NCBI RefSeq assembly: GCF_008728195.1
Contig: NZ_CP031598.1
Location: 3,968,001-4,032,000, forward strand
Length of the DNA stretch: 64,000 nucleotides
Reading direction: 5' to 3'
DNA from: Roseovarius indicus
GTDB taxonomy: Bacteria; Pseudomonadota; Alphaproteobacteria; Rhodobacterales; Rhodobacteraceae
A program made the translations under genes and the position numbers. The notes beneath the pieces are model-generated. The model was not told where the DNA came from, did no database searches, and was given only the letters and a program-made list of their open reading frames with translations. Below are positions 1 through 64,000 of this stretch, piece after piece (positions within the stretch are counted from its first letter, which is position 1; each line of letters opens with the position of its first letter).

Positions 1-1028
1 GCGTCGGCCAGGCCGTGCAGCGCGGTTTCCGTCTCGGCCCAGCCGAGGCAGCCATCGGTGATCGACTGGCCATAGACCAGCGACCCCTGCCCCGTCTTCT
101 GTGCCCCGCCGACAAGGTGGCTTTCCACCATGACGCCGGTGATCCGGTGATCGCCCGCCGCCACCTGCGCGCCGATCTCCTGCAGCACCTTCGGTTGCTT
201 CTCGGGATCCTTGCCGCTGTTGGCATGGCTCGCGTCGATCATCACCTGCGGCCGCAGCCCGTCTTTCGCGATCTTCGAACACGCCACCTCGACAGACCCG
301 GCATCGTAATTCGTGCCGCCCCCACCGCGCAGGATGACGTGACAGTCAGAATTCCCACCGGTGCCGACGATGGCCGCCTGCCCCTCTTCGGTCAGCCCCA
401 TGAAATGGTGCGGCTGCGCGGCCGAGCGCACGGCGTCGATGGCGATCTGCACATTGCCGCGGGTGCCGTTCTTGAACCCCACCGGGCAGGAAAGGCCCGA
501 GGCCATCTCGCGGTGGATCTGGCTTTCGGTCGTCCGCGCCCCGATGGCGCCCCAGGCCACGAGATCGGCAATGTATTGCGGCACGGTGGTGTCGAGGAAC
601 TCGGTCCCCACCGGCAGCCCCATCTCGGCCAGCTGCAACAAGAGCGTGCGCGCCGTCTCGATTCCCTCGTTGATGCGGAACGAGCCGTCGATGCCCGGAT
701 CGTTGATCAGGCCCTTCCAGCCGCCGATCGTACGGGGCTTCTCGAAATAGGCGCGCATGACGATTTCCAGCTCACCCGACAGCTCGTCGCGCAAGCTGCG
801 CAGCCGCCCGGCATATTCCACCGCCGCGACGGGGTCGTGAATCGAGCAGGGCCCGACCACCGCGATAATCCTGTCGTCGCGGTGGTCGAGAATGGCGCGG
901 ATGGCCTCGCGGCCGTCCTGCACGGTCTGGGCCGCCAGGTCGCTGACGGGGTGCCGCTTGCGCACTGTCGCCGGGGAGAGAAGTTCGTGCATCCTGGTGA
1001 TGCGGGTGTTCTGGGTCGTGATCGCCAT
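1..1028 (-). CDS. aroG: 3-deoxy-7-phosphoheptulonate (DAHP) synthase, class I; C-terminus beyond the window
   Basis: The enzyme condenses phosphoenolpyruvate with erythrose 4-phosphate, the entry step of the shikimate pathway. Reading the minus strand from the ATG at 1028 gives MAITTQNTRI..., then VGPCSIHDPVAAVEYAGRL (the conserved class I GPCSIHDP motif), and later GTDxx-like FLDTTVPQYIADLVAWGAIGART, FKNGT and MIDASHANSGKDP blocks. About 342 residues are visible and no stop is reached, so the last few residues lie outside the window. The start is supported by GAAGGAC seven bases upstream. The gene is preceded by a leader peptide rich in Phe, Trp and Tyr and an intrinsic terminator, so its expression is very likely set by aromatic amino acid supply. 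The symbol aroG is by family; aroF and aroH cannot be told apart here. Confidence 0.93.
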   Translation of the reverse strand, partial: MAITTQNTRITRMHELLSPATVRKRHPVSDLAAQTVQDGREAIRAILDHRDDRIIAVVGPCSIHDPVAAVEYAGRLRSLRDELSGELEIVMRAYFEKPRTIGGWKGLINDPGIDGSFRINEGIETARTLLLQLAEMGLPVGTEFLDTTVPQYIADLVAWGAIGARTTESQIHREMASGLSCPVGFKNGTRGNVQIAIDAVRSAAQPHHFMGLTEEGQAAIVGTGGNSDCHVILRGGGGTNYDAGSVEVACSKIAKDGLRPQVMIDASHANSGKDPEKQPKVLQEIGAQVAAGDHRITGVMVESHLVGGAQKTGQGSLVYGQSITDGCLGWAETETALHGLAD

Positions 1029-1065
1029 GGGGTTTGTCCTTCGGGCTGGCCCCCGGCGGAGACAT

Positions 1066-1091
1066 AAAAAAAACCGCCGGTGAGGGCGGTT
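1066..1091 (-). terminator. Attenuator terminator hairpin in the aroG leader
   Basis: On the minus strand AACCGCC pairs with GGCGGTT around a CTCACC loop, followed by eight T residues (the A run at 1066-1073). It lies 29 bases after the leader peptide stop and 37 bases before the aroG ATG, so it must be read through to express aroG. The 5' arm (CCGCC with an upstream CCG) can instead pair with GGCGGCGG inside the leader peptide (1141-1148), giving a competing antiterminator. Confidence 0.85.
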
Positions 1092-1120
1092 CGGTTTGGT
1101 GTTTCACTGTCAACGTTGTG

Positions 1121-1198
1121 TCAGAACGCGCAGACCCTTTCCGCCGCCATATGGCTCGGAGCATAAAAATACCAGAATGCGGCAAAGGTGCGTGTCAT
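1121..1198 (-). CDS. Leader peptide of the aroG attenuator (25 aa)
   Basis: A 25-codon frame whose peptide contains FAAFWYFYAPSH and ends in Phe: four Phe, one Trp and two Tyr in 25 residues, with WYFY contiguous. This is the composition expected of a ribosome-stalling leader peptide that senses all three aromatic amino acids. It ends 29 bases before the terminator stem. The Ala-Ala codons after the stall run (GCGGCG, part of GGCGGCGG at 1141-1148) form the strand that can pair with the terminator's 5' arm when the ribosome stalls. No Shine-Dalgarno precedes the ATG. A promoter-like -10 box ends seven bases upstream, so the peptide is probably translated from a leaderless mRNA, as reported for the trp leader of Sinorhizobium. 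Confidence 0.85.
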   Translation of the reverse strand: MTRTFAAFWYFYAPSHMAAERVCAF

Positions 1199-1205
1199 GG
1201 AGGGC

Positions 1206-1234
1206 ACGCTAGCGGGGCCTTGCTGCCATGTCAC
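1206..1234 (-). promoter_or_regulatory. Candidate sigma70-type promoter of the aroG leader
   Basis: On the minus strand GTGACA (1234-1229) and TAGCGT (1211-1206) are separated by 17 bases. The expected start site is at 1198-1199, the leader ATG itself. The match to TTGACA/TATAAT is moderate. The case rests on position, spacing and the absence of a Shine-Dalgarno before the leader peptide. Confidence 0.5.
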
Positions 1235-1473
1235 GCGGAAAATCCGGCACCCCGCCAAAAAACCACCTGACACAAACAGCCTGCGAAACGGGCATTGGCT
1301 GGCAAGCCTGCCGGTTCCGCAGCACCTCGCGATTTCGTGTAGACGGCCGGGCCGGGCCGGCGCTCGGCCCGTCTTGCCGCACGGCAAAGGCCGCGCATTA
1401 CAGTTTTGCAACGGATTTATGACAGTCCGGCCACGGGCGCCCTGCGCCCTCCCCCAAAGCACTGGTTTTACGT

Positions 1474-2295
1474 ATGAATAAGAGCCTCGTCTGGTTGGCC
1501 TCATTCCCGAAATCCGGGAACACGTGGCTACGCATTTTCCTCTCGAACTACCTTGTCAACGACGCCGCCCCGGTCTCGCTGAACGACATCACCCGCATCG
1601 CCCATGGCGATTCCAACGCCGCGCTCTACCGGCGCATCCTGCCCGATCTCGAACGCCGCTCCGAGATCGAGATCCTGCGGGCGCGCGGGGCGCTGCTGGC
1701 AACGATCGCGGGCAACGGCGCCGGCATCAACCTGATCAAGACGCATAACGTGAATGGCAGGCACCTGGGCATGCCGCTGATCCCGCAGCACCTGACGAAA
1801 TCCGCGATCTACATCGTGCGCAACCCGCTGGATGTCACCCTGTCCTATGCCCGCCATTTCGGCATCGACCCCGAACAGGCCGCCCGGTCGATGGCGTCGG
1901 CCGGCAACCGGACGAAAGCCGACAGCGACTCGGTGCCGCAATATCTCGGCTCCTGGGCCGAGAATGTCAGAAGCTGGGCGTGCCATCCGCCCTTTCCCGT
2001 CTGCGTGCTGAAATACGAGGACATGCTTCTCGACCCCGAAGCCAGCTTTGCCACCGCGCTGACGCATCTCGGCGTGCCGGTCGACAATGAACGGCTGGTG
2101 CGGGCGATCGAGCATTCGCGGTTCGAGCGGGTGGCGCAGCAGGAGGCGGAACAGGGCTTCCTCGAGCGCCCGCGCCGGGCCGAACGGTTCTTCGCCGTCG
2201 GCAAATCCCGACAGTGGGACGGGGTCCTGCCCGGCAAGCTGGTGGATACCATCCGCCGCCACCATGCCGAGGTGATGGGCGCGCTGGGATACTGA
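1474..2295 (+). CDS. Sulfotransferase domain protein
   Basis: A 273-residue protein of the PAPS-dependent sulfotransferase fold. The 5'-phosphosulfate-binding loop is seen as FPKSGNTW near residues 11-18. The 3'-phosphate-binding segment is VRNPLDVTLSYARHFG in the middle of the protein. A conserved C-terminal RxxxGKSRQW-like block (FFAVGKSRQWDGVLPGKL) contacts the nucleotide in characterised members. The acceptor (sugar, lipid or small molecule) cannot be deduced. The gene is transcribed away from aroG and stands alone. Upstream, 1199-1473 holds only the aroG leader promoter and no recognisable gene. Family assignment is secure; substrate is unknown. Confidence 0.85.
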   Translation: MNKSLVWLASFPKSGNTWLRIFLSNYLVNDAAPVSLNDITRIAHGDSNAALYRRILPDLERRSEIEILRARGALLATIAGNGAGINLIKTHNVNGRHLGMPLIPQHLTKSAIYIVRNPLDVTLSYARHFGIDPEQAARSMASAGNRTKADSDSVPQYLGSWAENVRSWACHPPFPVCVLKYEDMLLDPEASFATALTHLGVPVDNERLVRAIEHSRFERVAQQEAEQGFLERPRRAERFFAVGKSRQWDGVLPGKLVDTIRRHHAEVMGALGY

Positions 2296-2314
2296 GACAG
2301 GCCTGTCGCGGGAC

Positions 2315-2348
2315 AAAAGAAAACCCCCGCCGGCGGCACCGGCGGGGG
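2315..2348 (-). terminator. Terminator after rplQ
   Basis: CCCCCGCCGG (2324-2333) pairs with CCGGCGGGGG (2339-2348) around a five-base loop. On the minus strand it is followed by TTTTCTTTT. It lies 29 bases past the rplQ stop and closes the rpsM-rplQ transcription unit. Confidence 0.85.
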
Positions 2349-2377
2349 CTGAAACGGCCCGGACAGGGCGGCGTTTC

Positions 2378-2797
2378 TTATTCTTCTTCGGCATCCTCGA
2401 GCGCGACGCGCTCCTTGTCGGCCTTGCCCTTGGCGTCGAGGTCGCGGTCGACCAGCTCGATGATCGCCATCGGCGCCATGTCACCATAGCGGAAGCCGGC
2501 TTTCAGAACGCGGGCATAGCCGCCCGAGCGTTCCTTGTAGCGCGGGCCCAGCACGTCGAAAAGCTTGGCGACGTGGATGTCCTGCTTGAGCTGTGCGGCG
2601 GCCTGGCGGCGCGCATGCACGTCACCGCGCTTGCCCAGCGTGATGAGCTTGTCGATCACCCGCTTCAGCTCTTTCGCCTTGGGCAGGGTGGTCTTGATCT
2701 GTTCGTGTTCGATGAGCGAGCCGGCCATGTTCGCCCACAGCGCCTTGCGGTGCTCGTGGGTGCGGTTCAGGCGGCGATAGCCTCGTGCGTGACGCAT
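2378..2797 (-). CDS. rplQ: 50S ribosomal protein L17
   Basis: A 139-residue L17. The N-terminus [20 protein letters not shown] and the [23 protein letters not shown] block are diagnostic of the family, and the protein has a short acidic C-terminal tail. L17 lines the large subunit near the peptide exit. It is the last gene of the alpha operon (rpsM-rpsK-rpoA-rplQ), 153 bases after rpoA. The gap between them holds an inverted pair of GTAGGGTGGGT repeats. Confidence 0.97.
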
Positions 2798-2893
2798 GTT
2801 TCTTACTCCTATGTGCCCTCTACGGGCGGTTTTGCTTTGTCTGGCCGGCGATGCGTGTCACCGGCTCTCCTTGGGGCTCGAGGCCCGGGGTGC

Positions 2894-2944
2894 GGTGGGT
2901 TGGCACCCACCCTACGATCTCCCGTAGGGTGGGTGAAACCCACC
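2894..2944. repeat. Inverted pair of GTAGGGTGGGT palindromes between rpoA and rplQ
   Basis: Two copies of the dispersed palindrome (GTAGGGTGGGT + 3 nt + AACCCACC) face each other: 2894-2916 in reverse and 2922-2944 in forward orientation. The pair can fold into a larger hairpin inside the rpoA-rplQ message. Confidence 0.8.
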
Positions 2945-2950
2945 ATGGTC

Positions 2951-3967
2951 TTAAAACTGATCTTCGAATTTCTTCGCCAGATCCTCGATGTTGTCCGGCG
3001 GCCAGTCCTCGACATCCATGCCGAGGTGCAGACCCATGCCGGAAAGCACTTCCTTGATCTCGTTCAGCGACTTGCGGCCGAAGTTCGGGGTGCGCAGCAT
3101 CTCGGCTTCGGTTTTCTGGATCAGGTCGCCGATATAGACGATGTTGTCGTTCTTCAGGCAGTTCGCCGAGCGCACCGAAAGCTCCAACTCGTCGACCTTC
3201 TTGAGAAGCAGCGGGTTGAACTCCAGCCCGTCGTCCTCGTCCTGGCGGCCGGCGGATTCGGGCTCTTCGAAGTTGACGAAGATCGACAGCTGGTCCTGCA
3301 GGATGCGGGCGGCATAGGCCACCGCGTCGTCCGGCGTGACGGAGCCGTCGGTGTCGACCTTCATGGTCAGCTTGTCATAGTCCAGCACCTGGCCTTCGCG
3401 GGTCGGCTGCACGTCGTAGCTGACCTTGACGACCGGCGAATAGATCGCGTCGACCGGGATCAGGCCGATCGGCGCATCTTCCGGCTTGTTCTTGTCGGCG
3501 GCGACATAGCCCTTGCCCTGGTTCACGGTCAGTTCCATGAACAGGTCGGCGCCCTCGTCGAGGTGGCAGATCACGTGATCCTTGTTCAGGATCTCGATGC
3601 CCGCGCTGTCGGTGATGTCACCGGCAGTGACGACGCCCGGCCCCTTGGCCGAGATCGACAGGCGCTTGGGCCCTTCCACTTCCATCCGCAGGGCAACGCC
3701 CTTGAGGTTCAGGACGATGTCTGTCACGTCTTCGCGCACACCGGCAACCGACGAGAACTCGTGCAGCACGTTGTCGATCTGCACCGAGGTGATCGCGGCG
3801 CCCTGAAGCGACGACAGCAGCACGCGGCGCAGCGCGTTGCCGAGGGTCAGACCGAAGCCGCGTTCCAGCGGTTCGGCCACGACGGTGGCCTGACGCAGCG
3901 GGTCGTTGCCCGGCTTCACATCCAGCTGCGTCGGCTTGATCAGTTCTGCCCAGTTCTTGTGGATCAT
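2951..3967 (-). CDS. rpoA: DNA-directed RNA polymerase subunit alpha
   Basis: A 338-residue alpha subunit. The N-terminal assembly domain contains [26 protein letters not shown], the segment that contacts beta and beta-prime. The C-terminal domain contains [20 protein letters not shown] and [16 protein letters not shown], the helix-hairpin region that binds UP elements and activators. The conserved Arg of RSANCLK is present. Gene order rpsK-rpoA-rplQ is standard for the alpha operon. Confidence 0.98.
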
Positions 3968-4082
3968 GCGTTCCCTCCATTCCTGTTCTCGGCCCCATGT
4001 CCGAAGGCCAAGAACGCCCGAGGTTTAAAATGACGGAATGGGGCCGTGAACAAACACGCGGCCCCACCGATAGACGGTAAGA

Positions 4083-4481
4083 TCAGACCCGGCGGCGTTT
4101 CGGCGGGCGGCAGCCGTTGTGGGCGATCGGGGTGACATCACGGATCGAGGTGATGTTGAAGCCGATCGCGGCCAGCGCACGCAGGGCACTTTCACGGCCC
4201 GAACCGGGGCCCTGAACCTCGACGTCGAGGGTTTTCATGCCATGTTCCTGCGCCTTGCGGCCCGCATCTTCGGCAGCCATCTGGGCGGCGTAGGGGGTCG
4301 ATTTGCGCGAACCTTTGAAGCCCATGGTGCCGGCCGACGACCAGGCAATCGCGTTGCCCTGCACGTCGGAGATCAGGATCTTGGTGTTGTTGAAGGAGCT
4401 GTTCACATGCGCCACGCCGGTGGCGATGTTCTTCGAGACCTTTTTCTTGCCGCGTTGAGCGCGGCGGGTATCACGTGCCAT
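4083..4481 (-). CDS. rpsK: 30S ribosomal protein S11
   Basis: A 132-residue S11 of the platform of the small subunit. It contains [19 protein letters not shown] and the C-terminal [18 protein letters not shown] block, which are invariant in the family. Length is normal. It lies 15 bases after rpsM and 115 bases before rpoA. The latter gap holds a GGGGCCG/CGGCCCC hairpin (about 4038-4063) without a T run. Confidence 0.98.
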
Positions 4482-4496
4482 ATCTGCTGCCCTCCC

Positions 4497-4865
4497 TTAC
4501 TTCTTTTTGCCGGCGATGGGTTTCGCCGGGCCCTTGCGGGTGCGGGCGTTGGTGTGGGTACGCTGACCGCGAACCGGCAGGTTCCGGCGGTGGCGCAGAC
4601 CACGGTAGCAGCCGAGGTCCATGAGCCGCTTGATGTTCATCTGAACATCCCGGCGAAGGTCGCCTTCGACGGTGTAGTTGGCGTCGATATGCTCGCGCAC
4701 GGCAAGCACTTCGGAGTCGCTCAACTCGTTCACCCGGCGGGTGAGGTCGATGTTGACGGCTTCGCAGATGGCCTTGGCCGAGGAATGGCCGATACCAGTG
4801 ATATAAGTCAGGGCGATCGGGACCCGTTTGTGGGTCGGGATGTTAACGCCGGCGATACGTGCCAA
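4497..4865 (-). CDS. rpsM: 30S ribosomal protein S13 (TTG start)
   Basis: A 122-residue S13 (head of the 30S subunit, contacts tRNA and the L5 bridge), with [14 protein letters not shown] at the start and [24 protein letters not shown] near the end. A longer ATG frame exists, but the family N-terminus begins exactly at a TTG (4865-4863). AGAGGA precedes it by eight bases, so TTG is taken as the start. It is the first gene of the alpha operon. A candidate promoter lies 157 bases upstream. Confidence 0.95.
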
Positions 4866-5021
4866 GTGTCGTGTCCTCTTGTGTTGCGGTTCCGTAGTGC
4901 CAGAACCTTTTTTCACAACGTAGGCCCGAGACGGTTCCGTCCGGGCCGCAGCTGATACAGGTGGTCGATTCGATCTCGGGTGCGACCCGAAAGGGAATCA
5001 TTTTCTCTCATGAGATGGTGG

Positions 5022-5050
5022 TGCTTAGGAGCAAATGCCAAGAGCGTCAA
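5022..5050 (-). promoter_or_regulatory. rpsM: Candidate promoter of the rpsM-rpsK-rpoA-rplQ unit
   Basis: On the minus strand TTGACG (5050-5045), 17 bases, then TAAGCA (5027-5022). The -35 is strong and the -10 is weak. Between it and rpsM, at about 4923-4949, lies a GGCCCGGACGG/CCGTCTCGGGCC hairpin without a T run that could be a leader structure. Confidence 0.5.
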
Positions 5051-5067
5051 GCCCCCGGCAGAACTTG

Positions 5068-5427
5068 TCAGGCACCGCAGAGAAAATAGGTCTGCGGGGC
5101 GCCTGTTTCGTCCTCGTATACATATAGAACACCCGGCTCCGATTGAAAAGTGCGCAGCACGAATACCTTCGGGAAAAGCGCGCCGGGCTCCTCGCAATAA
5201 CCGGGGCGGATATGGGTTTCGTCGCTGGTCCAGTCGGGGCGCGGAATGGGCTCGGACAGCTCGCAGTAATATTCGATCTCCGAGAACCATTTGCCGTCGA
5301 AACTCATGCCCTTCTCATGCCGCTCGATCATCTCCAGTCCGCACAGCGCCCGGTCGGTCACGAAATCCATTTCCGCCCGAAGCGGCGTGGCCACCACGCA
5401 CAGCGCAAGCGCAACCGCCCCCCTCAT
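5068..5427 (-). CDS. Small exported protein of unknown function
   Basis: A 119-residue protein with a typical signal peptide (MRGAVALALCVVATPLRAEM, cleavage likely after LRA). The mature part has four Cys (ALCGLE, YYCELS, GYCEEP, FLCGA), suggesting two disulfides in the periplasm, and is rich in aromatic residues. No known domain was recognised. Its start overlaps the stop of the upstream gene by four bases (ATGA), so the two are translationally coupled. Both occupy a cut in the ribosomal protein array between adk and rpsM. Confidence 0.6.
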   Translation of the reverse strand: MRGAVALALCVVATPLRAEMDFVTDRALCGLEMIERHEKGMSFDGKWFSEIEYYCELSEPIPRPDWTSDETHIRPGYCEEPGALFPKVFVLRTFQSEPGVLYVYEDETGAPQTYFLCGA

Positions 5428-5819
5428 GGCCGGTCACACGCGACGAAGGGCACCGTCTGGTCGAACCCGCTGATATTCAGCGTCGCGTTATCGGCATCCG
5501 AATAGGTCAGCGTGAAATCCCCCTCCCGCGTCTCGCCATTGGCATTGGTGCAACTCCCCGACTGCGCCTCGGTCTTGCCCGGTGCGCCGATCAGGCTGAA
5601 CTCTCCGTCGAACTGACAGGAAATCACCGTGCCCTCCAACGCCCCGTGATCGAGGATCAGGTGCGCGTCGTCCAGCGCATGAAAGGCCGCGCCATCCCCG
5701 CCCAGACCGTCGAAGAACGCACAGCCCTTGGGCCCGAAGATGTGAAGACGCGGCTGGTCTGCGGCACTCGCGGCGGTGGCGATCAAGGCGGCAAGGGCCG
5801 CCGGGGCAATGACACGCAT
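5424..5819 (-). CDS. Small exported protein; start lies directly after the adk terminator
   Basis: A 131-residue protein with a signal peptide (MRVIAPAALAALIATAASAAD). The mature part has Cys in PKGCAFF, ISCQFD, SGSCTNANGE and FVACDRP, so two disulfides are likely. It ends in beta-rich sequence (GDFTLTYSDADNATLNISGFDQTVPF). No known domain was recognised. The ATG at 5819 was chosen over one six codons upstream because GGAGG stands seven bases before it. That GGAGG is part of the 3' arm of the adk terminator hairpin, so translation should be open only when the hairpin is melted or absent. The next gene is coupled by an ATGA overlap. Confidence 0.6.
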   Translation of the reverse strand: MRVIAPAALAALIATAASAADQPRLHIFGPKGCAFFDGLGGDGAAFHALDDAHLILDHGALEGTVISCQFDGEFSLIGAPGKTEAQSGSCTNANGETREGDFTLTYSDADNATLNISGFDQTVPFVACDRP

Positions 5820-5820
5820 G

Positions 5821-5851
5821 AAAAAACCTCCGGCCAATCAGGCCGGAGGTT
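5821..5851 (-). terminator. Terminator after adk whose 3' arm contains the next gene's Shine-Dalgarno
   Basis: AACCTCCGGCC (5825-5835) pairs with GGCCGGAGGTT (5841-5851) around a five-base loop. On the minus strand the stem runs straight into six T residues and then CATG, the start of the exported protein gene. The GGAGG of the descending arm is at ideal ribosome-binding distance. Confidence 0.85.
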
Positions 5852-5878
5852 ACAATCAATTCGCGACTGCGCCAAGCG

Positions 5879-6520
5879 TCAGGAAAGCGCGCCCTCGATG
5901 GCGGCCGAGACGTCGTCGATCTCGCCCAGCCCGTCGACCGTCTTCAGCTGGCCCTTGGCATAGTAATAGCCAATCAGCGGCGAGGTCTTCTTGTAGTATT
6001 CCATCAGCCGCTGCTTGAGGCTGTCGGCATTGTCGTCGGCCCGGCGCTTGACCTCGGTCGAGCCGCAATTGGCGCATTTGCCATCCTCGGGCCAGGGCTT
6101 GGTGATGTCGTTGTAGACAGCACCACAACCGCCACAGGTCGAGCGGGCGGTGATGCGCTCGACCAGCGCGTCGTCATCCACCTGCATCTCGACGACGGCA
6201 TCGAGGCCCTGCCCCTGCTCCTGCAGCAGCTCGGCCAGCGCGTCGGCCTGGGCCAGCGTGCGCGGGAAGCCGTCGAAGATGAACCCGCCGCCATTGTCCC
6301 CTTGGATCTTCTCGCGGATCAGGCCGATGACGATCTCGTCGGTGACCAGGTCACCGCGTGCCATCACTTCGGCCACGACCTTGCCCATCTCGGTGCCGCT
6401 GTCCTTTGCTTCCCGCAGCATGTCGCCCGTGGAAAGCTGGATCATGCCCCGTTTCTCGACAAGGATGTGCGCCTGTGTGCCTTTGCCCGCGCCGGGCGGT
6501 CCAAGAAGAATAATGTTCAT
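5879..6520 (-). CDS. adk: Adenylate kinase (zinc-finger LID type)
   Basis: Catalyses ATP + AMP to 2 ADP. This 213-residue long-type enzyme has the P-loop [10 protein letters not shown] (residues 7-16), the AMP-binding [11 protein letters not shown] block, and four Cys in the LID (C129, C132, C149, C152: CGGC and CANC). These mark the zinc-binding LID variant rather than the E. coli hydrogen-bonded form. Its ATG overlaps the secY stop by four bases, as usual for the spc operon, and it is the last gene of the rplO-secY-adk unit. Confidence 0.97.
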
Positions 6521-7887
6521 CGGCGAGCCGTTCCTTTCCGGCGGGCGCGCTTGCGGCCCTTGCCACTCAATTGCGATTTTTCAATGAGGCCCTCGTACTG
6601 GTGCGCCAGGAGATGCGACTGCACCTGCTGGATCGTGTCCATGACAACCGACACCACGATGAGAACCGACGTCCCGCCAAAATAGAAGGGGATGGCGAAT
6701 TGGCTACGCAGAATTTCCGGAAGGAGACAAACTGCCGCAAGGTAAGCCGAACCAAGCACAAGGATGCGCGAGACCACGTATTCGAGATACTCCGCCGTCC
6801 GCTTGCCGGGGCGGATGCCCGGGACGAAGCCGTTCTGGTTCTTCAGGTTGTCGGCCACCTCATCGGGCTTGAACGCCACGTTGTAGGTGTAGAAATACGC
6901 GAAGAACACGATCATGCCGGCGAAGAACACCAGGTACAGCGGCTGCCCGGGCCCGAAATAGGCCAGGATGGTCGACATGACCGGGCCGGAATTCTGCCCC
7001 GAGAAGGTCGACAGCGTCACCGGCAGAAGCAGCAGCGACGAGGCGAAGATCGCCGGGATCACGCCCGCCGGGTTCACCTTCACGGGCAGGTGGCTCGACC
7101 CGCCGTCATAGACCTTCATCCCCACCTGGCGGCGCGGATACTGGATATGGATCTTGCGCAGCGAGCGTTCCATGAACACCACGAAGGCGATCACGGCCAC
7201 CACCATCAGCAGCACGCCCACGATCACCGCCGGGCTGATCGCGCCGCTGCGGCCGCTTGCGAAGAACTGTGCCAGCGCCGCCGGGATCTCGGCGATGATG
7301 CCCACGAAGATGATCAGCGAGATACCGTTGCCCACGCCCCGCGCGGTGATCTGCTCGCCCAGCCACATCAGGAACATCGTGCCGCCGACCAGCGTGATCA
7401 TGCAGGCCGCCACGAAGAACGGCGTCGGCAGGTCGGGCTGCACCAGCCCGCCCGAGACAAGGCTCATGGCCAGGCCGTAGGATTGCAGCGTCGCAAGGCC
7501 AACCGTCCCGTACCGGGTATACTGGTTGATCTTCTTGCGCCCCTGCTCGCCCTCTTTCTTCAGCTGCTCCAGCGCCGGCACCATGGCCGTCATCAGCTGG
7601 ACGATGATCGAGGCCGAGATGTAGGGCATGATGCCCAGGGCAAAGATCCCCATCCGCCCCAGCGCCCCGCCGGTGAACATCGACAGCATCCCGCCGATCC
7701 CCTGGCTGGCATCCTCCATGAACTGGCGAAGCTCGGCCCCGTCGATCCCGGGCACCGGGATATAGGTGCCGAGGCGATAGACGATAAGCAGGGCGATGGT
7801 GAAAAGGATGCGCTTGCGAAGATCGGTGGCCTTGCCGAGGGCGGACCAACTGGTGTTGGCGGCCATTTGTTCTGCTGCAGATACCAT
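6517..7887 (-). CDS. secY: Preprotein translocase subunit SecY
   Basis: The channel-forming subunit of the Sec translocon. It has 456 residues with ten predicted membrane segments. Signature blocks are [28 protein letters not shown] at the N-terminus, the plug region [26 protein letters not shown], and [21 protein letters not shown] in the cytoplasmic loop. It follows rplO after a 113-base gap that contains a strong hairpin with a T run, and overlaps adk. Confidence 0.97.
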
Positions 7888-7904
7888 GCGCGGTCTCTTC
7901 TTTT

Positions 7905-7948
7905 CAAAAACGAACGCCGCCAGAGCCGTTTTCCGGCTTAGGCGGCGT
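7905..7948 (-). terminator. Hairpin with T run between rplO and secY
   Basis: ACGCCGCC (7914-7921) pairs with GGCGGCGT (7941-7948), and AGCCG with CGGCT inside, around a TTTTC loop. On the minus strand it is followed by TCGTTTTTG. It has the form of an intrinsic terminator yet sits inside the rplO-secY-adk unit, so it probably gives partial termination and lowers secY relative to rplO. Confidence 0.55.
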
Positions 7949-8000
7949 CCTAAGGAAAACTAGGGGGTATGTAAGCGGCTCGCACGCCGCTCACAACCTC

Positions 8001-8474
8001 TTATTCGGCCGCCTGCGCGGTTGTGACATTCAGAGAGCCACCCGCTTTTTCGACGGCTTCGACCGCCGATTTCGACGCGCCGGTCACCTCGAGCGTCAGC
8101 TTGCCGCTGATTTCACCCTTGGCGAGAACCCGGATACCGTCGAGCTTGCGGCGCACGAGGCCGCTTTCGACAAGCACGTCCTCGGTGATCGGCTGGCCGG
8201 CGTCGATCTTCTTGGCGTCGACGAATTTCTGGATCAGGCCAAGGTTCACGACCGCGTATTTCTTGCGGTTCGGCTTGTTGAAGCCACGCTTGGGCAGACG
8301 TTGATAGAGCGGCATCTGGCCGCCTTCATAACCCTTGATGGCCACACCCGAACGGGATTTCTGACCCTTGATACCGCGGCCGGCGGTTTTGCCCATGCCC
8401 GAGCCCGGGCCACGGCCAACACGTTTGCGGGGTTTGGTCGCGCCCGCGTTATCGCGCAGTTCGTTCAGTTTCAT
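8001..8474 (-). CDS. rplO: 50S ribosomal protein L15
   Basis: A 157-residue L15, with the N-terminal [20 protein letters not shown] and [20 protein letters not shown] glycine-arginine extension, and a C-terminal [19 protein letters not shown] block. The open frame continues upstream, but the family start is the ATG at 8474, preceded by AGGAG at five bases. It is the first gene of a separate transcription unit. In the usual spc order it would follow rpmD directly, but here 2.1 kb with marC and a VWA gene intervenes. Confidence 0.97.
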
Positions 8475-8571
8475 ATCGCTTCTCCTGAGCCGGATGTGCC
8501 CCCCGAAGCGGGTGAGGACAACCTCGGCATGTCTTGGTTTACGAGTCGGGCCCATCCCGGGCCACCGGGCG

Positions 8572-8600
8572 CGTATAGACGGGTTGCGCAGGCGGATCAA
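8572..8600 (-). promoter_or_regulatory. rplO: Candidate promoter of rplO-secY-adk
   Basis: On the minus strand TTGATC (8600-8595), 17 bases, TATACG (8577-8572). The predicted start gives a 5' leader of about 90 bases before rplO. The hexamers resemble the candidate promoters before rpsL, rplB and rpmC. Confidence 0.65.
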
Positions 8601-8698
8601 GGGGCGTGTGCGGGGCCGCTGACGTCACGGGGCAGACCCGCGGCGCAGACCCTTTGTCAATGCAATACAAGCCGGTCTTGCTCTCCCGCCGTTGAGGA

Positions 8699-8861
8699 GC
8701 CGCGCATCGACGGGCCGTGGCGCGGCGAACCGACGGTGATAGCTGCCAGTTTATGCCTGCCAAGTACATCCAACTTTCGAGCGTGGCACTCCAATTGCCA
8801 AATCGCCGTGCCGTCGGGACGGCCCGTCGATGCGCGGCGGGCTTCGCCCTTTGTTCCGCGC
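8699..8861 (+). repeat. Structured dispersed element, copy 1
   Basis: Terminal arms (GCCGCGCATCGACGGGCC, extended by GT; 8699-8718 and 8819-8838) are a perfect 20-bp inverted repeat separated by 100 bases. Inner CCGACGG (8730-8736) can pair with CCGTCGG (8811-8817). The right arm is followed by a GGGC-TTC-GCCC hairpin and a TTCCGCGC tail. The 100-base core shares CGGCGAACC, TTTAT, CCAA, ACATCC and AATCGCC with the other copies. It lies 98 bases upstream of the rplO promoter, in the 489-base gap between rplO and the VWA gene; the rest of that gap shows nothing further. Confidence 0.8.
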
Positions 8862-8963
8862 AGGGCCATCCAGAACCGAAATCTCGCGGCGCGCGGTCCC
8901 AGCCGAATCCGCCCCCCACCAAACCCGATTGATTTCTCGCCCTCCGCGTTATCTCCTTCCCCC

Positions 8964-9674
8964 ATGACCCTCCGCGCCGCCCTCCTCGCCTCGGCCCTCG
9001 CCCTATCGGCCAGCCCCGCCGCCCCAAGCTGCGCCGCCGATGCCATGCTGGTCTTCGACGGCTCCGCCTCCATGGCCGAGATCGGCGCCGACGCCACCGC
9101 CCCCACCCGCATCGCCGAGGCCCGCACCGCGCTCCACCGCGCCATGCCCCAGATCGCCCCCTTTCGCCGCGTGGGCCTCCTCGTCTACGGCCCCGGCGGC
9201 ACCGAAAGCTGCACCGGCATCGACCTGCGCTTCCCACCCATCCCCGACGCCGCCGACGCGGTGACAGGCGCCATCGACACCCTGGCGCCGCAGGGCCTCA
9301 CGCCGCTCGCCGCCTCCGTTCTCGCCGCCGCCGAAACGCTGGACTACCGCGGCACCCCTGGCATCGTGGTGCTGGTCACCGACGGCAACGAAACCTGCGG
9401 CGGCCGCCCCTGCGCCCTCGGCGCGACACTGGCGGCGGAAGGCTATGACCTCACCGTCCACGTCATCGGCTTCCGCGTGGTCTACGACCCGTTCAGCTGG
9501 AACAGCCCCGAGGCCGAGGGCTATGACGGCATGACCGTCGCCAAATGCCTCGCCGACCGGACGGGCGGCATGTACGTCTCCACCGAAACCGTCGACGAAC
9601 TGGCGGCCGCCCTGCGCGAGACGCTGGGCTGTGCGCTGATCGGTCGGGCCCGCCCCGGCCCCCGCGCCGGCTGA
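8964..9674 (+). CDS. Exported von Willebrand factor A domain protein
   Basis: A 236-residue protein with a signal peptide (MTLRAALLASALALSASPAA) and one VWA domain. The metal-ion adhesion site is complete: DGSAS in MLVFDGSASMAEI, the Thr in QGLTPLAAS and the Asp in VLVTDGNETC. Several Cys (SCAAD, ESCTG, TCGGRPCA, AKCLAD, LGCALI) point to disulfides in the periplasm. It probably binds a ligand or partner protein through a divalent metal; the partner is unknown. It is the only plus-strand gene in this part of the ribosomal protein array, with marC convergent to it. Confidence 0.8.
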   Translation: MTLRAALLASALALSASPAAPSCAADAMLVFDGSASMAEIGADATAPTRIAEARTALHRAMPQIAPFRRVGLLVYGPGGTESCTGIDLRFPPIPDAADAVTGAIDTLAPQGLTPLAASVLAAAETLDYRGTPGIVVLVTDGNETCGGRPCALGATLAAEGYDLTVHVIGFRVVYDPFSWNSPEAEGYDGMTVAKCLADRTGGMYVSTETVDELAAALRETLGCALIGRARPGPRAG

Positions 9675-9758
9675 CCGTGGGGTGGGTAAAACCCACTGCT
9701 GCCCTACCCCGCGCCTGACCGTGGGGTGGGTAAAACCCACCGCTGCGCTACCCCGCCC
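9671..9758. repeat. 44-bp direct tandem duplication containing two GTGGGGTGGGT palindromes
   Basis: The unit starting CTGACCGTGGGGTGGGTA is repeated exactly 44 bases later with three substitutions and ends in CTACCCCGC. Each unit contains the palindrome GGTGGGTaaaACCCAC. It lies between the convergent VWA gene and marC, overlaps the stop codons of both, and could act as a two-way transcription barrier. Confidence 0.75.
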
Positions 9759-10392
9759 CGGCGAGGTTCAGCACACCGACAACCTCCAGCCCGTTCAGCA
9801 CCGAATCCACCGCCACCGTCGCCAGGATCATCCCCATCACCCGGCTGATCACGTTGGCGCCGACGCTGCCGATCACCCGCTTCAGCGGGCCTGCCATCAG
9901 CAGAAGCAGCAGGGTGATCAGCAGGACCAGCATCAACAAGCCGGCCGTAACCGCCTGATCCGGAATGGAATTCCGGTTGTTATCGGTCAGGATGACAATC
10001 GCCAGCATCGCCCCCGGCGAGGCGATCGACGGCATCGCCAGCGGGAACACCGCGCCGCTCATGTGGTCTTTCTCGGCCGCCTCGATCTCGCGCTCGGCCT
10101 TGGGGTCGCCAAAGATCATCTGCAACGCGAAGATGAACAGGATCAGCCCGCCCGCGATCTGGAACGACCCGAGCCTGAGCCCGATCGCCTCGAGCACGAT
10201 CTGCCCCAGCACGAGGAACGCCATCAGCACGATCGCGGCCACAACCACGCCCCGCACGGCCAGCTTCCAATGCAGCTTCTCCGGCACACCCGCAGCGGCG
10301 AAATAGAACACCGGCAGCGTGCCGATCGGGTCGATCACGACGAAGAGCGTGATGAACTCACGGATCAGGGTTTCAAGGTCAATGGCGGGCAA
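9748..10392 (-). CDS. MarC-family integral membrane protein
   Basis: About 214 residues with six predicted membrane helices. The family blocks are FVVIDPIGTLPVFYFAAAG at the start, FALQMIFGDPKAE, and PLAMPSIASPGAMLAIVILTD in the middle. The biochemical role of MarC proteins is unsettled; an early link to multiple antibiotic resistance was not upheld. The frame is open upstream. A TTG at 10392 with GGAGA nine bases before it gives the family-length N-terminus, so this start is preferred but not certain. It follows rpmD after a strong terminator, so it probably has its own promoter. Confidence 0.8.
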   Translation of the reverse strand: MPAIDLETLIREFITLFVVIDPIGTLPVFYFAAAGVPEKLHWKLAVRGVVVAAIVLMAFLVLGQIVLEAIGLRLGSFQIAGGLILFIFALQMIFGDPKAEREIEAAEKDHMSGAVFPLAMPSIASPGAMLAIVILTDNNRNSIPDQAVTAGLLMLVLLITLLLLLMAGPLKRVIGSVGANVISRVMGMILATVAVDSVLNGLEVVGVLNLAGAG

Positions 10393-10544
10393 TTCGGCGG
10401 GTCTCCGGGGGGCTTTTCCCCTTGTGGCAGAAGGTCCGCGCCGGAGCAACGGGAGGAATGCCGCAGCCCCCCGGGCCGGCCCCCGAGCCGGGACCTCGCG
10501 CGGCGCCTTCGGCGCTATTCGGGCGGGCACCGTCACACAACCCC

Positions 10545-10581
10545 AAAAGAAAAACGCCCCGGCCATCACTGACCGGGGCGT
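10545..10581 (-). terminator. Terminator after rpmD
   Basis: ACGCCCCGG (10554-10562) pairs with CCGGGGCGT (10573-10581) around a ten-base loop. On the minus strand it is followed by TTTTCTTTT. It closes the rpmC-rpmD unit. Confidence 0.85.
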
Positions 10582-10585
10582 CTAT

Positions 10586-10609
10586 CCGTAGGGTGGGTGT
10601 CAACCCACC
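10586..10609 (+). repeat. GTAGGGTGGGT palindrome
   Basis: GTAGGGTGGGT, three bases, AACCCACC, placed directly between the rpmD stop and its terminator hairpin. Confidence 0.75.
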
Positions 10610-10619
10610 TCACCCAAAC

Positions 10620-10808
10620 TCAACCGCGCTCTTCGACGATTTCCACCAGGTGCGGGATCTTGTTGATCATGCCGCGCACCGAGGGGGTGTCTTCCAGCTC
10701 ACGGGTCTTGTGCATCTTGTTCAGCCCCAGGCCAACGAGCGTGGCGCGCTGTTCCTTGGGGCGGCGGATGGGAGAGCCCACCTGCTTGACGACGATGGTT
10801 TTGGCCAT
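10620..10808 (-). CDS. rpmD: 50S ribosomal protein L30
   Basis: A 62-residue L30 with [26 protein letters not shown], the conserved core of the short bacterial form. It lies 12 bases after rpsE and is the last gene of its unit, followed by a palindrome and a terminator instead of rplO. Confidence 0.96.
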
Positions 10809-10820
10809 GTCCCTGTCTCC

Positions 10821-11399
10821 TTACGCTTCCGCGGCCGTGTCGGCCGGGTGTTCGCCCTTCGGACCTTCATCCCGTTTCAGGATGTCGGCGACCTTCTTGC
10901 CGCGGCGCTGTGCCACGTGACGCGGGCTTGCCTGGAACTGCAGCGCGTCCAGCGTGGCACGGATCATGTTGTAGGGGTTCTGCGTGCCGACCGACTTGGC
11001 CACCACGTCCTGAACACCCAGCATCTCGAACACGGCACGCATCGGACCACCGGCGATGATACCGGTACCTTGCGGGGCGGTGCGCATGATCACCTTGCCG
11101 GCGCCGTGACGGCCGTAACCGTCATGGTGCAGCGTGCGGCCTTCGCGCAGCGGCACGCGGATCATGCCGCGCTTGGCTTGCTCGGTGGCCTTGCGGATCG
11201 CCTCGGGCACCTCTTTGGCCTTGCCCTTGCCGAAACCCACGCGGCCCTTCTGGTCGCCCACGACGACGAGAGCTGCAAACCCGAAGCGCTTGCCGCCCTT
11301 CACGGTTTTCGAAACACGGTTGATCGCGACAAGGCGATCGGCGAATTCCGGCGCTTCGTCGCGATCGCGACCTCCGCGGCGGTTGTCATCTCTTGCCAT
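10821..11399 (-). CDS. rpsE: 30S ribosomal protein S5
   Basis: A 192-residue S5. The double-stranded RNA-binding domain is seen in [27 protein letters not shown]. The C-terminal domain is seen in [28 protein letters not shown]. The sequence at the spectinomycin-sensitive loop ([11 protein letters not shown]) is wild type. An acidic tail ([12 protein letters not shown]) extends the C-terminus slightly. The 118-base gap to rplR contains a GGCGCTCCGG/CCGGGGCGCC hairpin. Confidence 0.97.
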
Positions 11400-11517
11400 C
11401 TGGCATCCTTTCCTGGCGCCCTCACGGGCCTAGAATTTGTCCAATCCAGGTGTCGAAAGGCCTCGTGCCCCCGACCCGGATCATCGAGGCGCCCCGGTAG
11501 ACCGGAGCGCCTGCGCC

Positions 11518-11877
11518 TTAGATTTTCAGGCCGCCTTCGCGCGCGGCATCCGCCAGCGCCTTGATCCGGCCGTGAAACAGGAACCCGCCGCGGTCGAACT
11601 GGGCTTCGGTGATGCCCGCCGCCTTGGCACGTTCTGCGATGGTGGCGCCGATCTTCTTCGCCGCATCCATCGTGTTCTTGCCGACGAAGCCGAGATCCTT
11701 CTCGAGCGTCGAGGCCGAAGCCAGGGTGACGCCGTTCACATCGTCGATGATCTGCACGCTCATGTTTTTCGACGAGCGGTGCACGCTCAGGCGCGGACGC
11801 CCGGCATTGACCTTGCGAAGTTTGCTCCGAACGCGCAGGCGGCGTTTCTGGAACAGTTGTCTTTTGCTGTTTGCCAT
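11518..11877 (-). CDS. rplR: 50S ribosomal protein L18
   Basis: A 119-residue L18, the 5S rRNA-binding protein. Recognised by [20 protein letters not shown] and the C-terminal [26 protein letters not shown], both diagnostic. It follows rplF by 11 bases in standard spc order. Confidence 0.97.
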
Positions 11878-11888
11878 CTGTCGCGTCC

Positions 11889-12422
11889 TTACTTCTTCTT
11901 GCCTTCCTTCTGGAAGATATACTCGCCCTTGTAGCGGATGCCCTTGCCCTTGTAGGGCTCCGGGCGCCGCCAGTCGCGGATATTGGCCGCGACTTCACCG
12001 ACGAGCTGCTTGTCATGGCCCTCGACCACCAGTTCGGTGGGCTTCGCGGCCGTAACAGTGATACCTTCCGGGATCGGGAAATCGACGTCGTGCGACAGGC
12101 CGAGGTTCAGTTTCAGGATGTTGCCCTGAACCTGTGCCCGGTAACCGACGCCCTGGATTTCGAGCTCTTTCTTGAAGGGCTCTTTCGATCCGTGAACCAG
12201 GTTGGCGATGATCGTGCGGCTCATGCCCCACTGCTGACGCGCGCGCTTGGATTTGCCGCGCGGCGCAACGGTGATCTGGCCGTCCTCGATCGCGATGGTG
12301 ACGTCATCGGTGAAGGTGAAGCTTTTCGTCTGCTTCGGGCCTTTCACCTCGATCGTCTGGCCGCTGAGCGAGGCAGTGACGCCATCGGGCAGGGCCACGG
12401 GTTGTTTACCGATACGAGACAT
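11889..12422 (-). CDS. rplF: 50S ribosomal protein L6
   Basis: A 177-residue L6. The N-terminus [15 protein letters not shown] and the C-terminal [26 protein letters not shown] (rRNA-contacting) are typical. Two repeated alpha-beta domains of about 80 residues each fit the family. It lies 12 bases after rpsH. Confidence 0.97.
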
Positions 12423-12434
12423 AATCAGGCCTCC

Positions 12435-12827
12435 TTAGAATACGGTGCAAAGCACTTCGCCGCCAACGTTGGCCGCCCGTGCGTTTGCATCCGACATCAC
12501 ACCCTGCGGGGTCGAGACAATCGACACGCCGAGGCCCTGACGGACCGACGGAATGTCCTTGACGCCCATGTAAACCCGGCGGCCGGGCTTCGAGACCCGC
12601 TTCATCTCGCGGATGGCGGGGGCGCCTTCGAAATACTTCAGGCTGACCTCGATCGCGGGGTGGCCGCGGCTGTCGGTGGCATCTTCGAAGCCACGGATAT
12701 AGCCCTCGTCCGCCAGCACGTTCAGCACGCGCACGCGCATCTTCGAGGCCGGCACCATGACGGTGGACTTGCCGCGCATGCCCGCGTTGCGGATACGGGT
12801 CAGCATATCGCCGATAGGATCGTTCAT
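12435..12827 (-). CDS. rpsH: 30S ribosomal protein S8
   Basis: A 130-residue S8, which binds the central domain of 16S rRNA and in E. coli represses the spc operon. N-terminal [17 protein letters not shown] and C-terminal [25 protein letters not shown] are conserved. It lies 13 bases after rpsN. Confidence 0.97.
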
Positions 12828-12840
12828 CTCATGTCCCTCC

Positions 12841-13146
12841 TTACCAGCTCGACTTGACCACGCCCGGCATCTGACCGGCCGAGCCCAGGTCGCGCAGGGC
12901 GATCCGGCTGACTTTCAGCTTCCGGTAGTAGGCATGCGGCCGGCCGGTGAGCTGGCAGCGGTTATGCAGGCGGGTGGCCGAGCTGTTGCGCGGCAGTTCC
13001 GCCAGCTTGAGCGAGGCACGGAAGCGTTCTTCCATCGGCTTCGACTCGTCGCTGATGATTTCCTTCAGAGCGGCACGCTTGGCGGCGTATTGCTTCACCA
13101 GGCGCTGACGCTTCTTCTCGCGTTCGATCATTGCTTTTTTAGCCAT
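12841..13146 (-). CDS. rpsN: 30S ribosomal protein S14 (zinc-free form)
   Basis: A 101-residue S14, the longer zinc-independent type with no CXXC pairs. Diagnostic segment: [20 protein letters not shown], with the C-terminal [11 protein letters not shown]. It lies between rplE and rpsH in standard spc order. Confidence 0.97.
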
Positions 13147-13163
13147 GTCAAATTCCTCCCGGC

Positions 13164-13727
13164 TCAGCTGGTGAAGGGCATGTTGAAATGCTTCAACAGC
13201 GCCTTGGCTTCAGCGTCGGTCTTCGCCGTGGTTCCGATGATGATGTCCAGGCCCCAAACCTCGTCGACCTTGTCGAAGTTGATCTCGGGGAAGACGATGT
13301 GCTCCTTCAGGCCCAGGGCATAGTTGCCGCGGCCGTCGAAGGATTTGCCCGACACGCCGCGGAAGTCGCGGATCCGGGGCATCGCGATGGTGATCAGGCG
13401 ATCGAGGAATTCGTACATCCGGTCGCCGCGCAGGGTCACTTTCGCACCCAGCGGCATGTCTTCACGAACGCGGAAGCCGGCGATCGACTTCTTCGCCTTG
13501 GTGACGACGGCCTTCTGACCGGCGATCAGCGTCAGGTCTTCCTGGGCCGACTTGGCCTTCTTGGAATCCTTCACCGCCTCGGCGCCGCAGCCGATGTTCA
13601 GAACGATCTTGTCCAGCCGCGGGATCATCATGTCGTTCGTGTAACCGAACTCTTCCTTCATCGCGGGGCGGATCGTCTCGCGGAACTGCTGGCGCAGGCG
13701 CGGGGTGTAATTCTCGGTATCAAGCAT
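13164..13727 (-). CDS. rplE: 50S ribosomal protein L5
   Basis: A 187-residue L5, which binds 5S rRNA and forms an inter-subunit bridge with S13. Conserved segments are [16 protein letters not shown] and [22 protein letters not shown]. The start ATG overlaps the end of rplX by eight bases, consistent with tight coupling. Confidence 0.97.
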
Positions 13728-14031
13728 CGATCACGTCCCCCGTGGTCTTGGCGAAACGCACCTTCTTGTCGCCGTCCATCTTGAAACCGACGCGGGTGGG
13801 TTTGCCGTTCTTGTCGAGCATCGCCAGGTTGCTCAGGTCAATCGGCATCGCCTTGGGAAGGCGGCCGCCCTGGCTCTGCTGGCTCTGGCGGGTGTGGCGG
13901 ATGGCCATGTTCACGCCGTCGACGACGGCCTTGCCGGCTTTCGGGTCGACGGAAGTGATCGTGCCTTCCTTGCCCTTGTCCTTGCCGGAGATCACGACGA
14001 CCTTGTCGCCCTTCTTGAGTTTAGCAGCCAT
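13720..14031 (-). CDS. rplX: 50S ribosomal protein L24
   Basis: A 103-residue L24, the assembly initiator of the large subunit. The KOW motif is [18 protein letters not shown] near the N-terminus, and [18 protein letters not shown] follows. It is separated from rplN by one base and overlaps rplE. Confidence 0.97.
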
Positions 14032-14032
14032 C

Positions 14033-14401
14033 TTACAGCACCTCCGGGGCGAGCGAGATGATTTTCATGTAGTTCTTCGCGCGCAGCTCGCGGACGACCG
14101 GCCCGAAGATACGGGTGCCGATCGGGTCACCTGCGTTGTTCAGGATGACGGCGGCATTGCGGTCGAAGCGGATTGCGGTGCCGTCTTCACGACGGATTTC
14201 CTTGGCGGTGCGCACGACGACGGCCTTGCGGACATCGCCTTTCTTCACGCGGCCGCGCGGGATGGCTTCCTTCACCGAGACGACGATCACGTCGCCGACG
14301 GAGGCATACTTGCGTTTGGAACCACCCAGGACCTTGATGCACTGAACTTTCCGGGCACCGGAATTGTCAGCCACATCCAGATTGGTCTGCATCTGGATCA
14401 T
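14033..14401 (-). CDS. rplN: 50S ribosomal protein L14
   Basis: A 122-residue L14. [27 protein letters not shown] and [28 protein letters not shown] are canonical. It lies 66 bases after rpsQ in standard order. Confidence 0.98.
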
Positions 14402-14467
14402 TTGGTTTCTCCCGACCTTTAGGGTAACGACCCCAGGGTTTCGCTCAAACCGGGTGTGCGAGAGCCT

Positions 14468-14698
14468 TTAGGCTTCCAGCACCTCCCAGCGTTTCGTTTT
14501 CGACTTGGGCGCGCATTCGATGATGCGCACGCTGTCGCCCACCTTGTAGGTGTTCTTCTCGTCGTGAGCCCGGTACTTCTTGGACTTACGAATGGTTTTT
14601 TGCAGCACGGGGTGCTTGAAGCGGCGCTCGACCGAAACGGTGACGGTTTGCGCGTTCGCGTCGGAGGTCACGACGCCTTGCAGGATACGCTTGGGCAT
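14468..14698 (-). CDS. rpsQ: 30S ribosomal protein S17
   Basis: A 76-residue S17 (OB fold, 16S rRNA 5' domain). [27 protein letters not shown] and [22 protein letters not shown] are conserved. It lies 11 bases after rpmC. Confidence 0.97.
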
Positions 14699-14709
14699 GG
14701 GTGGCCTCC

Positions 14710-14913
14710 TTATTCCGCAGCCGCGGAAGCGGCTTTTTCGTTGAGCACGGTCAGCACGCGCGCGACGTTGCGGCGCACCGATTTCATGCGGGCGGGGTTC
14801 TCAAGCTGACCGGTCGCGGCCTGAAAGCGCAGGTTGAACTGCTCTTTCTTGAGGTTGACCAGCTCTTCACGCAGCTGGTCGGGCGTTTTGTCACGCAGCT
14901 CTGCAGCGTTCAT
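14710..14913 (-). CDS. rpmC: 50S ribosomal protein L29
   Basis: A 67-residue L29, located at the peptide exit. Contains [50 protein letters not shown], the two-helix hairpin of the family. It normally follows rplP directly. Here it begins its own unit, 3.3 kb away from rplP, behind a candidate promoter. Confidence 0.97.
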
Positions 14914-15040
14914 GTCGCCATCGTCCTTCTCTCAAAACACCGGTCGGCCCCTGACGATTGGCTCAGGGTCACCTGCAAACCCGGTGGATGAATTGCAAAC
15001 AAGCGAATCCCGGGGTCACCCCGGGCTCGCGGATTTGGGC

Positions 15041-15069
15041 TCTATAAGGGAGGTGCGGGCTCGGGGCAA
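15041..15069 (-). promoter_or_regulatory. rpmC: Candidate promoter of rpmC-rpmD
   Basis: On the minus strand TTGCCC (15069-15064), 17 bases, TATAGA (15046-15041). The leader to rpmC would be about 120 bases. The 404-base gap 14914-15317 contains this promoter, one GTAGGGTGGGT palindrome and copy 2 of the structured element. Confidence 0.6.
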
Positions 15070-15086
15070 GGGGGAAGTTCCGATTT

Positions 15087-15110
15087 CCGTAGGGTGGGTG
15101 CGAACCCACC
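15087..15110 (+). repeat. GTAGGGTGGGT palindrome abutting structured element copy 2
   Basis: GTAGGGTGGGT, three bases, AACCCACC. It ends 17 bases before the left arm of the structured element, the same spacing as at copy 3. Confidence 0.8.
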
Positions 15111-15127
15111 TTGCGGCCGGACGAGAA

Positions 15128-15290
15128 GCCGCGCATCGGCGGGCCGCGGTGCGGCGAACCAACGGCGGTGGACGCCACTTTATCCTGGCCAAACACATCC
15201 ACCCTCACGACGTCGCGCCGACCTCACCAAATCGCCGTGCCGTCGGGGCGGCCCGTCGATGCGCGGCGGGCTTCGCCCTCGATTCCGCGC
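15128..15290 (+). repeat. Structured dispersed element, copy 2
   Basis: Left arm GCCGCGCATCGGCGGGCCGC (15128-15147) and right arm GCGGCCCGTCGATGCGCGGC (15248-15267) are separated by 100 bases. Nineteen of 20 positions pair; the remaining one is G.U if the plus strand is RNA but C.A on the minus strand. The inner arm pair relative to copy 1 changes from T-A to C-G. GGGC-TTC-GCCC and the GATTCCGCGC tail follow. It is upstream of the rpmC promoter. Confidence 0.82.
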
Positions 15291-15317
15291 GGGGAAAAAA
15301 CCGAACCGTGTACTTGC

Positions 15318-15938
15318 CTACCCCCACCCGTAATTGAAGCTCACCGAGATCCGGTCATCCTCGGCCATGTTCGCCGGCACCTCGTGCCTGAGCCAGCTTT
15401 CCCACAGCAGAACGTCCCCCACCTTCGGCGCCTCGTAGATGAACGTCCGCAGCTCCCGCCTTGCCCCCTTCACCCGTGCCGGCGCCGCCATCATCCGGGC
15501 CGAGCGTGGGTCTTCCAGCTTCAGCGCGCTCGCCCCGTCGGGCATCGCCACGTAGGTCGTGCCGGAAATCACCGAATGGGGGTGGATATGGCTGCCATGG
15601 CTGCCCCCCTCCGGCAGGATGTTGATCCAGATATCCTCGAGCTTCAGCTCCCGCCCGTCGAGGTCGAACTCCAGGTCCTCGGCGAACGCCGCCACATGCG
15701 CATCGAGCGCCTTGACCACATCCGCAAAGATCGGAAACCGCCACGGCAGGTCGGTCAGCGACGCATAGGAGGTATAGCCCGGATACCCGTTCTCCTCGCA
15801 CCAGTCCTGCCCCGCCTCGTCATCCTCGGCGATGGAATAACACGACGCTTCCAGCTCATCGGCATTGATGGAAGGCCCGTGCTCGCTGAGCGCAGCACGG
15901 TAGAGGCGGGTGACGAAAAGCGAGTCGATCTGTGGCAT
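15318..15938 (-). CDS. Putative 2-oxoglutarate/Fe(II) oxygenase (TIGR02466-type)
   Basis: A 206-residue protein resembling the TIGR02466 / 2OG-FeII_Oxy_5 family. The iron-binding region is seen as GGSHGSHIHPHSVISGTTYV, the distal part as SWLRHEVPANMAEDDRISVSFNYGWG (second His and the Arg that holds 2-oxoglutarate). EDIWINILPEG is also typical. Members are predicted hydroxylases; the substrate is unknown. It is convergent with no gene and lies head-to-head with the methyltransferase at 16048, from which it is separated by 109 bases. Family assignment is from memory of the motif pattern. Confidence 0.7.
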   Translation of the reverse strand: MPQIDSLFVTRLYRAALSEHGPSINADELEASCYSIAEDDEAGQDWCEENGYPGYTSYASLTDLPWRFPIFADVVKALDAHVAAFAEDLEFDLDGRELKLEDIWINILPEGGSHGSHIHPHSVISGTTYVAMPDGASALKLEDPRSARMMAAPARVKGARRELRTFIYEAPKVGDVLLWESWLRHEVPANMAEDDRISVSFNYGWG

Positions 15939-16047
15939 GCCCCTCTCCTAGCCCACCCCGCGCCCCGGTGCGAGAGGCCAATCGCCGCCGTTGAGATTTG
16001 CGCCCCCATGCGGGATAGTCCGCTCAGCCACACGAGGGAGACACCAC

Positions 16048-16743
16048 ATGGCCGGATGGATCAGCCGCCTCCGCGCCCGCCGCAAGGCGCGGGCCCTGAC
16101 GCTCTACCGCTCGGCCATCTCCGACATCGACCTCGCATTGCAGCAAGAGGCCACCCGCACCACTGCCGCCTATGTCCGGCAAAACATGTACACCGTGCAA
16201 TCCGTCAACCGCTGGCGCGCGGTGCATGACGTGGCCATCTCCCATGTCACGCTCGACGGGCTCGTCCTCGAATTCGGCGTCTACAAGGCCCGCACCACCC
16301 GCTACATCGCCGGAAAACGCGACTGGCACCTGCACGGCTTCGACAGTTTCGACGGCCTCCCCGAACCCTGGCGCGACGGCTTCCCCGAGGCCAAGTTCTC
16401 CCGCCCCTCCCTGCCCGACGTGCCGGAAAACGTCACCCTCCATGTCGGCCTCTTCGACCAGACCCTGCCGGCCTTCCTCGCCGCCCTGCCCTCTGCCGAC
16501 CCCCCCGTGGCCTTTCTCCACATCGACAGCGACCTCTACAGCTCCGCCAGGACCATCTTCGACGCGCTCGGCCCCCGCATCGTCACCGGCACGGTCATCG
16601 TCTTCGACGAGTATTTCAACTACAGCGGCTGGGAAGATGGCGAATACAAAGCCTTCCAGGAGTTCGTGGCGGCCCGCGGCCTCACCTACAACTACCTCAC
16701 CTACAACCACGAACACCAACAGGTGGCGGTGAGGATTACGTAG
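16048..16743 (+). CDS. TylF-like class I SAM-dependent methyltransferase
   Basis: A 231-residue protein. Motif I is LVLEFGVYKARTTRYIA, the acidic post-I region is HGFDSFDGLPE, and the metal/acceptor region is FLHIDSDLYSS and VIVFDEYFNYSGWEDGEYKAFQEF. This pattern is that of the TylF/MycF macrocin-O-methyltransferase-like superfamily, often found in glycan or natural product modification. The ATG at 16048 was chosen because GAGGGAG precedes it by six bases. The stop codon TAG is contributed by a GTAGGGTGGGT repeat, so the original C-terminus may have been different. Confidence 0.75.
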   Translation: MAGWISRLRARRKARALTLYRSAISDIDLALQQEATRTTAAYVRQNMYTVQSVNRWRAVHDVAISHVTLDGLVLEFGVYKARTTRYIAGKRDWHLHGFDSFDGLPEPWRDGFPEAKFSRPSLPDVPENVTLHVGLFDQTLPAFLAALPSADPPVAFLHIDSDLYSSARTIFDALGPRIVTGTVIVFDEYFNYSGWEDGEYKAFQEFVAARGLTYNYLTYNHEHQQVAVRIT

Positions 16744-16761
16744 GGTGGGTGCCAACCCACC
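16739..16761 (+). repeat. GTAGGGTGGGT palindrome supplying the methyltransferase stop codon
   Basis: The repeat begins inside the last codons of the methyltransferase, and its TAG (16741-16743) is the in-frame stop. The 450-base gap up to 17194 also holds a GGTCCCGGC/GCCGGGACC palindrome (about 16780-16802), a decayed second repeat at about 16864, and the low-GC fragment described next. Confidence 0.75.
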
Positions 16762-16886
16762 GTGGTCCCCCACGAACACCGGTCCCGGCCCCGAGCCGGG
16801 ACCTTTTGCCAGGCAGAGGCCCCCGGGTCAAAACCGTGGCGGGCAGACCACGCAACATTCCAAAGGGTGGGTACCAACCGACTACC

Positions 16887-17114
16887 CTACCAAATCGATA
16901 GCACCGACCCTGTGAATATCAAACTGAACGCGGTAAGAAGTCGCTCTTGCCGGATTTGCAGATGGTTATCGGCTACTGCCACCGATGCGCATAGCCGTCG
17001 ATTTCGTGCAAAAAAGGATTCAAGTTCTTCCCCATACACGCCTAAGCGGGCAGCTTTCGTCAGTTGGGGTTGAGGGAACCTTGTTGTGGCTCTTGGAACT
17101 TCGTTTTCAAAATG
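16887..17114 (-). pseudogene. Possible remnant of a low-GC protein gene
   Basis: The minus strand has a 75-codon open stretch ending at TAG (16889-16887) that reads like natural protein (for example AARLGVYGEELESFFARN and RQERLLTAFSLIFTGSVL). The opposite strand gives the Ser/Arg-rich text typical of antisense. No ATG, GTG or TTG in a sensible place and no Shine-Dalgarno were found, and a stop lies just upstream. It may be the 3' remnant of a gene from the same foreign low-GC segment as the gene at 17195. No family was recognised. Confidence 0.3.
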
Positions 17115-17194
17115 ACACTATTCACAAGCACGCACGCTGCAGGCCAATGTGCAATAAGATCATACTTTTTATCCCGACGATTTAAGGAGGAAGA

Positions 17195-18073
17195 ATGTCT
17201 GAAACCGAGCGATTGAATGATGAAATCAAAGAGCTGAAAAGAATAGTAACCCGCCATGATCGAGTCATCTTTCTGGCGTACGCAATTTTTGCATTGGCAA
17301 TCGGTGGGGGGTTGTTCGGCGCCCACGTCTTCAACTCGTATAAACAGGCCCTGGAAGACCGCAAGACAGAATACGAGACAGCCGCTTCCGAAAGCCTTGC
17401 GCGCATTCAAGAAGTGCAAAACAAAGCGATGGCCGGTTTGGAGACTACTCCCTTGCTTTCCAAAGAGTATGTCATGGAGCAAATCAACGCCATGGGCATT
17501 GCCGACGAAATTACAAACAAGACACAAGAGAAACTCACGGCAATCGAGAAGCGCGTCGACGCACTTTCTTCGACCTTGGCGGATTTGCCTCTATCGGAAC
17601 GCCCCCAGGTGGCCGGGAAGAATCCATCTTACGACAGAATAAGAACCCGCAACCTGATTATCGAAGATCCGGAAGGCAACGCTCTCATTGAGATGACAAG
17701 CTGGGATGGGATTCCGAAATTAGTATTTCAGAACTCTCAACGCCAAAAACTAATTGAATTTATTGGCAAAGATGGCCAGCCCAGAGTTTTTCTCTTCAAA
17801 CCATCGGGCGCCGTAGAGGGTTCGGAAGAGGACGATGTTCGAATGGAACTCGGATACTCCACCAGCATGGGCACAACCGATATCGCAGGTCCATACATCT
17901 ACATGTTTGATGATAATAACGACAAAATTCTAGGCCTATGGGCCACCGCGGATTCCAGTGCTCTTGCACATTACGAAGACGGTCAGATCGTACTTCAGCA
18001 CAGAGCGGAATACGTTGACGGCAAGTTCGTGGGAAACAACCATTGGGAAAAAGAACTGGAAGAAAACGAGTAA
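17195..18073 (+). CDS. Low-GC membrane-anchored coiled-coil protein of unknown function
   Basis: A 292-residue protein. The N-terminus is cytoplasmic and charged (MSETERLNDEIKELKRIV), followed by one membrane helix (VIFLAYAIFALAIGGGLFGAHVF), a coiled-coil stretch to about residue 120, and a beta-rich C-terminal domain (RNLIIEDPEGNALIEMTSWDG and following). A strong TAAGGAGG lies six bases before the ATG. Its base composition is visibly AT-richer than the surrounding genes, and codon use includes AAA, TTA and ATA codons rare elsewhere in the window, so it was probably acquired laterally. It sits inside the rplP|rpmC cut. No family was recognised. Confidence 0.6.
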   Translation: MSETERLNDEIKELKRIVTRHDRVIFLAYAIFALAIGGGLFGAHVFNSYKQALEDRKTEYETAASESLARIQEVQNKAMAGLETTPLLSKEYVMEQINAMGIADEITNKTQEKLTAIEKRVDALSSTLADLPLSERPQVAGKNPSYDRIRTRNLIIEDPEGNALIEMTSWDGIPKLVFQNSQRQKLIEFIGKDGQPRVFLFKPSGAVEGSEEDDVRMELGYSTSMGTTDIAGPYIYMFDDNNDKILGLWATADSSALAHYEDGQIVLQHRAEYVDGKFVGNNHWEKELEENE

Positions 18074-18099
18074 TCTAAACAAAGCCTCCAACAAACCAA

Positions 18100-18127
18100 A
18101 ACCCCCGCCGATCTCTCGACGGGGGTT
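18100..18127 (-). terminator. Terminator after rplP
   Basis: AACCCCCGCCGA (18100-18111) pairs over 12 bp (one wobble) with TCGACGGGGGTT (18116-18127) around a TCTC loop. On the minus strand it is followed by TTGGTTTGTTGG. It closes the rplB-rplP unit and also lies downstream of the convergent gene at 17195. Confidence 0.75.
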
Positions 18128-18207
18128 CCGAATTCTCTCGGGCGAGGCGGCCCGCAGATTTCTTCGAAATCCGCACCACCGCCTGCGCCATTCGCAAGCG
18201 AAAGACC

Positions 18208-18621
18208 TTACCAGTCTTCCTTGACCACGATGCGGGTCTTGATCGGCAGCTTCATCGCGGCAAGGCGCAGGGCCTCTTTCGCGATGGCGTCGGAAACGCC
18301 GTCGATCTCGAACATCACCCGGCCGGGCTTGACCTTGCAGGCCCAGAAATCGACCGAGCCCTTACCCTTACCCATCCGCACTTCGGTGGGCTTCGAGGTC
18401 ACCGGGGTATCCGGGAAGATCCGGATCCAGACCCGGCCCTGACGCTTCATGTGACGCGTCATGGCCCGGCGGGCGGCCTCGATCTGGCGCGCGGTGACGC
18501 GCTCGGGCTGGGTTGCCTTGAGCCCATAGGTGCCGAAGTTCAGGTCGGAGCCGCCTTTGGCTTCGCCCTTGATCCGGCCCTTGAACTGCTTGCGGAATTT
18601 AGTGCGCTTCGGTTGCAGCAT
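18208..18621 (-). CDS. rplP: 50S ribosomal protein L16
   Basis: A 137-residue L16, near the peptidyl transferase centre. Recognised by [19 protein letters not shown] and [27 protein letters not shown] (the motif hydroxylated by YcfD in E. coli). Normal length. It is the last gene of the rplB-rplP unit, where rpmC would be expected next. Confidence 0.98.
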
Positions 18622-18634
18622 CTCTTATCCCTCC

Positions 18635-19342
18635 TCAGCGGCGGCCACCGGCGCCACGGGGCGCGGGACCATCCTGAAGTTCCTGGGCCTTGCGATCACG
18701 GGCCGACGGGTCGTGCTCCATGATCTCGCCTTTGAAGATCCAGACCTTGATGCCGATGATGCCGTAAGGCGTGGACGCCTCGGAATGGGCATAATCGATA
18801 TCGGCACGCAGGGTGTGGAGCGGCACGCGGCCCTCGCGGTACCACTCGGTGCGGGCGATCTCGGCGCCGCCAAGGCGGCCTGCCACGTTCACCCGGATAC
18901 CCAGCGCACCCATGCGCATGGCGTTCTGCACGGCCCGTTTCATCGCACGGCGGAAGCTGACCCGGCGCTCGAGCTGCTGGGCGATGCTTTCGCCAACCAG
19001 CGCGGCGTCAAGCTCGGGCTTGCGCACTTCGACGATGTTGAGGTGCAGTTCGCTGTCGGTCATCTTCGCCAGCTTCTTGCGCAGGCTCTCGATATCGGCG
19101 CCTTTCTTGCCGATGATCACGCCCGGGCGCGCGGTGTGCACCGTGACGCGGCACTTCTTGTGCGGACGCTCGATGATCACGCGGCTGACGCCGGCCTGCT
19201 TGCACTCTTCCTTGATGAACTCACGGATCTTGACGTCTTCCAGAAGAAGATTGCCGTAATCCTTCGTATCGGCATACCAGCGACTGTCCCAGGTGCGGTT
19301 CACCTGCAGGCGCATGCCAATCGGATTGACTTTGTTACCCAT
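18635..19342 (-). CDS. rpsC: 30S ribosomal protein S3
   Basis: A 235-residue S3 of the mRNA entry site. The KH domain is [22 protein letters not shown] (GxxG as GKKG). The N-terminus [23 protein letters not shown] is canonical. Overlaps rplV by one base. Confidence 0.98.
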
Positions 19343-19722
19343 TAGGCTTGCTCCTCGACTTCACGCACCTTGATTGTCAGCTCCGAGAACGGCTTCATGA
19401 TCCGCCCGAACCGGCCGCGTGCCCGCGGACGACCGCGTTTCATGACCAGGTTCTTGCCCACATAGGCCTCGGCGACGATCAGCTCGTCGACGTCCAGGTT
19501 GTGGTTGTTCTCGGCATTCGCGATGGCGGACTGAAGGCATTTCTTCACGTCCAGCGCGATCCGCTTCTTCGAGAAGGTCAGGTCGCTCAGCGCCTTGTCG
19601 ACCTTCTTGCCCCGGATCATCGCGGCAACCAGGTTGAGTTTCTGCGGGCTGGTGCGCAGCATGCGCAGCTTCGCCATCGCTTCGTTGTCCGCCACGCGGC
19701 GGGGATTTTTCTCCTTGCCCAT
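19342..19722 (-). CDS. rplV: 50S ribosomal protein L22
   Basis: A 126-residue L22. Its beta-hairpin lines the exit tunnel and is seen around [16 protein letters not shown], the macrolide-relevant loop. Conserved N-terminal segment [21 protein letters not shown]. Four bases after rpsS. Confidence 0.97.
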
Positions 19723-19725
19723 GGC

Positions 19726-20004
19726 TTACTTCCTCTTGGCTTTCTTGTCAGCCGCGTGCCCGTAATAGGTCCGCGTCGGTGCGTATTCCCCGAATTTCTG
19801 GCCGATCATGTCTTCGTTGACCAGAACCGGAACGTGTTTCTGACCGTTATAGACGCCAAACGTCAGGCCCACGAACTGGGGCAGGATCGTCGAGCGGCGC
19901 GACCAGATCTTGATGACTTCCTTGCGCCCGCTTTCGCGCGTTGCCTCGGCCTTTTTCAGGACGTAGGCATCGACAAAGGGGCCTTTCCATACAGAACGTG
20001 CCAT
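19726..20004 (-). CDS. rpsS: 30S ribosomal protein S19
   Basis: A 92-residue S19 of the 30S head. [20 protein letters not shown] and [24 protein letters not shown] are invariant in the family. Three bases after rplB. Confidence 0.98.
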
Positions 20005-20007
20005 GTC

Positions 20008-20850
20008 TTAGCGGCCCTTCTTCCGTGCGTGACGCGAGCGCAGGATAAGCTTCTGCGACGCCTTGTTGGTGTTGCGGGTGCGCTTGCCCTTGGTGGGCTT
20101 GCCCCACGGCGTGACCGGGTGGCGGCCACCCGAGGTGCGGCCCTCACCACCACCGTGCGGGTGGTCGATCGGGTTCATCACGACACCGCGGACAGAGGGG
20201 CGGATGCCCTTGTGGCGCATGCGGCCGGCCTTGCCGTAATCCTGGTTGCTGTTGTCGGGGTTCGACACGGCACCCACGGTGGCCTTGCACTCCTGGCGCA
20301 CCATCCGCAGCTCGCCCGAGCTCAGGCGGATCTGCGCATAGCCGCCGTCACGACCGACGAACTGGGCATAGGTGCCCGCGGCGCGTGCGATCTGGCCGCC
20401 CTTGCCGGGCTTCAGCTCGATGTTGTGAACGATCGTCCCGATCGGCATGCCGGAAAACGGCATCGCGTTGCCCGGCTTGATGTCGGCGCGTTCCGACGAG
20501 ACGACGCTGTCGCCGATCGCCAGCCGCTGCGGGGCCAGGATATAGGACTGTTCGCCATCCTCGTAGCGGATGAGCGCGATGAAGGCCGTCCGGTTCGGGT
20601 CGTATTCGATCCGTTCGACGGTGGCGGCCACATCGAATTTGTTGCGTTTGAAATCGACGATCCGGTAGAGCCGTTTGGCCCCGCCACCGCGGCGGCGTGC
20701 AGTGATACGTCCGGTGTTGTTCCGGCCGCCCGACTTGGTCAGACCCTCGGTGAGGGCCTTGACGGGGCGTCCTTTGTACAGCTCCGAACGGTCGATCAGC
20801 ACCAGCCCGCGCTGGCCCGGCGTCGTCGGTTTATACGACTTGAGTGCCAT
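20008..20850 (-). CDS. rplB: 50S ribosomal protein L2
   Basis: A 280-residue L2, essential for peptidyl transferase centre assembly. Conserved segments include [22 protein letters not shown] and the C-terminal [30 protein letters not shown] with the key His. It starts a new unit after a terminator that follows rplW. Confidence 0.98.
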
Positions 20851-21013
20851 GCTTTCTGTCTTCCGTTAGCTAACGGCGGATCGGGATCCGCCTATGTGAT
20901 AAGCCCCCCGAAGGTGGCCAGGTATGTAGGGCCCCGAAGGTCCCCGGTTCGTGATGTTCTTGCGAACAATAAAAACACAGCCCCAGACGAATCCGGGGCG
21001 GCGCAGATGGGTC

Positions 21014-21042
21014 CGTTTAAGCGAGAGACCCGAGCGGGTCAA
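21014..21042 (-). promoter_or_regulatory. rplB: Candidate promoter of rplB-rplP
   Basis: On the minus strand TTGACC (21042-21037), 17 bases, TAAACG (21019-21014). It lies between structured element copy 3 and rplB, with a leader of about 155 bases. The rest of the 561-base gap 20851-21411 holds the palindrome, the element and the rplW terminator. Confidence 0.65.
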
Positions 21043-21080
21043 GCGATTAAGGGCAGAAATGCGCCGCCGGCCGCCGTGCG

Positions 21081-21104
21081 CCGTAGGGTGGGTGCAAACC
21101 CACC
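21081..21104 (+). repeat. GTAGGGTGGGT palindrome abutting structured element copy 3
   Basis: GTAGGGTGGGT, three bases, AACCCACC, ending exactly 17 bases before the element's left arm. A decayed second copy (GGCAGGTGCCAACTCACC) lies beyond the element's other end at about 21300-21318. Confidence 0.8.
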
Positions 21105-21121
21105 TTTGCCCCGGCCGCAAA

Positions 21122-21285
21122 GCCGCGCGATCGCCAGGCCGCGGGATGGCGAACCGACGCTCGTGTTGGGCACTTTATCCCTCCAAACCGAAAAACCTCC
21201 GACCGTCGCGCTGCCCTCTCCCAATCGCCAGCCCGTCGGGGCGGCCTGGCGATCGCGCGGCGGGCTGAAGCCCTTGATTCCGCGC
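21122..21285 (+). repeat. Structured dispersed element, copy 3
   Basis: Terminal arms (21122-21142 and 21241-21261) are a perfect 21-bp inverted repeat separated by 98 bases. The arm sequence differs from copies 1 and 2 (GCGATCGCCAGG instead of GCATCGACGGG), and every change is matched in the opposite arm. The 3' hairpin is GGGCT-GA-AGCCC instead of GGGC-TTC-GCCC, again compensated. Core blocks GGCGAACCGACG, CACTTTATCC, CCAAA and AATCGCC are shared. Confidence 0.82.
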
Positions 21286-21333
21286 GTGTTGCGCCCGTTG
21301 GGCAGGTGCCAACTCACCAAACCCACCCAAATG

Positions 21334-21366
21334 AAAAAACCCCGGCCACGTCACGCGGCCGGGGTT
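21334..21366 (-). terminator. Terminator after rplW
   Basis: AACCCCGGCC (21338-21347) pairs with GGCCGGGGTT (21357-21366) around a nine-base loop. On the minus strand it runs into six T residues. It lies 45 bases past the rplW stop and separates rplW from rplB, which are normally co-transcribed. Confidence 0.85.
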
Positions 21367-21411
21367 CTATCTCTCACAAGGCCGGGCCAACCCCCGACCA
21401 ACGTCACCCGA

Positions 21412-21708
21412 TCAAAGACCGGTGGTCACGTCGATCGTGTTGCCTTCCTCAAGCGTCACATACGCCTTCTTGACGTCCTTCCGCGTGCCCTTGATGCCGC
21501 GGAAGCGCTTGTTCTTGCCCTTGGTGATCGTGGTGTTCACAGCCTTCACCTTCACACCGAAGAGCGCCTCGATGGCCTCCTTGATCTGCGGCTTGGAGCT
21601 GTCGATATCCACCTCGAAGACCACCGCGCCGGCTTCCGACGCCATGGTGGATTTCTCGGTGATCACCGGCTTGCGGATCACGTCGTAATGTTCCGGTTTC
21701 GCGCTCAT
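21412..21708 (-). CDS. rplW: 50S ribosomal protein L23
   Basis: A 98-residue L23, the docking site for trigger factor and SRP at the tunnel exit. [16 protein letters not shown] and [30 protein letters not shown] are typical. Its start overlaps rplD by four bases. Confidence 0.97.
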
Positions 21709-22322
21709 TTCAGTCGAGCCTCCAGTGCTTCGACACCCGCCTTCGTGATCACCAGCGTGTCACGCTTGAGGATGTCATAGACATTCGCGCCCATGCTCGG
21801 CAGCACATCGAGACCCTCGATGTTGGCCGCCGCGCGGGCGAATTCCTGGTTCACCTCGGCCCCGTCGATGATCAGCGCGCGCTTCCAGCCCAGATCCTTG
21901 ACCTGCTTGGCCAGTTCCTTGGTCTTGGAAATGCCGTCCGCCGACTCGATCACCACCAGCTCGCCGGCTTTCGCCTTGGCGCTCAGGGCATGCTTGAGCC
22001 CCAGCTTGCGCACCTTCTTGGGCAGTTCATGCGCATGGCTGCGCGGAACCGGGCCCTTGTAGATGCCGCCCTTGCGGAAGATCGGCGCGTTGCGGTCGCC
22101 GTGGCGGGCGCCACCGGTGCCCTTCTGGCGATAGATCTTCTTGGTCGAGTAGCTGGTCTCGGACCGGGTCTTGGCCTTGTGCGTCCCCTGCTGCGCCTTG
22201 TTGCGCTGCCAGCGGACGACGCGGTGAAGAATGTCGGCGCGGGGGTCCAGGCCGAAGATCTCTTCGCCCAGATCGACCGAGCCGGCTTTCCCGCCGTCCA
22301 GTTTGATCACGTCGAGTTTCAT
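21705..22322 (-). CDS. rplD: 50S ribosomal protein L4
   Basis: A 205-residue L4. The tunnel-lining loop contains the conserved [20 protein letters not shown] segment. In E. coli L4 represses the S10 operon; whether it does so here is not visible from sequence. Overlaps rplC and rplW by four bases each. Confidence 0.97.
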
Positions 22323-23182
22323 TCCTCGCCTTCCTTCTTCTCACCGTCATCGTCGCCCTTGTCGGCTTCGATGTCGGCCTCGGCTTCCTTCAGCGCCTCG
22401 GCTTCGGCCGCGGCCTGCTCTTCGGCAAGGCGCTTGGCTTCGGCTTCGGCCTCGGCAGCGGCGGCGGCAGCGGCTTCCTCGGCGGCCTTGGCGGCAGCTT
22501 CGGCTTCCGATTTCAGGGCCGCGGGCAGGATCGCGCTTTCCGGGAACGGTTTCTTGACCGCGTCCTTGATCGTGACCCAGCCACCTTTCGAGCCCGGAAC
22601 CGCGCCCTTGACCATGATCAGGCCACGGTCGGCGTCGGTCTTGACGACCTGAAGGTTCTGCGTGGTCACGCGGGCAGCGCCCATGTGGCCGGCCATCTTC
22701 TTGCCCTTGAACACCTTGCCCGGGTCCTGACACTGACCGGTCGAGCCGTGGGCCCGGTGGCTGATCGACACACCGTGGCTGGCGCGCAGGCCGCCGAAGT
22801 TGTGCCGCTTCATGCCGCCCTGGAAGCCCTTACCGATCGAGGTGCCCGACACGTCGACGAACTGACCTTCGAAGTAATGGTTCGCGGTGATTTCCTCACC
22901 CACGTCGATCATGTTCTCGGGCGCCACGCGGAATTCCGCGATCTTGCGCTTGGGCTCGACCTTGGCGGCGGCGAAATGGCCACGCATGGCCTTCGTGGTC
23001 CGCTTGACCTTGGCGGTGCCGGCACCCAGCTGAACAGCCGAATAGCCATGGCTCTCGGCGGTGCGCTGAGCGACCACCTGAAGCTTGTCCAGTTGAAGAA
23101 CGGTCACGGGGATCTGCTTCCCGTCCTCCATGAAAAGCCGGGTCATGCCGACTTTCTTTGCGATTACGCCAGAGCGCAACAT
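22319..23182 (-). CDS. rplC: 50S ribosomal protein L3 with long Ala/Glu-rich C-terminal tail
   Basis: A 287-residue L3. The core (about residues 1-220) is normal, with [52 protein letters not shown] near the peptidyl transferase centre, including the Gln methylated in E. coli. About 60-65 residues follow that are almost only Ala, Glu, Lys and Asp, consistent with a helical, charged tail ending EGEE. The tail is low-complexity and absent from E. coli L3. It may be a lineage feature. Confidence 0.96.
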
Positions 23183-23196
23183 ATCGTTACCCTCCC

Positions 23197-23505
23197 TTAA
23201 ACCGAAATCTGAACGTCCACGCCCGCGGCGAGGTCGAGCTTCATCAGCGCGTCCACGGTCTGCGGGGTGGGGTCGACGATGTCGAGAAGACGCTTGTGCG
23301 TGCGGATCTCGAACTGGTCGCGGGATTTCTTGTTCACGTGCGGGCCACGCAGAACGGTGAATTTCTCGATCTTGTTCGGCAGCGGGATCGGCCCACGTAC
23401 CTCGGCACCGGTCCGTTTGGCGGTGTTGACGATCTCCTGCGTGCTGGCATCCAGTACGCGGTAGTCAAATGCCTTCAGCCGAATGCGAATGTTTTGGCTT
23501 TGCAT
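23197..23505 (-). CDS. rpsJ: 30S ribosomal protein S10
   Basis: A 102-residue S10, also NusE in antitermination. [51 protein letters not shown] is the canonical core. It starts the S10 block 82 bases after tuf. Confidence 0.98.
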
Positions 23506-23543
23506 TGGGGTAGCCTTTCGCGGCGTTGGAGTTGATAGGAGGA

Positions 23544-23562
23544 AGGCCGGACCACCCGGCCT
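23544..23562 (-). terminator. Weak hairpin after tuf
   Basis: AGGCCGG pairs with CCGGCCT around ACCAC. On the minus strand only TCCTCCTA follows, without a T run, so it may slow polymerase or mark processing between tuf and rpsJ rather than terminate. Confidence 0.3.
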
Positions 23563-23587
23563 CCCTCGTCGAACCCTTTGGGTATTC

Positions 23588-24763
23588 TTACTCGATGATC
23601 TTCGAGACGACGCCCGAGCCGACGGTGCGGCCGCCTTCGCGGATGGCGAAGCGGAGACCGTCTTCCATGGCGATCGGCGCGATCAGCTCGACCGAGAACT
23701 TCAGGTTGTCGCCGGGCATGACCATCTCGGTGCCCTCGGGCAGGGTCACGGTGCCGGTCACGTCCGTCGTCCGGAAGTAGAACTGCGGGCGGTAGTTGGC
23801 GAAGAACGGCGTGTGACGGCCGCCTTCATCCTTCGTCAGGATGTAGACCTCGCACTCGAACTTGGTGTGCGGCGTGACCGATTTCGGCTTGCACAGCACC
23901 TGGCCGCGCTGGATATCGTCACGGTCGACACCGCGCAGCAGCGCGCCGATGTTGTCGCCGGCCTCACCGCGGTCGAGCAGCTTGCGGAACATCTCGACGC
24001 CCGTGCAGGTCGTCTTCTTGGTGTCCTTGATGCCGACGATCTCGATCTCGTCACCGACGTTGATCACGCCACGCTCGACACGGCCGGTCACAACCGTCCC
24101 GCGGCCGGAAATCGAGAACACGTCCTCGATCGGCATCAGGAACGGCTGGTCGACGGCACGCTCGGGGGTGGGGATGTACTCGTCGACGGCGGCCATCAGC
24201 TCGGCGATCTTGTCCTTGCCGATGTTGTCGTCGCGGTCTTCCAGCGCGGCCAGGGCCGAGCCTGCCACGATCGGAATGTCGTCGCCCGGGAAGTCGTACT
24301 CGCTGAGCAGTTCGCGCACTTCCATTTCCACCAGCTCGAGCAGCTCCTCGTCGTCGACCTGGTCGACCTTGTTGAGGAACACCACCAGCGCGGGCACGCC
24401 GACCTGGCGGGCCAGCAGGATGTGCTCGCGGGTCTGCGGCATCGGGCCGTCAGCGGCGTTCACCACCAGGATCGCGCCGTCCATCTGGGCGGCACCGGTG
24501 ATCATGTTCTTCACGTAGTCGGCGTGGCCGGGGCAGTCGACGTGGGCGTAGTGGCGCGCCTCGGTCTCGTACTCCACGTGCGCCGTCGAGATGGTGATCC
24601 CGCGGGCTTTCTCTTCCGGCGCCGCGTCGATCTGGTCGTACGCGCGGAACTCGCCGTATTGCTTCGTGATCGCCGCGGTCAGCGTCGTCTTGCCGTGGTC
24701 AACGTGCCCAATCGTGCCGATGTTCACGTGCGGTTTCGAACGGTCAAACTTTTCCTTTGCCAT
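23588..24763 (-). CDS. tuf: Elongation factor Tu
   Basis: A 391-residue GTPase delivering aminoacyl-tRNA to the ribosome. G1 is [10 protein letters not shown]3 is DCPGH and G4 is NKVD. The switch [15 protein letters not shown] and domain II/III blocks are normal. This is the only tuf copy in the window. It is separated from fusA by a long perfect inverted repeat. Confidence 0.99.
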
Positions 24764-24787
24764 GATGGCCTCCTTGTCTTTTCGGGT

Positions 24788-24840
24788 GCCGGGCTGAAGC
24801 CCGGCCTACGGTGGGTGGGTAGGCCGGGCTTCAGCCCGGC
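24788..24840. repeat. Perfect 22-bp inverted repeat between fusA and tuf
   Basis: Left arm begins GCCGGGCTGAAGCCCGGC and continues CTAC. The right arm is its exact reverse complement after a nine-base loop (GGTGGGTGG). Each arm is itself nearly palindromic. Nothing like a T run follows, so it is probably a REP-type element or an mRNA processing or stability hairpin. Confidence 0.85.
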
Positions 24841-24846
24841 ATCCCG

Positions 24847-26970
24847 TTAAGCGTATTTCGCCTGGATCTCGTCCGAGATGTTCTGCGGGACGGGATCGTA
24901 ATGCGAGAACTGCATCGTGAACTGCGCGCGGCCCGAAGACATCGAACGCAGCGTGTTGATATAGCCGAACATGTTGGCCAGCGGCACGTTCGCGTTGATC
25001 GCGATGGCGTTGCCGCGGGGCTCCTGCCCCGACACCTGGCCGCGCCGCGACGTAAGGTCACCGATGACGTTGCCGGTATATTCCTCCGGCGAGATCACCT
25101 CGACCTTCATGACGGGCTCGAGCAGCTTGGCGCCGGCCTTGCGAAGGCCTTCCCGCATGCACATCCGGGCGGCGATCTCGAAGGCCATGACCGACGAGTC
25201 GACGTCGTGGTACTTGCCGTCGATCAGCGCGACCTTGAAGTCGATCACCGGGAAGCCGGCCAGCGGGCCGCTGTCCATGACGCTCTCGATGCCCTTCTCG
25301 ACGCCGGGGATGTATTCCTTCGGCACCGAGCCACCGACGATGCGGCTCTCGAAGCTGTAGCCTTCGCCCGCCTCGGTGGGGCTGATGATCATCTTCACCT
25401 CGGCGAACTGACCCGAACCACCCGACTGTTTCTTGTGGGTGTAGGTGTGTTCGATCTCGTGACCGATGGTCTCGCGATAGGCCACCTGCGGCGCGCCGAT
25501 ATTGGCGTCCACCTTGAACTCGCGCTTCAGACGGTCGACGAGGATGTCGAGGTGAAGTTCGCCCATGCCCTTCATGATGGTCTGGCCCGACTCGAGGTCG
25601 GTCTCGACGCGGAAGGACGGGTCTTCGGCGGCAAGCCGCGCCAGGCCCTGGCTCATCTTCTCCTGGTCGCCTTTCGTCTTCGGCTCCACGGCGATCTCGA
25701 TCACCGGGTCCGGGAAGGTCATGGTTTCCAGAACGACCTGCGCTTTCGGATCGCACAGCGTGTCACCGGTGGTGGTGTCCTTCAGACCCGCCAGCGCGAT
25801 GATGTCGCCCGCGAACGCTTCCTCGATCTCCTCGCGGTTGTTCGAGTGCATCATCATCATCCGGCCAATGCGCTCTTTCTTGCCCTTGGTCGAGTTCTGG
25901 ATGTTGTCGCCTTTCTTCAGAACGCCCGAATAGATCCGGGTGAAGGTCAGCGAGCCCACGAACGGGTCGTTCATGATCTTGAACGCGAGGCCCGAGAACG
26001 GCATCGTGTCATCGGCGCGGCGCGCGATGTTGCGGGTCTCGGTTTCGTCATCCGGCGCGAAGCCCATGTAATCGACCACGTCCATCGGGCTGGGCAGATA
26101 GTCGACCACGGCGTTCAGCAGCGGCTGGACACCCTTGTTCTTGAAGGCCGAGCCGCCAAGAACCGGAACGAAGCTCAGCGACAGGCAGCCCTGGCGGATC
26201 AGTTTCCGCAGGGTCGGCACGTCGGGTTCGTTGCCTTCCAGGTATTCCATCATCGCGTCGTCGTCCATTTCGACGGCGTTCTCGACCAGCTTGGCGCGCC
26301 ATTCGTCGGCCTGATCCTTGAGCTCGTCACGGATCGGCTGACGGTACCAGGTCGCACCCAGGTCTTCCCCGCGCCACACCCATTCTTCCATGGTGACGAG
26401 GTCGATGATGCCTTCCAGCTCGTTCTCGGCACCGATCGGCATGGCGATCGGCACGGCGCGTGCGCCGGTGCGGCTTTCGATCATCTCGACGCAGTTGAAG
26501 AAGTCGGCGCCGATCTTGTCCATCTTGTTGACGAAGACGATGCGCGGAACCTTGTAGCGGTCGGCCTGGCGCCACACCGTCTCGGTCTGGGGTTCGACAC
26601 CGGCGTTGGCGTCAAGCACGCAGATCGCGCCGTCGAGAACGGCCAGCGAGCGCTCGACCTCGATGGTGAAGTCGACGTGGCCGGGCGTGTCGATGATGTT
26701 CATGCGGTACTTGGTGTCCGACATGCCTTCGTTGGTGGGGTCTTCCTGCCACTGCCAGAAGGTCGTCGTCGCGGCCGACGTGATGGTGATGCCGCGTTCC
26801 TGTTCCTGCTCCATCCAGTCCATGGTCGCGGCGCCGTCATGCACCTCGCCCAGGGCGTGGGATTTGCCGGTGTAGAACAGGATGCGTTCAGAACACGTGG
26901 TCTTGCCGGCATCGATGTGGGCCATGATGCCGAAGTTGCGGTAGCGTTCCAGCGGATAATCGCGTGCCAT
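24847..26970 (-). CDS. fusA: Elongation factor G
   Basis: A 707-residue translocase GTPase. G1 is [10 protein letters not shown]3 is [10 protein letters not shown]4 is [10 protein letters not shown]. The domain IV region [26 protein letters not shown] is canonical for EF-G1 rather than the FusB-type paralogue. Gene order rpsG-fusA-tuf is standard for the str operon. Confidence 0.99.
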
Positions 26971-26990
26971 GTCTCAAATGCCTCTAGGTG

Positions 26991-27461
26991 TTACCAGCGG
27001 TAGTGGCTGAAGGCCTTGTTGGCTTCGGCCATCTTGTGGGTGTCTTCGCGCTTCTTCACGGCCGAACCGCGGCTGTTCACAGCATCCAGCAGCTCGCCGG
27101 CGAGGCGTTCTTCCATGGTGTTCTCGTTGCGGGCGCGCGATGCGTTGATCAGCCAGCGGATGGCCAGGGCCTCGCGGCGTTCCGGGCGAACCTCGACCGG
27201 CACCTGGTAGGTGGCGCCACCAACCCGGCGCGAGCGAACCTCGACCGACGGCTTGATGTTGTCGAGCGCCTCGTGGAAGATCTCGACGGGCGCGCGCTTG
27301 ACCTTGTCCTCGACGCGGTCGAGCGCATTGTAGACAATCTGTTCAGCGACGGATTTCTTGCCGTCGATCATCAGGTTGTTCATGAATTTCGTCAGAACCC
27401 GGTCGCCGAACTTGGCGTCGGGAAGGATTTCGCGTTTTTCAGCAGCGTGACGGCGGGACAT
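26991..27461 (-). CDS. rpsG: 30S ribosomal protein S7
   Basis: A 156-residue S7, the primary 16S 3'-domain binder. [20 protein letters not shown] and the [25 protein letters not shown] block are canonical. It lies 12 bases after rpsL and 20 before fusA. Confidence 0.98.
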
Positions 27462-27473
27462 CTTCTCTTCCTC

Positions 27474-27845
27474 TTACTTCGGACGCTTGGCGCCGTATTT
27501 CGAGCGGCGCTGCTTACGATCCTTGACGCCTTGCGTGTCGAGCACGCCGCGCAGGATGTGGTAACGGACACCCGGAAGGTCTTTCACCCGGCCGCCGCGG
27601 ATCAGGACGACAGAGTGCTCCTGAAGGTTGTGGCTTTCACCGGGGATGTAGCTGATGACCTCGTAGCCGTTGGTCAGGCGCACCTTGGCAACCTTCCGCA
27701 TGGCCGAGTTCGGCTTCTTCGGCGTCGTGGTGTAGACGCGCGTGCAAACGCCACGCTTCTGCGGGCAGCCCTGCAGATGCATGGATTTGGTGGCTCTTGT
27801 TTTCGGCTGCCGCGGCTTGCGGATCAGCTGTTGGATCGTTGGCAT
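27474..27845 (-). CDS. rpsL: 30S ribosomal protein S12
   Basis: A 123-residue S12 of the decoding centre. The start is the ATG at 27845; upstream in-frame codons are not family sequence. [19 protein letters not shown] carries Lys at the positions where streptomycin-resistance changes occur, and the second loop reads [13 protein letters not shown], so the protein appears streptomycin-sensitive in type. First gene of the str operon. Confidence 0.98.
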
Positions 27846-28080
27846 TGGGTCTCTTTCCCCGTCTCTCAACACATGTGTCTGCACGGGCATCCCCGTGCGG
27901 GTTTCATCAAAATGCGCGCCTTGCGCGTCCGCAAAACACGACGACCGCACTCGTACCCTGCAACCTGCTGGTACGACGCGGTGGGATTCCAGAGGATCGG
28001 GGCGCTCACCGCCCGGATCATGACCACTACAGTTCTGATATCGGCCCACGGGGAAGACCCCTTTGGCCGGGATGGAGCGG

Positions 28081-28109
28081 CGTATAGGCGGAGTCGGATT
28101 CGTTGTCAA
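28081..28109 (-). promoter_or_regulatory. rpsL: Strong candidate promoter of the rpsL-fusA-tuf-rplW unit
   Basis: On the minus strand TTGACA (28109-28104), 17 bases, TATACG (28086-28081): the best promoter match in the window. The leader to rpsL is about 230 bases and includes a GCACGGG/CCCGTGC hairpin at about 27882-27899 that could be a regulatory structure. No other feature was seen in 27846-28242. Confidence 0.75.
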
Positions 28110-28242
28110 CAGCCTCGCGCGCAGTCTTGCGCGCGGGGGCGGGCCGCTGCCACATCGCCCCGGCCGCGCATTCCCGGTTGCCCGGCCAGCCCGCTCGTGC
28201 GATGTCTCGAACGATTTTGCAACTCAGTGATTTCGAGGCCGC

Positions 28243-29094
28243 GTGCGTATCATAGGCGTCTGTCGATTCTCCTACCCCGGCGTCGGGGGTGGCTTCAAGC
28301 GCGACCACGAAACCGCGGCCGATCGCGCCGCGCTGCTCTACGCGCCGGACCGGATGGAAGACCGGTTCCGGCATTTCGAGGCGCTCACCCTGCCCTCTCT
28401 CGCGGCCCAGCACGACGACGACTTCACCTTCCTGATCGTCATCGGCACCAGCCTGCCCGCGCGCTGGCGCGACCGGTTGCACGACCTCACCGCCCCGGTG
28501 CCCCAGGTCAAGGTCGTCGCGAAGGAGGATGACGCCTATCACCAGATCAGGGCGCTGCGCTCGGCGGTCCATCAGGAGGTTGCCCCGAACCCTGTCGAGA
28601 CCGTCCAGTTCCGGCTCGACGACGACGACGCCGTCGCGCTTGGCTTCACCGCCCGGCTGAGACAGATCTGGACCGACACGGCGCCCTTGCGCGCGGCGCA
28701 CCCCTCGCTCGCGGTCGATTTCAACATGGGCCGCATCGCGCGGCTGTCGGCGCAGGGCATCGCCACGCGGCAGGTCGTGCCGCCCTTCTGGTCCTGCGGG
28801 ATGGCGGGGATGTTCCGGGCGGGCGCGACGGATGCGCTGATCCAGTATCCGCATCACCGCATCCACACCTTCATGCCCACGCTCGTCTACCCGGGCGAGG
28901 AGATGTTCCTGCGCGGCGTCCACGACGACAACGATTCCACCTCCGACAAGGCGCCCGACAACCGCCCGCTCTTCCAGAACCTCCAGCCGCTCGACGACGA
29001 CGGGCGCCGCCACTTCCGCGACACGTTCAATGTCGACGAAGCGCTTGTACGGCGTATTTTCTCCGCGCCTGCCGGGACTCCCGGTACAGCGTGA
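28243..29094 (+). CDS. Putative glycosyltransferase (rhamnosyltransferase-like)
   Basis: A 283-residue protein starting at GTG. It begins RIIGVCRFSYPGVGGGFK, has FRHFEALTLPSLAAQHDDDFTFLIVIGTSLP, and a DDDDAV acidic run that fits the metal/nucleotide-sugar site of a GT-A fold. The overall pattern matches the putative rhamnosyl transferase family common in Rhodobacterales. The sugar and acceptor are unknown. Its 3' end overlaps the convergent transporter gene by 68 bases. Confidence 0.7.
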   Translation: MRIIGVCRFSYPGVGGGFKRDHETAADRAALLYAPDRMEDRFRHFEALTLPSLAAQHDDDFTFLIVIGTSLPARWRDRLHDLTAPVPQVKVVAKEDDAYHQIRALRSAVHQEVAPNPVETVQFRLDDDDAVALGFTARLRQIWTDTAPLRAAHPSLAVDFNMGRIARLSAQGIATRQVVPPFWSCGMAGMFRAGATDALIQYPHHRIHTFMPTLVYPGEEMFLRGVHDDNDSTSDKAPDNRPLFQNLQPLDDDGRRHFRDTFNVDEALVRRIFSAPAGTPGTA

Positions 29095-29962
29095 AAAGCC
29101 CGCTGCCCGACACGATCGCGGCCCCGACAAGCGTGATCGTCTCGGGCCAGTCTCCGAAGGCCAGCCAGCCAAGCACCAGCGCCCAGATCAGCCCGGTATA
29201 GCGGAACGGCGCGGTGAAGCCGATCTCGCCAACCCGCATCACCATGATCGAGAACAGGTAGCCCCCAATGATCATGACTGACGCCCCGACCGTCAGGCCC
29301 AGCGCCCGGCCATCCATCTGCGCCCACTCGCCGGCCAGGCTGCCCAGGCCGAAAAACACCATGATCGCGGCCGAGGTGATCAGCGTCACCAGCATCGACG
29401 GCGTCTCCTTCGACAGCCTGCGCGTCGACAGGTCCCTCAGCGTCACGAAACCCACCGCGGTCAGGGCGTAGAGCGAGAAGACGTTGAAATCCGACGCACC
29501 GGGCCGCACGATCAGCAGCACGCCCCCGAACCCCACCACGATCGCCGCCAGCCGTTTCCACCCCACCGGCTCGCGCAGGAAGACGGCGGCCGCCAGCGTG
29601 ATCGTCAGCGGCAGCGCCGCCAGGATCGAGGTCACGTTGGCCAATGGCATGTTGAAGAGCGCGGTCAGGAAGAAATAGGCCGCCCCCGTCTCGCCCACGG
29701 TGCGCCACAGGATGATCCACCAATCGCGCCGCGGCACCCGCGCCCCGAAGGCGCCCATCCGCCACGCGATCACCGCCACCGCGGCGGTGGTGAACACGCC
29801 GCGCAGGAACAGCAACTGGAACAGGGGAACATCCCCGGCCATCAGCTTCATCATGGTGTCGTTCAGCGTGAAACACGCCATCGACGCCATCATCAGAAGC
29901 GCACCGGTCAGGTTGTCGGATCGGGCCATGTTTCGGGGGTTCCCGGTGGTCTTGAAAGGCAT
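29027..29962 (-). CDS. DMT-superfamily (EamA-type) transporter
   Basis: A protein of about 311 residues with ten predicted membrane helices arranged as two EamA repeats (ALLMMASMACFTLNDTMMKLM... and SLYALTAVGFVTLRDLSTRRLS...). The class exports or imports small metabolites such as amino acids or nucleotides; the substrate is unknown. Two starts are possible: ATG at 29962 with AGGGCG seven bases before it (chosen) or ATG at 29929. The last 68 bases overlap the convergent glycosyltransferase gene. Confidence 0.8.
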   Translation of the reverse strand: MPFKTTGNPRNMARSDNLTGALLMMASMACFTLNDTMMKLMAGDVPLFQLLFLRGVFTTAAVAVIAWRMGAFGARVPRRDWWIILWRTVGETGAAYFFLTALFNMPLANVTSILAALPLTITLAAAVFLREPVGWKRLAAIVVGFGGVLLIVRPGASDFNVFSLYALTAVGFVTLRDLSTRRLSKETPSMLVTLITSAAIMVFFGLGSLAGEWAQMDGRALGLTVGASVMIIGGYLFSIMVMRVGEIGFTAPFRYTGLIWALVLGWLAFGDWPETITLVGAAIVSGSGLFTLYRESRQARRKYAVQALRRH

Positions 29963-29991
29963 CGGATCGCCCTGCGGGCGATCCGACCGAA

Positions 29992-30039
29992 GCGGGGGCC
30001 AGCCCCCGCACCCCCGGGATATTTCCACCAAGAAGAAAA
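29992..30039. repeat. GGGGGCTGGCCCCC hairpin plus GGGATATTT...AAGAAGAA half-element
   Basis: GCGGGGGCCAGCCCCCGC is followed by CCCCCGGGATATTT and CACCAAGAAGAAAA. The same parts recur at 44.8 kb and 55.5 kb, where the GATATTT/AAGAAGAA part is a full inverted repeat. Located upstream of the transporter gene. Confidence 0.6.
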
Positions 30040-30074
30040 GGCAATCGCGTTCGCGCCGCAAACCGGGCGCACGC

Positions 30075-30941
30075 TCAGATGTAGGGCGTCAGGTCGGCCT
30101 GCGGCGTGTTCCGCCCGTCGAAGAAATTGGGAGCCTTCGAAAAGGCGGTGGTCGCATTCGCGTTGACAAGCTGCTGGAACAGCTGGAAATCCGGGCCGCC
30201 CTTGCGGATGCGCGACAGCTGCACGGGCGAGGTGATCTCGGTGAACTGCAATTCCACCTGCACGCCCGGGCTGGCCTGGCAGGCGCCCTTGTAGGTCATG
30301 AAATCCTGCGTGATATCGACCTCGCGCAGCACGATCGCGCCGTAGTCGTAAAACCCGCCCGCGCCATTGTCGACCAGGTAGCACAGGTAGCTGCAGGTGA
30401 TCGCCTTGTAGGTCTGGCCCGCCCCGTGCGCGGCAAAGACAAGCTGGCCCATCGCCTCGAGCCAAGTGCCGAAATCCGTGCCGATCTTCGCCCCCGGCGC
30501 CACCTTGGCCTTGGCCAGCATCTGCAGGAAGGTGCCGGCCAGGTCGGTGCCCGCCACCGTGTTCGAATACTGCTTCCTCACCGTCGGGCCGACGGCGAGG
30601 TCAGGCAGGTGGCCGACCACGGTGTTCCAGAGGTTGATATCCAGAAGCTGGCTGTCCACCGTCGGATAGTTCGCCGTCATGTACCCGTGGATCAGCCCGC
30701 CCATCCCCATCAGGTTGTCGGCATTCTCCTGCATCATCGCGGCATACTGGCTGCCGGTCGGGGTCTCGGCGATGACATGATACTGCACCATCCCCTTGTC
30801 CGTGGCGATGGCGCTGTCGGGCGTGGCGGTAGGCGCGGCCGCCACGGCCAGCGCCTGTGTCGCGGCGGCATAGCGCGCGGCGCTGTGCTCCGCCTCGAAA
30901 CCCGCGATATCGAAGTCCGGTCGGTCTGTCATGGGTGTCAT
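30075..30941 (-). CDS. Protein of unknown function (288 aa)
   Basis: A soluble, Ala-rich protein without signal peptide or membrane helix. The N-terminus is MTPMTDRPDFDIAGFEAEH. The middle contains repeated Gly/Met-rich helices (MMQENADNLMGMGGLIHGYM) and a Cys-containing hydrophobic stretch (TCSYLCYLVDNGAGGFYDYG). It ends NFFDGRNTPQADLTPYI. I do not recognise the family. GGATGACACCC precedes the ATG. A TGCAATC/GATTGCA palindrome lies upstream (about 30997-31021). Neighbours give no clear functional hint. Confidence 0.6.
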   Translation of the reverse strand: MTPMTDRPDFDIAGFEAEHSAARYAAATQALAVAAAPTATPDSAIATDKGMVQYHVIAETPTGSQYAAMMQENADNLMGMGGLIHGYMTANYPTVDSQLLDINLWNTVVGHLPDLAVGPTVRKQYSNTVAGTDLAGTFLQMLAKAKVAPGAKIGTDFGTWLEAMGQLVFAAHGAGQTYKAITCSYLCYLVDNGAGGFYDYGAIVLREVDITQDFMTYKGACQASPGVQVELQFTEITSPVQLSRIRKGGPDFQLFQQLVNANATTAFSKAPNFFDGRNTPQADLTPYI

Positions 30942-31061
30942 CCTCGCTGAAAAAGCCCCCGCGAGGCAGCCCGTAAGGGCTGACGAGCCCCGCCCCCTGC
31001 AATCCGATCAATCAAAGATTGCAGACAGGATGAACCAATAACCCCAGATTGTATAGCCCCT

Positions 31062-31838
31062 TCAGATCACCAGCGCCCCGGTGATCGCCCCGTGCAGCGC
31101 CGGGTTGGCCGCCACCACGCCGTTGACCTGCGGGTGGGGGTTGTTGAAGACCAGCCGCTCCCCCGCCCGGTCCGAGGTCGCCGCCCCCGCCTCGCGCAGG
31201 ATCACGTCGCCGGCGGCCACGTCCCATTCCCATGTCGGGCGCAGGGTAAACATCGCATCGGCCCGGCCCTCGGCCACCACGCTCAGCCGATAGGCCAGCG
31301 ACGGGCGGTAGATCCGCTTCACCTCCGGCACCGCCCCGCGCCAGTGCTGCGGCGCATAGACGGGCTTGGCGGCCAGCACCGACGCCCCGGTCAGCTCGCG
31401 CCGGTCCGACACATGCATCGCCACGCCGTTCAGCGTCGCCCCCTGCCCCGCGGCCGCGGCATACAGCTTGTCGCGCATCGGCAGGAACACCACCCCCGCC
31501 GTCACCACGCCATCCTCGACCACCGCCAACGAATGCGCCCAGGTGCCCGAGCCCTCGATGAAGCTCCGCGTCCCGTCGATCGGGTCGATGATGAAGGTGC
31601 GCCGGCAGCCCAGCCGCTCGGCCCCGTCCTCGCTCTCCTCCGACAGCCAGCCATACTCCGGCCGGGCCCCCCGCAGCACGGCCTCCAGCAGGTCGTTCAC
31701 CGCAAGGTCGGCCTCCGTCACCGGGCCCAGGCCCCCGGGCTTGTCCCAGCGCTTGGCGGTCTCGGCGGCGAACCCCGCCGCAACCTCGCCCGCCTTGCGC
31801 GCCGCCTCGATCAGAAGGGACAGGTCACTCGCCGGCAA
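31062..31838 (-). CDS. Inositol monophosphatase-family phosphatase, CysQ-like
   Basis: A 258-residue metal-dependent phosphatase. Metal-binding motifs are EESED (residues about 66-70), DPIDGTRSF and WEWDVAAGDVILREAG, all intact. The family includes 3'(2'),5'-bisphosphate nucleotidase (CysQ, which recycles PAP from sulfation) and inositol monophosphatase. The sequence looks closer to CysQ. Two sulfotransferase genes in the window would generate PAP, but neither is adjacent. Its start overlaps the pmbA end by 14 bases, so the two are co-expressed. Confidence 0.85.
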   Translation of the reverse strand: MPASDLSLLIEAARKAGEVAAGFAAETAKRWDKPGGLGPVTEADLAVNDLLEAVLRGARPEYGWLSEESEDGAERLGCRRTFIIDPIDGTRSFIEGSGTWAHSLAVVEDGVVTAGVVFLPMRDKLYAAAAGQGATLNGVAMHVSDRRELTGASVLAAKPVYAPQHWRGAVPEVKRIYRPSLAYRLSVVAEGRADAMFTLRPTWEWDVAAGDVILREAGAATSDRAGERLVFNNPHPQVNGVVAANPALHGAITGALVI

Positions 31839-33171
31839 GCGTCAGCCCCTCGACCAGAACCGACGGCACCACGCGGCTCAGCCACGGCCGCGCATCATTG
31901 GCGGGCACCATGTTCAAGAGCATCTCCGGCAGATGCCCCGCGATGGTGCATTCGTTCACCGGATAGGCGATCTCGCCATTCTCCACCCAGAACCCCGAGG
32001 CCCCACGCGAATAGTCTCCCGTATTGGGGTTGATCGTCGCCCCGATCATCGAGGTCACCAGAAGCCCGGTGCCCATCTCCCGCATCAGTTCCTCTCGGCT
32101 CTGCGTGCCCTGGGTCATCTCGATATTCCACGCCCCCGGGCTCGGCGGCGCCGAGGTGCCGCGCTTGGCGTTGGCGGTGCTTTCCATCCCCAGCTTGCGG
32201 GCGGTCGAGAGGTCCAGGATCCACCCCGTCAGAACCCCCTTGTCGACCAACGCCCGCTTCCGCGTCGGCAGCCCCTCGGCATCGAACGGGCGCGAGCCCG
32301 GCACGCGCGGGCGGTGCGGATCCTCGATCAGGCTCAGCCCCCCGGGCAGCACCTGCTCGCCCAGCTTCCCGCGCAGCCACGACTGGCCGCGGGCCACGGC
32401 ACTGCCATTCACGGCCCCCAGCAGGTGACCGATCAGCGACGACGCGATCCGCTCGTCGAACAGCACCGGGTAGGCGCCCGTCTTCGGCCGCTTCGCGCCC
32501 AGCAGCATGGCAGCGCGTTCACCCGCCACCCGGCCGATATCCTCGGCCCCGCGCAGGTCGGCGCGGAAGATGCGGCTGTCGCCGTCGCCGTCGCGCTGCA
32601 TCCCCGTGCCGGTGCCGGCGATGGCCGAGCAATAGATCCCGCTATCGGTGCGCTCATAGCCTCCCGCGAAGCCGTTCGAGGCGGCCATATGCACCTCGCG
32701 CCGCGACCACGCGGCGGTCGACGACTGCACCTGGCTCACCCCCTCAACGCCCAGCGCCGCGGCCTCGGCCGCCAGCGCCTCCTGCTGCAGAACCTCCGGC
32801 GACGGCTCCTCCGCCGGATCGGCCAGCTGCAACCCCTCGGCGTCGCAGCCGAACCCCAGCTGATCCGCCTCCGCGAGGCCCGCATAGGGGTCTTCCGGCG
32901 CTTCCTTCGCCATCGCCACGGCCCGCTCGGCCAGCGTCGAAATCGTCTCCGCCCGCGTGTCCGAGGCCGAAACGCAAGCCTGCCGCCGCCCCACCAGCAC
33001 CCGCAGGCCCATATCGGTGCCCTCCGACCGCTCGGCCTGCTCCAGCGCGCCCACGCGCACGTCGATCGTCACGGCACTGCCCTTCAGAGCGATGGCGTCG
33101 GCGGCATCCGCCCCCGCCTTGCGCGCCGCGTCGATCAAAGCCCCGGTGATGGTCTCCAGCGTGTCGGTCAT
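31825..33171 (-). CDS. pmbA: Metalloprotease-related protein PmbA/TldE
   Basis: A 448-residue member of the TldD/PmbA family, which in E. coli forms a TldD-TldE protease for maturing microcin B17 and degrading CcdA. TldE is the subunit without the metal-binding HExxxH, and none is visible here. Family blocks are GLRVLVGRRQACVSASDT, GAYPVLFDERIASSLIGHLLGAVNGSAVARG and GTQSREELMREMGTGLLVTSMIGATINPNTGDYSRGASGFWVENGEIAYPVNE. tldD is not in the window. Confidence 0.9.
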   Translation of the reverse strand: MTDTLETITGALIDAARKAGADAADAIALKGSAVTIDVRVGALEQAERSEGTDMGLRVLVGRRQACVSASDTRAETISTLAERAVAMAKEAPEDPYAGLAEADQLGFGCDAEGLQLADPAEEPSPEVLQQEALAAEAAALGVEGVSQVQSSTAAWSRREVHMAASNGFAGGYERTDSGIYCSAIAGTGTGMQRDGDGDSRIFRADLRGAEDIGRVAGERAAMLLGAKRPKTGAYPVLFDERIASSLIGHLLGAVNGSAVARGQSWLRGKLGEQVLPGGLSLIEDPHRPRVPGSRPFDAEGLPTRKRALVDKGVLTGWILDLSTARKLGMESTANAKRGTSAPPSPGAWNIEMTQGTQSREELMREMGTGLLVTSMIGATINPNTGDYSRGASGFWVENGEIAYPVNECTIAGHLPEMLLNMVPANDARPWLSRVVPSVLVEGLTLAGE

Positions 33172-33240
33172 GCCCTGCCTTTCCTGATTGCGCTGAACAG
33201 GTAGACCGCCGGGCCCGCCCGTGCAAGCCCGCGCCGGATG

Positions 33241-33271
33241 CAAGAAAGGCCGCGAGGCACCCCCCGCGGCC
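33241..33271 (-). terminator. Terminator after the first DUF2125-like gene
   Basis: GGCCGCG (33248-33254) pairs with CGCGGCC (33265-33271). On the minus strand TTTCTTG follows. It lies 28 bases past the stop. Confidence 0.7.
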
Positions 33272-33298
33272 CTGTCCGGCCTGCCGGAATGGCAACCC

Positions 33299-34849
33299 CT
33301 AGCGCACGCGCTGCCCGTTGGCCTCGATCACGCCGCCCGGCTTCATTTCGATGGTCGAGGTCAGGGTATCCTCCCCCTCCCCCTTGACGGCGAAGAGGCC
33401 CATCATCATCCGCACCCCGCCGGCCTGGTCCTCGGGCAGCAACCGTGCGTCGACCAGCCGGTCGAGCAGCGCGTTGCCCCCCTCCAGCACCAGGTTGACC
33501 ACACCCTCGGGCGCGGGGAACCCGTCAAAGGTCACCCAGTCGTCGTTGTCGAACGCGACATCCGCATCGCCCGTAAGCCGCGCCCCGGCGGCTTTCACAA
33601 GCAGGTTGCGCAGGTCGAGCCCCTGCAGCCGAACCGGAACGTCGCCGCTCTGCTCCAACGCCACCAGCGCCTCGATGTCCAGCAGGTCGACCAGCACGTC
33701 CAGCGCGACCGTCGCGTCAAACGCCAGCGCGGCGGGCTCCCGCGGCAACGCGCCGCCCGGGTCCAGCGTCGCCCAGATCCCTTCGCCAAGCTCCAGCCCG
33801 TCCAGCGTCAGCGCCAGCTCAGCCACGGAGGTTTCATCCGTGCGATTGACCGGGGCGGCAAGCCGGCCCTCCATCCCCGCAAGCCCGAACATCATGGGCA
33901 CCGGCAGCATCTTCCCCGTCATCGCGAAATCCAGCCCGTCGAACGCCCCGTCCAGAACCAGCCCCGCTTCGTCGAACCGCAGATCGAACGCCTGCGCGCC
34001 AAGCTCATACGACTGCGTGCCGATCGCCTCGCCGTTGACGGTGATGTTGGTCTCCGCACGGGTGCTCTCGCTGCTCGAGGTCAGCGCCAGGCGCAGCCCG
34101 TCGCGCAGCCCCTCCGACAGGTTCGCAATCGACAGCCCGCGTGCGGGCAGCGCCGCCTCGATGGTCGTCCGCACCCCGGTTATCCGCTGCACCGAGTCCT
34201 GCGTCGTGGTTACAAGGCTCTCCCCATCGACAACCGGCGACTGGCCCTCCGATACCTGGCTGATCGTCATCTCCGGGTAATCGAACTCGGCCGTGAGCCC
34301 GAGCAGCTCGCCCTCGGTCAGGCGATAGGTGCCGGTCCCGCCGGCCATCGCGATATCCGCGTCGATGGTGGCCCCGCCAAGCTCCTCCGGAAAGGTGATC
34401 CGGACATCCTGCACAAGCTCGTCGAAAACCAGGTCGTAGCTCACGTCCCCCGGCGCGCCGCTGGCGGTCAGGGTCAGCCCCGTCCCCTCCTGGCTCAGCG
34501 TCCCGTCAAGCGCCTCGACCGATCCGTCCTCCTGCAGGAACTCCATCCGGGCGATGGCCTCCGACACGTCCGGATAAAGAACCGAAACCGTCCCGTCGCC
34601 GTTCTCCTCAAGCGTCACCCCGTTCGTCGTCAGCAACAGCCGGCCCCGCCCCTCGGCAAAGCTGAACCGGATCCCGAGCTCTTCGACGATCAGCCGGTCG
34701 CCCTCGCGCACGGGCTCCGCCGCGACCTCGGCGTTCAGCGCCTCGTAGGGCGCCATCATGTTCGCCCAGACATCCTCGGCACTGACATCCGCCGCCGCCG
34801 GCAACCCCGCCAGCCCGGCCGCCGCCACGGCCACGAAAAAACGCGTCAT
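33299..34849 (-). CDS. Exported DUF2125-like protein, paralogue A
   Basis: A 516-residue protein with a signal peptide (MTRFFVAVAAAGLAGLPAAAD) and a long beta-rich body. It ends in MMMGLFAVKGEGEDTLTSTIEMK and ANGQRVR. The end is nearly identical in layout to the gene at 35859 (both share GGNALLD, RMMMGLFAV, GEGEDTLTSTIE and ANGQR), so the two are paralogues. The pattern resembles DUF2125, a periplasmic family of unknown function; that name is from memory of the sequence type. Function unknown; possibly an envelope lipid- or protein-handling beta scaffold. Confidence 0.7.
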   Translation of the reverse strand: MTRFFVAVAAAGLAGLPAAADVSAEDVWANMMAPYEALNAEVAAEPVREGDRLIVEELGIRFSFAEGRGRLLLTTNGVTLEENGDGTVSVLYPDVSEAIARMEFLQEDGSVEALDGTLSQEGTGLTLTASGAPGDVSYDLVFDELVQDVRITFPEELGGATIDADIAMAGGTGTYRLTEGELLGLTAEFDYPEMTISQVSEGQSPVVDGESLVTTTQDSVQRITGVRTTIEAALPARGLSIANLSEGLRDGLRLALTSSSESTRAETNITVNGEAIGTQSYELGAQAFDLRFDEAGLVLDGAFDGLDFAMTGKMLPVPMMFGLAGMEGRLAAPVNRTDETSVAELALTLDGLELGEGIWATLDPGGALPREPAALAFDATVALDVLVDLLDIEALVALEQSGDVPVRLQGLDLRNLLVKAAGARLTGDADVAFDNDDWVTFDGFPAPEGVVNLVLEGGNALLDRLVDARLLPEDQAGGVRMMMGLFAVKGEGEDTLTSTIEMKPGGVIEANGQRVR

Positions 34850-34993
34850 ATTGATCTCTCCCTGCTCACCTTGCCCCTCCCGACGCCAGCCGCAAAAGAC
34901 AGGGTCTGCCGCTATATCCTGTATGTTCTCCAGCCTCTAGCACGCGCTCGACCCCAAGTCTGCACGCTGGAAACAAATTGGCGCGGTTCCTGA

Positions 34994-35737
34994 CTAGTCG
35001 CAATGCCTGCCGGGTATCGAATCCTCAGCTCCCGGCTCGATCACCCGGCTCCCGTCATACCAGACCAGGTTGCCCACCCGGTCCGCCCACGCCCCCTCCG
35101 TCGGCACGAGAACGGCCATCCCCGCCACCGGGTCATCACCGAGATACCGCAACCCCCTAGCCTCGATCTCGGGCACCCGCGTCATCCCGGCCCCGCGGAT
35201 CTGGTAGAACCGGTAGGATCGCCAGCCCGTCAGCCAGTGCTCGGCCGTCCACCCCCCGTAGAACTGAAGCCCCAGCGCCTCGCTCCTCCGGACATGCCTC
35301 ACTGAATCACCCTTGCCGTCTTGCGAGCTATCATACAGACGCGGGCGAAGCGTTCCGCCCTCGCCGAACACCCATGTTCCGGAACTCTGATAGACCTCGA
35401 TCCAGCCGACCTTGAAATACGCCCAGAGGTAGAGCCGCCGGGAAACCGGGTCATACGGGCCCACCGCGAAGGTGAAATCACCGGTCGGAGACAGGGCCCG
35501 CTCGCCGTCTTCCCGGCCCGGCGCCGGCACGAGTTCCAGAAACCCTTCCACGGGGATCCGAACCCGGGGCAAAAGGCCCGGAACCGCCACGGGGTCGCCG
35601 TGGTTATGAAGCCACGCCAAGGCGCTCGGGCGCTCGAAGCAATCTGCCCCCGTGTCCGAGGTCTCGGCCCGTAACGGAGATACCGGATTGAGGATCAGCG
35701 CGAGCAAGGCGAGGTAAAACGCAGAAAGTCTCATCAT
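34994..35737 (-). CDS. Exported protein of unknown function
   Basis: A 247-residue protein with a signal peptide (MMRLSAFYLALLALILNPVSPLRAE). The mature part is rich in aromatic residues (WAYFKVGWIEVYQSSGTWVFGEG, EHWLTGWRSYRFYQIRGAG) with two Cys (DCFERP, RHCD), suggesting a compact periplasmic beta domain. No family recognised. The start at 35737 has GGAAGGG eight bases before it. It lies between the two DUF2125-like paralogues on the same strand. Confidence 0.6.
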   Translation of the reverse strand: MMRLSAFYLALLALILNPVSPLRAETSDTGADCFERPSALAWLHNHGDPVAVPGLLPRVRIPVEGFLELVPAPGREDGERALSPTGDFTFAVGPYDPVSRRLYLWAYFKVGWIEVYQSSGTWVFGEGGTLRPRLYDSSQDGKGDSVRHVRRSEALGLQFYGGWTAEHWLTGWRSYRFYQIRGAGMTRVPEIEARGLRYLGDDPVAGMAVLVPTEGAWADRVGNLVWYDGSRVIEPGAEDSIPGRHCD

Positions 35738-35800
35738 GTCACGACCCTTCCAAGGAGTGGCCCGCGTGCCGATCCCGCACCGTTTCCGCGACCGACCCAA

Positions 35801-35833
35801 AGGAAAAGGCTGCAACCGTCCGATCGCAGCCTT
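35801..35833 (-). terminator. Terminator after the second DUF2125-like gene
   Basis: AAGGCTGC (35806-35813) pairs with GCAGCCTT (35826-35833) around a 12-base loop. TTCCTTT follows on the minus strand. Confidence 0.7.
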
Positions 35834-35858
35834 CCCCCAAAACGTCGCGACAGGCGCG

Positions 35859-37394
35859 TTACTTGATGCGCTGCCCGTTGGCCAGCACCTGGCCGTCGCC
35901 CGTCACCTCGATGGTCGAGGTCAGCGTGTCCTCGCCCTCGCCGCGCACGGCGAAGAGGCCCATCATCATCCGGGCGCCCTGGGCCTGCTCCTCGGGCACG
36001 AAACCCATCGCCACCAGCTTGTCGAGCAGCGCGTTGCCGCCCACCAGCATCAGGTTCAGCGACCCGGTCGGCGCCGGCATCCCGTCGAACGTCTCCATGT
36101 CGGTGTTGTCGAAGGTAAAGCTGCCGTCGCCGGTCAGCTCGGCGCCCGCGGCACTCACCGTCACGCTGTTGATGTCGAGCGAGTTGACCTCGCCCGGCAC
36201 GGTCTCGCCATCCTCGACCTTCACCATGGCCTCTGCGTCGAGCAGGTCGACGAACAGCTTGCCGGTCCCGGTCAGGTCGAAGGCCACCGTCGCCGGATCA
36301 CGCGGCAGCTGCCCGCCCGGGTCGAAGATCCCCCAGATCATGTCGGACATGGTGAAATCGGTCAGGTTCATGCCGAACGCGAAATCCTGTTCCGCGTCCC
36401 CCGACATGACCGGCATCGACAGGTTGAAGCCGGTCTTGGCCATCGCCAGCTCGATCGGGAAGGGAATTTCGCCGCCCGCCATAGAGATGGCGATATCGGT
36501 GCCCTCGCCGGCATAGGTCAGCCCCTCTTCGCCCATGGCGAATTGCAGGCTGCCGGTGGCCGAGCTGCTCGAGCCCTGGACGACCTCGCCCTCTTCCTGG
36601 AAGTTGAAATCGGTCTTGCCGTTGGTGAACGAGAACGTGCCGTCAAAGGCGAACCCGTTGGCCACCATCTGCGCCATCATGTTCGGGTCCATGTCCTGCG
36701 GCAGCGCGGCCTCGCCCTCGAAGGTCAGCCCCTCGGCCTGCCCGCGCATCACGAAACGGCCCTCGCCGCCCTCGGGCTCGCTGATATCCACCACGTAGCT
36801 GACGGCGCCGCTGGTGATCTTCTGCACCGATTCGCGCAGATCGCCCACCGACATCTGGGTCGAGCCCTCGACATCGGACATCTCGAACGAGGCCTGCCCC
36901 AGCTCGCTCATCGGAAGCTCTTCGCCCTCGACGACAAGGCTCTCCAGCGTCAGCGCCACGCGCGAGGCCGTGTAGTCGTAGCTCATGTTGTCCGGGTCGC
37001 CCGAGACGTCGATCGACAGGCCCTCGGTCGCGTAGTTCAGGCCGATCTCGACATCCTCGTCATCCTCGGCCTCCACCATGATATCCAGCGGCAGGTTCGG
37101 CGGAACGGTGATCGAGACGGTGCCGTCGCCATTGTCGACAAAGCCCATGTCGCCCATCGACATGGTGATCGACATGTCCTCTTCGGGAACGTCGAAGGTC
37201 ATGGTCACGCCGGTCACGTTCAGGGTGTCGCCCGAACGGGTCTCGGTCGCCTCCAGCGTATAGCCGGCATCGGTCATGTAATCGCGCCAGTCCGCCCAGA
37301 CCTGCTCCGCCGTGACATCGGCAAAGGCCGCGTTGGCGCCCGTGAAAATGCAAAGCGCGGCCGCTGAAACGGCAGTTCTCCTCCAGGATGTCAT
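35859..37394 (-). CDS. Exported DUF2125-like protein, paralogue B
   Basis: A 511-residue protein with a signal peptide (TSWRRTAVSAAALCIFTGANAAFA) followed by DVTAEQVWADWRDYM, parallel to DVSAEDVWANMMAPY of paralogue A. Met- and Glu/Asp-rich repeated beta segments follow. The C-terminus is GNALLDKLVAMGFVPEEQAQGARMMMGLFAVRGEGEDTLTSTIE. Two adjacent ATG codons compete; the second (37394) has the better spacing from GGAAGGG. Function unknown; same family caveat as paralogue A. Confidence 0.7.
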   Translation of the reverse strand: MTSWRRTAVSAAALCIFTGANAAFADVTAEQVWADWRDYMTDAGYTLEATETRSGDTLNVTGVTMTFDVPEEDMSITMSMGDMGFVDNGDGTVSITVPPNLPLDIMVEAEDDEDVEIGLNYATEGLSIDVSGDPDNMSYDYTASRVALTLESLVVEGEELPMSELGQASFEMSDVEGSTQMSVGDLRESVQKITSGAVSYVVDISEPEGGEGRFVMRGQAEGLTFEGEAALPQDMDPNMMAQMVANGFAFDGTFSFTNGKTDFNFQEEGEVVQGSSSSATGSLQFAMGEEGLTYAGEGTDIAISMAGGEIPFPIELAMAKTGFNLSMPVMSGDAEQDFAFGMNLTDFTMSDMIWGIFDPGGQLPRDPATVAFDLTGTGKLFVDLLDAEAMVKVEDGETVPGEVNSLDINSVTVSAAGAELTGDGSFTFDNTDMETFDGMPAPTGSLNLMLVGGNALLDKLVAMGFVPEEQAQGARMMMGLFAVRGEGEDTLTSTIEVTGDGQVLANGQRIK

Positions 37395-37517
37395 CATCAA
37401 CCCTTCCGTTTTTAAAATTCGAGTATAGCTTCTGCCCAAGCACCGGCCGGGTCAAGGGATAGTTGGCCGCCGGGTCGGCCATGAGATTAGCGGTAATGAA
37501 TGCAGGGAGGTACGAAA

Positions 37518-38279
37518 ATGAGTGTGACAGAGGCGGTCGTCGGCAAGACGGTGCTCATCACCGGGGCCAGCCGGGGCATCGGCGCGGCGGCGGCGCGGAT
37601 ATTCGCGGACGCCGGCGCCAACGTGGCGCTGGCCGCGCGCAACGGCGACGCCATCGCCGAGATCGCCGGCGAGATCGGCAACCAGGCCGTCGCCATCCCC
37701 TGCGACGTCTCCCGCTACTGGGAGGTCGAGGCGGCCGTGTCGGCCTGCCAGAAGGCCTTCGGCGGGCTCGACATCCTGATCGGCAACGCCGGCGTCATCG
37801 AACCCATCAGCCATCTCGACGCCATCGACCCCGAGGAATGGGGCAAGGTCATCGACATCAACCTCAAGGGCGTCTTCAACGGCATGCGCGCCGCCATCCC
37901 GGTGATGAAGGAGGCGGGCTCCGGCACCATCATCACCGTCTCCTCCGGCGCGGCCCATGCGCCGCTGGAAGGCTGGAGCCACTACTGCACCTCCAAGGCG
38001 GGCGCGGCCATGCTGACAAGCTGCGCCGATCTCGAGAACCGCGACGCGGGCCTGCGCATCATGGGGCTCTCGCCCGGCACCGTCGCCACCCAGATGCAGC
38101 GCGAGATCAAGTCGAGCGGCATCAACCCGGTCTCCGAGCTCGACTGGGAAGATCACATTCCCCCCGAATGGCCGGCGAAAACCCTGCTCTGGATGTGCAC
38201 CCCCGACGCCGACCCCTATATCGGCCAGGAGGTCAGCCTCCGCCAGGACGACATCCGCCGCAAGGCAGGCCTCGCATGA
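37518..38279 (+). CDS. Short-chain dehydrogenase/reductase
   Basis: A 253-residue SDR. Cofactor motif TGASRGIG (about residues 15-22), NAG in DILIGNAGVIEP, catalytic Ser in TVSSGAAHA, and Tyr-Lys in HYCTSKAG. The dinucleotide preference looks like NADP(H) (Arg in LAARNGD). GGGAGG precedes the ATG by eight bases. Its stop overlaps the start of the crotonase gene (ATGA), so they form a two-gene unit, perhaps acting on the same acyl or hydroxyacyl substrate. Confidence 0.85.
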   Translation: MSVTEAVVGKTVLITGASRGIGAAAARIFADAGANVALAARNGDAIAEIAGEIGNQAVAIPCDVSRYWEVEAAVSACQKAFGGLDILIGNAGVIEPISHLDAIDPEEWGKVIDINLKGVFNGMRAAIPVMKEAGSGTIITVSSGAAHAPLEGWSHYCTSKAGAAMLTSCADLENRDAGLRIMGLSPGTVATQMQREIKSSGINPVSELDWEDHIPPEWPAKTLLWMCTPDADPYIGQEVSLRQDDIRRKAGLA

Positions 38280-38887
38280 TCCGGCTCGACAAGACAGACG
38301 GGCTCTGGACCGTCACCATCGACCGTCCCGACAAGGCCAATTCCCTCACCGAGGAGATGCTGACCGAGCTCGCCGACATCGCCGAAAGCGCCACCGACGC
38401 CCGCGCGCTCATCCTGACCGGCGAAGGCAAGGTCTTCTCCGCCGGCGCCGATCTCGAGGCGGCGAAGGCGGGGCTGGCCACCAGCTCCGCCTGGGAACGG
38501 CTCTCCTCGGCCATCACCGGCATGCGCGGCATCACCATCGCGGCGCTCAACGGCACGGTGGCGGGCGGCGCGATGGGCATGGTGCTCGCCTGCGACCTGC
38601 GCGTCGCGGTGCCCAAGGCCAAGGCCTTCTACCCGGTGATGAAGCTGGGCTTATTGCCCCAGCCCTCCGACCCGGGCCGCCTGATCCGGCTGGTGGGGCC
38701 GTCGCGCGCCAAGATGATCCTGATGGCCGGCCAGAAGATCGACGCCGAAACCGCCCTCGCCTGGGGCCTCTTCGACCGCATCGCCGAGCCGGACGCGCTC
38801 ATGTCCACCGTCCACGAGCTCGCCGCCGACACCGTCGGCGCCGACCCGGTGCATGCCGCCACGATCAAGGGAATGTGCCGGGTGTGA
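38276..38887 (+). CDS. Crotonase-fold protein lacking both canonical catalytic Glu residues
   Basis: A 203-residue enoyl-CoA hydratase/isomerase-family protein. The oxyanion-hole segments are present (VFSAGADLEAAKAG and ALNGTVAGGAMGMVLACDLRVA). Aligned by eye with rat hydratase, the first catalytic Glu (GGGCEL) is Gly here (GGAMGM) and the second (GQPEILLG) is Val (YPVMKLG), so it is unlikely to be a hydratase. It may be an isomerase, thioesterase or other crotonase. It is also shorter than the usual 255-260 residues at the C-terminus. Coupled to the preceding SDR by ATGA. Confidence 0.75.
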   Translation: MIRLDKTDGLWTVTIDRPDKANSLTEEMLTELADIAESATDARALILTGEGKVFSAGADLEAAKAGLATSSAWERLSSAITGMRGITIAALNGTVAGGAMGMVLACDLRVAVPKAKAFYPVMKLGLLPQPSDPGRLIRLVGPSRAKMILMAGQKIDAETALAWGLFDRIAEPDALMSTVHELAADTVGADPVHAATIKGMCRV

Positions 38888-38909
38888 GGGCTCGCCCCCT
38901 CCCGGCCGG

Positions 38910-38932
38910 CGTAGGGTGGGTGCCAACCCACC
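38910..38932 (+). repeat. GTAGGGTGGGT palindrome
   Basis: GTAGGGTGGGT, three bases, AACCCACC, 22 bases after the crotonase stop and before the next SDR gene. Confidence 0.75.
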
Positions 38933-39015
38933 GCCCCCTGCCGCCGCTTCGCCCCCTCGAGCTGCCCCCGACCATGCCCTCCTGCCCCCCGCCTCCCCCG
39001 GAAAGGACCCAGCCC

Positions 39016-39843
39016 ATGCGCCCGCTTGACTGCAAGACCGCCATCGTCACCGGCGCCTCGGCCCCGCACGGCATCGGCCGGGAAACCGCCCTCCGGCTGG
39101 CGCAGGACGGCGCCCGCCTCGTCGTCGCCGATCTCGACGATACCGTCACCCTGAACGGCCAGACCCACCGCCGCACCGACCTTCTGGGCGACCTCGTCTC
39201 CGAGATCGCCGCCACCGGCGGGGAGGCCATCGCCGTCACGCTCGACGTCACCTCCGAGGAGAGCGTCGCCGCCTGCATCGCGAAAACCCTCGACGCCTTC
39301 GGCCGCATCGACATCCTCGTCAACAACGCCGCCACCCTTGCGGGCTCCGACAACTTCCTCTCCACCACCCCGGCCCAATGGGACATAAGCTTCCGCGTCA
39401 ATCTCCTCGGCCCGATGATGATGGCGCAGGCGGTCATCCCCGAAATGCGAAAGGCCGGCGGCGGCCGGATCATCAACATGGGCTCCACCGGCAGCCTCGG
39501 GGCCGAGCCCGGCTTCGGCGCCTACACGGCGATGAAACACGGGCTCACCGGCCTGTCGAAAACCATCGCCGCCGAGTTCGGCGTCGACGGCATCCTGTGC
39601 AACACCGTCTGCCCCGGCTATATCGCGACCGACATGCACATGGCGGCCAACACCCGCCTCGCGGCCGAGAACGACATCCCCCTCGAAGACATGAAAGCCC
39701 GCCGCTACGCCGCCGTCGCCCTGCGCGACGCGGGCCGGCCGGCCGACGTGGCCAACGCCGTGGCCTACCTCGCCGGCCCGCAGGCCGCCTACGTCACCGG
39801 CATCAACCTGCCCGTGACCGGCGGCGTCCCGGCCGGCATCTGA
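39016..39843 (+). CDS. Short-chain dehydrogenase/reductase
   Basis: A 275-residue SDR distinct from the one at 37518. Cofactor motif TGASAPHGIGRE (a three-residue insertion in the glycine motif), VADLDD, NNAA in DILVNNAATLAG, Ser in NMGSTGSLG and Tyr-Lys in AYTAMKHG. The Asp in VADLDD suggests NAD preference. GGAAAGGA precedes the ATG by seven bases. Substrate unknown. Confidence 0.85.
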   Translation: MRPLDCKTAIVTGASAPHGIGRETALRLAQDGARLVVADLDDTVTLNGQTHRRTDLLGDLVSEIAATGGEAIAVTLDVTSEESVAACIAKTLDAFGRIDILVNNAATLAGSDNFLSTTPAQWDISFRVNLLGPMMMAQAVIPEMRKAGGGRIINMGSTGSLGAEPGFGAYTAMKHGLTGLSKTIAAEFGVDGILCNTVCPGYIATDMHMAANTRLAAENDIPLEDMKARRYAAVALRDAGRPADVANAVAYLAGPQAAYVTGINLPVTGGVPAGI

Positions 39844-39903
39844 GACATGAGGCCCGAAGCGCCCCGCTCCCTTGGAACGCGCGTCAGCGCACCGCCGATC
39901 GCC

Positions 39904-40209
39904 TCACATCTTCCGCAGATACGTTTCCGACACGTAGCCCCGCGTGCCCGGATCCCGGTCCAGCGCGGCCTCGCACCACACCGTGCCGCCCAGCCGCTGG
40001 CATTCGCCGGTGCGCATCAGCGTCCCGTTCGGCAGGCCCACGATGATCTCGTAGCCCAGCCCGGGCCCGGCCCGAAGCTTGAGCATGTCGCCCTCTTCCA
40101 CGCCCGACACCTCGGCGCGCCCCGTCAGCCCGATGGCCGGCGCCCGCGGCGAGGCATAGCACCCCGCCAGCAGCCCCATCACCAATACGCTCGCAATCAT
40201 CCTGCCCAT
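39904..40209 (-). CDS. SH3-domain lipoprotein
   Basis: A 101-residue protein with a lipoprotein signal (SVLVMGLLAGC, lipid-modified Cys at residue 17). A bacterial SH3 domain follows: MLKLRAGPGLGYEIIVGLPNG, GTVWCEAAL and TRGYVSETYLRKM. Such domains bind peptidoglycan or peptides in the envelope. It is monocistronic, convergent with the SDR at 39016. Confidence 0.8.
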   Translation of the reverse strand: MGRMIASVLVMGLLAGCYASPRAPAIGLTGRAEVSGVEEGDMLKLRAGPGLGYEIIVGLPNGTLMRTGECQRLGGTVWCEAALDRDPGTRGYVSETYLRKM

Positions 40210-40309
40210 TTTGCCCTCCTTCTGTTTTCTCCTTATTGGCGCAAACGCCCCGCCGAAGAAAGGCCTCAGATCCTGCGCCCCCGCGACAGGATGTAACGGG
40301 CTCGCGGTC

Positions 40310-41860
40310 TCAGCCCTCCTCGAAGAGCGGAAACCGCAGCACGCATTCGAACGCCCCCTCCGTCACGCGCCGCGTGATCGTGCCGTCAAGCTGGTCCTCG
40401 ACCGCCAGCGTCAGAAGCTGCGTCCCGAACCCCGAGGTCGCGGGCGCCGCCGCCTCGGCCACGCTGGCGCTGCGCTCCCGCCAGACAAGGGTCAGCACCC
40501 CGCCCGGCCCGGTATCCCAGCCGACATCGAGCGCACCGCCCTCCCCGGCCAGCGCCCCGTATTTCACCGCGTTCGTCGTCAGCTCGTGCAGCGCCATCGC
40601 CACCGGCTGCACCATCGCCGAGGCCAGCACCACCTTCGGGCCCCGCAGCGTCACCCGCCGGTCCTCGCCGCCCTCGGCCATGAACGGCGCCAGCTCGCTT
40701 TCCAGCACGTTCTGCAGGTTCGCCCCGCTCCACTTGGCGTCCGACAGGATCCCCAGCGTCTTGCCCAGCGCGCTCAGCCTGTCCAGCAGCGATTCCTTGT
40801 AGCTCGCCACATCCGTCGCCCGGGTCAGCCGCACCAGCGCCTGCGAGATCCCCAGCAGGTTCCGCGCCCGGTGGTCGATCTCGTGCATCATCGCCTTTTC
40901 CCGCGCCAGCATCCGCTCGCGCTCGATGGTCTGCGTGGCCAGCCCGAAGACCTGCGTCGCGGTCGCCACCTCCTCGTCGGTCCAGGCATGCGGCTCGGCC
41001 TTGTGCACGAACAGCACCGCGCTGAGGCTGGCCGACTTGAACGACGGCAACGCCAGGCCCGACGCCGCGCCCAGCCGGGCGGCGATCTCCCGCGCCTTGC
41101 GGTTCTCCAGCGCCTCCGTCCGGTCGACCCGCACGGCCCGCCCGGCTTCCAGCACCTCGCGCATCGTGCCCAGCGCAGACCAGCGCACCGCCTGCCCCGC
41201 CGGGCCCCAGCCCTCGGCGGCCCATTCCACCGACACCGGAAACTGCTCGGCCGAGGTGTCGCGCTCGCGAATGCCCACCCGGACCGCGCCAAGGTACTCG
41301 CCCAGCATCCGGCAGACCGCCGTCATGATCTCCTCCGACCCGGCCAGCTCGCGCACCGCCTCGCCCGCCTCCAGCAGGAAGGCGGTCTGCCGCTGCCGCA
41401 GCACCTTGTCGGTGGTCTCCTGGCCCGAGTTGAAGATGCCGGTGATCGAACCGTCCTCGCCCCGGATCGGCGTGAAACTATACGACCAGTAGGTCTCCTC
41501 CTCGATCCCGTAGCGCCGCATCGGCAGCATCTGGTCATCGACGAAGAGGCCCGCACCCCGCTCGATCACCTCCGCGAATTGCGGCTCGATCACATGCCAG
41601 ATATCCGACCACACCTCCGCCGCCGGCTCCCCCAGGCAGGCCGGGTGCCGCGGCCCCGGAATGGTCGACCAGGCGTCGTTGTACAGCAGCCGAAGCTCCG
41701 GCCCCCAGTAGATCGCCGTTGGAAAGGCCGAGTTCAGACAGATCCCCAGCGCCGAGCGCAGCGATTGCGGCCACGTCTCCGGCGGCCCGAACGGGTGCGT
41801 TGCCCAATCGAACTCACGTATTCGCCGCGCCATCTCTCCCTCGCCGGAAAGAAAGCTCAT
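40310..41860 (-). CDS. HWE-family sensor histidine kinase
   Basis: A 516-residue cytoplasmic sensor. A PAS-like domain occupies about residues 20-150 (FGPPETWPQSLRSALGICLNS, typical of this class) and a GAF-like domain about 170-315. The HWE phospho-transfer region has HEIDHRARNLL (His330 likely phosphorylated), and the ATPase region has LHELTTNAVKYGAL (N box) and LVWRERS, the W-x-E element that names the family. No membrane segment, so the signal is cytosolic (possibly light or redox). Start ATG at 41860 chosen by the family N-terminus. No response regulator is adjacent. Confidence 0.88.
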   Translation of the reverse strand: MSFLSGEGEMARRIREFDWATHPFGPPETWPQSLRSALGICLNSAFPTAIYWGPELRLLYNDAWSTIPGPRHPACLGEPAAEVWSDIWHVIEPQFAEVIERGAGLFVDDQMLPMRRYGIEEETYWSYSFTPIRGEDGSITGIFNSGQETTDKVLRQRQTAFLLEAGEAVRELAGSEEIMTAVCRMLGEYLGAVRVGIRERDTSAEQFPVSVEWAAEGWGPAGQAVRWSALGTMREVLEAGRAVRVDRTEALENRKAREIAARLGAASGLALPSFKSASLSAVLFVHKAEPHAWTDEEVATATQVFGLATQTIERERMLAREKAMMHEIDHRARNLLGISQALVRLTRATDVASYKESLLDRLSALGKTLGILSDAKWSGANLQNVLESELAPFMAEGGEDRRVTLRGPKVVLASAMVQPVAMALHELTTNAVKYGALAGEGGALDVGWDTGPGGVLTLVWRERSASVAEAAAPATSGFGTQLLTLAVEDQLDGTITRRVTEGAFECVLRFPLFEEG

Positions 41861-42019
41861 CGGCGTCGTGTCAGACCTCTGCCGCTTCAGCACCTGACCA
41901 TGATTCCCCTGACCGCTACACCATGGTGATATACCTAGGAAGATCGGCCGCAAAGACAAAGCCTTATCCGTCGCGGGTGGCCTTGGGGCGACGATCCCGC
42001 CACCGCGCGGCAGGCCCCC

Positions 42020-42042
42020 GTGGGGTGGCGGCCAACCCACCA
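42020..42042 (+). repeat. Variant GTGGGGTGG palindrome
   Basis: A diverged copy of the GTAGGGTGGGT element (GGGGTGG...CCAACCCACC). It is in the 527-base gap between the histidine kinase and uraH; no gene was found in this gap, but the iteron module below occupies its second part. Confidence 0.6.
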
Positions 42043-42228
42043 TCCTCACCGGGAAAACCGTCACAGGACCGGCCCCCGTCCGCCGTCCCCCGTCACGCGG
42101 GCCGCCCGCCTCGCCACCGTGTTGCGCGCGTCACCGACCCATCCCACCCGGCCGAAGCCCGCACGCACCACCGGCACCGTCCCGTCCGCTCACGGATTTC
42201 CGGCATCACCACGCCCGAAGACCGCCCC

Positions 42229-42374
42229 GTTGCGCCACGCCCCACATCTCGTGGCGCCACGCAGCGTACGCCACATTAACCCGCCCCGGCACCGCCGCGC
42301 GCACCGACAAAATACCGACGTTATACCGACGCGATACCGACAAGGGGTTTTCCCGCATTTTCAGGCCGTTAACC
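42229..42374 (+). repeat. Iteron module A: four 11-bp ACCGAC repeats with conserved flanks
   Basis: Four directly repeated 11-bp units start at 42303, 42314, 42325 and 42336: ACCGACAAAAT, ACCGACGTTAT, ACCGACGCGAT, ACCGACAAGGG. The 70 bases before them (GTTGCGCC...CCCCACATCT...CGCCACAT...AACCCGC) and the GCCGTTAACC after them are shared with module B at 63.8 kb. Period 11 places every unit on the same face of the helix, as expected for cooperative protein binding. It lies 369 bases upstream of the histidine kinase start, and downstream of uraH. Confidence 0.75.
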
Positions 42375-42387
42375 CCGATTCGCGGGC

Positions 42388-42741
42388 TCAGCTGCCCCGA
42401 TAGGTGGAATACCCGTAAGGCGACACCAGCAGCGGCACGTGGTAATGCACCGCCTCCGCCATCCCGAACCGGATCGGCACCTCGTCCAGGAACCGCGGGC
42501 TCTCGGGCGGCGAAAACCGCGCATCGATATAGTCCCCGGCATGGAAAACCAGCTCATACGTGCCGGTCTCGAACTCCGCTTCCGGCAAGATCGGCTGGTC
42601 CGTCCGCCCGTCGGCATTGGTCTGTAACGCCCTGACAAGGCTGCGGGTTTCGCCCTCGATCCGGTACAGCTCCACCGTCATCCCGGCCGCCGGGCGGCCC
42701 TTCGCGGTGTCAAGCACATGGGTTGTCAGATATCCGGCCAT
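42388..42741 (-). CDS. uraH: 5-hydroxyisourate hydrolase
   Basis: Hydrolyses 5-hydroxyisourate, the uricase product, to OHCU in the purine (urate) degradation pathway. The 117-residue transthyretin-related protein has the N-terminal [17 protein letters not shown] and the C-terminal [18 protein letters not shown]; the terminal YRGS tetrapeptide is diagnostic of the hydrolase versus vertebrate transthyretin. It is divergent to the allantoinase-decarboxylase gene across 145 bases. Confidence 0.95.
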
Positions 42742-42886
42742 GAATCTCGCCTCCTGTCGCCACCCTGCCGCGCCCCGGCGCCCGGGTCACGCAGGAAATG
42801 ACTGTAAGTCCTTCAGGATTTATCGGAAAGTACCCCCGGCGCCCCTCCCCTAGAGTGCCCACGAACCGACCCGACCGGAGACAGCC

Positions 42887-44305
42887 ATGCCCCCCCGCTA
42901 CATCCGCGACATGCGCGGCCACGGCCCCACCCCGCCCCATCCCCACTGGCCCGACGACGCCAGGATCGCCGTGCAATTCGTGCTGAACTACGAGGAAGGC
43001 GGGGAAAATTGCCTTCTCCACGGCGACGCCGCCTCCGAGGCGTTCCTGTCGGAAATCCCCGGCGCCCAGCCCTGGCCCGGCCAGCGCCACTGGAACATGG
43101 AATCGGTCTACGAATACGGCGCCCGCGCCGGTTTCTGGCGCCTCCACCGGCTCTTCACCTCGCGTGACATGCCCCTCACCGTCTACGGCGTCGCCACGGC
43201 GCTCGCGCGCTCCCCCGAACAGGTGAAGGCCATGCAAGAGGCCAACTGGGAAATCGCCAGCCACGGCCTCAAATGGATCGACTACAAGGACCACACGCCA
43301 GACGCCGAGCGCGCCGACATGCTCGAAGCCATCCGCCTGCACACGGAAGTCACCGGCGAAAGACCCCAAGGCTGGTACACCGGCCGCTGCTCGGTCAACA
43401 CCGTCCCCCTCGCCGCCGAGACGGGCGAATTCGACTACATCTCCGACACTTACGCCGACGACCTCCCCTACTGGGTCACCCTCGCCGGCCGCGATCAGCT
43501 CATCATCCCCTACACGCTCGACTGCAACGACATGCGCTTCGCCACGCCGCAGGGCTTCAACTCCGGCGACCAGTTCTTCGCCTATCTCCGCGACAGCTTC
43601 GACGCGCTCTACGCGGAAGGAGAAGCCGGCGCGCCCAAGATGCTCTCCATCGGCCTCCACTGCCGGCTGATCGGCCGCCCGGGCCGCGTCATGGCCCTGC
43701 AACGCTTCCTCGACCACGTCGAAGCCCATGAGGACGTCTGGGTCGCCCGCCGCATCGACATCGCCCGCCACTGGGCCGCAACCCACCCGCCCGAGCGCTT
43801 CGACCGCCCCTCCGAGATGGACCGCGCCACCTTCACCGCCCGCTTCGGCGGCATCTACGAACACTCCCCCTGGGTCGCCGACCAGGCCTTCGAACTCGAA
43901 CTCGGCCCCGCCCATGACAGCGCCGCGGGCCTCGCCTCGGCCATGGCCCGCGCCTTCCGCAATGCGCCCCACGACGCTCGCCTGCAGGTGCTCAAGGCCC
44001 ACCCCGACCTCGCCGGCAAACTCGCCGCCGCCGGCCGCCTGACCTCCGAGTCCACCGCCGAACAGGCCTCCGCCGGGCTCGACCTGCTCACCGACGAGGA
44101 ACGCGAAACCTTCACCCGCCTCAACGACGCCTATGTCGCCAAGCACGGCCACCCCTTCATCATCGCCGTCCGCGACCACGACAAACAAGGCATCCTCGCC
44201 GCCTTCGAAACCCGCCTCGCCAATGACAGCGCCACCGAATTCGCCACCGCCTGCGCCCAGGTCGAGCGCATCGCCGAGCTGCGCCTGCAGGACCTCCTGC
44301 CATGA
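42887..44305 (+). CDS. puuE: Fusion of allantoinase (PuuE) and OHCU decarboxylase (UraD)
   Basis: A 472-residue two-domain protein. Residues about 1-305 are a polysaccharide-deacetylase-fold, cofactor-independent allantoinase of the PuuE type (QFVLNYEEGGEN, WEIASHGLKWIDY, GWYTGRCSVNT, LSIGLHCRLIGRPGR). Residues about 308-472 are the OHCU decarboxylase domain (GGIYEHSPWVADQAF, LKAHPDLAGKLA, HGHPFIIAVRDHDKQGIL, catalytic His in EHSPW). The two domains catalyse consecutive steps: OHCU to S-allantoin, then allantoin to allantoate. Its stop overlaps the start of allA (ATGA). Confidence 0.92.
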   Translation: MPPRYIRDMRGHGPTPPHPHWPDDARIAVQFVLNYEEGGENCLLHGDAASEAFLSEIPGAQPWPGQRHWNMESVYEYGARAGFWRLHRLFTSRDMPLTVYGVATALARSPEQVKAMQEANWEIASHGLKWIDYKDHTPDAERADMLEAIRLHTEVTGERPQGWYTGRCSVNTVPLAAETGEFDYISDTYADDLPYWVTLAGRDQLIIPYTLDCNDMRFATPQGFNSGDQFFAYLRDSFDALYAEGEAGAPKMLSIGLHCRLIGRPGRVMALQRFLDHVEAHEDVWVARRIDIARHWAATHPPERFDRPSEMDRATFTARFGGIYEHSPWVADQAFELELGPAHDSAAGLASAMARAFRNAPHDARLQVLKAHPDLAGKLAAAGRLTSESTAEQASAGLDLLTDEERETFTRLNDAYVAKHGHPFIIAVRDHDKQGILAAFETRLANDSATEFATACAQVERIAELRLQDLLP

Positions 44306-44787
44306 CCACCATCACCGCCAAACCCCTGACGCCGCAGGCCTTCGCCCCCTTCGGCACTGTCATCGCCCGCCGCCCCGAGCCGGACGTGATGATCAACCAG
44401 GGGCTCTGCGGCCGCCATCACGCGCTCGCGCTCGCCGACATCTCCGACGGGGCCACCGGCATCAGCCTCTTCGACGCCGAACCGCGCAGCCTGCCCTACC
44501 GCCTCGACATGGTCGAACGCCACCCGCTGGGCTCGCAGGCCTTCATCCCGATGTCCGAAACCGGCTTCCTCGTCATCGTCGCCCCTGACGACGAGGGCCG
44601 CCCCGGCGCCCCGCTCGCCTTCCTCACCCGGCCCGGCGAAGGCATCCAGATCGCCCGCAACACCTGGCACGGCGTCCTCACGCCCCTGGCGCCCCCCGGC
44701 CTCTTCGCCGTGATCGACCGCATCGGCGACGGCCCCAACCTCGAGGAACACTGGTTCGACAGGCCCTACACGGTCACTGCCAAATAG
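44302..44787 (+). CDS. allA: Ureidoglycolate lyase
   Basis: Cleaves S-ureidoglycolate to glyoxylate and urea. The 161-residue cupin-fold enzyme has LTPQAFAPFGTVI, MVERHPLGSQAFIPM and ARNTWHGVLTPL, which carry the conserved active-site residues. Translationally coupled to the upstream fusion gene. With uraH and puuE-uraD it covers the middle and end of urate breakdown; uricase and allantoate amidohydrolase are not in the window. Confidence 0.92.
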   Translation: MTTITAKPLTPQAFAPFGTVIARRPEPDVMINQGLCGRHHALALADISDGATGISLFDAEPRSLPYRLDMVERHPLGSQAFIPMSETGFLVIVAPDDEGRPGAPLAFLTRPGEGIQIARNTWHGVLTPLAPPGLFAVIDRIGDGPNLEEHWFDRPYTVTAK

Positions 44788-44926
44788 GGGCGCTGCCCCT
44801 CGGCCTTCGGCCTCACCCCGGGATATTTCAGGCCAGAAGAAACAAGGGGCCCGTGCTTCTTCTTGGTGACAAATATCCCGGGGGGAGCGTTGAAATCTCC
44901 TGATTTCAACGTGGGGGGCTGGCCCC
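44786..44926. repeat. Cluster of palindromes between allA and the GAPDH-like gene
   Basis: In order: AGGGGCGCTGCCCCT at the allA stop; GGCCTTCGGCC; an inverted pair of the CCCCGGGATATTT...AGAAGAA element (44817-44883); a perfect CGTTGAAATC/GATTTCAACG hairpin (44888-44911); and GGGGGCTGGCCCCC abutting the GAPDH stop. The genes are convergent, so the cluster probably works as a two-way terminator. Confidence 0.7.
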
Positions 44927-45922
44927 CTACCGCCGTGCGATCAAGCGCGCCATGTCCAGCATGCGGCAGGAAAACCCCCACTCGTTGTCGTACCAGCCAA
45001 AGACCCGCAGCAACCCGCCCTGCGAGACCGACGTCTCCGGCCCCACCAGCACGATCGATTCCGGCCGCCCGCGCAGGTCGGCACTGACCAGCGGCTTCTC
45101 CGTCCAGCCGAAGACGGGCGAGCCCTCCGCCGCCTCTTTCAACACCGCGTTCACCGCCGCTTCCGTCACCGCCTCGCGCACCTGCACCGTCAGGTCGATG
45201 CACGACACGCTCGCCGTCGGCACCCGGATCGCCCTTGCCTCGATCCGCCCCGCCATATGCGGCAGGACAAGCCCGGTCTGATGCTGCGCGCTGGTGGTCG
45301 TCGGCACCATCGACAGCGCCGCCGCCCGGCTGCGCTCGGGCGCGCTGCGGGGCTTGTCGACCGTGGGCTGGCTGCCGGTATAGCAATGCACCGTGGTCAT
45401 CTGGCCGCTTTCCACCCCGAAGGCGGCATCGAGCACCCGCACCAGCGGCGCCAGCGCATTCGTGGTGCAGGAGGCGTTCGAGATGATCCGCTCGTCACCC
45501 AGCTCGCCCTCGTTCGCCCCCAGAACCACCGTGATATCCGCCTCCGCCGAGGGTCCCGAGACCAGCACCGCCTTCGCCCCGGCGGCCAGCCCGCGCTCGG
45601 CCACCGCCCGCTTGCCGCCCATGCCGGTGCATTCCAGCACCAGATCGACGCCCGAAAGATCCAGCGCGCTCAGATCCGGCGCCGCGTGAAAGGGAATCGC
45701 CTTCCCATCGACAATCAACTCATTCTCGCCAGTCGATACCTCCCCATGCCAGGGCCCGAACACGCTGTCATATTCGAAAAGATACGCGCAGGTCTCAAGC
45801 GGCTCGATCTCGTTGATCAGCACCAGCTCGACATCCGGCGCCTCCCGCAGCAGGATGCGCAACAGCGTCCGGCCGATCCGGCCGAACCCGTTCAGGGCGA
45901 TGCGGATGGGGATCTCGGTCAT
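44927..45922 (-). CDS. Divergent glyceraldehyde-3-phosphate dehydrogenase-like protein
   Basis: A 331-residue GAPDH-family protein. The nucleotide motif is NGFGRIGR, the catalytic Cys and His are in SNASCTTN and TTVHCYTGSQ, and the C-terminal WYDNEWGFSCRMLDM is normal. It is divergent at expected substrate and cofactor positions: the conserved IND becomes INE, the phosphate-site TGAA becomes TSAQ, and SCTTNC becomes SCTTNA. It may be a specialised isozyme (for example a different aldehyde phosphate or cofactor). The start MTEIPIRIALNG was chosen because the upstream frame is not family sequence. Confidence 0.85.
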   Translation of the reverse strand: MTEIPIRIALNGFGRIGRTLLRILLREAPDVELVLINEIEPLETCAYLFEYDSVFGPWHGEVSTGENELIVDGKAIPFHAAPDLSALDLSGVDLVLECTGMGGKRAVAERGLAAGAKAVLVSGPSAEADITVVLGANEGELGDERIISNASCTTNALAPLVRVLDAAFGVESGQMTTVHCYTGSQPTVDKPRSAPERSRAAALSMVPTTTSAQHQTGLVLPHMAGRIEARAIRVPTASVSCIDLTVQVREAVTEAAVNAVLKEAAEGSPVFGWTEKPLVSADLRGRPESIVLVGPETSVSQGGLLRVFGWYDNEWGFSCRMLDMARLIARR

Positions 45923-46212
45923 GGGCTCTCTCCGACAAAGCGACTCGTCGCGCCGGACTGTCCGCCCGCGCCGCCGGATTTGCCAGCCCCTGACACGAAA
46001 CTTGATCAAACCCGCGCAACGTCACGCGGCTTTACGAATTCTTGGCAAAGGCGGGGGAACCTTGGCCCGCGTCGCCGTAGTTTCGTGGCACGCGCCGCAA
46101 CCGGTCCCCATGTCGCGTTAACCCTGAGACACCACCAGGCTTTACTAAATCTTAAGAAACCGACAGAATACTGTGACTGTTCTAAAGTGGATTTCAGTGT
46201 TCTCACCGAAAT

Positions 46213-46242
46213 CGGCCCCGCGAAGCGGCTACTTCGCGGGGC
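46213..46242 (-). terminator. Perfect GC hairpin downstream of the small membrane peptide
   Basis: GGCCCCGCGAAG pairs with CTTCGCGGGGCC around a six-base loop (12 bp). In minus-strand orientation it follows the small peptide gene by 17 bases but has only GATTTC after it. On the plus strand TTCTTC follows, a weak T-rich tail. Confidence 0.5.
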
Positions 46243-46259
46243 CTTCTTCAAACAAGACC

Positions 46260-46349
46260 TTAAGATCCTGCCCAAAGCTGCATGATGGCCACGATCAACG
46301 TCGCGATCGCCACTGCCAGCATGACTGTTCTGAAGTGTCTTTCGTTCAG
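46260..46349 (-). CDS. Candidate 29-residue single-span membrane peptide (CTG start)
   Basis: A short frame on the minus strand: NERHFRTVMLAVAIATLIVA followed by IMQLWAGS and TAA. The hydrophobic run of about 17 residues makes one membrane helix with a basic N-terminus, as in known small bacterial membrane proteins. AAGGAGG lies eight bases before a CTG, at ideal distance; an in-frame ATG nine codons later lacks such a site. A 12-bp hairpin follows the stop. Too short to be sure: the Shine-Dalgarno match could be chance. The surrounding gap, 45923-46430, holds no other gene. Confidence 0.4.
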   Translation of the reverse strand: MNERHFRTVMLAVAIATLIVAIMQLWAGS

Positions 46350-46430
46350 CGTCCTCACCTCCTTCCGCCGTGAAGTGTCACGGCGAAAGGCAGCATCGGG
46401 CGATCCGATAAAGTTTGAGTTAACTCCGCT

Positions 46431-47249
46431 TCACAGCGCCATATGCCGGTTCACATCCTTGTAGAGCAGGTAGCGAAACTTCCCCGGCCCGCCCGCATAG
46501 CAGGCCTGCGGACAAAACGCGCGCAGCCACATGTAATCACCCGCCTCCACCTCGACCCAGTCGGTGTTGAGCTTGTAGGCCGCCTTCCCCTCCAGAACGT
46601 AGAGCCCATGCTCCATCACATGCGTCTCCATGAACGGGATCACCGCGCCCGGCTCCAGCGTCACGATCGTCACGTGCATGTCGTGCCGCATGTCCTCGGG
46701 GTCGACGAACCGCGTCGTGGCCCAGCGCCCCTCGGTATCGGGCATCGGATCGGGCGCCAGCCCGCTCTCATTGGCAAACACCGGCTCGGGCCAGCCCAGC
46801 CCCTCGACCGGCTCATAGGCCTTGCGGATCCAGTGGAACACCGCCACCGCCTCGCCCTCATTGCGAAGCCGCCAGTCGCTCGCCGCCGGCATGTAGGCAT
46901 AGCCCCCCTCGCCCAGCCGGTGCTCTTCCCCGGCAACCGTCACCATCACCTCGCCCGAGGTCACGAACAGCACCCCCTCGGCCTCCTCGTTGCTCTCGGG
47001 CCGCTCCGACCCGCCACCGGGCGCGACCTCCATGATGTAATGCGAAAACGTCTCGGCGAACCCCGACAGCGGCCTTGCCAGAACCCACAGCCGTGTCCCC
47101 TCCCAATGCGGCAAACGAGAGGTCACGATATCCCGCATCGTGCCTCTCGGCAGCACGGCATAGGCTTCGGTAAAGACGGCGCGGTCGGTCAGCAGGCCTG
47201 TTTGCGGCGGCAGCCCGCCCTCGGGAGAGTAATACGTACGGTCGGTCAT
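46431..47249 (-). CDS. allE: (S)-ureidoglycine aminohydrolase
   Basis: Releases ammonia from S-ureidoglycine to give S-ureidoglycolate, the substrate of AllA. A 272-residue bicupin: TYYSPEGGLPPQT at the start, EEAEGVLFVTSGEVMVTV in cupin 1, and EPGAVIPFMETHVMEHGLYVLEGKAAYKLN (metal-binding Glu-His-His pattern) in cupin 2, ending WLRAFCPQACYAGGPGKFRYLLYKDVNR. The start at 47249 is preferred because GGAAAG precedes it. It belongs to the ureide pathway set but is on the opposite strand, separated by the GAPDH-like gene. Confidence 0.93.
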   Translation of the reverse strand: MTDRTYYSPEGGLPPQTGLLTDRAVFTEAYAVLPRGTMRDIVTSRLPHWEGTRLWVLARPLSGFAETFSHYIMEVAPGGGSERPESNEEAEGVLFVTSGEVMVTVAGEEHRLGEGGYAYMPAASDWRLRNEGEAVAVFHWIRKAYEPVEGLGWPEPVFANESGLAPDPMPDTEGRWATTRFVDPEDMRHDMHVTIVTLEPGAVIPFMETHVMEHGLYVLEGKAAYKLNTDWVEVEAGDYMWLRAFCPQACYAGGPGKFRYLLYKDVNRHMAL

Positions 47250-47367
47250 CAGGCTTTCCATCAGGCTCGGGATTACCCCCCAAGCAAAGCCCCGCACCGC
47301 GCCCATGGCAACGCATAAACCGCCCCCGCCCGGCTGAAGGACAATCAGGTTTTGCCTGAAGATCGTC

Positions 47368-48687
47368 TCAGCCCCGCGTCGCCGCCTCGACCACCGGGTA
47401 ACGCAGCCCCAGCGTCACCCCCCGAGCCACGAAACTGACCAGCAGCGCCAGCCACAGCCCGTGATTGCCTATCGCCGGCACCAGAAGCGCCGCCGTCACG
47501 GCATAGGCCCCCAGGCTGATCACCATCATGTTGCGCATCTCGTCGGCCCGCGTCGCGCCGATGAAGATCCCGTCCAGCATCCACGCCGCCACCCCCAGAA
47601 GGGGTGCCAGAACCATGTAGCCAAGATAGACCCTTGCCGCCTCCTGCACCTCGGGCGCCTTGGCCAGCAAATCGATGATCATGCCGCCCCCGGCCCAGAA
47701 TACCACCGCCAGCCCGGCCGCGATGATCACGCCCCAAAGGCTCGTCAGCGCCGCCCCGCGGCGCAAAAGCCCGGCATCGCGGCGCCCCACGGCCTGCCCC
47801 ACCAGCGCCTCGGCGGCAAAGGCGAACCCATCCAGCGCATTGGCTGTGATGTGCAGGAACTGCAACAGAACCTGGTTCGCGGCCAGCGTCACGTCGCCGA
47901 AATCGCTGCCGAGAAACAGGAACGACACGAACACCGCCTCAAGCATCAGCGACCGCAGCAGGATATCGCGGTTCACGCTCGCCATCCGGCGAAGCCGCAC
48001 CGGGTCGAACACCCGCGGCCAGTCGCGCCAGGCCGGCACGCGAAACGCCCCGCGGCACAGCCAGAGGCCAAGCGCCAGCCCCGACCACTCGGCGATGAAC
48101 GTGGCCCAGGCCACCCCCGTGACGCCCCAGTCGAGCCCCAGCACGAACCACAGGTCGAGCACGATGTTGAGCCCGTTCATCGCCACCTGTACCGCCAGCA
48201 CCGAGCCCGTCCGCTCCAGCGCGATCATCCAGCCGGTCACCCCGAAGAGCGCGATCATCGCGGGCCCGCTCCAGACCCGGATGGCCATGTAGTCCCGCGC
48301 CAGCGTCTCGACCTCGGCACTTGCGGGCGACAGCAGGAACGCCAGGTCGAAGAGCGGTCGCTGCAAAAGGATCAGGATCATCCCCGCCGACAGCCCGATG
48401 ATCAGCGCGCGCGTCAGAAGTGCGGCCACCTCCCCCGTCTGCCCCGCGCCATGGGCCTGGCTCGCAAGGCCCGTGGTGCCCATCCTGAGGAACCCGAAAA
48501 TCCAGTAGATCGCCGTCAGGATGATCGCCCCGATCCCCACGGCGCCGATCGGTGCGGCCAACCCCATTTGCCCAACCACGCCGGTATCGACCAGGCCCAG
48601 AACGGGCACGGTGGCATTGGAAATCAGGATCGGAAGGGCGATCCGCAACACGCGGCCATGCGTGATCGCCCGTGCCGCCTCAGCCAT
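47368..48687 (-). CDS. MATE-family efflux transporter
   Basis: A 439-residue protein with twelve predicted membrane helices in two homologous halves. The N-terminal ILRIALPILISNATVPVLGLVDTGVVGQMG and LQFLHITANALDGFAFAAEALVGQAVG are typical of the DinF-type branch. MATE proteins export cationic or planar compounds with Na+ or H+; the substrate is not predictable. Its start overlaps the end of the following thioesterase gene by eight bases. Confidence 0.9.
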   Translation of the reverse strand: MAEAARAITHGRVLRIALPILISNATVPVLGLVDTGVVGQMGLAAPIGAVGIGAIILTAIYWIFGFLRMGTTGLASQAHGAGQTGEVAALLTRALIIGLSAGMILILLQRPLFDLAFLLSPASAEVETLARDYMAIRVWSGPAMIALFGVTGWMIALERTGSVLAVQVAMNGLNIVLDLWFVLGLDWGVTGVAWATFIAEWSGLALGLWLCRGAFRVPAWRDWPRVFDPVRLRRMASVNRDILLRSLMLEAVFVSFLFLGSDFGDVTLAANQVLLQFLHITANALDGFAFAAEALVGQAVGRRDAGLLRRGAALTSLWGVIIAAGLAVVFWAGGGMIIDLLAKAPEVQEAARVYLGYMVLAPLLGVAAWMLDGIFIGATRADEMRNMMVISLGAYAVTAALLVPAIGNHGLWLALLVSFVARGVTLGLRYPVVEAATRG

Positions 48688-49189
48688 CCCCGCGCGGCAT
48701 CAGGAAATGCCCGGTCGCCTGGGCAAAGGGCCGGGCGCGGTTGTCCTGCCACGCCTCGACATGCACGCTGGCATAGCGGCGGCCCGACCGGTTCACCTTG
48801 GCGCGCGCATAGGCGTCGCGCGGCAGGCCCGATCGCAGGTAATCCACGGTAAAGCTGATCGTCTTGGGCAGGTCGGGCAAATCGCCCCCCACCAGCTTCT
48901 CGGGGTCGATCCGCCCGCTTTCGATCTCGTCCCACAGCATCGACCAGCTCAGCCCGATGATCGACGCCATCTCCATGAAGGCCGCCGTCGCGCCGCCATG
49001 GATCGCCGGAAGCGACGGATTCCCGATCAGCGTCTCCTTGAACGGCATGATCGCGGTCAGCTCGTCGCCCCGCCGGTCGAACTCGATGCCGAGGAACCGG
49101 ATATACGGCACCCCGTCCACCAGCGCATGCAGCGCGGCGTCGCGGCGCTGCTTGATCACCTGAACCGGTTCGGGCTTCTCGCGCGCCAT
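48680..49189 (-). CDS. Hotdog-fold thioesterase (PaaI-like), 1
   Basis: A 169-residue protein with hotdog features: GIEFDRRGDELTAIMPFKETLIGNPSLPAIHGGATAAFMEMASIIGLSW. HGG plus the downstream Glu correspond to the active region of PaaI thioesterases. The start overlaps the stop of the other thioesterase by one base (TGATG), so the two are translated together. They probably act on acyl-CoA intermediates as a pair or heteromer. Confidence 0.8.
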   Translation of the reverse strand: MAREKPEPVQVIKQRRDAALHALVDGVPYIRFLGIEFDRRGDELTAIMPFKETLIGNPSLPAIHGGATAAFMEMASIIGLSWSMLWDEIESGRIDPEKLVGGDLPDLPKTISFTVDYLRSGLPRDAYARAKVNRSGRRYASVHVEAWQDNRARPFAQATGHFLMPRGDG

Positions 49190-49611
49190 CAGGTCTTCCC
49201 CGTCGTGAAGGTGCCGGTCGCGGTGGCGACGGGCCGGTCGGCATCGTCGTCCATCGCCTTCGCCCGCACGAAGGCCACCGTGCGGGTCACGTGGAAACAC
49301 TCGGCCTCGGCGCGGATGCGCTGGCCGGGCGTCGCGGGGCGCATGTAGTCGATGCGCAGGTCGATCGTCGCGGTCGAGCCGCCGCAATCGGGATGGCTCA
49401 GCGCCGCCGCCCCGCAGCAGGTATCCATCAGCGCCGACACCGCGCCGCCGTGAATCACCCCCGTCCTCGGGTCGCCCACGAAGCGCGCGTCATAGGCCAT
49501 CTCGATCTCGGCATGGCCGCCCTCGATCCGGGTCAGCTTCATGCCCAGCGCATCCGAATGCGGGATGGCCTGGATGAACTGCTCGGCGATTTTCGACTTG
49601 TCGACGCCCAT
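49189..49611 (-). CDS. Hotdog-fold thioesterase (PaaI-like), 2
   Basis: A 140-residue protein: GMKLTRIEGGHAEIEMAYDARFVGDPRTGVIHGGAVSALMDTCCGAAA, with the HGG and Asp-containing helix of the PaaI family, and IDLRIDYMRPATPGQRIRAEAE. It is a paralogue of the downstream gene and coupled to it. First gene of a small thioesterase-thioesterase-MATE unit. Confidence 0.85.
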   Translation of the reverse strand: MGVDKSKIAEQFIQAIPHSDALGMKLTRIEGGHAEIEMAYDARFVGDPRTGVIHGGAVSALMDTCCGAAALSHPDCGGSTATIDLRIDYMRPATPGQRIRAEAECFHVTRTVAFVRAKAMDDDADRPVATATGTFTTGKT

Positions 49612-49745
49612 GCGTCTCCCTTTCCTGCCCCGTGGTCCGCCCCCGGGCGCGCCCTTTATGAGCCCGAACCGCCCCGACCTGCAAGACCGGCAGTTGCCCT
49701 GCGGCGCGCATGGTTCTAATTTCCCGGATAAGGGGAGCCTGTGCG

Positions 49746-50117
49746 ATGCCGGAAAGCCAACTGACATTCAAGGAAATGTGCGCGAAGTTCGACGTGACGC
49801 CGCGCACCCTGCGCTATTACGAATACATCGAACTGCTCAGTCCCGAACGCGATGGGCGCTCCCGCTATTACGGGCCCCGCGAAGTGGCCCGGCTGACCCT
49901 CATCCTGCGCGGCCGCCGCTGGGGCTTCGCGCTCGAGGAAATCCGCCAGTGGCTCGAGATCTACGAGGAAGAAGGCACCGAGGCCCAGATGCGCAACTGG
50001 GTCGAGATGGCCGACCAGAAGCTCGAGGAACTCGAACGCCAGCGCGCCCAGCTCGAAAAGGCCATGAAGGAACTCCGCGACACCCGCGACGAGGTGGCGC
50101 GCAACTTCACCTCCTGA
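49746..50117 (+). CDS. MerR-family transcriptional regulator (LiuR-like), 1
   Basis: A 123-residue regulator. The winged helix is FKEMCAKFDVTPRTLRYYEYIELLSPERDGRSRYYGPREVARLTLILRGRRWGFALEEI, followed by a long dimerisation coiled coil (LEELERQRAQLEKAMKELRDTRDEVARN). No metal-binding Cys, as in LiuR/AtuR-type regulators of branched-chain and fatty acid degradation. The ATG at 49746 has GGGGAG eight bases upstream. It is closely similar to the MerR gene at 51303, so the two are paralogues. Confidence 0.88.
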   Translation: MPESQLTFKEMCAKFDVTPRTLRYYEYIELLSPERDGRSRYYGPREVARLTLILRGRRWGFALEEIRQWLEIYEEEGTEAQMRNWVEMADQKLEELERQRAQLEKAMKELRDTRDEVARNFTS

Positions 50118-50179
50118 CGGCCTCCGTCCCGGCCCTTCTCACCGACGGAGCCCCCGGATCACGACCGGAGCGCGTCGTG

Positions 50180-50202
50180 CGTAGGGTGGGTGCCAACCCA
50201 CC
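50180..50202 (+). repeat. GTAGGGTGGGT palindrome
   Basis: GTAGGGTGGGT, three bases, AACCCACC, in the gap between the convergent MerR and methyltransferase genes. Confidence 0.75.
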
Positions 50203-50217
50203 GCCACCGCCCCGGCA

Positions 50218-50997
50218 TCACTCCGGCTTCCGGCCTCGAATGTGGTGCGGGCAATGCTCGCCCTTCTGAAGAACACGCAGCATCTTGGTCCAGGTCTCCA
50301 CCTGGTGACCGATGAATTCCTTGCCGTGCCGCTCTTCCAGCCCCGGCCGCTCGTCCCCGGTGAGCCACGCCAGCTCCTCGGCCGCCACTTCCGCATACCA
50401 CGGGTTGCGGTTCACCAGCTCGACATCCTCGAACCCGGCCTCGCGCATCGCCTTCTCATAGGTCGCGGGCGAGGCCATGGCGAAATCCAGGTCCTCCGAC
50501 TTGATATACTCCACCATTTCCGGCGAGGGATCGTCGTCATGCCCGATCAGCCAGTCCGACGCCGCGAACATGCCGCCGGGCTTCAAAATCCGGAACGCGT
50601 CCTTCGCCATCGCGGCCTTGTCGGGGATGTGGATGATCGAATCCTTCGAAAAGACCACGTCGAAGCTTTCGTCGGGAAACGGGAACGGCCCCGGCTCGAC
50701 CTTCTCGATGGTCACCCGGCTCGACACGCCGCCCAGCTCGGCCCGGCGCCGCGCGGCGGCACAGACCGGCTCTTCCACGTCGATGCCGGTGACGTGCTCG
50801 GCGCCCAGGTCATGCGCCATCAGCACCACGCACGCCCCCGAGCCACAGCCGATATCCAGCGCCCGCTTGCCCGACACGTCGACCCCGTGCAGCACGCGCC
50901 GCACCTCGTCCGGCCCGCCGGGCGAAAGGAACCCCTCGCCCCACAATTCCTCGAGGAAAGAAATGGTCTGATTGTCGTAAAGGTCGTCGTCGGTCAT
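50218..50997 (-). CDS. SAM-dependent methyltransferase resembling phosphoethanolamine N-methyltransferase
   Basis: A 259-residue class I methyltransferase. Motif I is ALDIGCGSGACVV, post-I is VTGIDVEE, motif II region FDVVFSKDSIIHI and motif III LKPGGMFAASDWL. The N-terminal LWGEGFLSPGG matches the WGEGFxSxGG-like block seen in plant and nematode phosphoethanolamine methyltransferases, suggesting an amine or phosphobase acceptor; this is an inference. The start MTDDDLYDN was chosen from the family N-terminus. It lies between two MerR genes. Confidence 0.72.
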   Translation of the reverse strand: MTDDDLYDNQTISFLEELWGEGFLSPGGPDEVRRVLHGVDVSGKRALDIGCGSGACVVLMAHDLGAEHVTGIDVEEPVCAAARRRAELGGVSSRVTIEKVEPGPFPFPDESFDVVFSKDSIIHIPDKAAMAKDAFRILKPGGMFAASDWLIGHDDDPSPEMVEYIKSEDLDFAMASPATYEKAMREAGFEDVELVNRNPWYAEVAAEELAWLTGDERPGLEERHGKEFIGHQVETWTKMLRVLQKGEHCPHHIRGRKPE

Positions 50998-51186
50998 GGG
51001 CGGCCTCGGCTCTCTGAAACGGGTGCGAAGATGAACATAAGACTTATGCACCCCGGCCCCGTGCACAAGCCCGAATACGCTCTGCCAGAAAGCGTACAGA
51101 ACGGCAAAATCCTGCCAAATCAGCAAGTTTTCGCCGCCGCGCCTCCTAACGAAATTTCGCCAAACCCCTGTTTCCCTTGCTTGATC

Positions 51187-51285
51187 TTACGTCAGTTTAA
51201 AGTGACGCAACGTAGTAGTTACGTCAACATGGATCCCTGTTGTAACCGTGGCCCGGGATGCGCAGGTATTGCCAAGTTGACGTAA
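51187..51285 (+). promoter_or_regulatory. Candidate operator region of the MerR regulator at 51303
   Basis: TTACGTCA (51187-51194), eight bases, TGACGCAA (51203-51210) form a dyad with one mismatch. TTACGTCA recurs at 51219-51226, and its complement TGACGTAA at 51278-51285, just before the regulator start. Repeated half-sites next to a MerR gene and an acyl-CoA dehydrogenase fit LiuR-like autoregulation and control of the beta-oxidation genes. The rest of the 305-base gap 50998-51302 shows nothing else. Confidence 0.55.
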
Positions 51286-51302
51286 TGATAACGAGCGAAC
51301 CG

Positions 51303-51704
51303 ATGACCGACGAAACGATGAGCATTCGCGAAATGTGCGACGCCTTCGACGTGACGCCGCGCACCCTGCGATTCTACGAATCCAAAGAGCTTCTTTTCCC
51401 CCGCCGCGTGGGGCAGAAGCGCCTGTTCACCAAGCGCGACCGTGCGCGCCTCAAGCTGATCCTGCGCGGCAAGCGCTTCGGCTTCAGCCTCGAGGAAATC
51501 CGCCAGCTGCTCGACCTCTACGACAAGGGCGACCAGCAGCTGACACAGCTGACCGAAACCTACGGCCTTGCCGAGAAGCGCCTCTCCGACCTCGTCCAGC
51601 AACGCGACGAGCTCAACGAGGCGATCGAGGAGCTGCGCGACCAGATCAACTGGGGCGAGAAGATGATCGCCTCGATCCGGCAGCAGAAGAAGGCCGCCGA
51701 GTAG
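51303..51704 (+). CDS. MerR-family transcriptional regulator (LiuR-like), 2
   Basis: A 133-residue regulator. SIREMCDAFDVTPRTLRFYESKELLFPRRVGQKRLFTKRDRARLKLILRGKRFGFSLEEI is the winged helix, followed by the coiled coil LVQQRDELNEAIEELRDQINWGEKMIA. No Cys. The start at 51303 is preferred over an ATG six codons earlier on family length. It lies 42 bases before an acyl-CoA dehydrogenase gene on the same strand and is probably its regulator, sensing acyl-CoA. Confidence 0.88.
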   Translation: MTDETMSIREMCDAFDVTPRTLRFYESKELLFPRRVGQKRLFTKRDRARLKLILRGKRFGFSLEEIRQLLDLYDKGDQQLTQLTETYGLAEKRLSDLVQQRDELNEAIEELRDQINWGEKMIASIRQQKKAAE

Positions 51705-51746
51705 ACAACCGGGCCGGCGCCCGAGGGACCTAAGGGAGAGAGACAC

Positions 51747-53525
51747 ATGCCGACCTACACGCCCCCCACCAAGGATATGCAGTTCATCCTGCATGACATG
51801 CTGAAAGTGTCCCAGTCCGGCACGCCCGGCTATGCCGAGCTCGATGCCGAGTTCACCGGCGCCGTGCTGGAAGAGGCGGGCAAGCTCGCCCGCGATCTCC
51901 TGACGCCCCTGAACGTCGTCGGCGACACCGAGGGCTGCAGGCTCGAAAACGGCGTCGTCCGCACCCCCACGGGCTTCAAGGCCGCCTTCGACGAGGTGCG
52001 CGCCGGCGGCTGGACGGCCCTCGACCTCCCCGAGGAATACGGCGGGCAGAACATGCCCTACATCCTCGGCACCGCGGTGGGCGAGATGTTCTCGGCGGCC
52101 AACCAGGCCTTCACCATGTACCAGGGCCTCACCCACGGCGCCGCCTCGGCGATCCTCGCCCACGGCTCCGACCAGCAGAAAGAGACCTACCTGCCCAAGA
52201 TGGCCTCCTGCGACTGGACGGGCACCATGAACCTGACCGAGCCGCATTGCGGCACCGATCTCGGGCTCATGCGCACCAAGGCCGAACCGCAGGACGATGG
52301 CAGCTACAAGATCACCGGGCAGAAGATCTTCATCTCGTCCGGCGAACACGACATGGCCGACAACATCATCCATCTCGTGCTGGCCAAGATCCCCGGCGGC
52401 CCCGAGGGCATCAAGGGCGTCTCGCTCTTCATCGTGCCCAAGTTCATGGTCAAGGAAGATGGCAGCCTCGGCGAGCGCAACGGCGTTTCCTGCGGCAAGA
52501 TCGAAGAGAAGATGGGCATCCACGGCAACTCGACCTGCGTCATGAACTACGACGGGGCGACGGGCTTTCTGCTGGGTGAAGAGCACAAGGGCATGCGCGC
52601 CATGTTCACCATGATGAACGAGGCCCGCCTCGGCGTCGGCATGCAGGGTCTCGCCCAGGCCGAAGCCGCCTACCAGAACGCGCTGGAATACGCCAAGGAC
52701 CGGCTTCAGGGCCGCGCCGTGACCGGCACCGAGAACCCCGACGGCCCGGCCGATCCGCTGATCGTGCACCCCGATATCCGCCGCGCCCTGCTCGACCAGA
52801 AAAGCTTCGTCGAGGGCGCCCGCGCCTTCCTGCTCTGGGGCGCCGAGATGATCGACCGCTCGCACCGCGCCGATGACGCCGATGCCGAAGGGCTGATCTC
52901 GCTCCTGACCCCGGTCATCAAGGGCTTCATGACCGATGAAGGCTTCGACATGACCATCCTCGCCCAGCAGGTCTATGGCGGCCACGGCTATATCGAGGAA
53001 TGGGGCATGTCCCAGTTCGCCCGCGACGCCCGGATCGCCATGATCTACGAAGGCGCCAACGGCGTGCAGGCGCTCGACCTCGTCGGCCGCAAGCTCGCCG
53101 CCGACAGCGGCAAGCACGTCATGGCCTTCTTCGAGATGGTGAAAACCTTCATCAAGGAGAACGAGGACAACGAGGCGCTCAAGAAAGATTTCCTCGACCC
53201 GCTCAAGGAATCCTCCAAGCACCTCCAATCCGCGGGTATGTTCTTCATGCAGAACGGCATGAAAAACCCCAACGCGGCACTGGCGGGCTCGTATGACTTC
53301 ATGCATCTTTTCGGCCATGTCTGCATCGGCCTGATGTGGGCGAAGATGGCCAAGGTCGCACACGAGGCGCTGGAAAACGGCACCTCCGACGAGGCCTTCT
53401 ACAAGGCCAAGCTCAAGACGGGGCGCTATTACATGTCCCGCCGCCTGCCGGCGACCGCGATGCACCTCAAGCGCATCGAAAGCGGCGCCGACCCGGTGAT
53501 GGAGCTGGAGGCCGAACTGTTCTGA
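51747..53525 (+). CDS. Acyl-CoA dehydrogenase with C-terminal extension domain
   Basis: A 592-residue FAD-dependent dehydrogenase introducing the 2,3 double bond in beta-oxidation. The fold blocks are [31 protein letters not shown] (flavin/acyl site), and [43 protein letters not shown], with the catalytic Glu in YEGANG. Residues beyond about 460 form the extra C-terminal domain seen in the ~600-residue class, which includes DmdC of DMSP metabolism. Substrate specificity cannot be read. It follows the MerR gene and precedes two small genes. Confidence 0.9.
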
Positions 53526-53532
53526 TCCGGGG

Positions 53533-53556
53533 GGTGGGTTGACACCCACCCTACGG
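53533..53556 (-). repeat. GTAGGGTGGGT palindrome, reverse orientation
   Basis: GGTGGGTT, two bases, ACACCCACCCTAC: the same element inverted, seven bases after the dehydrogenase stop. Confidence 0.75.
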
Positions 53557-53578
53557 GACCATCTCGAGGGGAGGAAAG

Positions 53579-53791
53579 ATGCCGAAACGATTCCGTCTGA
53601 CGCGCCGTTTCAACGCCGCGATGACCGAGGACGCCTACAGGCGTCTGAAGAAATTCGCATCCGAAGCGGGGCTCGACGAAGGCGAGGCGCTTTCCTTCCT
53701 CTTCGAGAATTTCGACAGCGTGATCGACGAAGACACGTTCGGCCACCGGCTGCGGCTCTTCAACTCCGACCTCGAGGCGCGCAAGCGATGA
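53579..53791 (+). CDS. Small protein of unknown function (70 aa)
   Basis: A 70-residue basic-to-acidic protein: LTRRFNAAMTEDAYRRLKKF, then SEAGLDEGEALSFLFENFDSV. A predicted strand-helix-helix arrangement resembles ribbon-helix-helix DNA-binding proteins, but no firm family match. GGGGAGGAAAG lies directly before the ATG. Its stop overlaps the start of the next gene by four bases (ATGA). Confidence 0.65.
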   Translation: MPKRFRLTRRFNAAMTEDAYRRLKKFASEAGLDEGEALSFLFENFDSVIDEDTFGHRLRLFNSDLEARKR

Positions 53792-54339
53792 TCCTCCGCC
53801 CCGCCCTGCGGCTGCTCGCCGCCTGTCTTCTGCTGCTGGCCGCGCCCGCCCTGGCCCGCGACCTGACGCCGGCCGAACAGGCCGGCCTGCAGGCGCGCAT
53901 CGACAGCTTCGAGGCGGCCTTCGAGCAGGGCGATATCGACGCGGTGTTCACCGTGATCCCGCCCGGGATCCTCGCAACCACGGCCGAGACCTACGAGATC
54001 ACCGAGGCGCAGGTTCTGTCGGCCATGAAAGAGGCGCTGACCGAGGCGATGAAATCCGCCGCGATCGAGGAGTACCGGATCGACCTGGCCTCGGCCACGG
54101 TCGGGGAAACCGCCGCGGGCCGCGTCTACGTGCTGATCCCGACCACCGCATATATCCGCCTCGACGGGCAGGACGAGACCCGGCGCTCCGACACCGTGAC
54201 GCTGGCCTTCCAGGACGACGACGCCTGGTACCTCGTCCGCATCGACGACGTGCAACAGGTCGGCATCCTCGAAACCACCTATCCGGATTTCGAGGGCGTG
54301 GACTTTTCCGAAGGCGGCACAACCCAAGGGACCGAGTGA
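53788..54339 (+). CDS. Exported protein of unknown function
   Basis: A 183-residue protein with a signal peptide ([25 protein letters not shown]). The mature part ([36 protein letters not shown]...[24 protein letters not shown]) has the helix-plus-curved-sheet look of an NTF2/SnoaL-like domain, which is a guess. It is coupled to the small gene upstream and ends four bases before the next acyl-CoA dehydrogenase start, so it belongs to the same operon. Confidence 0.65.
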
Positions 54340-54343
54340 TCCG

Positions 54344-55513
54344 ATGAAAGACATGCACCAGACCCGATCCGCATGGATGACCGACGAGCACCAGATGCTC
54401 TCCGAGATGACGGCGAAATTCATCACCGATGAATGGCAGCCCCATTTCGACCGCTGGCGCAAGGCCGGCATCATGGATCGCGACACCTGGAACCAGGCGG
54501 GCGAGCTGGGCCTGCTGTGCCCCTCCATCCCCGAGGAATACGGCGGGGCGGGCGGCGATTTCGGCCACGAGGCGGTGATCTGCATCGAACAGTCCCGCGC
54601 CAACCTCGCCAGCTGGGGCAACCCGATCCATTCCGGCATCGTCGCCCATTACATCCTCGCCTACGGCTCGGAGGAGCAGAAGAAACGCTGGCTCCCGAAG
54701 ATGGTCTCGGGCGAGATGGTGGGCGCTCTGGCGATGACCGAACCCGCCGCGGGCTCCGACCTTCAGGGCATGAAGACCAAGGCGCTGCGCGACGGCAACG
54801 TCTACCGGCTCTCCGGCCAGAAGACCTTCATCACCAACGGCCAGCACGCCGACCTGATCCTCGTCGCCGCCAAGACCGACCCGTCGCAGGGCGCCAAGGG
54901 CATCTCGCTGGTCGCCGTCGAAACCGAGGGCGCCGAGGGCTTCTCCCGCGGCCGCAACCTCGAGAAATCCGGCCTCCACTCCGCCGACACCTCCGAGCTC
55001 TTCTTCGACGATGTGGCCGTCCCGCCCGAGAACATCCTCGGCGGCGAAGAGGGCCGCGGCTTTATCCAGATGATGCAGCAACTCCCCCAGGAACGCCTCA
55101 TCATCGCCTGCGGCGCCCAGGGCGCCCTCGAAGGCGGCGTCGAACGCACCATCGCCTATGCCAACGAACGCCAGGCCTTCGGCGGCCCGATCATGCAGTT
55201 CCAGAACACCCGCTTCAAACTGGCCGAATGCCTGACCAAGACCAAGGTCGCCCGCGCCTTCCTCGACGAATGCATCTCCGAACACCTGAAGGGCGAGCTT
55301 TCCGTCGAAAAGGCCGCCATGGCGAAATACTGGATCTCCGACACCCAGTTCGAGGTGCTCGACGAATGCGTCCAGCTTCACGGCGGCTATGGTTACATGG
55401 CCGAATACGACATCGCCGAAATGTGGGCCGACGCCCGCGTGCAACGCATCTACGGCGGCACCAACGAAATCATGAAGGAGCTGATTTCCCGCTCATTCAC
55501 CGCCAAACCCTGA
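54344..55513 (+). CDS. Acyl-CoA dehydrogenase
   Basis: A 389-residue enzyme of normal length. Blocks: [57 protein letters not shown], and [44 protein letters not shown], with GGTNEIMK around the site near the catalytic base. Resembles short/long-chain acyl-CoA dehydrogenases used in fatty acid and branched-chain degradation. Confidence 0.92.
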
Positions 55514-55552
55514 CCCGCCGCGCCCGGCCGCACGGGCAGGAGCCTCCGGCGG

Positions 55553-55615
55553 GGATATTTTCGCCAAGAAGAAATCGAAGTGCCACGCCCCGGCTTCTTC
55601 TTGGCCAAAATATCC
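55553..55615. repeat. GGATATTTT...AAGAAGAA inverted repeat
   Basis: Left arm 55553-55573 (GGATATTTTCGCCAAGAAGA, +A) pairs with right arm 55595-55615 at 20 of 21 positions around a 21-base loop. Same family as the elements near 30.0 and 44.8 kb. Located between the dehydrogenase and the GST gene. Confidence 0.75.
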
Positions 55616-55660
55616 AACTCCGACACCCACCACACGCGCAACGCACGGGAGGACCGCGCC

Positions 55661-56299
55661 ATGACCATGAAACTCTACTGCTTCGGCGAAAGCGGCAACG
55701 CCTACAAGGCGGCGCTCGCCCTCGAACTCTCCGGCCTCGACTGGGAGCCGGTCAAGGTCGACTTCTTCGGCGGCGAGACCCGCTCCGACATCTACCGCAG
55801 CGAGATCAACGAGATGGGCGAGGCGCCCGTGCTGGTCGATGGTGACTTCCGCACCTCGCAGTCTGGCGTGATCCAGCAATACGTCACCGACAAGACCGGC
55901 AAGTTCGGCGGCCGCGACGAGGCCGAGCGCTACGAGGTGCTGCGCTGGGTCTTCTGGGACAATCACAAGATGTCGAGCCAGGCCGGCATGACCCGGTTCC
56001 TGATGAACTTCCTGCCCGAGGACAAGCGCCCGGCCGACGTGATCGGCTTCATGCAGGGCCGCCTCAAGGCCGCCTATGCCGTCCTGAACGCCCATTTGCA
56101 GGGCCGCGACTGGATCGTCGGCGACGGCATCACCAATGCCGACATGTCCTGCTGCGCCTACCTCTTCTACCCCGAGCCCTTCGGCTTCGACCGCAAGGAC
56201 TGGCCCGAAATCGACCGGTGGCTCTCGAACATCGAGAACACGCCGGGTTGGAAACACCCCTACGACCTGATGCCCGGCAGCCCTGCCGACCGGGCCTGA
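55661..56299 (+). CDS. Glutathione S-transferase family protein
   Basis: A 212-residue GST. The thioredoxin-like N-terminal domain starts KLYCFGESGNAYKAALALELSGLDWEPV, with the cis-Pro region EMGEAPVLVDGDFRTSQSGVIQQYV (glutathione-binding Ser in TSQS). The helical C-terminal domain contains GDGITNADMSCCAYLFYPE. Ser in ESGNAYK rather than Cys suggests a classical GST-like or beta-type enzyme. It sits 14 bases before the thiolase, apparently in the same unit. Confidence 0.82.
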   Translation: MTMKLYCFGESGNAYKAALALELSGLDWEPVKVDFFGGETRSDIYRSEINEMGEAPVLVDGDFRTSQSGVIQQYVTDKTGKFGGRDEAERYEVLRWVFWDNHKMSSQAGMTRFLMNFLPEDKRPADVIGFMQGRLKAAYAVLNAHLQGRDWIVGDGITNADMSCCAYLFYPEPFGFDRKDWPEIDRWLSNIENTPGWKHPYDLMPGSPADRA

Positions 56300-56312
56300 G
56301 AAAGGAGACCTC

Positions 56313-57524
<1,212 letters not shown>

Positions 57525-57529
57525 GCGAT

Positions 57530-58045
57530 TTGACCACCCCGCAGGGATATCACTTCTTCTGGTCAGGGCCGTTCAGCCAATGGCAGCCCTGCCGGATTTC
57601 CCTGTGGGAGGTCGAATTCAACTGCGCTGAACAGGCGATGATGTACGGCAAGGCCCTGATGTTCAATGACCGGGACACCGCGAGCCAGATTCTCGCCGCA
57701 CAGGACCCGGGCAAGCAAAAGGCGCTCGGCCGCACGGTAAAGGGCTTTGACGAGGCGACATGGGCCAATGGCCGCTATGCCCTCGTCCGGGAGATCAACC
57801 TCGCCAAGTTCGACCAGAACAAGGGCCTCCGGCGCAAGCTCTTCCAGACCGCGCCGAAGCCCCTGGCCGAAGCCAGCCCGATGGACGTGATCTGGGGCAT
57901 CGGCCTCGACGCCGACACCGCCGCGCAAACCCCCGTGGCCGACTGGCCCGGCCAGAACCTCTTGGGCCGGATCCTGACCGAGATCCGCGACGAACTTTCA
58001 ACCCGGCACCCGGCCGAAGCAGCGGCCTGCATGGCTGGTGAATAG
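57530..58045 (+). CDS. NADAR-domain (YbiA-like) N-glycosidase
   Basis: A 171-residue protein starting at TTG five bases past the thiolase stop. The NADAR fold is marked by FFWSGPFSQW, EFNCAEQAMMYGKALMFND (the Glu and Lys of the active region), LGRTVKGFDEATWANGRYALVREINLAKF and PMDVIWGIGLD. Related proteins hydrolyse N-glycosidic bonds in riboflavin intermediates (YbiA) or ADP-ribosylated bases. Its position inside a beta-oxidation operon is unexpected. The Shine-Dalgarno (AGG) is weak, so it may rely on re-initiation after the thiolase. Confidence 0.82.
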   Translation: MTTPQGYHFFWSGPFSQWQPCRISLWEVEFNCAEQAMMYGKALMFNDRDTASQILAAQDPGKQKALGRTVKGFDEATWANGRYALVREINLAKFDQNKGLRRKLFQTAPKPLAEASPMDVIWGIGLDADTAAQTPVADWPGQNLLGRILTEIRDELSTRHPAEAAACMAGE

Positions 58046-58057
58046 GAGACAGACCAA

Positions 58058-60259
58058 ATGACTGATTTCACGATGGAAAAAGGCGCCGATGGCGTCGCCG
58101 TCATCACCTGGGACACCGAAGGCAAGTCCATGAACGTGATGACCATGGAAGCCTGGCCCGTGCTCGACGGGCTGATCGACGACGCGCTGGCCGATGACGC
58201 GGTCAAGGGCATCGTCATCACCTCGGGCAAGGACGGCACCTTTGCCGGCGGCATGGACCTCAACGTCATCTCGAAAATGAAGGACATGGCGGGCGACGAG
58301 CCGGCCAAGGGCCTCTTCGAGGGGCTGATGAACATGCACGGGATCCTGCGCAAGATCGAGCGCGCGGGGATGGACGACAAGAACAAGGGCGGCAAGCCCA
58401 TCGCCGCCGCCCTCCCCGGCACGGCGCTCGGTATCGGCCTCGAAATCCCGCTTGCCTGCCACCGCATCTTCGCCGCCGACAACCCAAAGGCCAAGATCGG
58501 CCTGCCGGAGATCATGGTCGGCATCTTCCCCGGTGCGGGCGGCACCACGCGGCTGGTGCGGAAGCTGGGCGCGATGGCGGCGAGCCCGCTGTTGTTGCAG
58601 GGCAAGCTGAACGACCCCAAGAAAGCCAAATCCGCCGGCGTCGTCGACGAGGTCGTGGCCCCGGAGGAACTGCTCGACAAGGCCAAGGAATGGGTCCTCT
58701 CCGAGCCGCAGATCGTCAAGCCGTGGGACGAGAAGGGCTACAAAATGCCCGGCGGCGCCCCCTACCACCCGGCGGGCTTCATGACCTTCGTCGGCGCCTC
58801 GGCCATGGTGAACAAGGAAACGCAAGGCGCCTTCCCCGCCGCCAAGGCCCTCCTCTCCGCCGTCTATGAAGGCGCGCTCGTGCCCTTCGACACCGCTCTG
58901 AAGATCGAGGCGCGCTGGTTCACCAATGTCCTGATGAACCCGTCCTCCTCGGCCATGATCCGCTCGCTCTTCGTCAACAAGGAAGCGCTGGAAAAAGGCG
59001 CCAACCGCCCCGACGTGCCGGATCAGAAGGTCAAGAAGGTCGGCGTGCTCGGCGCCGGCATGATGGGCGCGGGCATCACCCTCGTCTCGGCCATGGCCGG
59101 CATGCAGGTCGTGCTGATCGACCAGAAACAGGAAGCGGCCGACAAGGGCAAATCCTACACCGCCGACTACATGGACAAGGGCATCAAGCGCGGCAAGGCG
59201 ACCGAAGAGAAGAAGACCGCCGCCCTCGACCTCATCACCGCCACCACCGATTACGCGGCGCTCGACGGCTGCGACCTGATCATCGAGGCGGTGTTCGAAG
59301 ATCCGAAGGTGAAGGCCGAGGTCACCAAGCAGGCGCTGGCCAACGTGGGCGAGGATTGCATCTTCGCCACTAACACCTCGACCCTGCCGATCACCGAGCT
59401 GGCCAAGGCGTCGGACACCCCCGACCAGTTCATCGGCATCCACTTCTTCTCGCCCGTCGAAAAGATGATGCTGGTCGAGATCATCAAGGGGAAAGAGACC
59501 GGCCCCCGTGCCGTGGCCAAGGCGCTCGACTATGTCCGCCAGATCCGCAAGACCCCGATCGCGGTGAACGATGCGCGCTTCTTCTACTGCAACCGCTGCA
59601 TCATCCCCTACATCAACGAGGGCATCCGCATGGTGGCCGAGGGCGTCGCCCCCGCGCTCATCGACAACGCGGCGCGCCAGCTGGGCTTCCCCGTGGGGCC
59701 GCTGCAACTCGTCGATGAAACCTCCATCGACCTCGGCGCCAAGATCGCCCGCGCCACCAAGGCGGCGATGGGCGACGACTACCCCGACGAGGCCGTCGAC
59801 GAGGTCATCTTCTGGATGGAAGGCGAAGGGCGCCTGGGCCGCAAATCCAAGGCGGGCTTCTACGACTACGACGAGAAGGGCAAACGCCAGGGCTACTGGC
59901 CCGGTCTGGCCGAGAAATACCCCCGCGCCGCCGAACAGCCCGACCTCATCGAGGTGCAGCATCGCCTGATGTTCGCCCAGGTGCTCGAAGCGGTCCGCGC
60001 GCTGGAGGAAGGCGTGCTGGAAGACATCCGCGAAGGCGATGTCGGCGCCATCCTCGCCTGGGGCTTCGCCCCCTGGTCGGGCGGCCCGTTCTCGTGGCTC
60101 GACATCATCGGGGCGCCTTACGCCGCCGAGCGTTGCGACCAGCTGACCGAGAAATTCGGCCCCCGCTTCACCACCCCCGACCTGCTGCGCGAGCTGGCCG
60201 AGAAGAACCAGACCTTCTACGCCCGCTTCGGCACCGCGTCGGAAGACGAAGCCGCCTGA
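58058..60259 (+). CDS. Bifunctional enoyl-CoA hydratase / 3-hydroxyacyl-CoA dehydrogenase (FadB/FadJ-like)
   Basis: A 733-residue fusion. The crotonase half (residues about 1-300) has TFAGGMDLN and keeps both catalytic Glu residues (GIGLEIPLACHRIF and IGLPEIMVGIFPGAGGTTRL). The dehydrogenase half (about 325-733) has the NAD motif VGVLGAGMMGAGI, NTSTLPIT and GIHFFSPVEKMMLVEI with the catalytic His. Performs the second and third steps of beta-oxidation. Last gene of the operon, followed by a terminator. Confidence 0.94.
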   Translation: MTDFTMEKGADGVAVITWDTEGKSMNVMTMEAWPVLDGLIDDALADDAVKGIVITSGKDGTFAGGMDLNVISKMKDMAGDEPAKGLFEGLMNMHGILRKIERAGMDDKNKGGKPIAAALPGTALGIGLEIPLACHRIFAADNPKAKIGLPEIMVGIFPGAGGTTRLVRKLGAMAASPLLLQGKLNDPKKAKSAGVVDEVVAPEELLDKAKEWVLSEPQIVKPWDEKGYKMPGGAPYHPAGFMTFVGASAMVNKETQGAFPAAKALLSAVYEGALVPFDTALKIEARWFTNVLMNPSSSAMIRSLFVNKEALEKGANRPDVPDQKVKKVGVLGAGMMGAGITLVSAMAGMQVVLIDQKQEAADKGKSYTADYMDKGIKRGKATEEKKTAALDLITATTDYAALDGCDLIIEAVFEDPKVKAEVTKQALANVGEDCIFATNTSTLPITELAKASDTPDQFIGIHFFSPVEKMMLVEIIKGKETGPRAVAKALDYVRQIRKTPIAVNDARFFYCNRCIIPYINEGIRMVAEGVAPALIDNAARQLGFPVGPLQLVDETSIDLGAKIARATKAAMGDDYPDEAVDEVIFWMEGEGRLGRKSKAGFYDYDEKGKRQGYWPGLAEKYPRAAEQPDLIEVQHRLMFAQVLEAVRALEEGVLEDIREGDVGAILAWGFAPWSGGPFSWLDIIGAPYAAERCDQLTEKFGPRFTTPDLLRELAEKNQTFYARFGTASEDEAA

Positions 60260-60285
60260 TCCGTCAGGCCACCCGAGACAACGAA

Positions 60286-60317
60286 AAACCGCGCAAGGCC
60301 CTCGCCTTGCGCGGTTT
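60286..60317. terminator. Two-way terminator between the FadB-like and Hint genes
   Basis: AAACCGCGCAAGG (60286-60298) pairs with CCTTGCGCGGTTT (60305-60317), 13 bp, six-base loop. T-rich tails are present on both sides (TTTCTCTT on plus; TTTTTCG on minus), suiting the convergent genes. Confidence 0.85.
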
Positions 60318-60338
60318 CTCTTGTCCGGCCCGAGAAAC

Positions 60339-61013
60339 TCAGGCCGGCAGGCCCGCCATGCAACCCTCGGTCTCGGCTCCGGCGGCCTCCGCCGCCTCGG
60401 CCTCGATCCGTGTGGCAAGGAAACGCGCCTCGTCCAGTGGCAGGATCGCGTAAAGCGGATCCTGCGGCGCGTCCCAGACCGCCGTGACCATGTCGCGCGA
60501 GGACGGGCACAGGAACAGCAAGCCGTTCCGTGCAAACACCACCTGCTCGGTTGCAAAATGCAGGCGGACGACCTCGAAGCCATCCTGCGGGGGCACCCGG
60601 CGGCTCTCGGTCAACTCGTCCATCGCTTCGGCGGGAATGAGGGAGAACGGATCTCCGTAAAGGTCTTCGGCGGTATCGCTCTCCACCATGATCGTCTGTT
60701 GCGGCAGAAGGTGCATCACCTCGCGGTTGCCCAGCGCCCCTTCCGACACCTCGATCGGCCAGAAACATTCGGGGCACGGGCCCGCCTCCTGCCAGAACGG
60801 GTGCCGCGTCACCTGCGTCACCGCCTGCAGCCCGGCATCGAAGGTCAGAACCCTGTCGCCCGCAACCACCGCCTCCACCGGGCGCCAGCCCATCGCCGTG
60901 GCGACCGACGTGCCCGACACGAGGCCCGACATGACCGGCCCGGCCTCCTCTGTCCGCGGGGCGGTCGCCCCGGCCGTGCTTTCCTGATTGAGCGCAGTGA
61001 TGCTTCCGAACAT
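60339..61013 (-). CDS. Hint-domain (hedgehog/intein-like) protein
   Basis: A 224-residue protein. The Hint_2-type block is GLVSGTSVATAMGWRPVEAVVAGDRVLTFDAGLQAVTQVTRH, the start of a Hint fold. Such domains usually occur C-terminal to toxins or adhesins in Rhodobacterales and may autoprocess. The leading residue of a splicing Hint (Cys or Ser) is not obvious: the core starts with Gly-Leu-Val-Ser. The start at 61013 has GGAAGAAG five bases upstream; ATG codons further upstream are possible. It is freestanding. Confidence 0.72.
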   Translation of the reverse strand: MFGSITALNQESTAGATAPRTEEAGPVMSGLVSGTSVATAMGWRPVEAVVAGDRVLTFDAGLQAVTQVTRHPFWQEAGPCPECFWPIEVSEGALGNREVMHLLPQQTIMVESDTAEDLYGDPFSLIPAEAMDELTESRRVPPQDGFEVVRLHFATEQVVFARNGLLFLCPSSRDMVTAVWDAPQDPLYAILPLDEARFLATRIEAEAAEAAGAETEGCMAGLPA

Positions 61014-61187
61014 GTGCTTCTTCCAATCATGGTGCCGGTGGTTCGCCGGCTGCGGTGTCATGGTTAATGATCGGGCCACACCTGAGGCGCTCGTTTGCCG
61101 GAAATGGGGCGGAAATGAGGCATTGTCCCATCAGGCGCGACAATCGCCCGGCAACATGATCACAAGAACTTAAACAGAAACGATATT

Positions 61188-61835
61188 TCAGGAAAACGCG
61201 TAGCCGAACCGCGCGATATCCTCGCCACAGAGCTCTTCCACCAGCGCCGAATCAGCCGCCGAATAATACTCCTGGTACGCCTCGCCCCGCTCCGACGCAT
61301 TGAAATGCGGCAACGCCAGCCGGAACCCGAGATGCGCCCACAAAGGCGCGGCATCCGCCTCGAACGCCTCCAGCCGGATGAACCGGTCACACCGCTCCCC
61401 GCCCTCCGGCACCTGCACGTAGCTCCCGTATGGGTTGGCCTTCAGGCTCGCCCGCGTCTGCGGATGGTTCAGGAACGCGCTGAACTCCAGCGCCTTCGCC
61501 AGCCCCACCGCCGGATGATCGAACGCCTGCCCCCGCAGCCAGTGATAATAGCTCACCACCCGGTCCCACGGGTTCCGGACCAGCGTCACGACAAAAGCCT
61601 CCGCGATGAACGCCCGGCTCACCAGCCCGTCGATATCCCGCAAGGTCGAGTGCTTCCAAAGCCGCCCGGCCGAGGCCACGCCCTTCACCCGCCCCCGCCG
61701 CTTCCTTGCCTTCGGCGTATCCCCGATCAACAGGTCATCCTTCATCGCCCGCCCCTCCAGCGCCAGCGCCAGAGAGGTGCCCCCGGTCTTGGGGATATGG
61801 ACGAAGATGTAATTGCGCCCGGGCGAGATGATCAT
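61188..61835 (-). CDS. Sulfotransferase family protein
   Basis: A 215-residue protein of the carbohydrate sulfotransferase type. PAPS-binding loop: IFVHIPKTGGTSLALAL (residues about 9-25), 3' phosphate: VTLVRNPWDRVVSYYHWL. This HIPKTGG class is distinct from the FPKSGN class at 1474. Start MIISPGRNY was chosen by family length. The 188-base gap to the acyl-CoA ligase carries no other gene. Confidence 0.85.
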   Translation of the reverse strand: MIISPGRNYIFVHIPKTGGTSLALALEGRAMKDDLLIGDTPKARKRRGRVKGVASAGRLWKHSTLRDIDGLVSRAFIAEAFVVTLVRNPWDRVVSYYHWLRGQAFDHPAVGLAKALEFSAFLNHPQTRASLKANPYGSYVQVPEGGERCDRFIRLEAFEADAAPLWAHLGFRLALPHFNASERGEAYQEYYSAADSALVEELCGEDIARFGYAFS

Positions 61836-62023
61836 GCGCGATACGCTACCGAAGGCCGACCGACAGTGGAAGCCGAACGCTCCCCCGCCCGGCACAAAGC
61901 CGCGCCAACGGCGCGGCGCCGGGCAGCGCCCAAAGCCGGCTTCCCCAAACCAAACCCTTTGCTTTGCCGCCTCAAATCGGCAATATCCCTGGTCTGACAC
62001 CTGCAGCGAAGGAGGAGCGCGCC

Positions 62024-63661
62024 ATGGGATGGATGAAGGACGAAACCGGCCTCGAGAAGAACGCGGCGAACTTTGTGCCGCTCACACCGCTGTCGCACCT
62101 GCGCCGGGCCGCCCGTCTCTTCCCCGATGACGAGGCGCTCGTCTACAAGAGTTTCCGCAAGACCTATACCGAGTATTACGAGCGCTGCACCCGCCTCGCC
62201 TCGGCCCTGACCAAGCTGGGCGTCGAGCCGGGCGACGTCGTCGCCACCCTCCTGCCCAACATCCCCGCCCATGCCGAGGCGCATTTCGGCGTCCCGGCCT
62301 GCGGCGCCGTGCTCAACGCCATCAACACCCGGCTCGAATCCGACACCGTCTCCTACATCTTCGGCCATGGCGAGGCGAAGATCGCCCTCATCGACAGCGC
62401 CCTCATCCCCGTCGCCCTCGAAGCCATCGAGAAGATGGACGGCCCCGGCCCGAAGATCATCGAGGTCCCCGACCCTGTCGCCGGCATCCCCGCCAGCGGC
62501 GACCACATGACCTACGACGACCTCCTCGCCACCGGCGAACCCACCTTCGACTGGGTCATGCCGCAGGACGAATGGGAAAGCCTCGCGCTCAACTACACCT
62601 CCGGCACCACCGGCCGGCCCAAGGGCGTCGTCTACCACCACCGCGGCGCCTACCTCATGACCATGGGCACCGCCGTCAGCTGGCCCATCCCCCGCGGCGC
62701 CAAGTACCTCACCATCGTGCCGCTCTTCCATTGCAACAACTGGAACCACACCTGGGCCGCGCCCATGGTCGGCGGCACCGTCATCTGCTGCCGCGACATC
62801 ACGGCGAAGAACATCTACGACGCCATCGCCGACGAAGGAGTCACCCATTTCGGCGCCGCGCCCATCGTGCTCAACACCATCGTCAATTCCAAACCCGCCG
62901 ACCGGCGCGAGTTCGACCACATCGTCGAGGTCTTCACCGCCGGCGCCCCGCCCCCCGCCGCTACGCTGGCCGCGATCGAACCGCTGGGCTTCAACGTCAC
63001 GCAGGTCTACGGCCTCACCGAAACCTACGGCCACGTCACCGAATGCGTCTGGCAAAACCGCTGGAACGACGAGCCCGACGAGGAACGCTACGCCATCAAG
63101 GCCCGCACCGGCGTGCTCATGCCGATGATGGAGGACATCACGGCGATGGAAGCCGAAAGCATGTCGCAAATCCCGATGGACGGCACGACCCAGGGCGAGA
63201 TCATGATCCGCGGCAACTCGGTCATGAAAGGCTATCTCAAGAACCCCGAGGCCACCGGGGAATCCTTCCGCGGCGGCTATTTCCACTCCGGCGATATCGC
63301 CCTCCAGCACCCCGACGGCTACCTCCGCATCGCCGACCGCGCGAAAGACATCATCATCTCCGGCGGCGAGAACATCAGCTCGATCGAGGTCGAAGGCGTG
63401 CTGATGAAACACCCCGCCGTCCTCCTTTGCGCCGTCGTCGCCAAACCCGACGAGAAGTGGGGCGAAGTCCCCTGCGCCTTCGTCGAGGTCAAGGAAGACG
63501 CCACCGTCACCGAGGAAGACCTCATCGCCTTCACCCGCGAGCGGCTGGCCGGGTTCAAGACGCCCAAGAAGGTGATCTTCCGCGAACTGCCCAAAACCTC
63601 GACCGGCAAGATCCAGAAGTTTGAACTGCGGCAGGCGCTGAAGGAAGGGCTGGCGGAGTAG
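62024..63661 (+). CDS. Acyl-CoA synthetase (AMP-forming ligase)
   Basis: A 545-residue adenylate-forming enzyme activating an organic acid with ATP and CoA. Motifs: NYTSGTTGRPKGV (ATP), YGLTETYG, GYFHSGDIA and the C-terminal catalytic Lys in TSTGKIQKFEL. HFGVPACGAVLNAINTRL and the length fit medium/short-chain acyl-activating enzymes. The start MGWMKDETGLEK is supported by AAGGAGGAG eight bases before it. It likely feeds the beta-oxidation genes upstream. Confidence 0.92.
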   Translation: MGWMKDETGLEKNAANFVPLTPLSHLRRAARLFPDDEALVYKSFRKTYTEYYERCTRLASALTKLGVEPGDVVATLLPNIPAHAEAHFGVPACGAVLNAINTRLESDTVSYIFGHGEAKIALIDSALIPVALEAIEKMDGPGPKIIEVPDPVAGIPASGDHMTYDDLLATGEPTFDWVMPQDEWESLALNYTSGTTGRPKGVVYHHRGAYLMTMGTAVSWPIPRGAKYLTIVPLFHCNNWNHTWAAPMVGGTVICCRDITAKNIYDAIADEGVTHFGAAPIVLNTIVNSKPADRREFDHIVEVFTAGAPPPAATLAAIEPLGFNVTQVYGLTETYGHVTECVWQNRWNDEPDEERYAIKARTGVLMPMMEDITAMEAESMSQIPMDGTTQGEIMIRGNSVMKGYLKNPEATGESFRGGYFHSGDIALQHPDGYLRIADRAKDIIISGGENISSIEVEGVLMKHPAVLLCAVVAKPDEKWGEVPCAFVEVKEDATVTEEDLIAFTRERLAGFKTPKKVIFRELPKTSTGKIQKFELRQALKEGLAE

Positions 63662-63832
63662 ACCCGGCCCCTTCGGATCCCCGCCCGGAATAAAGTCGCG
63701 CCAAAGGTGCGCCATGGTTAGGCGGCACGCCTCTGGCGTGACGGGCACCGCCCGGCCGTTTCATCGCCCCGGCCCCTCCCACCGCCAGAGATCCCGGATC
63801 AAGCCCGGGACGCGGGGCATCCCGACACGCTG

Positions 63833-63974
63833 TTGCGCCCCACCCCACATCTTGCGCGTTGCGCACCGCGCGCCACATGAACCCGCACCCCCACGGACAT
63901 CAATACCGACGCGATACCGACAAAATACCGACGTGATACCGACGTCGCATTCCCTTCAAATCCTCGCCGTTAAC
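63833..63974 (+). repeat. Iteron module B: four 11-bp ACCGAC repeats with conserved flanks
   Basis: Units start at 63905, 63916, 63927 and 63938: ACCGACGCGAT, ACCGACAAAAT, ACCGACGTGAT, ACCGACGTCGC. The upstream flank (GTTGCGCC, CCCCACATCT, CGCCACAT, AACCCGC) and downstream GCCGTTAACC match module A. The 339-base gap 63662-64000 also contains small GC palindromes (GCGCCAAAGGTGCGCC-like at about 63697) and no gene. Confidence 0.75.
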
Positions 63975-64000
63975 CATCGAATCACCGACACCGCCGATGT

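Follow-up and report, generated by a model that had tools for sequence, protein, structure and literature searches.

The window analysed here, a stretch of 64,000 nucleotides from Roseovarius indicus (contig NZ_CP031598.1, positions 3,968,001 to 4,032,000), carries a ribosomal protein array with a structured repeat of about 160 bp at three of its breaks. What is this repeat, and on which strand does it act? An initial annotation offered a mobile element, a structured RNA or an insulator. The evidence favours the first two, and both at once: the repeat is real, mobile and structured, is spread across the marine family Rhodobacteraceae, and works through its plus strand. A constraint that falls on one strand only speaks against a two-way insulator.

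The unit and its hosts

The unit is 165 nt long and consists of a bipartite hairpin of ~30 bp, an apical domain of ~73 nt and a 3′ hairpin with a tail. Within the long hairpin, P1 (~20 bp) encloses P2 (10 bp), with a single 6-nt bulge between them on the 3′ side. The 5′ foot reads RAGCCGCGC, the apical domain holds a near-invariant TTTAT plus the blocks GCC, GC and AAA, and the right arm is followed by the small hairpin P3 and then usually by TTGATT and CCGCGC. The features of the three copies, scored with covariance model R1 (29 copies, 21 from this genome and 8 from others), are these:

8697..8861, plus strand: copy 1 (model positions 1-165; 183.6 bits)
8699-8718/8819-8838, 8719-8728/8803-8812, 8813-8818 and 8750-8754, plus strand: P1, P2, bulge and TTTAT of copy 1
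8839-8849 and 8856-8861, plus strand: P3 hairpin and tail CCGCGC of copy 1
8832..8861, plus strand: alternative 3′ hairpin of copy 1, in which GCGCGG of the right arm pairs with the CCGCGC tail on either side of P3 and which cannot coexist with the base of P1
15126..15290, plus strand: copy 2 (166.5 bits)
15128-15147/15248-15267, 15148-15157/15232-15241, 15242-15247 and 15179-15183, plus strand: P1, P2, bulge and TTTAT of copy 2
15268-15278 and 15285-15290, plus strand: P3 and tail of copy 2
21120..21285, plus strand: copy 3 (147.6 bits)
21122-21142/21241-21261, 21143-21152/21225-21234, 21235-21240 and 21174-21178, plus strand: P1, P2, bulge and TTTAT of copy 3
21262-21273 and 21280-21285, plus strand: P3 and tail of copy 3

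The paired terminal arms reported at 8699, 15128 and 21122 check out in sequence, coordinates and spacing, being 100%, 95% and 100% complementary in copies 1, 2 and 3 and 100, 100 and 98 nt apart. Also present, as the initial annotation had it, are a T-A pair of copy 1 that is C-G in copy 2, a G·U pair of copy 2 that is possible on the plus strand only, arms of copy 3 that differ from those of copies 1 and 2 yet pair throughout, and a covarying small hairpin after the right arm. The pairing of GGCGA with TCGCC, suggested as a possible pseudoknot, exists but is nested within the terminal arms, and is therefore helix P2; the pseudoknot was rejected. Additional helices in the apical domain were likewise rejected, as own pairs did not outscore crossed ones (21 tests, smallest uncorrected P 0.0295). 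A coding element was dismissed because, judged by eye, the length of the apical domain varies regardless of reading frame.

The Pfam assignments of the neighbours are an L15-family gene and a VWA-domain gene for copy 1, L29 and a 2OG-Fe(II) oxygenase gene for copy 2, and L23 and L2 for copy 3. The ribosomal setting, which had been part of the original description, is incidental, since copies are scattered along the chromosome and occur on plasmids of other genera. A BLAST search of the 5.4-Mb chromosome with copy 2 found full or near-full copies on both strands at 73-87% identity. R1 gave 51 matches in this genome at E ≤0.01, and among the matches listed all are on contig 1; 39 of them reach E 2.3e-8, among them copies that carry inserts and one that has lost an internal segment, and the remainder are three fragments and nine weak matches that lie opposite known copies, on the other strand. 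Because R1 scored 150 first-look candidates in this genome and nine per genome elsewhere in the family, copy numbers are lower bounds, so that the chromosome holds at least 39. Across a Rhodobacteraceae sample of about one genome per genus, 144 of 295 genomes match at E 1e-3, this one included. Four of 385 genomes drawn from the class match, again counting this one, and all four are Rhodobacteraceae (the kinship of the non-matching genomes was seen for part of them). A BLAST threshold of E 1e-4 gave matches in 25 of 35 congeneric genomes and in none of 24 other genomes of the class. BLAST also matched 91 plasmid records from Pseudosulfitobacter and one from Salipiger; phage records gave no match, nor did viral contigs searched with two exact patterns.

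The folding strand and its genomic setting

Selection on structure, which the initial annotation had proposed from three copies, is strongly supported by covariation, by one-sided wobbles and by slow stem evolution in copies kept in place. In alignment A3 (MAFFT, 29 sequences) 95.9% of cells pair, and there are 41 double-change cells, against 13.4 for shuffled alignments and no more than 4 for slid ones. The same fraction, 95.9%, is paired in A6 (104 copies, 34 pairs), with 298 double-change cells versus 73.9 for shuffled and 46 or fewer for slid versions. Although A4 and A6 were fitted to the model and lean towards its structure, the MAFFT-aligned A3 agrees. None of 500 shuffles reached the observed covariation.

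Wobble pairs were counted in 95 copies, namely the best 99 of 111 matches minus four with inserts in the arms. Over 34 pairs these copies contain 2937 Watson-Crick, 156 G·U, 9 A·C and 116 other cells. The same asymmetry is seen in the 26 copies whose two neighbouring genes both lie opposite to the element's strand (49 G·U versus 0 A·C). Wobbles would be equal if both strands were equally important, and the plus strand is therefore the folding strand, selected as a single strand. This is at odds with a double-stranded DNA site, whether for protein binding, a cruciform or an insulator. The palindromic arms would suit such a site, as would an uneven spread of copies that leaves one 1.41-Mb stretch empty (P 0.00045). 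Nevertheless, wobble tolerance is one-sided, and subfamilies have swapped arm sequences with pairing retained, so that this reading is disfavoured and very improbable. Clustering by origin or terminus was rejected as an account of the spread, as the empty stretch falls within one arm.

Placement was examined for the best 99 of 111 matches, with genes taken from a codon-usage gene caller. In all 99, any overlap with a called gene is limited to 10 nt, and their neighbours are convergent for 44, both antisense for 26, both sense for 19 and divergent for 4, with one side uncalled for 6. Start codons lie within 30 nt in 1 of 54 cases and stop codons in 33 of 138, the latter comprising 15 of 65 plus-strand genes on the left and 18 of 73 minus-strand genes on the right. 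This adjacency to stop codons and avoidance of start codons, together with a GC-rich 3′ hairpin followed by TTGATT, would be expected of a 3′-UTR device acting as terminator or stabiliser in the mRNA of the upstream gene. However, tandem gene pairs show no sense bias (19 sense versus 26 antisense, P 0.37), and antisense copies show an equally strong plus-strand constraint, which makes such a device improbable. Replication strand does not distinguish copies on this chromosome either, with 19 leading and 20 lagging in a count made by hand with the terminus put at ~2.85 Mb from sampled skew. Thus, neither a sense 3′-UTR role nor a lagging-strand route is supported. As the single strand is selected in every genomic setting, RNA is the simplest reading. 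We hold, at about even confidence, that the Rhodobacteraceae harbour a small mobile element that acts through its plus strand, folded as a single strand and most likely RNA; the folded form may instead be single-stranded DNA. Several negative results weigh against this reading, namely no promoter signal upstream of 98 copies, no sense preference in tandem pairs, no supported helix in the apical domain and no clean insertion scar, as do the limits of the tail helix described below; the search for a mobilising enzyme, which covered Y1 transposases, gave none linked to the element.

Site turnover and selection in place

Sites of the element are gained, lost and re-occupied. At one site occupied in Roseovarius sp. 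CCMP836_Bin15 (hereafter CCMP836), 22 bp in our genome replace ~190 bp, with no clean scar; at another, the copy in our genome is truncated, looks different and lies on the other strand. Conversely, one of our copies (C1:577302) lies within 1,045 bp, whereas the CCMP836 counterpart is 187 bp and holds no element by eye. On Pseudosulfitobacter plasmids with matching flanks ~97% identical, a position that carries subfamily A in one record carries subfamily B, in opposite orientation, in the other; two such sites were seen. Upstream of rplB, the site of copy 3, a match is present at 10 of 30 congeneric loci, one of them partial, in uniform orientation relative to rplB; in five genomes the aligned stretches of rplB and rplW are just 48-57 nt apart. 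The CCMP836 copy at this place has arms quite unlike those of copy 3. A comparison of occupied and unoccupied sites for target-site duplication gave no clean junction or insertion scar. With terminal inverted repeats, no coding capacity (by eye) and dispersed copies, the element shares these features with MITEs and other small mobile repeats.

Five copies, including copy 2 of the window, are at the same place in our genome and in CCMP836. In the first three pairs, substitutions number 4 of 204 positions in stems, 0 of 18 in tails and 4 of 50 in other loops, as compared to 33 of 222 in apical domains and 82 of 470 in 80-nt flanks, the last two rates being alike (P 0.44). The CCMP836 copies of these pairs were found by an exact pattern covering the right half, so that the left stem gives the fair count. 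With two further pairs added from a stretch of our own genome, one of which (pair 5) has the right arm of our copy broken by inserts, left stems carry substitutions at 4 of 158 positions versus 58 of 361 in apical domains (P 2.7e-6). The stem is under selection in place. A Pseudosulfitobacter pair (L178/L182), left out of these totals, has 8 of 96 in stems, loops and tail, 19 of 68 in the apical domain and 44 of 151 in the flank by a crude region map.

These counts bear on a selfish, non-autonomous transposon that moves as single-stranded DNA, its folded plus strand being the substrate of a transposase acting in trans and its structure persisting only because unfolded copies fail to move. Such a transposon would account for the dispersal, site turnover and intergenic position, for a single-strand constraint that is independent of neighbouring transcription, and for the lack of a promoter signal (a simple sigma-70 consensus is not enriched upstream of 98 copies). 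On the other hand, copies kept in place have conserved stems and apical domains that change at the pace of the flanks, and the near-equal leading and lagging counts show no lagging-strand bias. A link to Y1 transposases was also rejected, as our genome has no such gene and the 26 of 295 family genomes that do show no association with the element (14 of the 26 are carriers, P 0.68). We consider this explanation possible, though unlikely.

REP elements have a GTAG tetranucleotide at the hairpin foot, and integron attC sites are folded single strands with a long stem, an unpaired spacer and a sequence that is free to vary. GTAG is not conserved at the hairpin foot here. The element would resemble attC sites as a long-stemmed folded single strand with an unpaired spacer and variable sequence; it differs in lying outside cassette arrays, and no R/L boxes were noticed. 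REP/BIME sequences with RAYT (Y1) transposases (PMC2817692) are likewise palindromic, intergenic and multicopy, but the element is five times larger, this genome has no Y1 transposase, and across the Rhodobacteraceae the element is not associated with one. The enterobacterial intergenic repeat units RU-1 (127 bp), RU-2 (168 bp) and RU-3 (103 bp) are considered MITE-like in the consulted part of PMC2759123; these too are small, intergenic, without a protein of their own and of similar size, a likeness by description only, while they have other hosts and the element here has one-strand covariation and two exclusive helices. Within the same order, the HRC-8-4 motif, as covered in part of PMC8632094, is exclusive to Rhodobacterales, is located for the most part between cco operons and fits a terminator stem; both have a stem with a conserved tip, yet the element is dispersed. 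The consulted portions of the literature, including PMC4809877, PMC5107571, PMC8632094 and PMC2864571, name no such repeat. The absence from known RNA families noted at the outset holds for Rfam 15, where no family exceeds its gathering threshold; the best overlap below threshold, on the minus strand of copy 3, is with RAGATH-31 and scores 21.3 bits where 71.8 are required (E 3.6).

A right arm able to pair in two helices

The tail CCGCGC is complementary to GCGCGG of the right arm and can pair with it in place of the base of P1. Both of these mutually exclusive helices at the hairpin base are conserved. Over 104 copies, pairing reaches 97.8% in the helix of right arm and tail, where both partners of one pair have changed in 11 copies, and 97.1% at the base of left and right arms, with 15 double-change cells. 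When only strict complements of the six letters are counted, 90 of 99 copies have a right arm that matches the tail and 69 of 99 one that matches the left arm, the departures of the left arm being mostly wobbles. Three copies (L094, L097 and L068:2443) read CCGGGC/GCCCGG/CCGGGC on the three strands, and one reads CCGTGC/GCACGG/CCGTGC. Variation in the tail helix is essentially that of one pair, and its covariation comes from few events, one broad CCGGGC group and the one CCGTGC copy; on two of five measures most shuffles (354 and 481 of 500) did at least as well, and sliding the helix by two columns scored close to it (0.058 versus 0.070). Alone, the alternative 3′ hairpin of copy 1 folds at -14.4 kcal/mol, which 12 of 200 shuffles equalled.

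Exchange of the right arm between the 5′ arm and the tail would give two states, and the two helices may thus form a switch. In our preferred RNA reading, copies would be transcribed at least at times, the long hairpin could present its TTTAT domain to a protein or RNA partner, and copies might be spread by an enzyme that acts in trans and recognises their fold. Taken together, these steps would define a new class of transposing genes for a bistable RNA, which alternates between the TTTAT-displaying long hairpin and the 3′ hairpin, and is moved by an enzyme that reads the fold and not the sequence, with the result that unlike subfamilies swap at the same sites. This proposal is speculative. 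About half of the 295 Rhodobacteraceae genomes carry this repeat, which belongs to no Rfam family and combines evolution like that of structured RNAs with the turnover of a mobile element. It would allow one to ask in what way a small element that encodes no protein can move by means of its fold, and whether repeats scattered through bacterial genomes function as RNAs; the 29-copy covariance model can already be used for annotation.

An outer stem, GCGGACATT/AATGTCCGC, was considered as a further part of the element and rejected, as it flanks only a minority of copies and its overall scores are not above those of crossed flanks; it is read as a separate repeat.

Inserts within the element and repeats around it

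In several copies of the element, a ~165-nt dispersed hairpin repeat of Rhodobacteraceae, the ~20-bp terminal-arm stem (P1) is interrupted at an about constant point by a ~40-bp hairpin, CTCGGCGATTGCnnnGCAATCGCCTGCCG, which lies in the left arm of P1 in L013 and in the right arm in others:

L013, L021, L024, L232:15898, L236:3013: ~40-bp hairpin insert in P1

The hairpin is present in the copy of Roseovarius sp. CCMP836_Bin15 and absent from its Roseovarius indicus ortholog (L002), with an exact junction. Among all loci compared, close matches to it were confined to the element interior; two loose matches outside the element differ from it. A Pseudosulfitobacter record (L182) carries a different, 24-nt insert near the same P1 point.

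A minority of element copies are themselves enclosed by an outer inverted repeat of variable letters, GCGGACATT...AATGTCCGC, perhaps an older repeat that the element used as a landing site:

L042, L036, L040, L103:1205-1376: outer inverted repeat flanking an element copy

Chromosomal spacing and possible plasmid junctions

On the R. indicus chromosome, 1.41 Mb (580475-1989804) contain none of the 39 element copies. This largest gap has P 0.00045 under an even spread, and it is not located around the terminus.

On Rhodobacterales plasmids, the sequence common behind the PrlF-YhaV toxin-antitoxin pair ends at about TGCGGAC or a few bases beyond, past which most compared plasmid records diverge from one another:

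L177, L180, L188-L191: point of divergence behind PrlF-YhaV

The site looks as if it were a joining hot spot.

REP-like hairpins and the rplB leader

A REP-like hairpin, GTAGGGTGGGTnnnAACCCACC, occurs with identical sequence at eight positions of the 64-kb window, against none expected:

2894, 10588, 15089, 16740, 21083, 38911, 50181, 53533: REP-like hairpin

Despite these hairpins, the search of the R. indicus genome for a Y1 (RAYT-type) transposase gave no match. Element copies 2 and 3 each have one of the eight a short way upstream. A ribosomal leader precedes rplB:

20853-20919: L2-Alphaproteobacteria ribosomal leader (67 bits)

The rplW-rplB gap around this leader ranges from about 50 nt to >1 kb among congeners.
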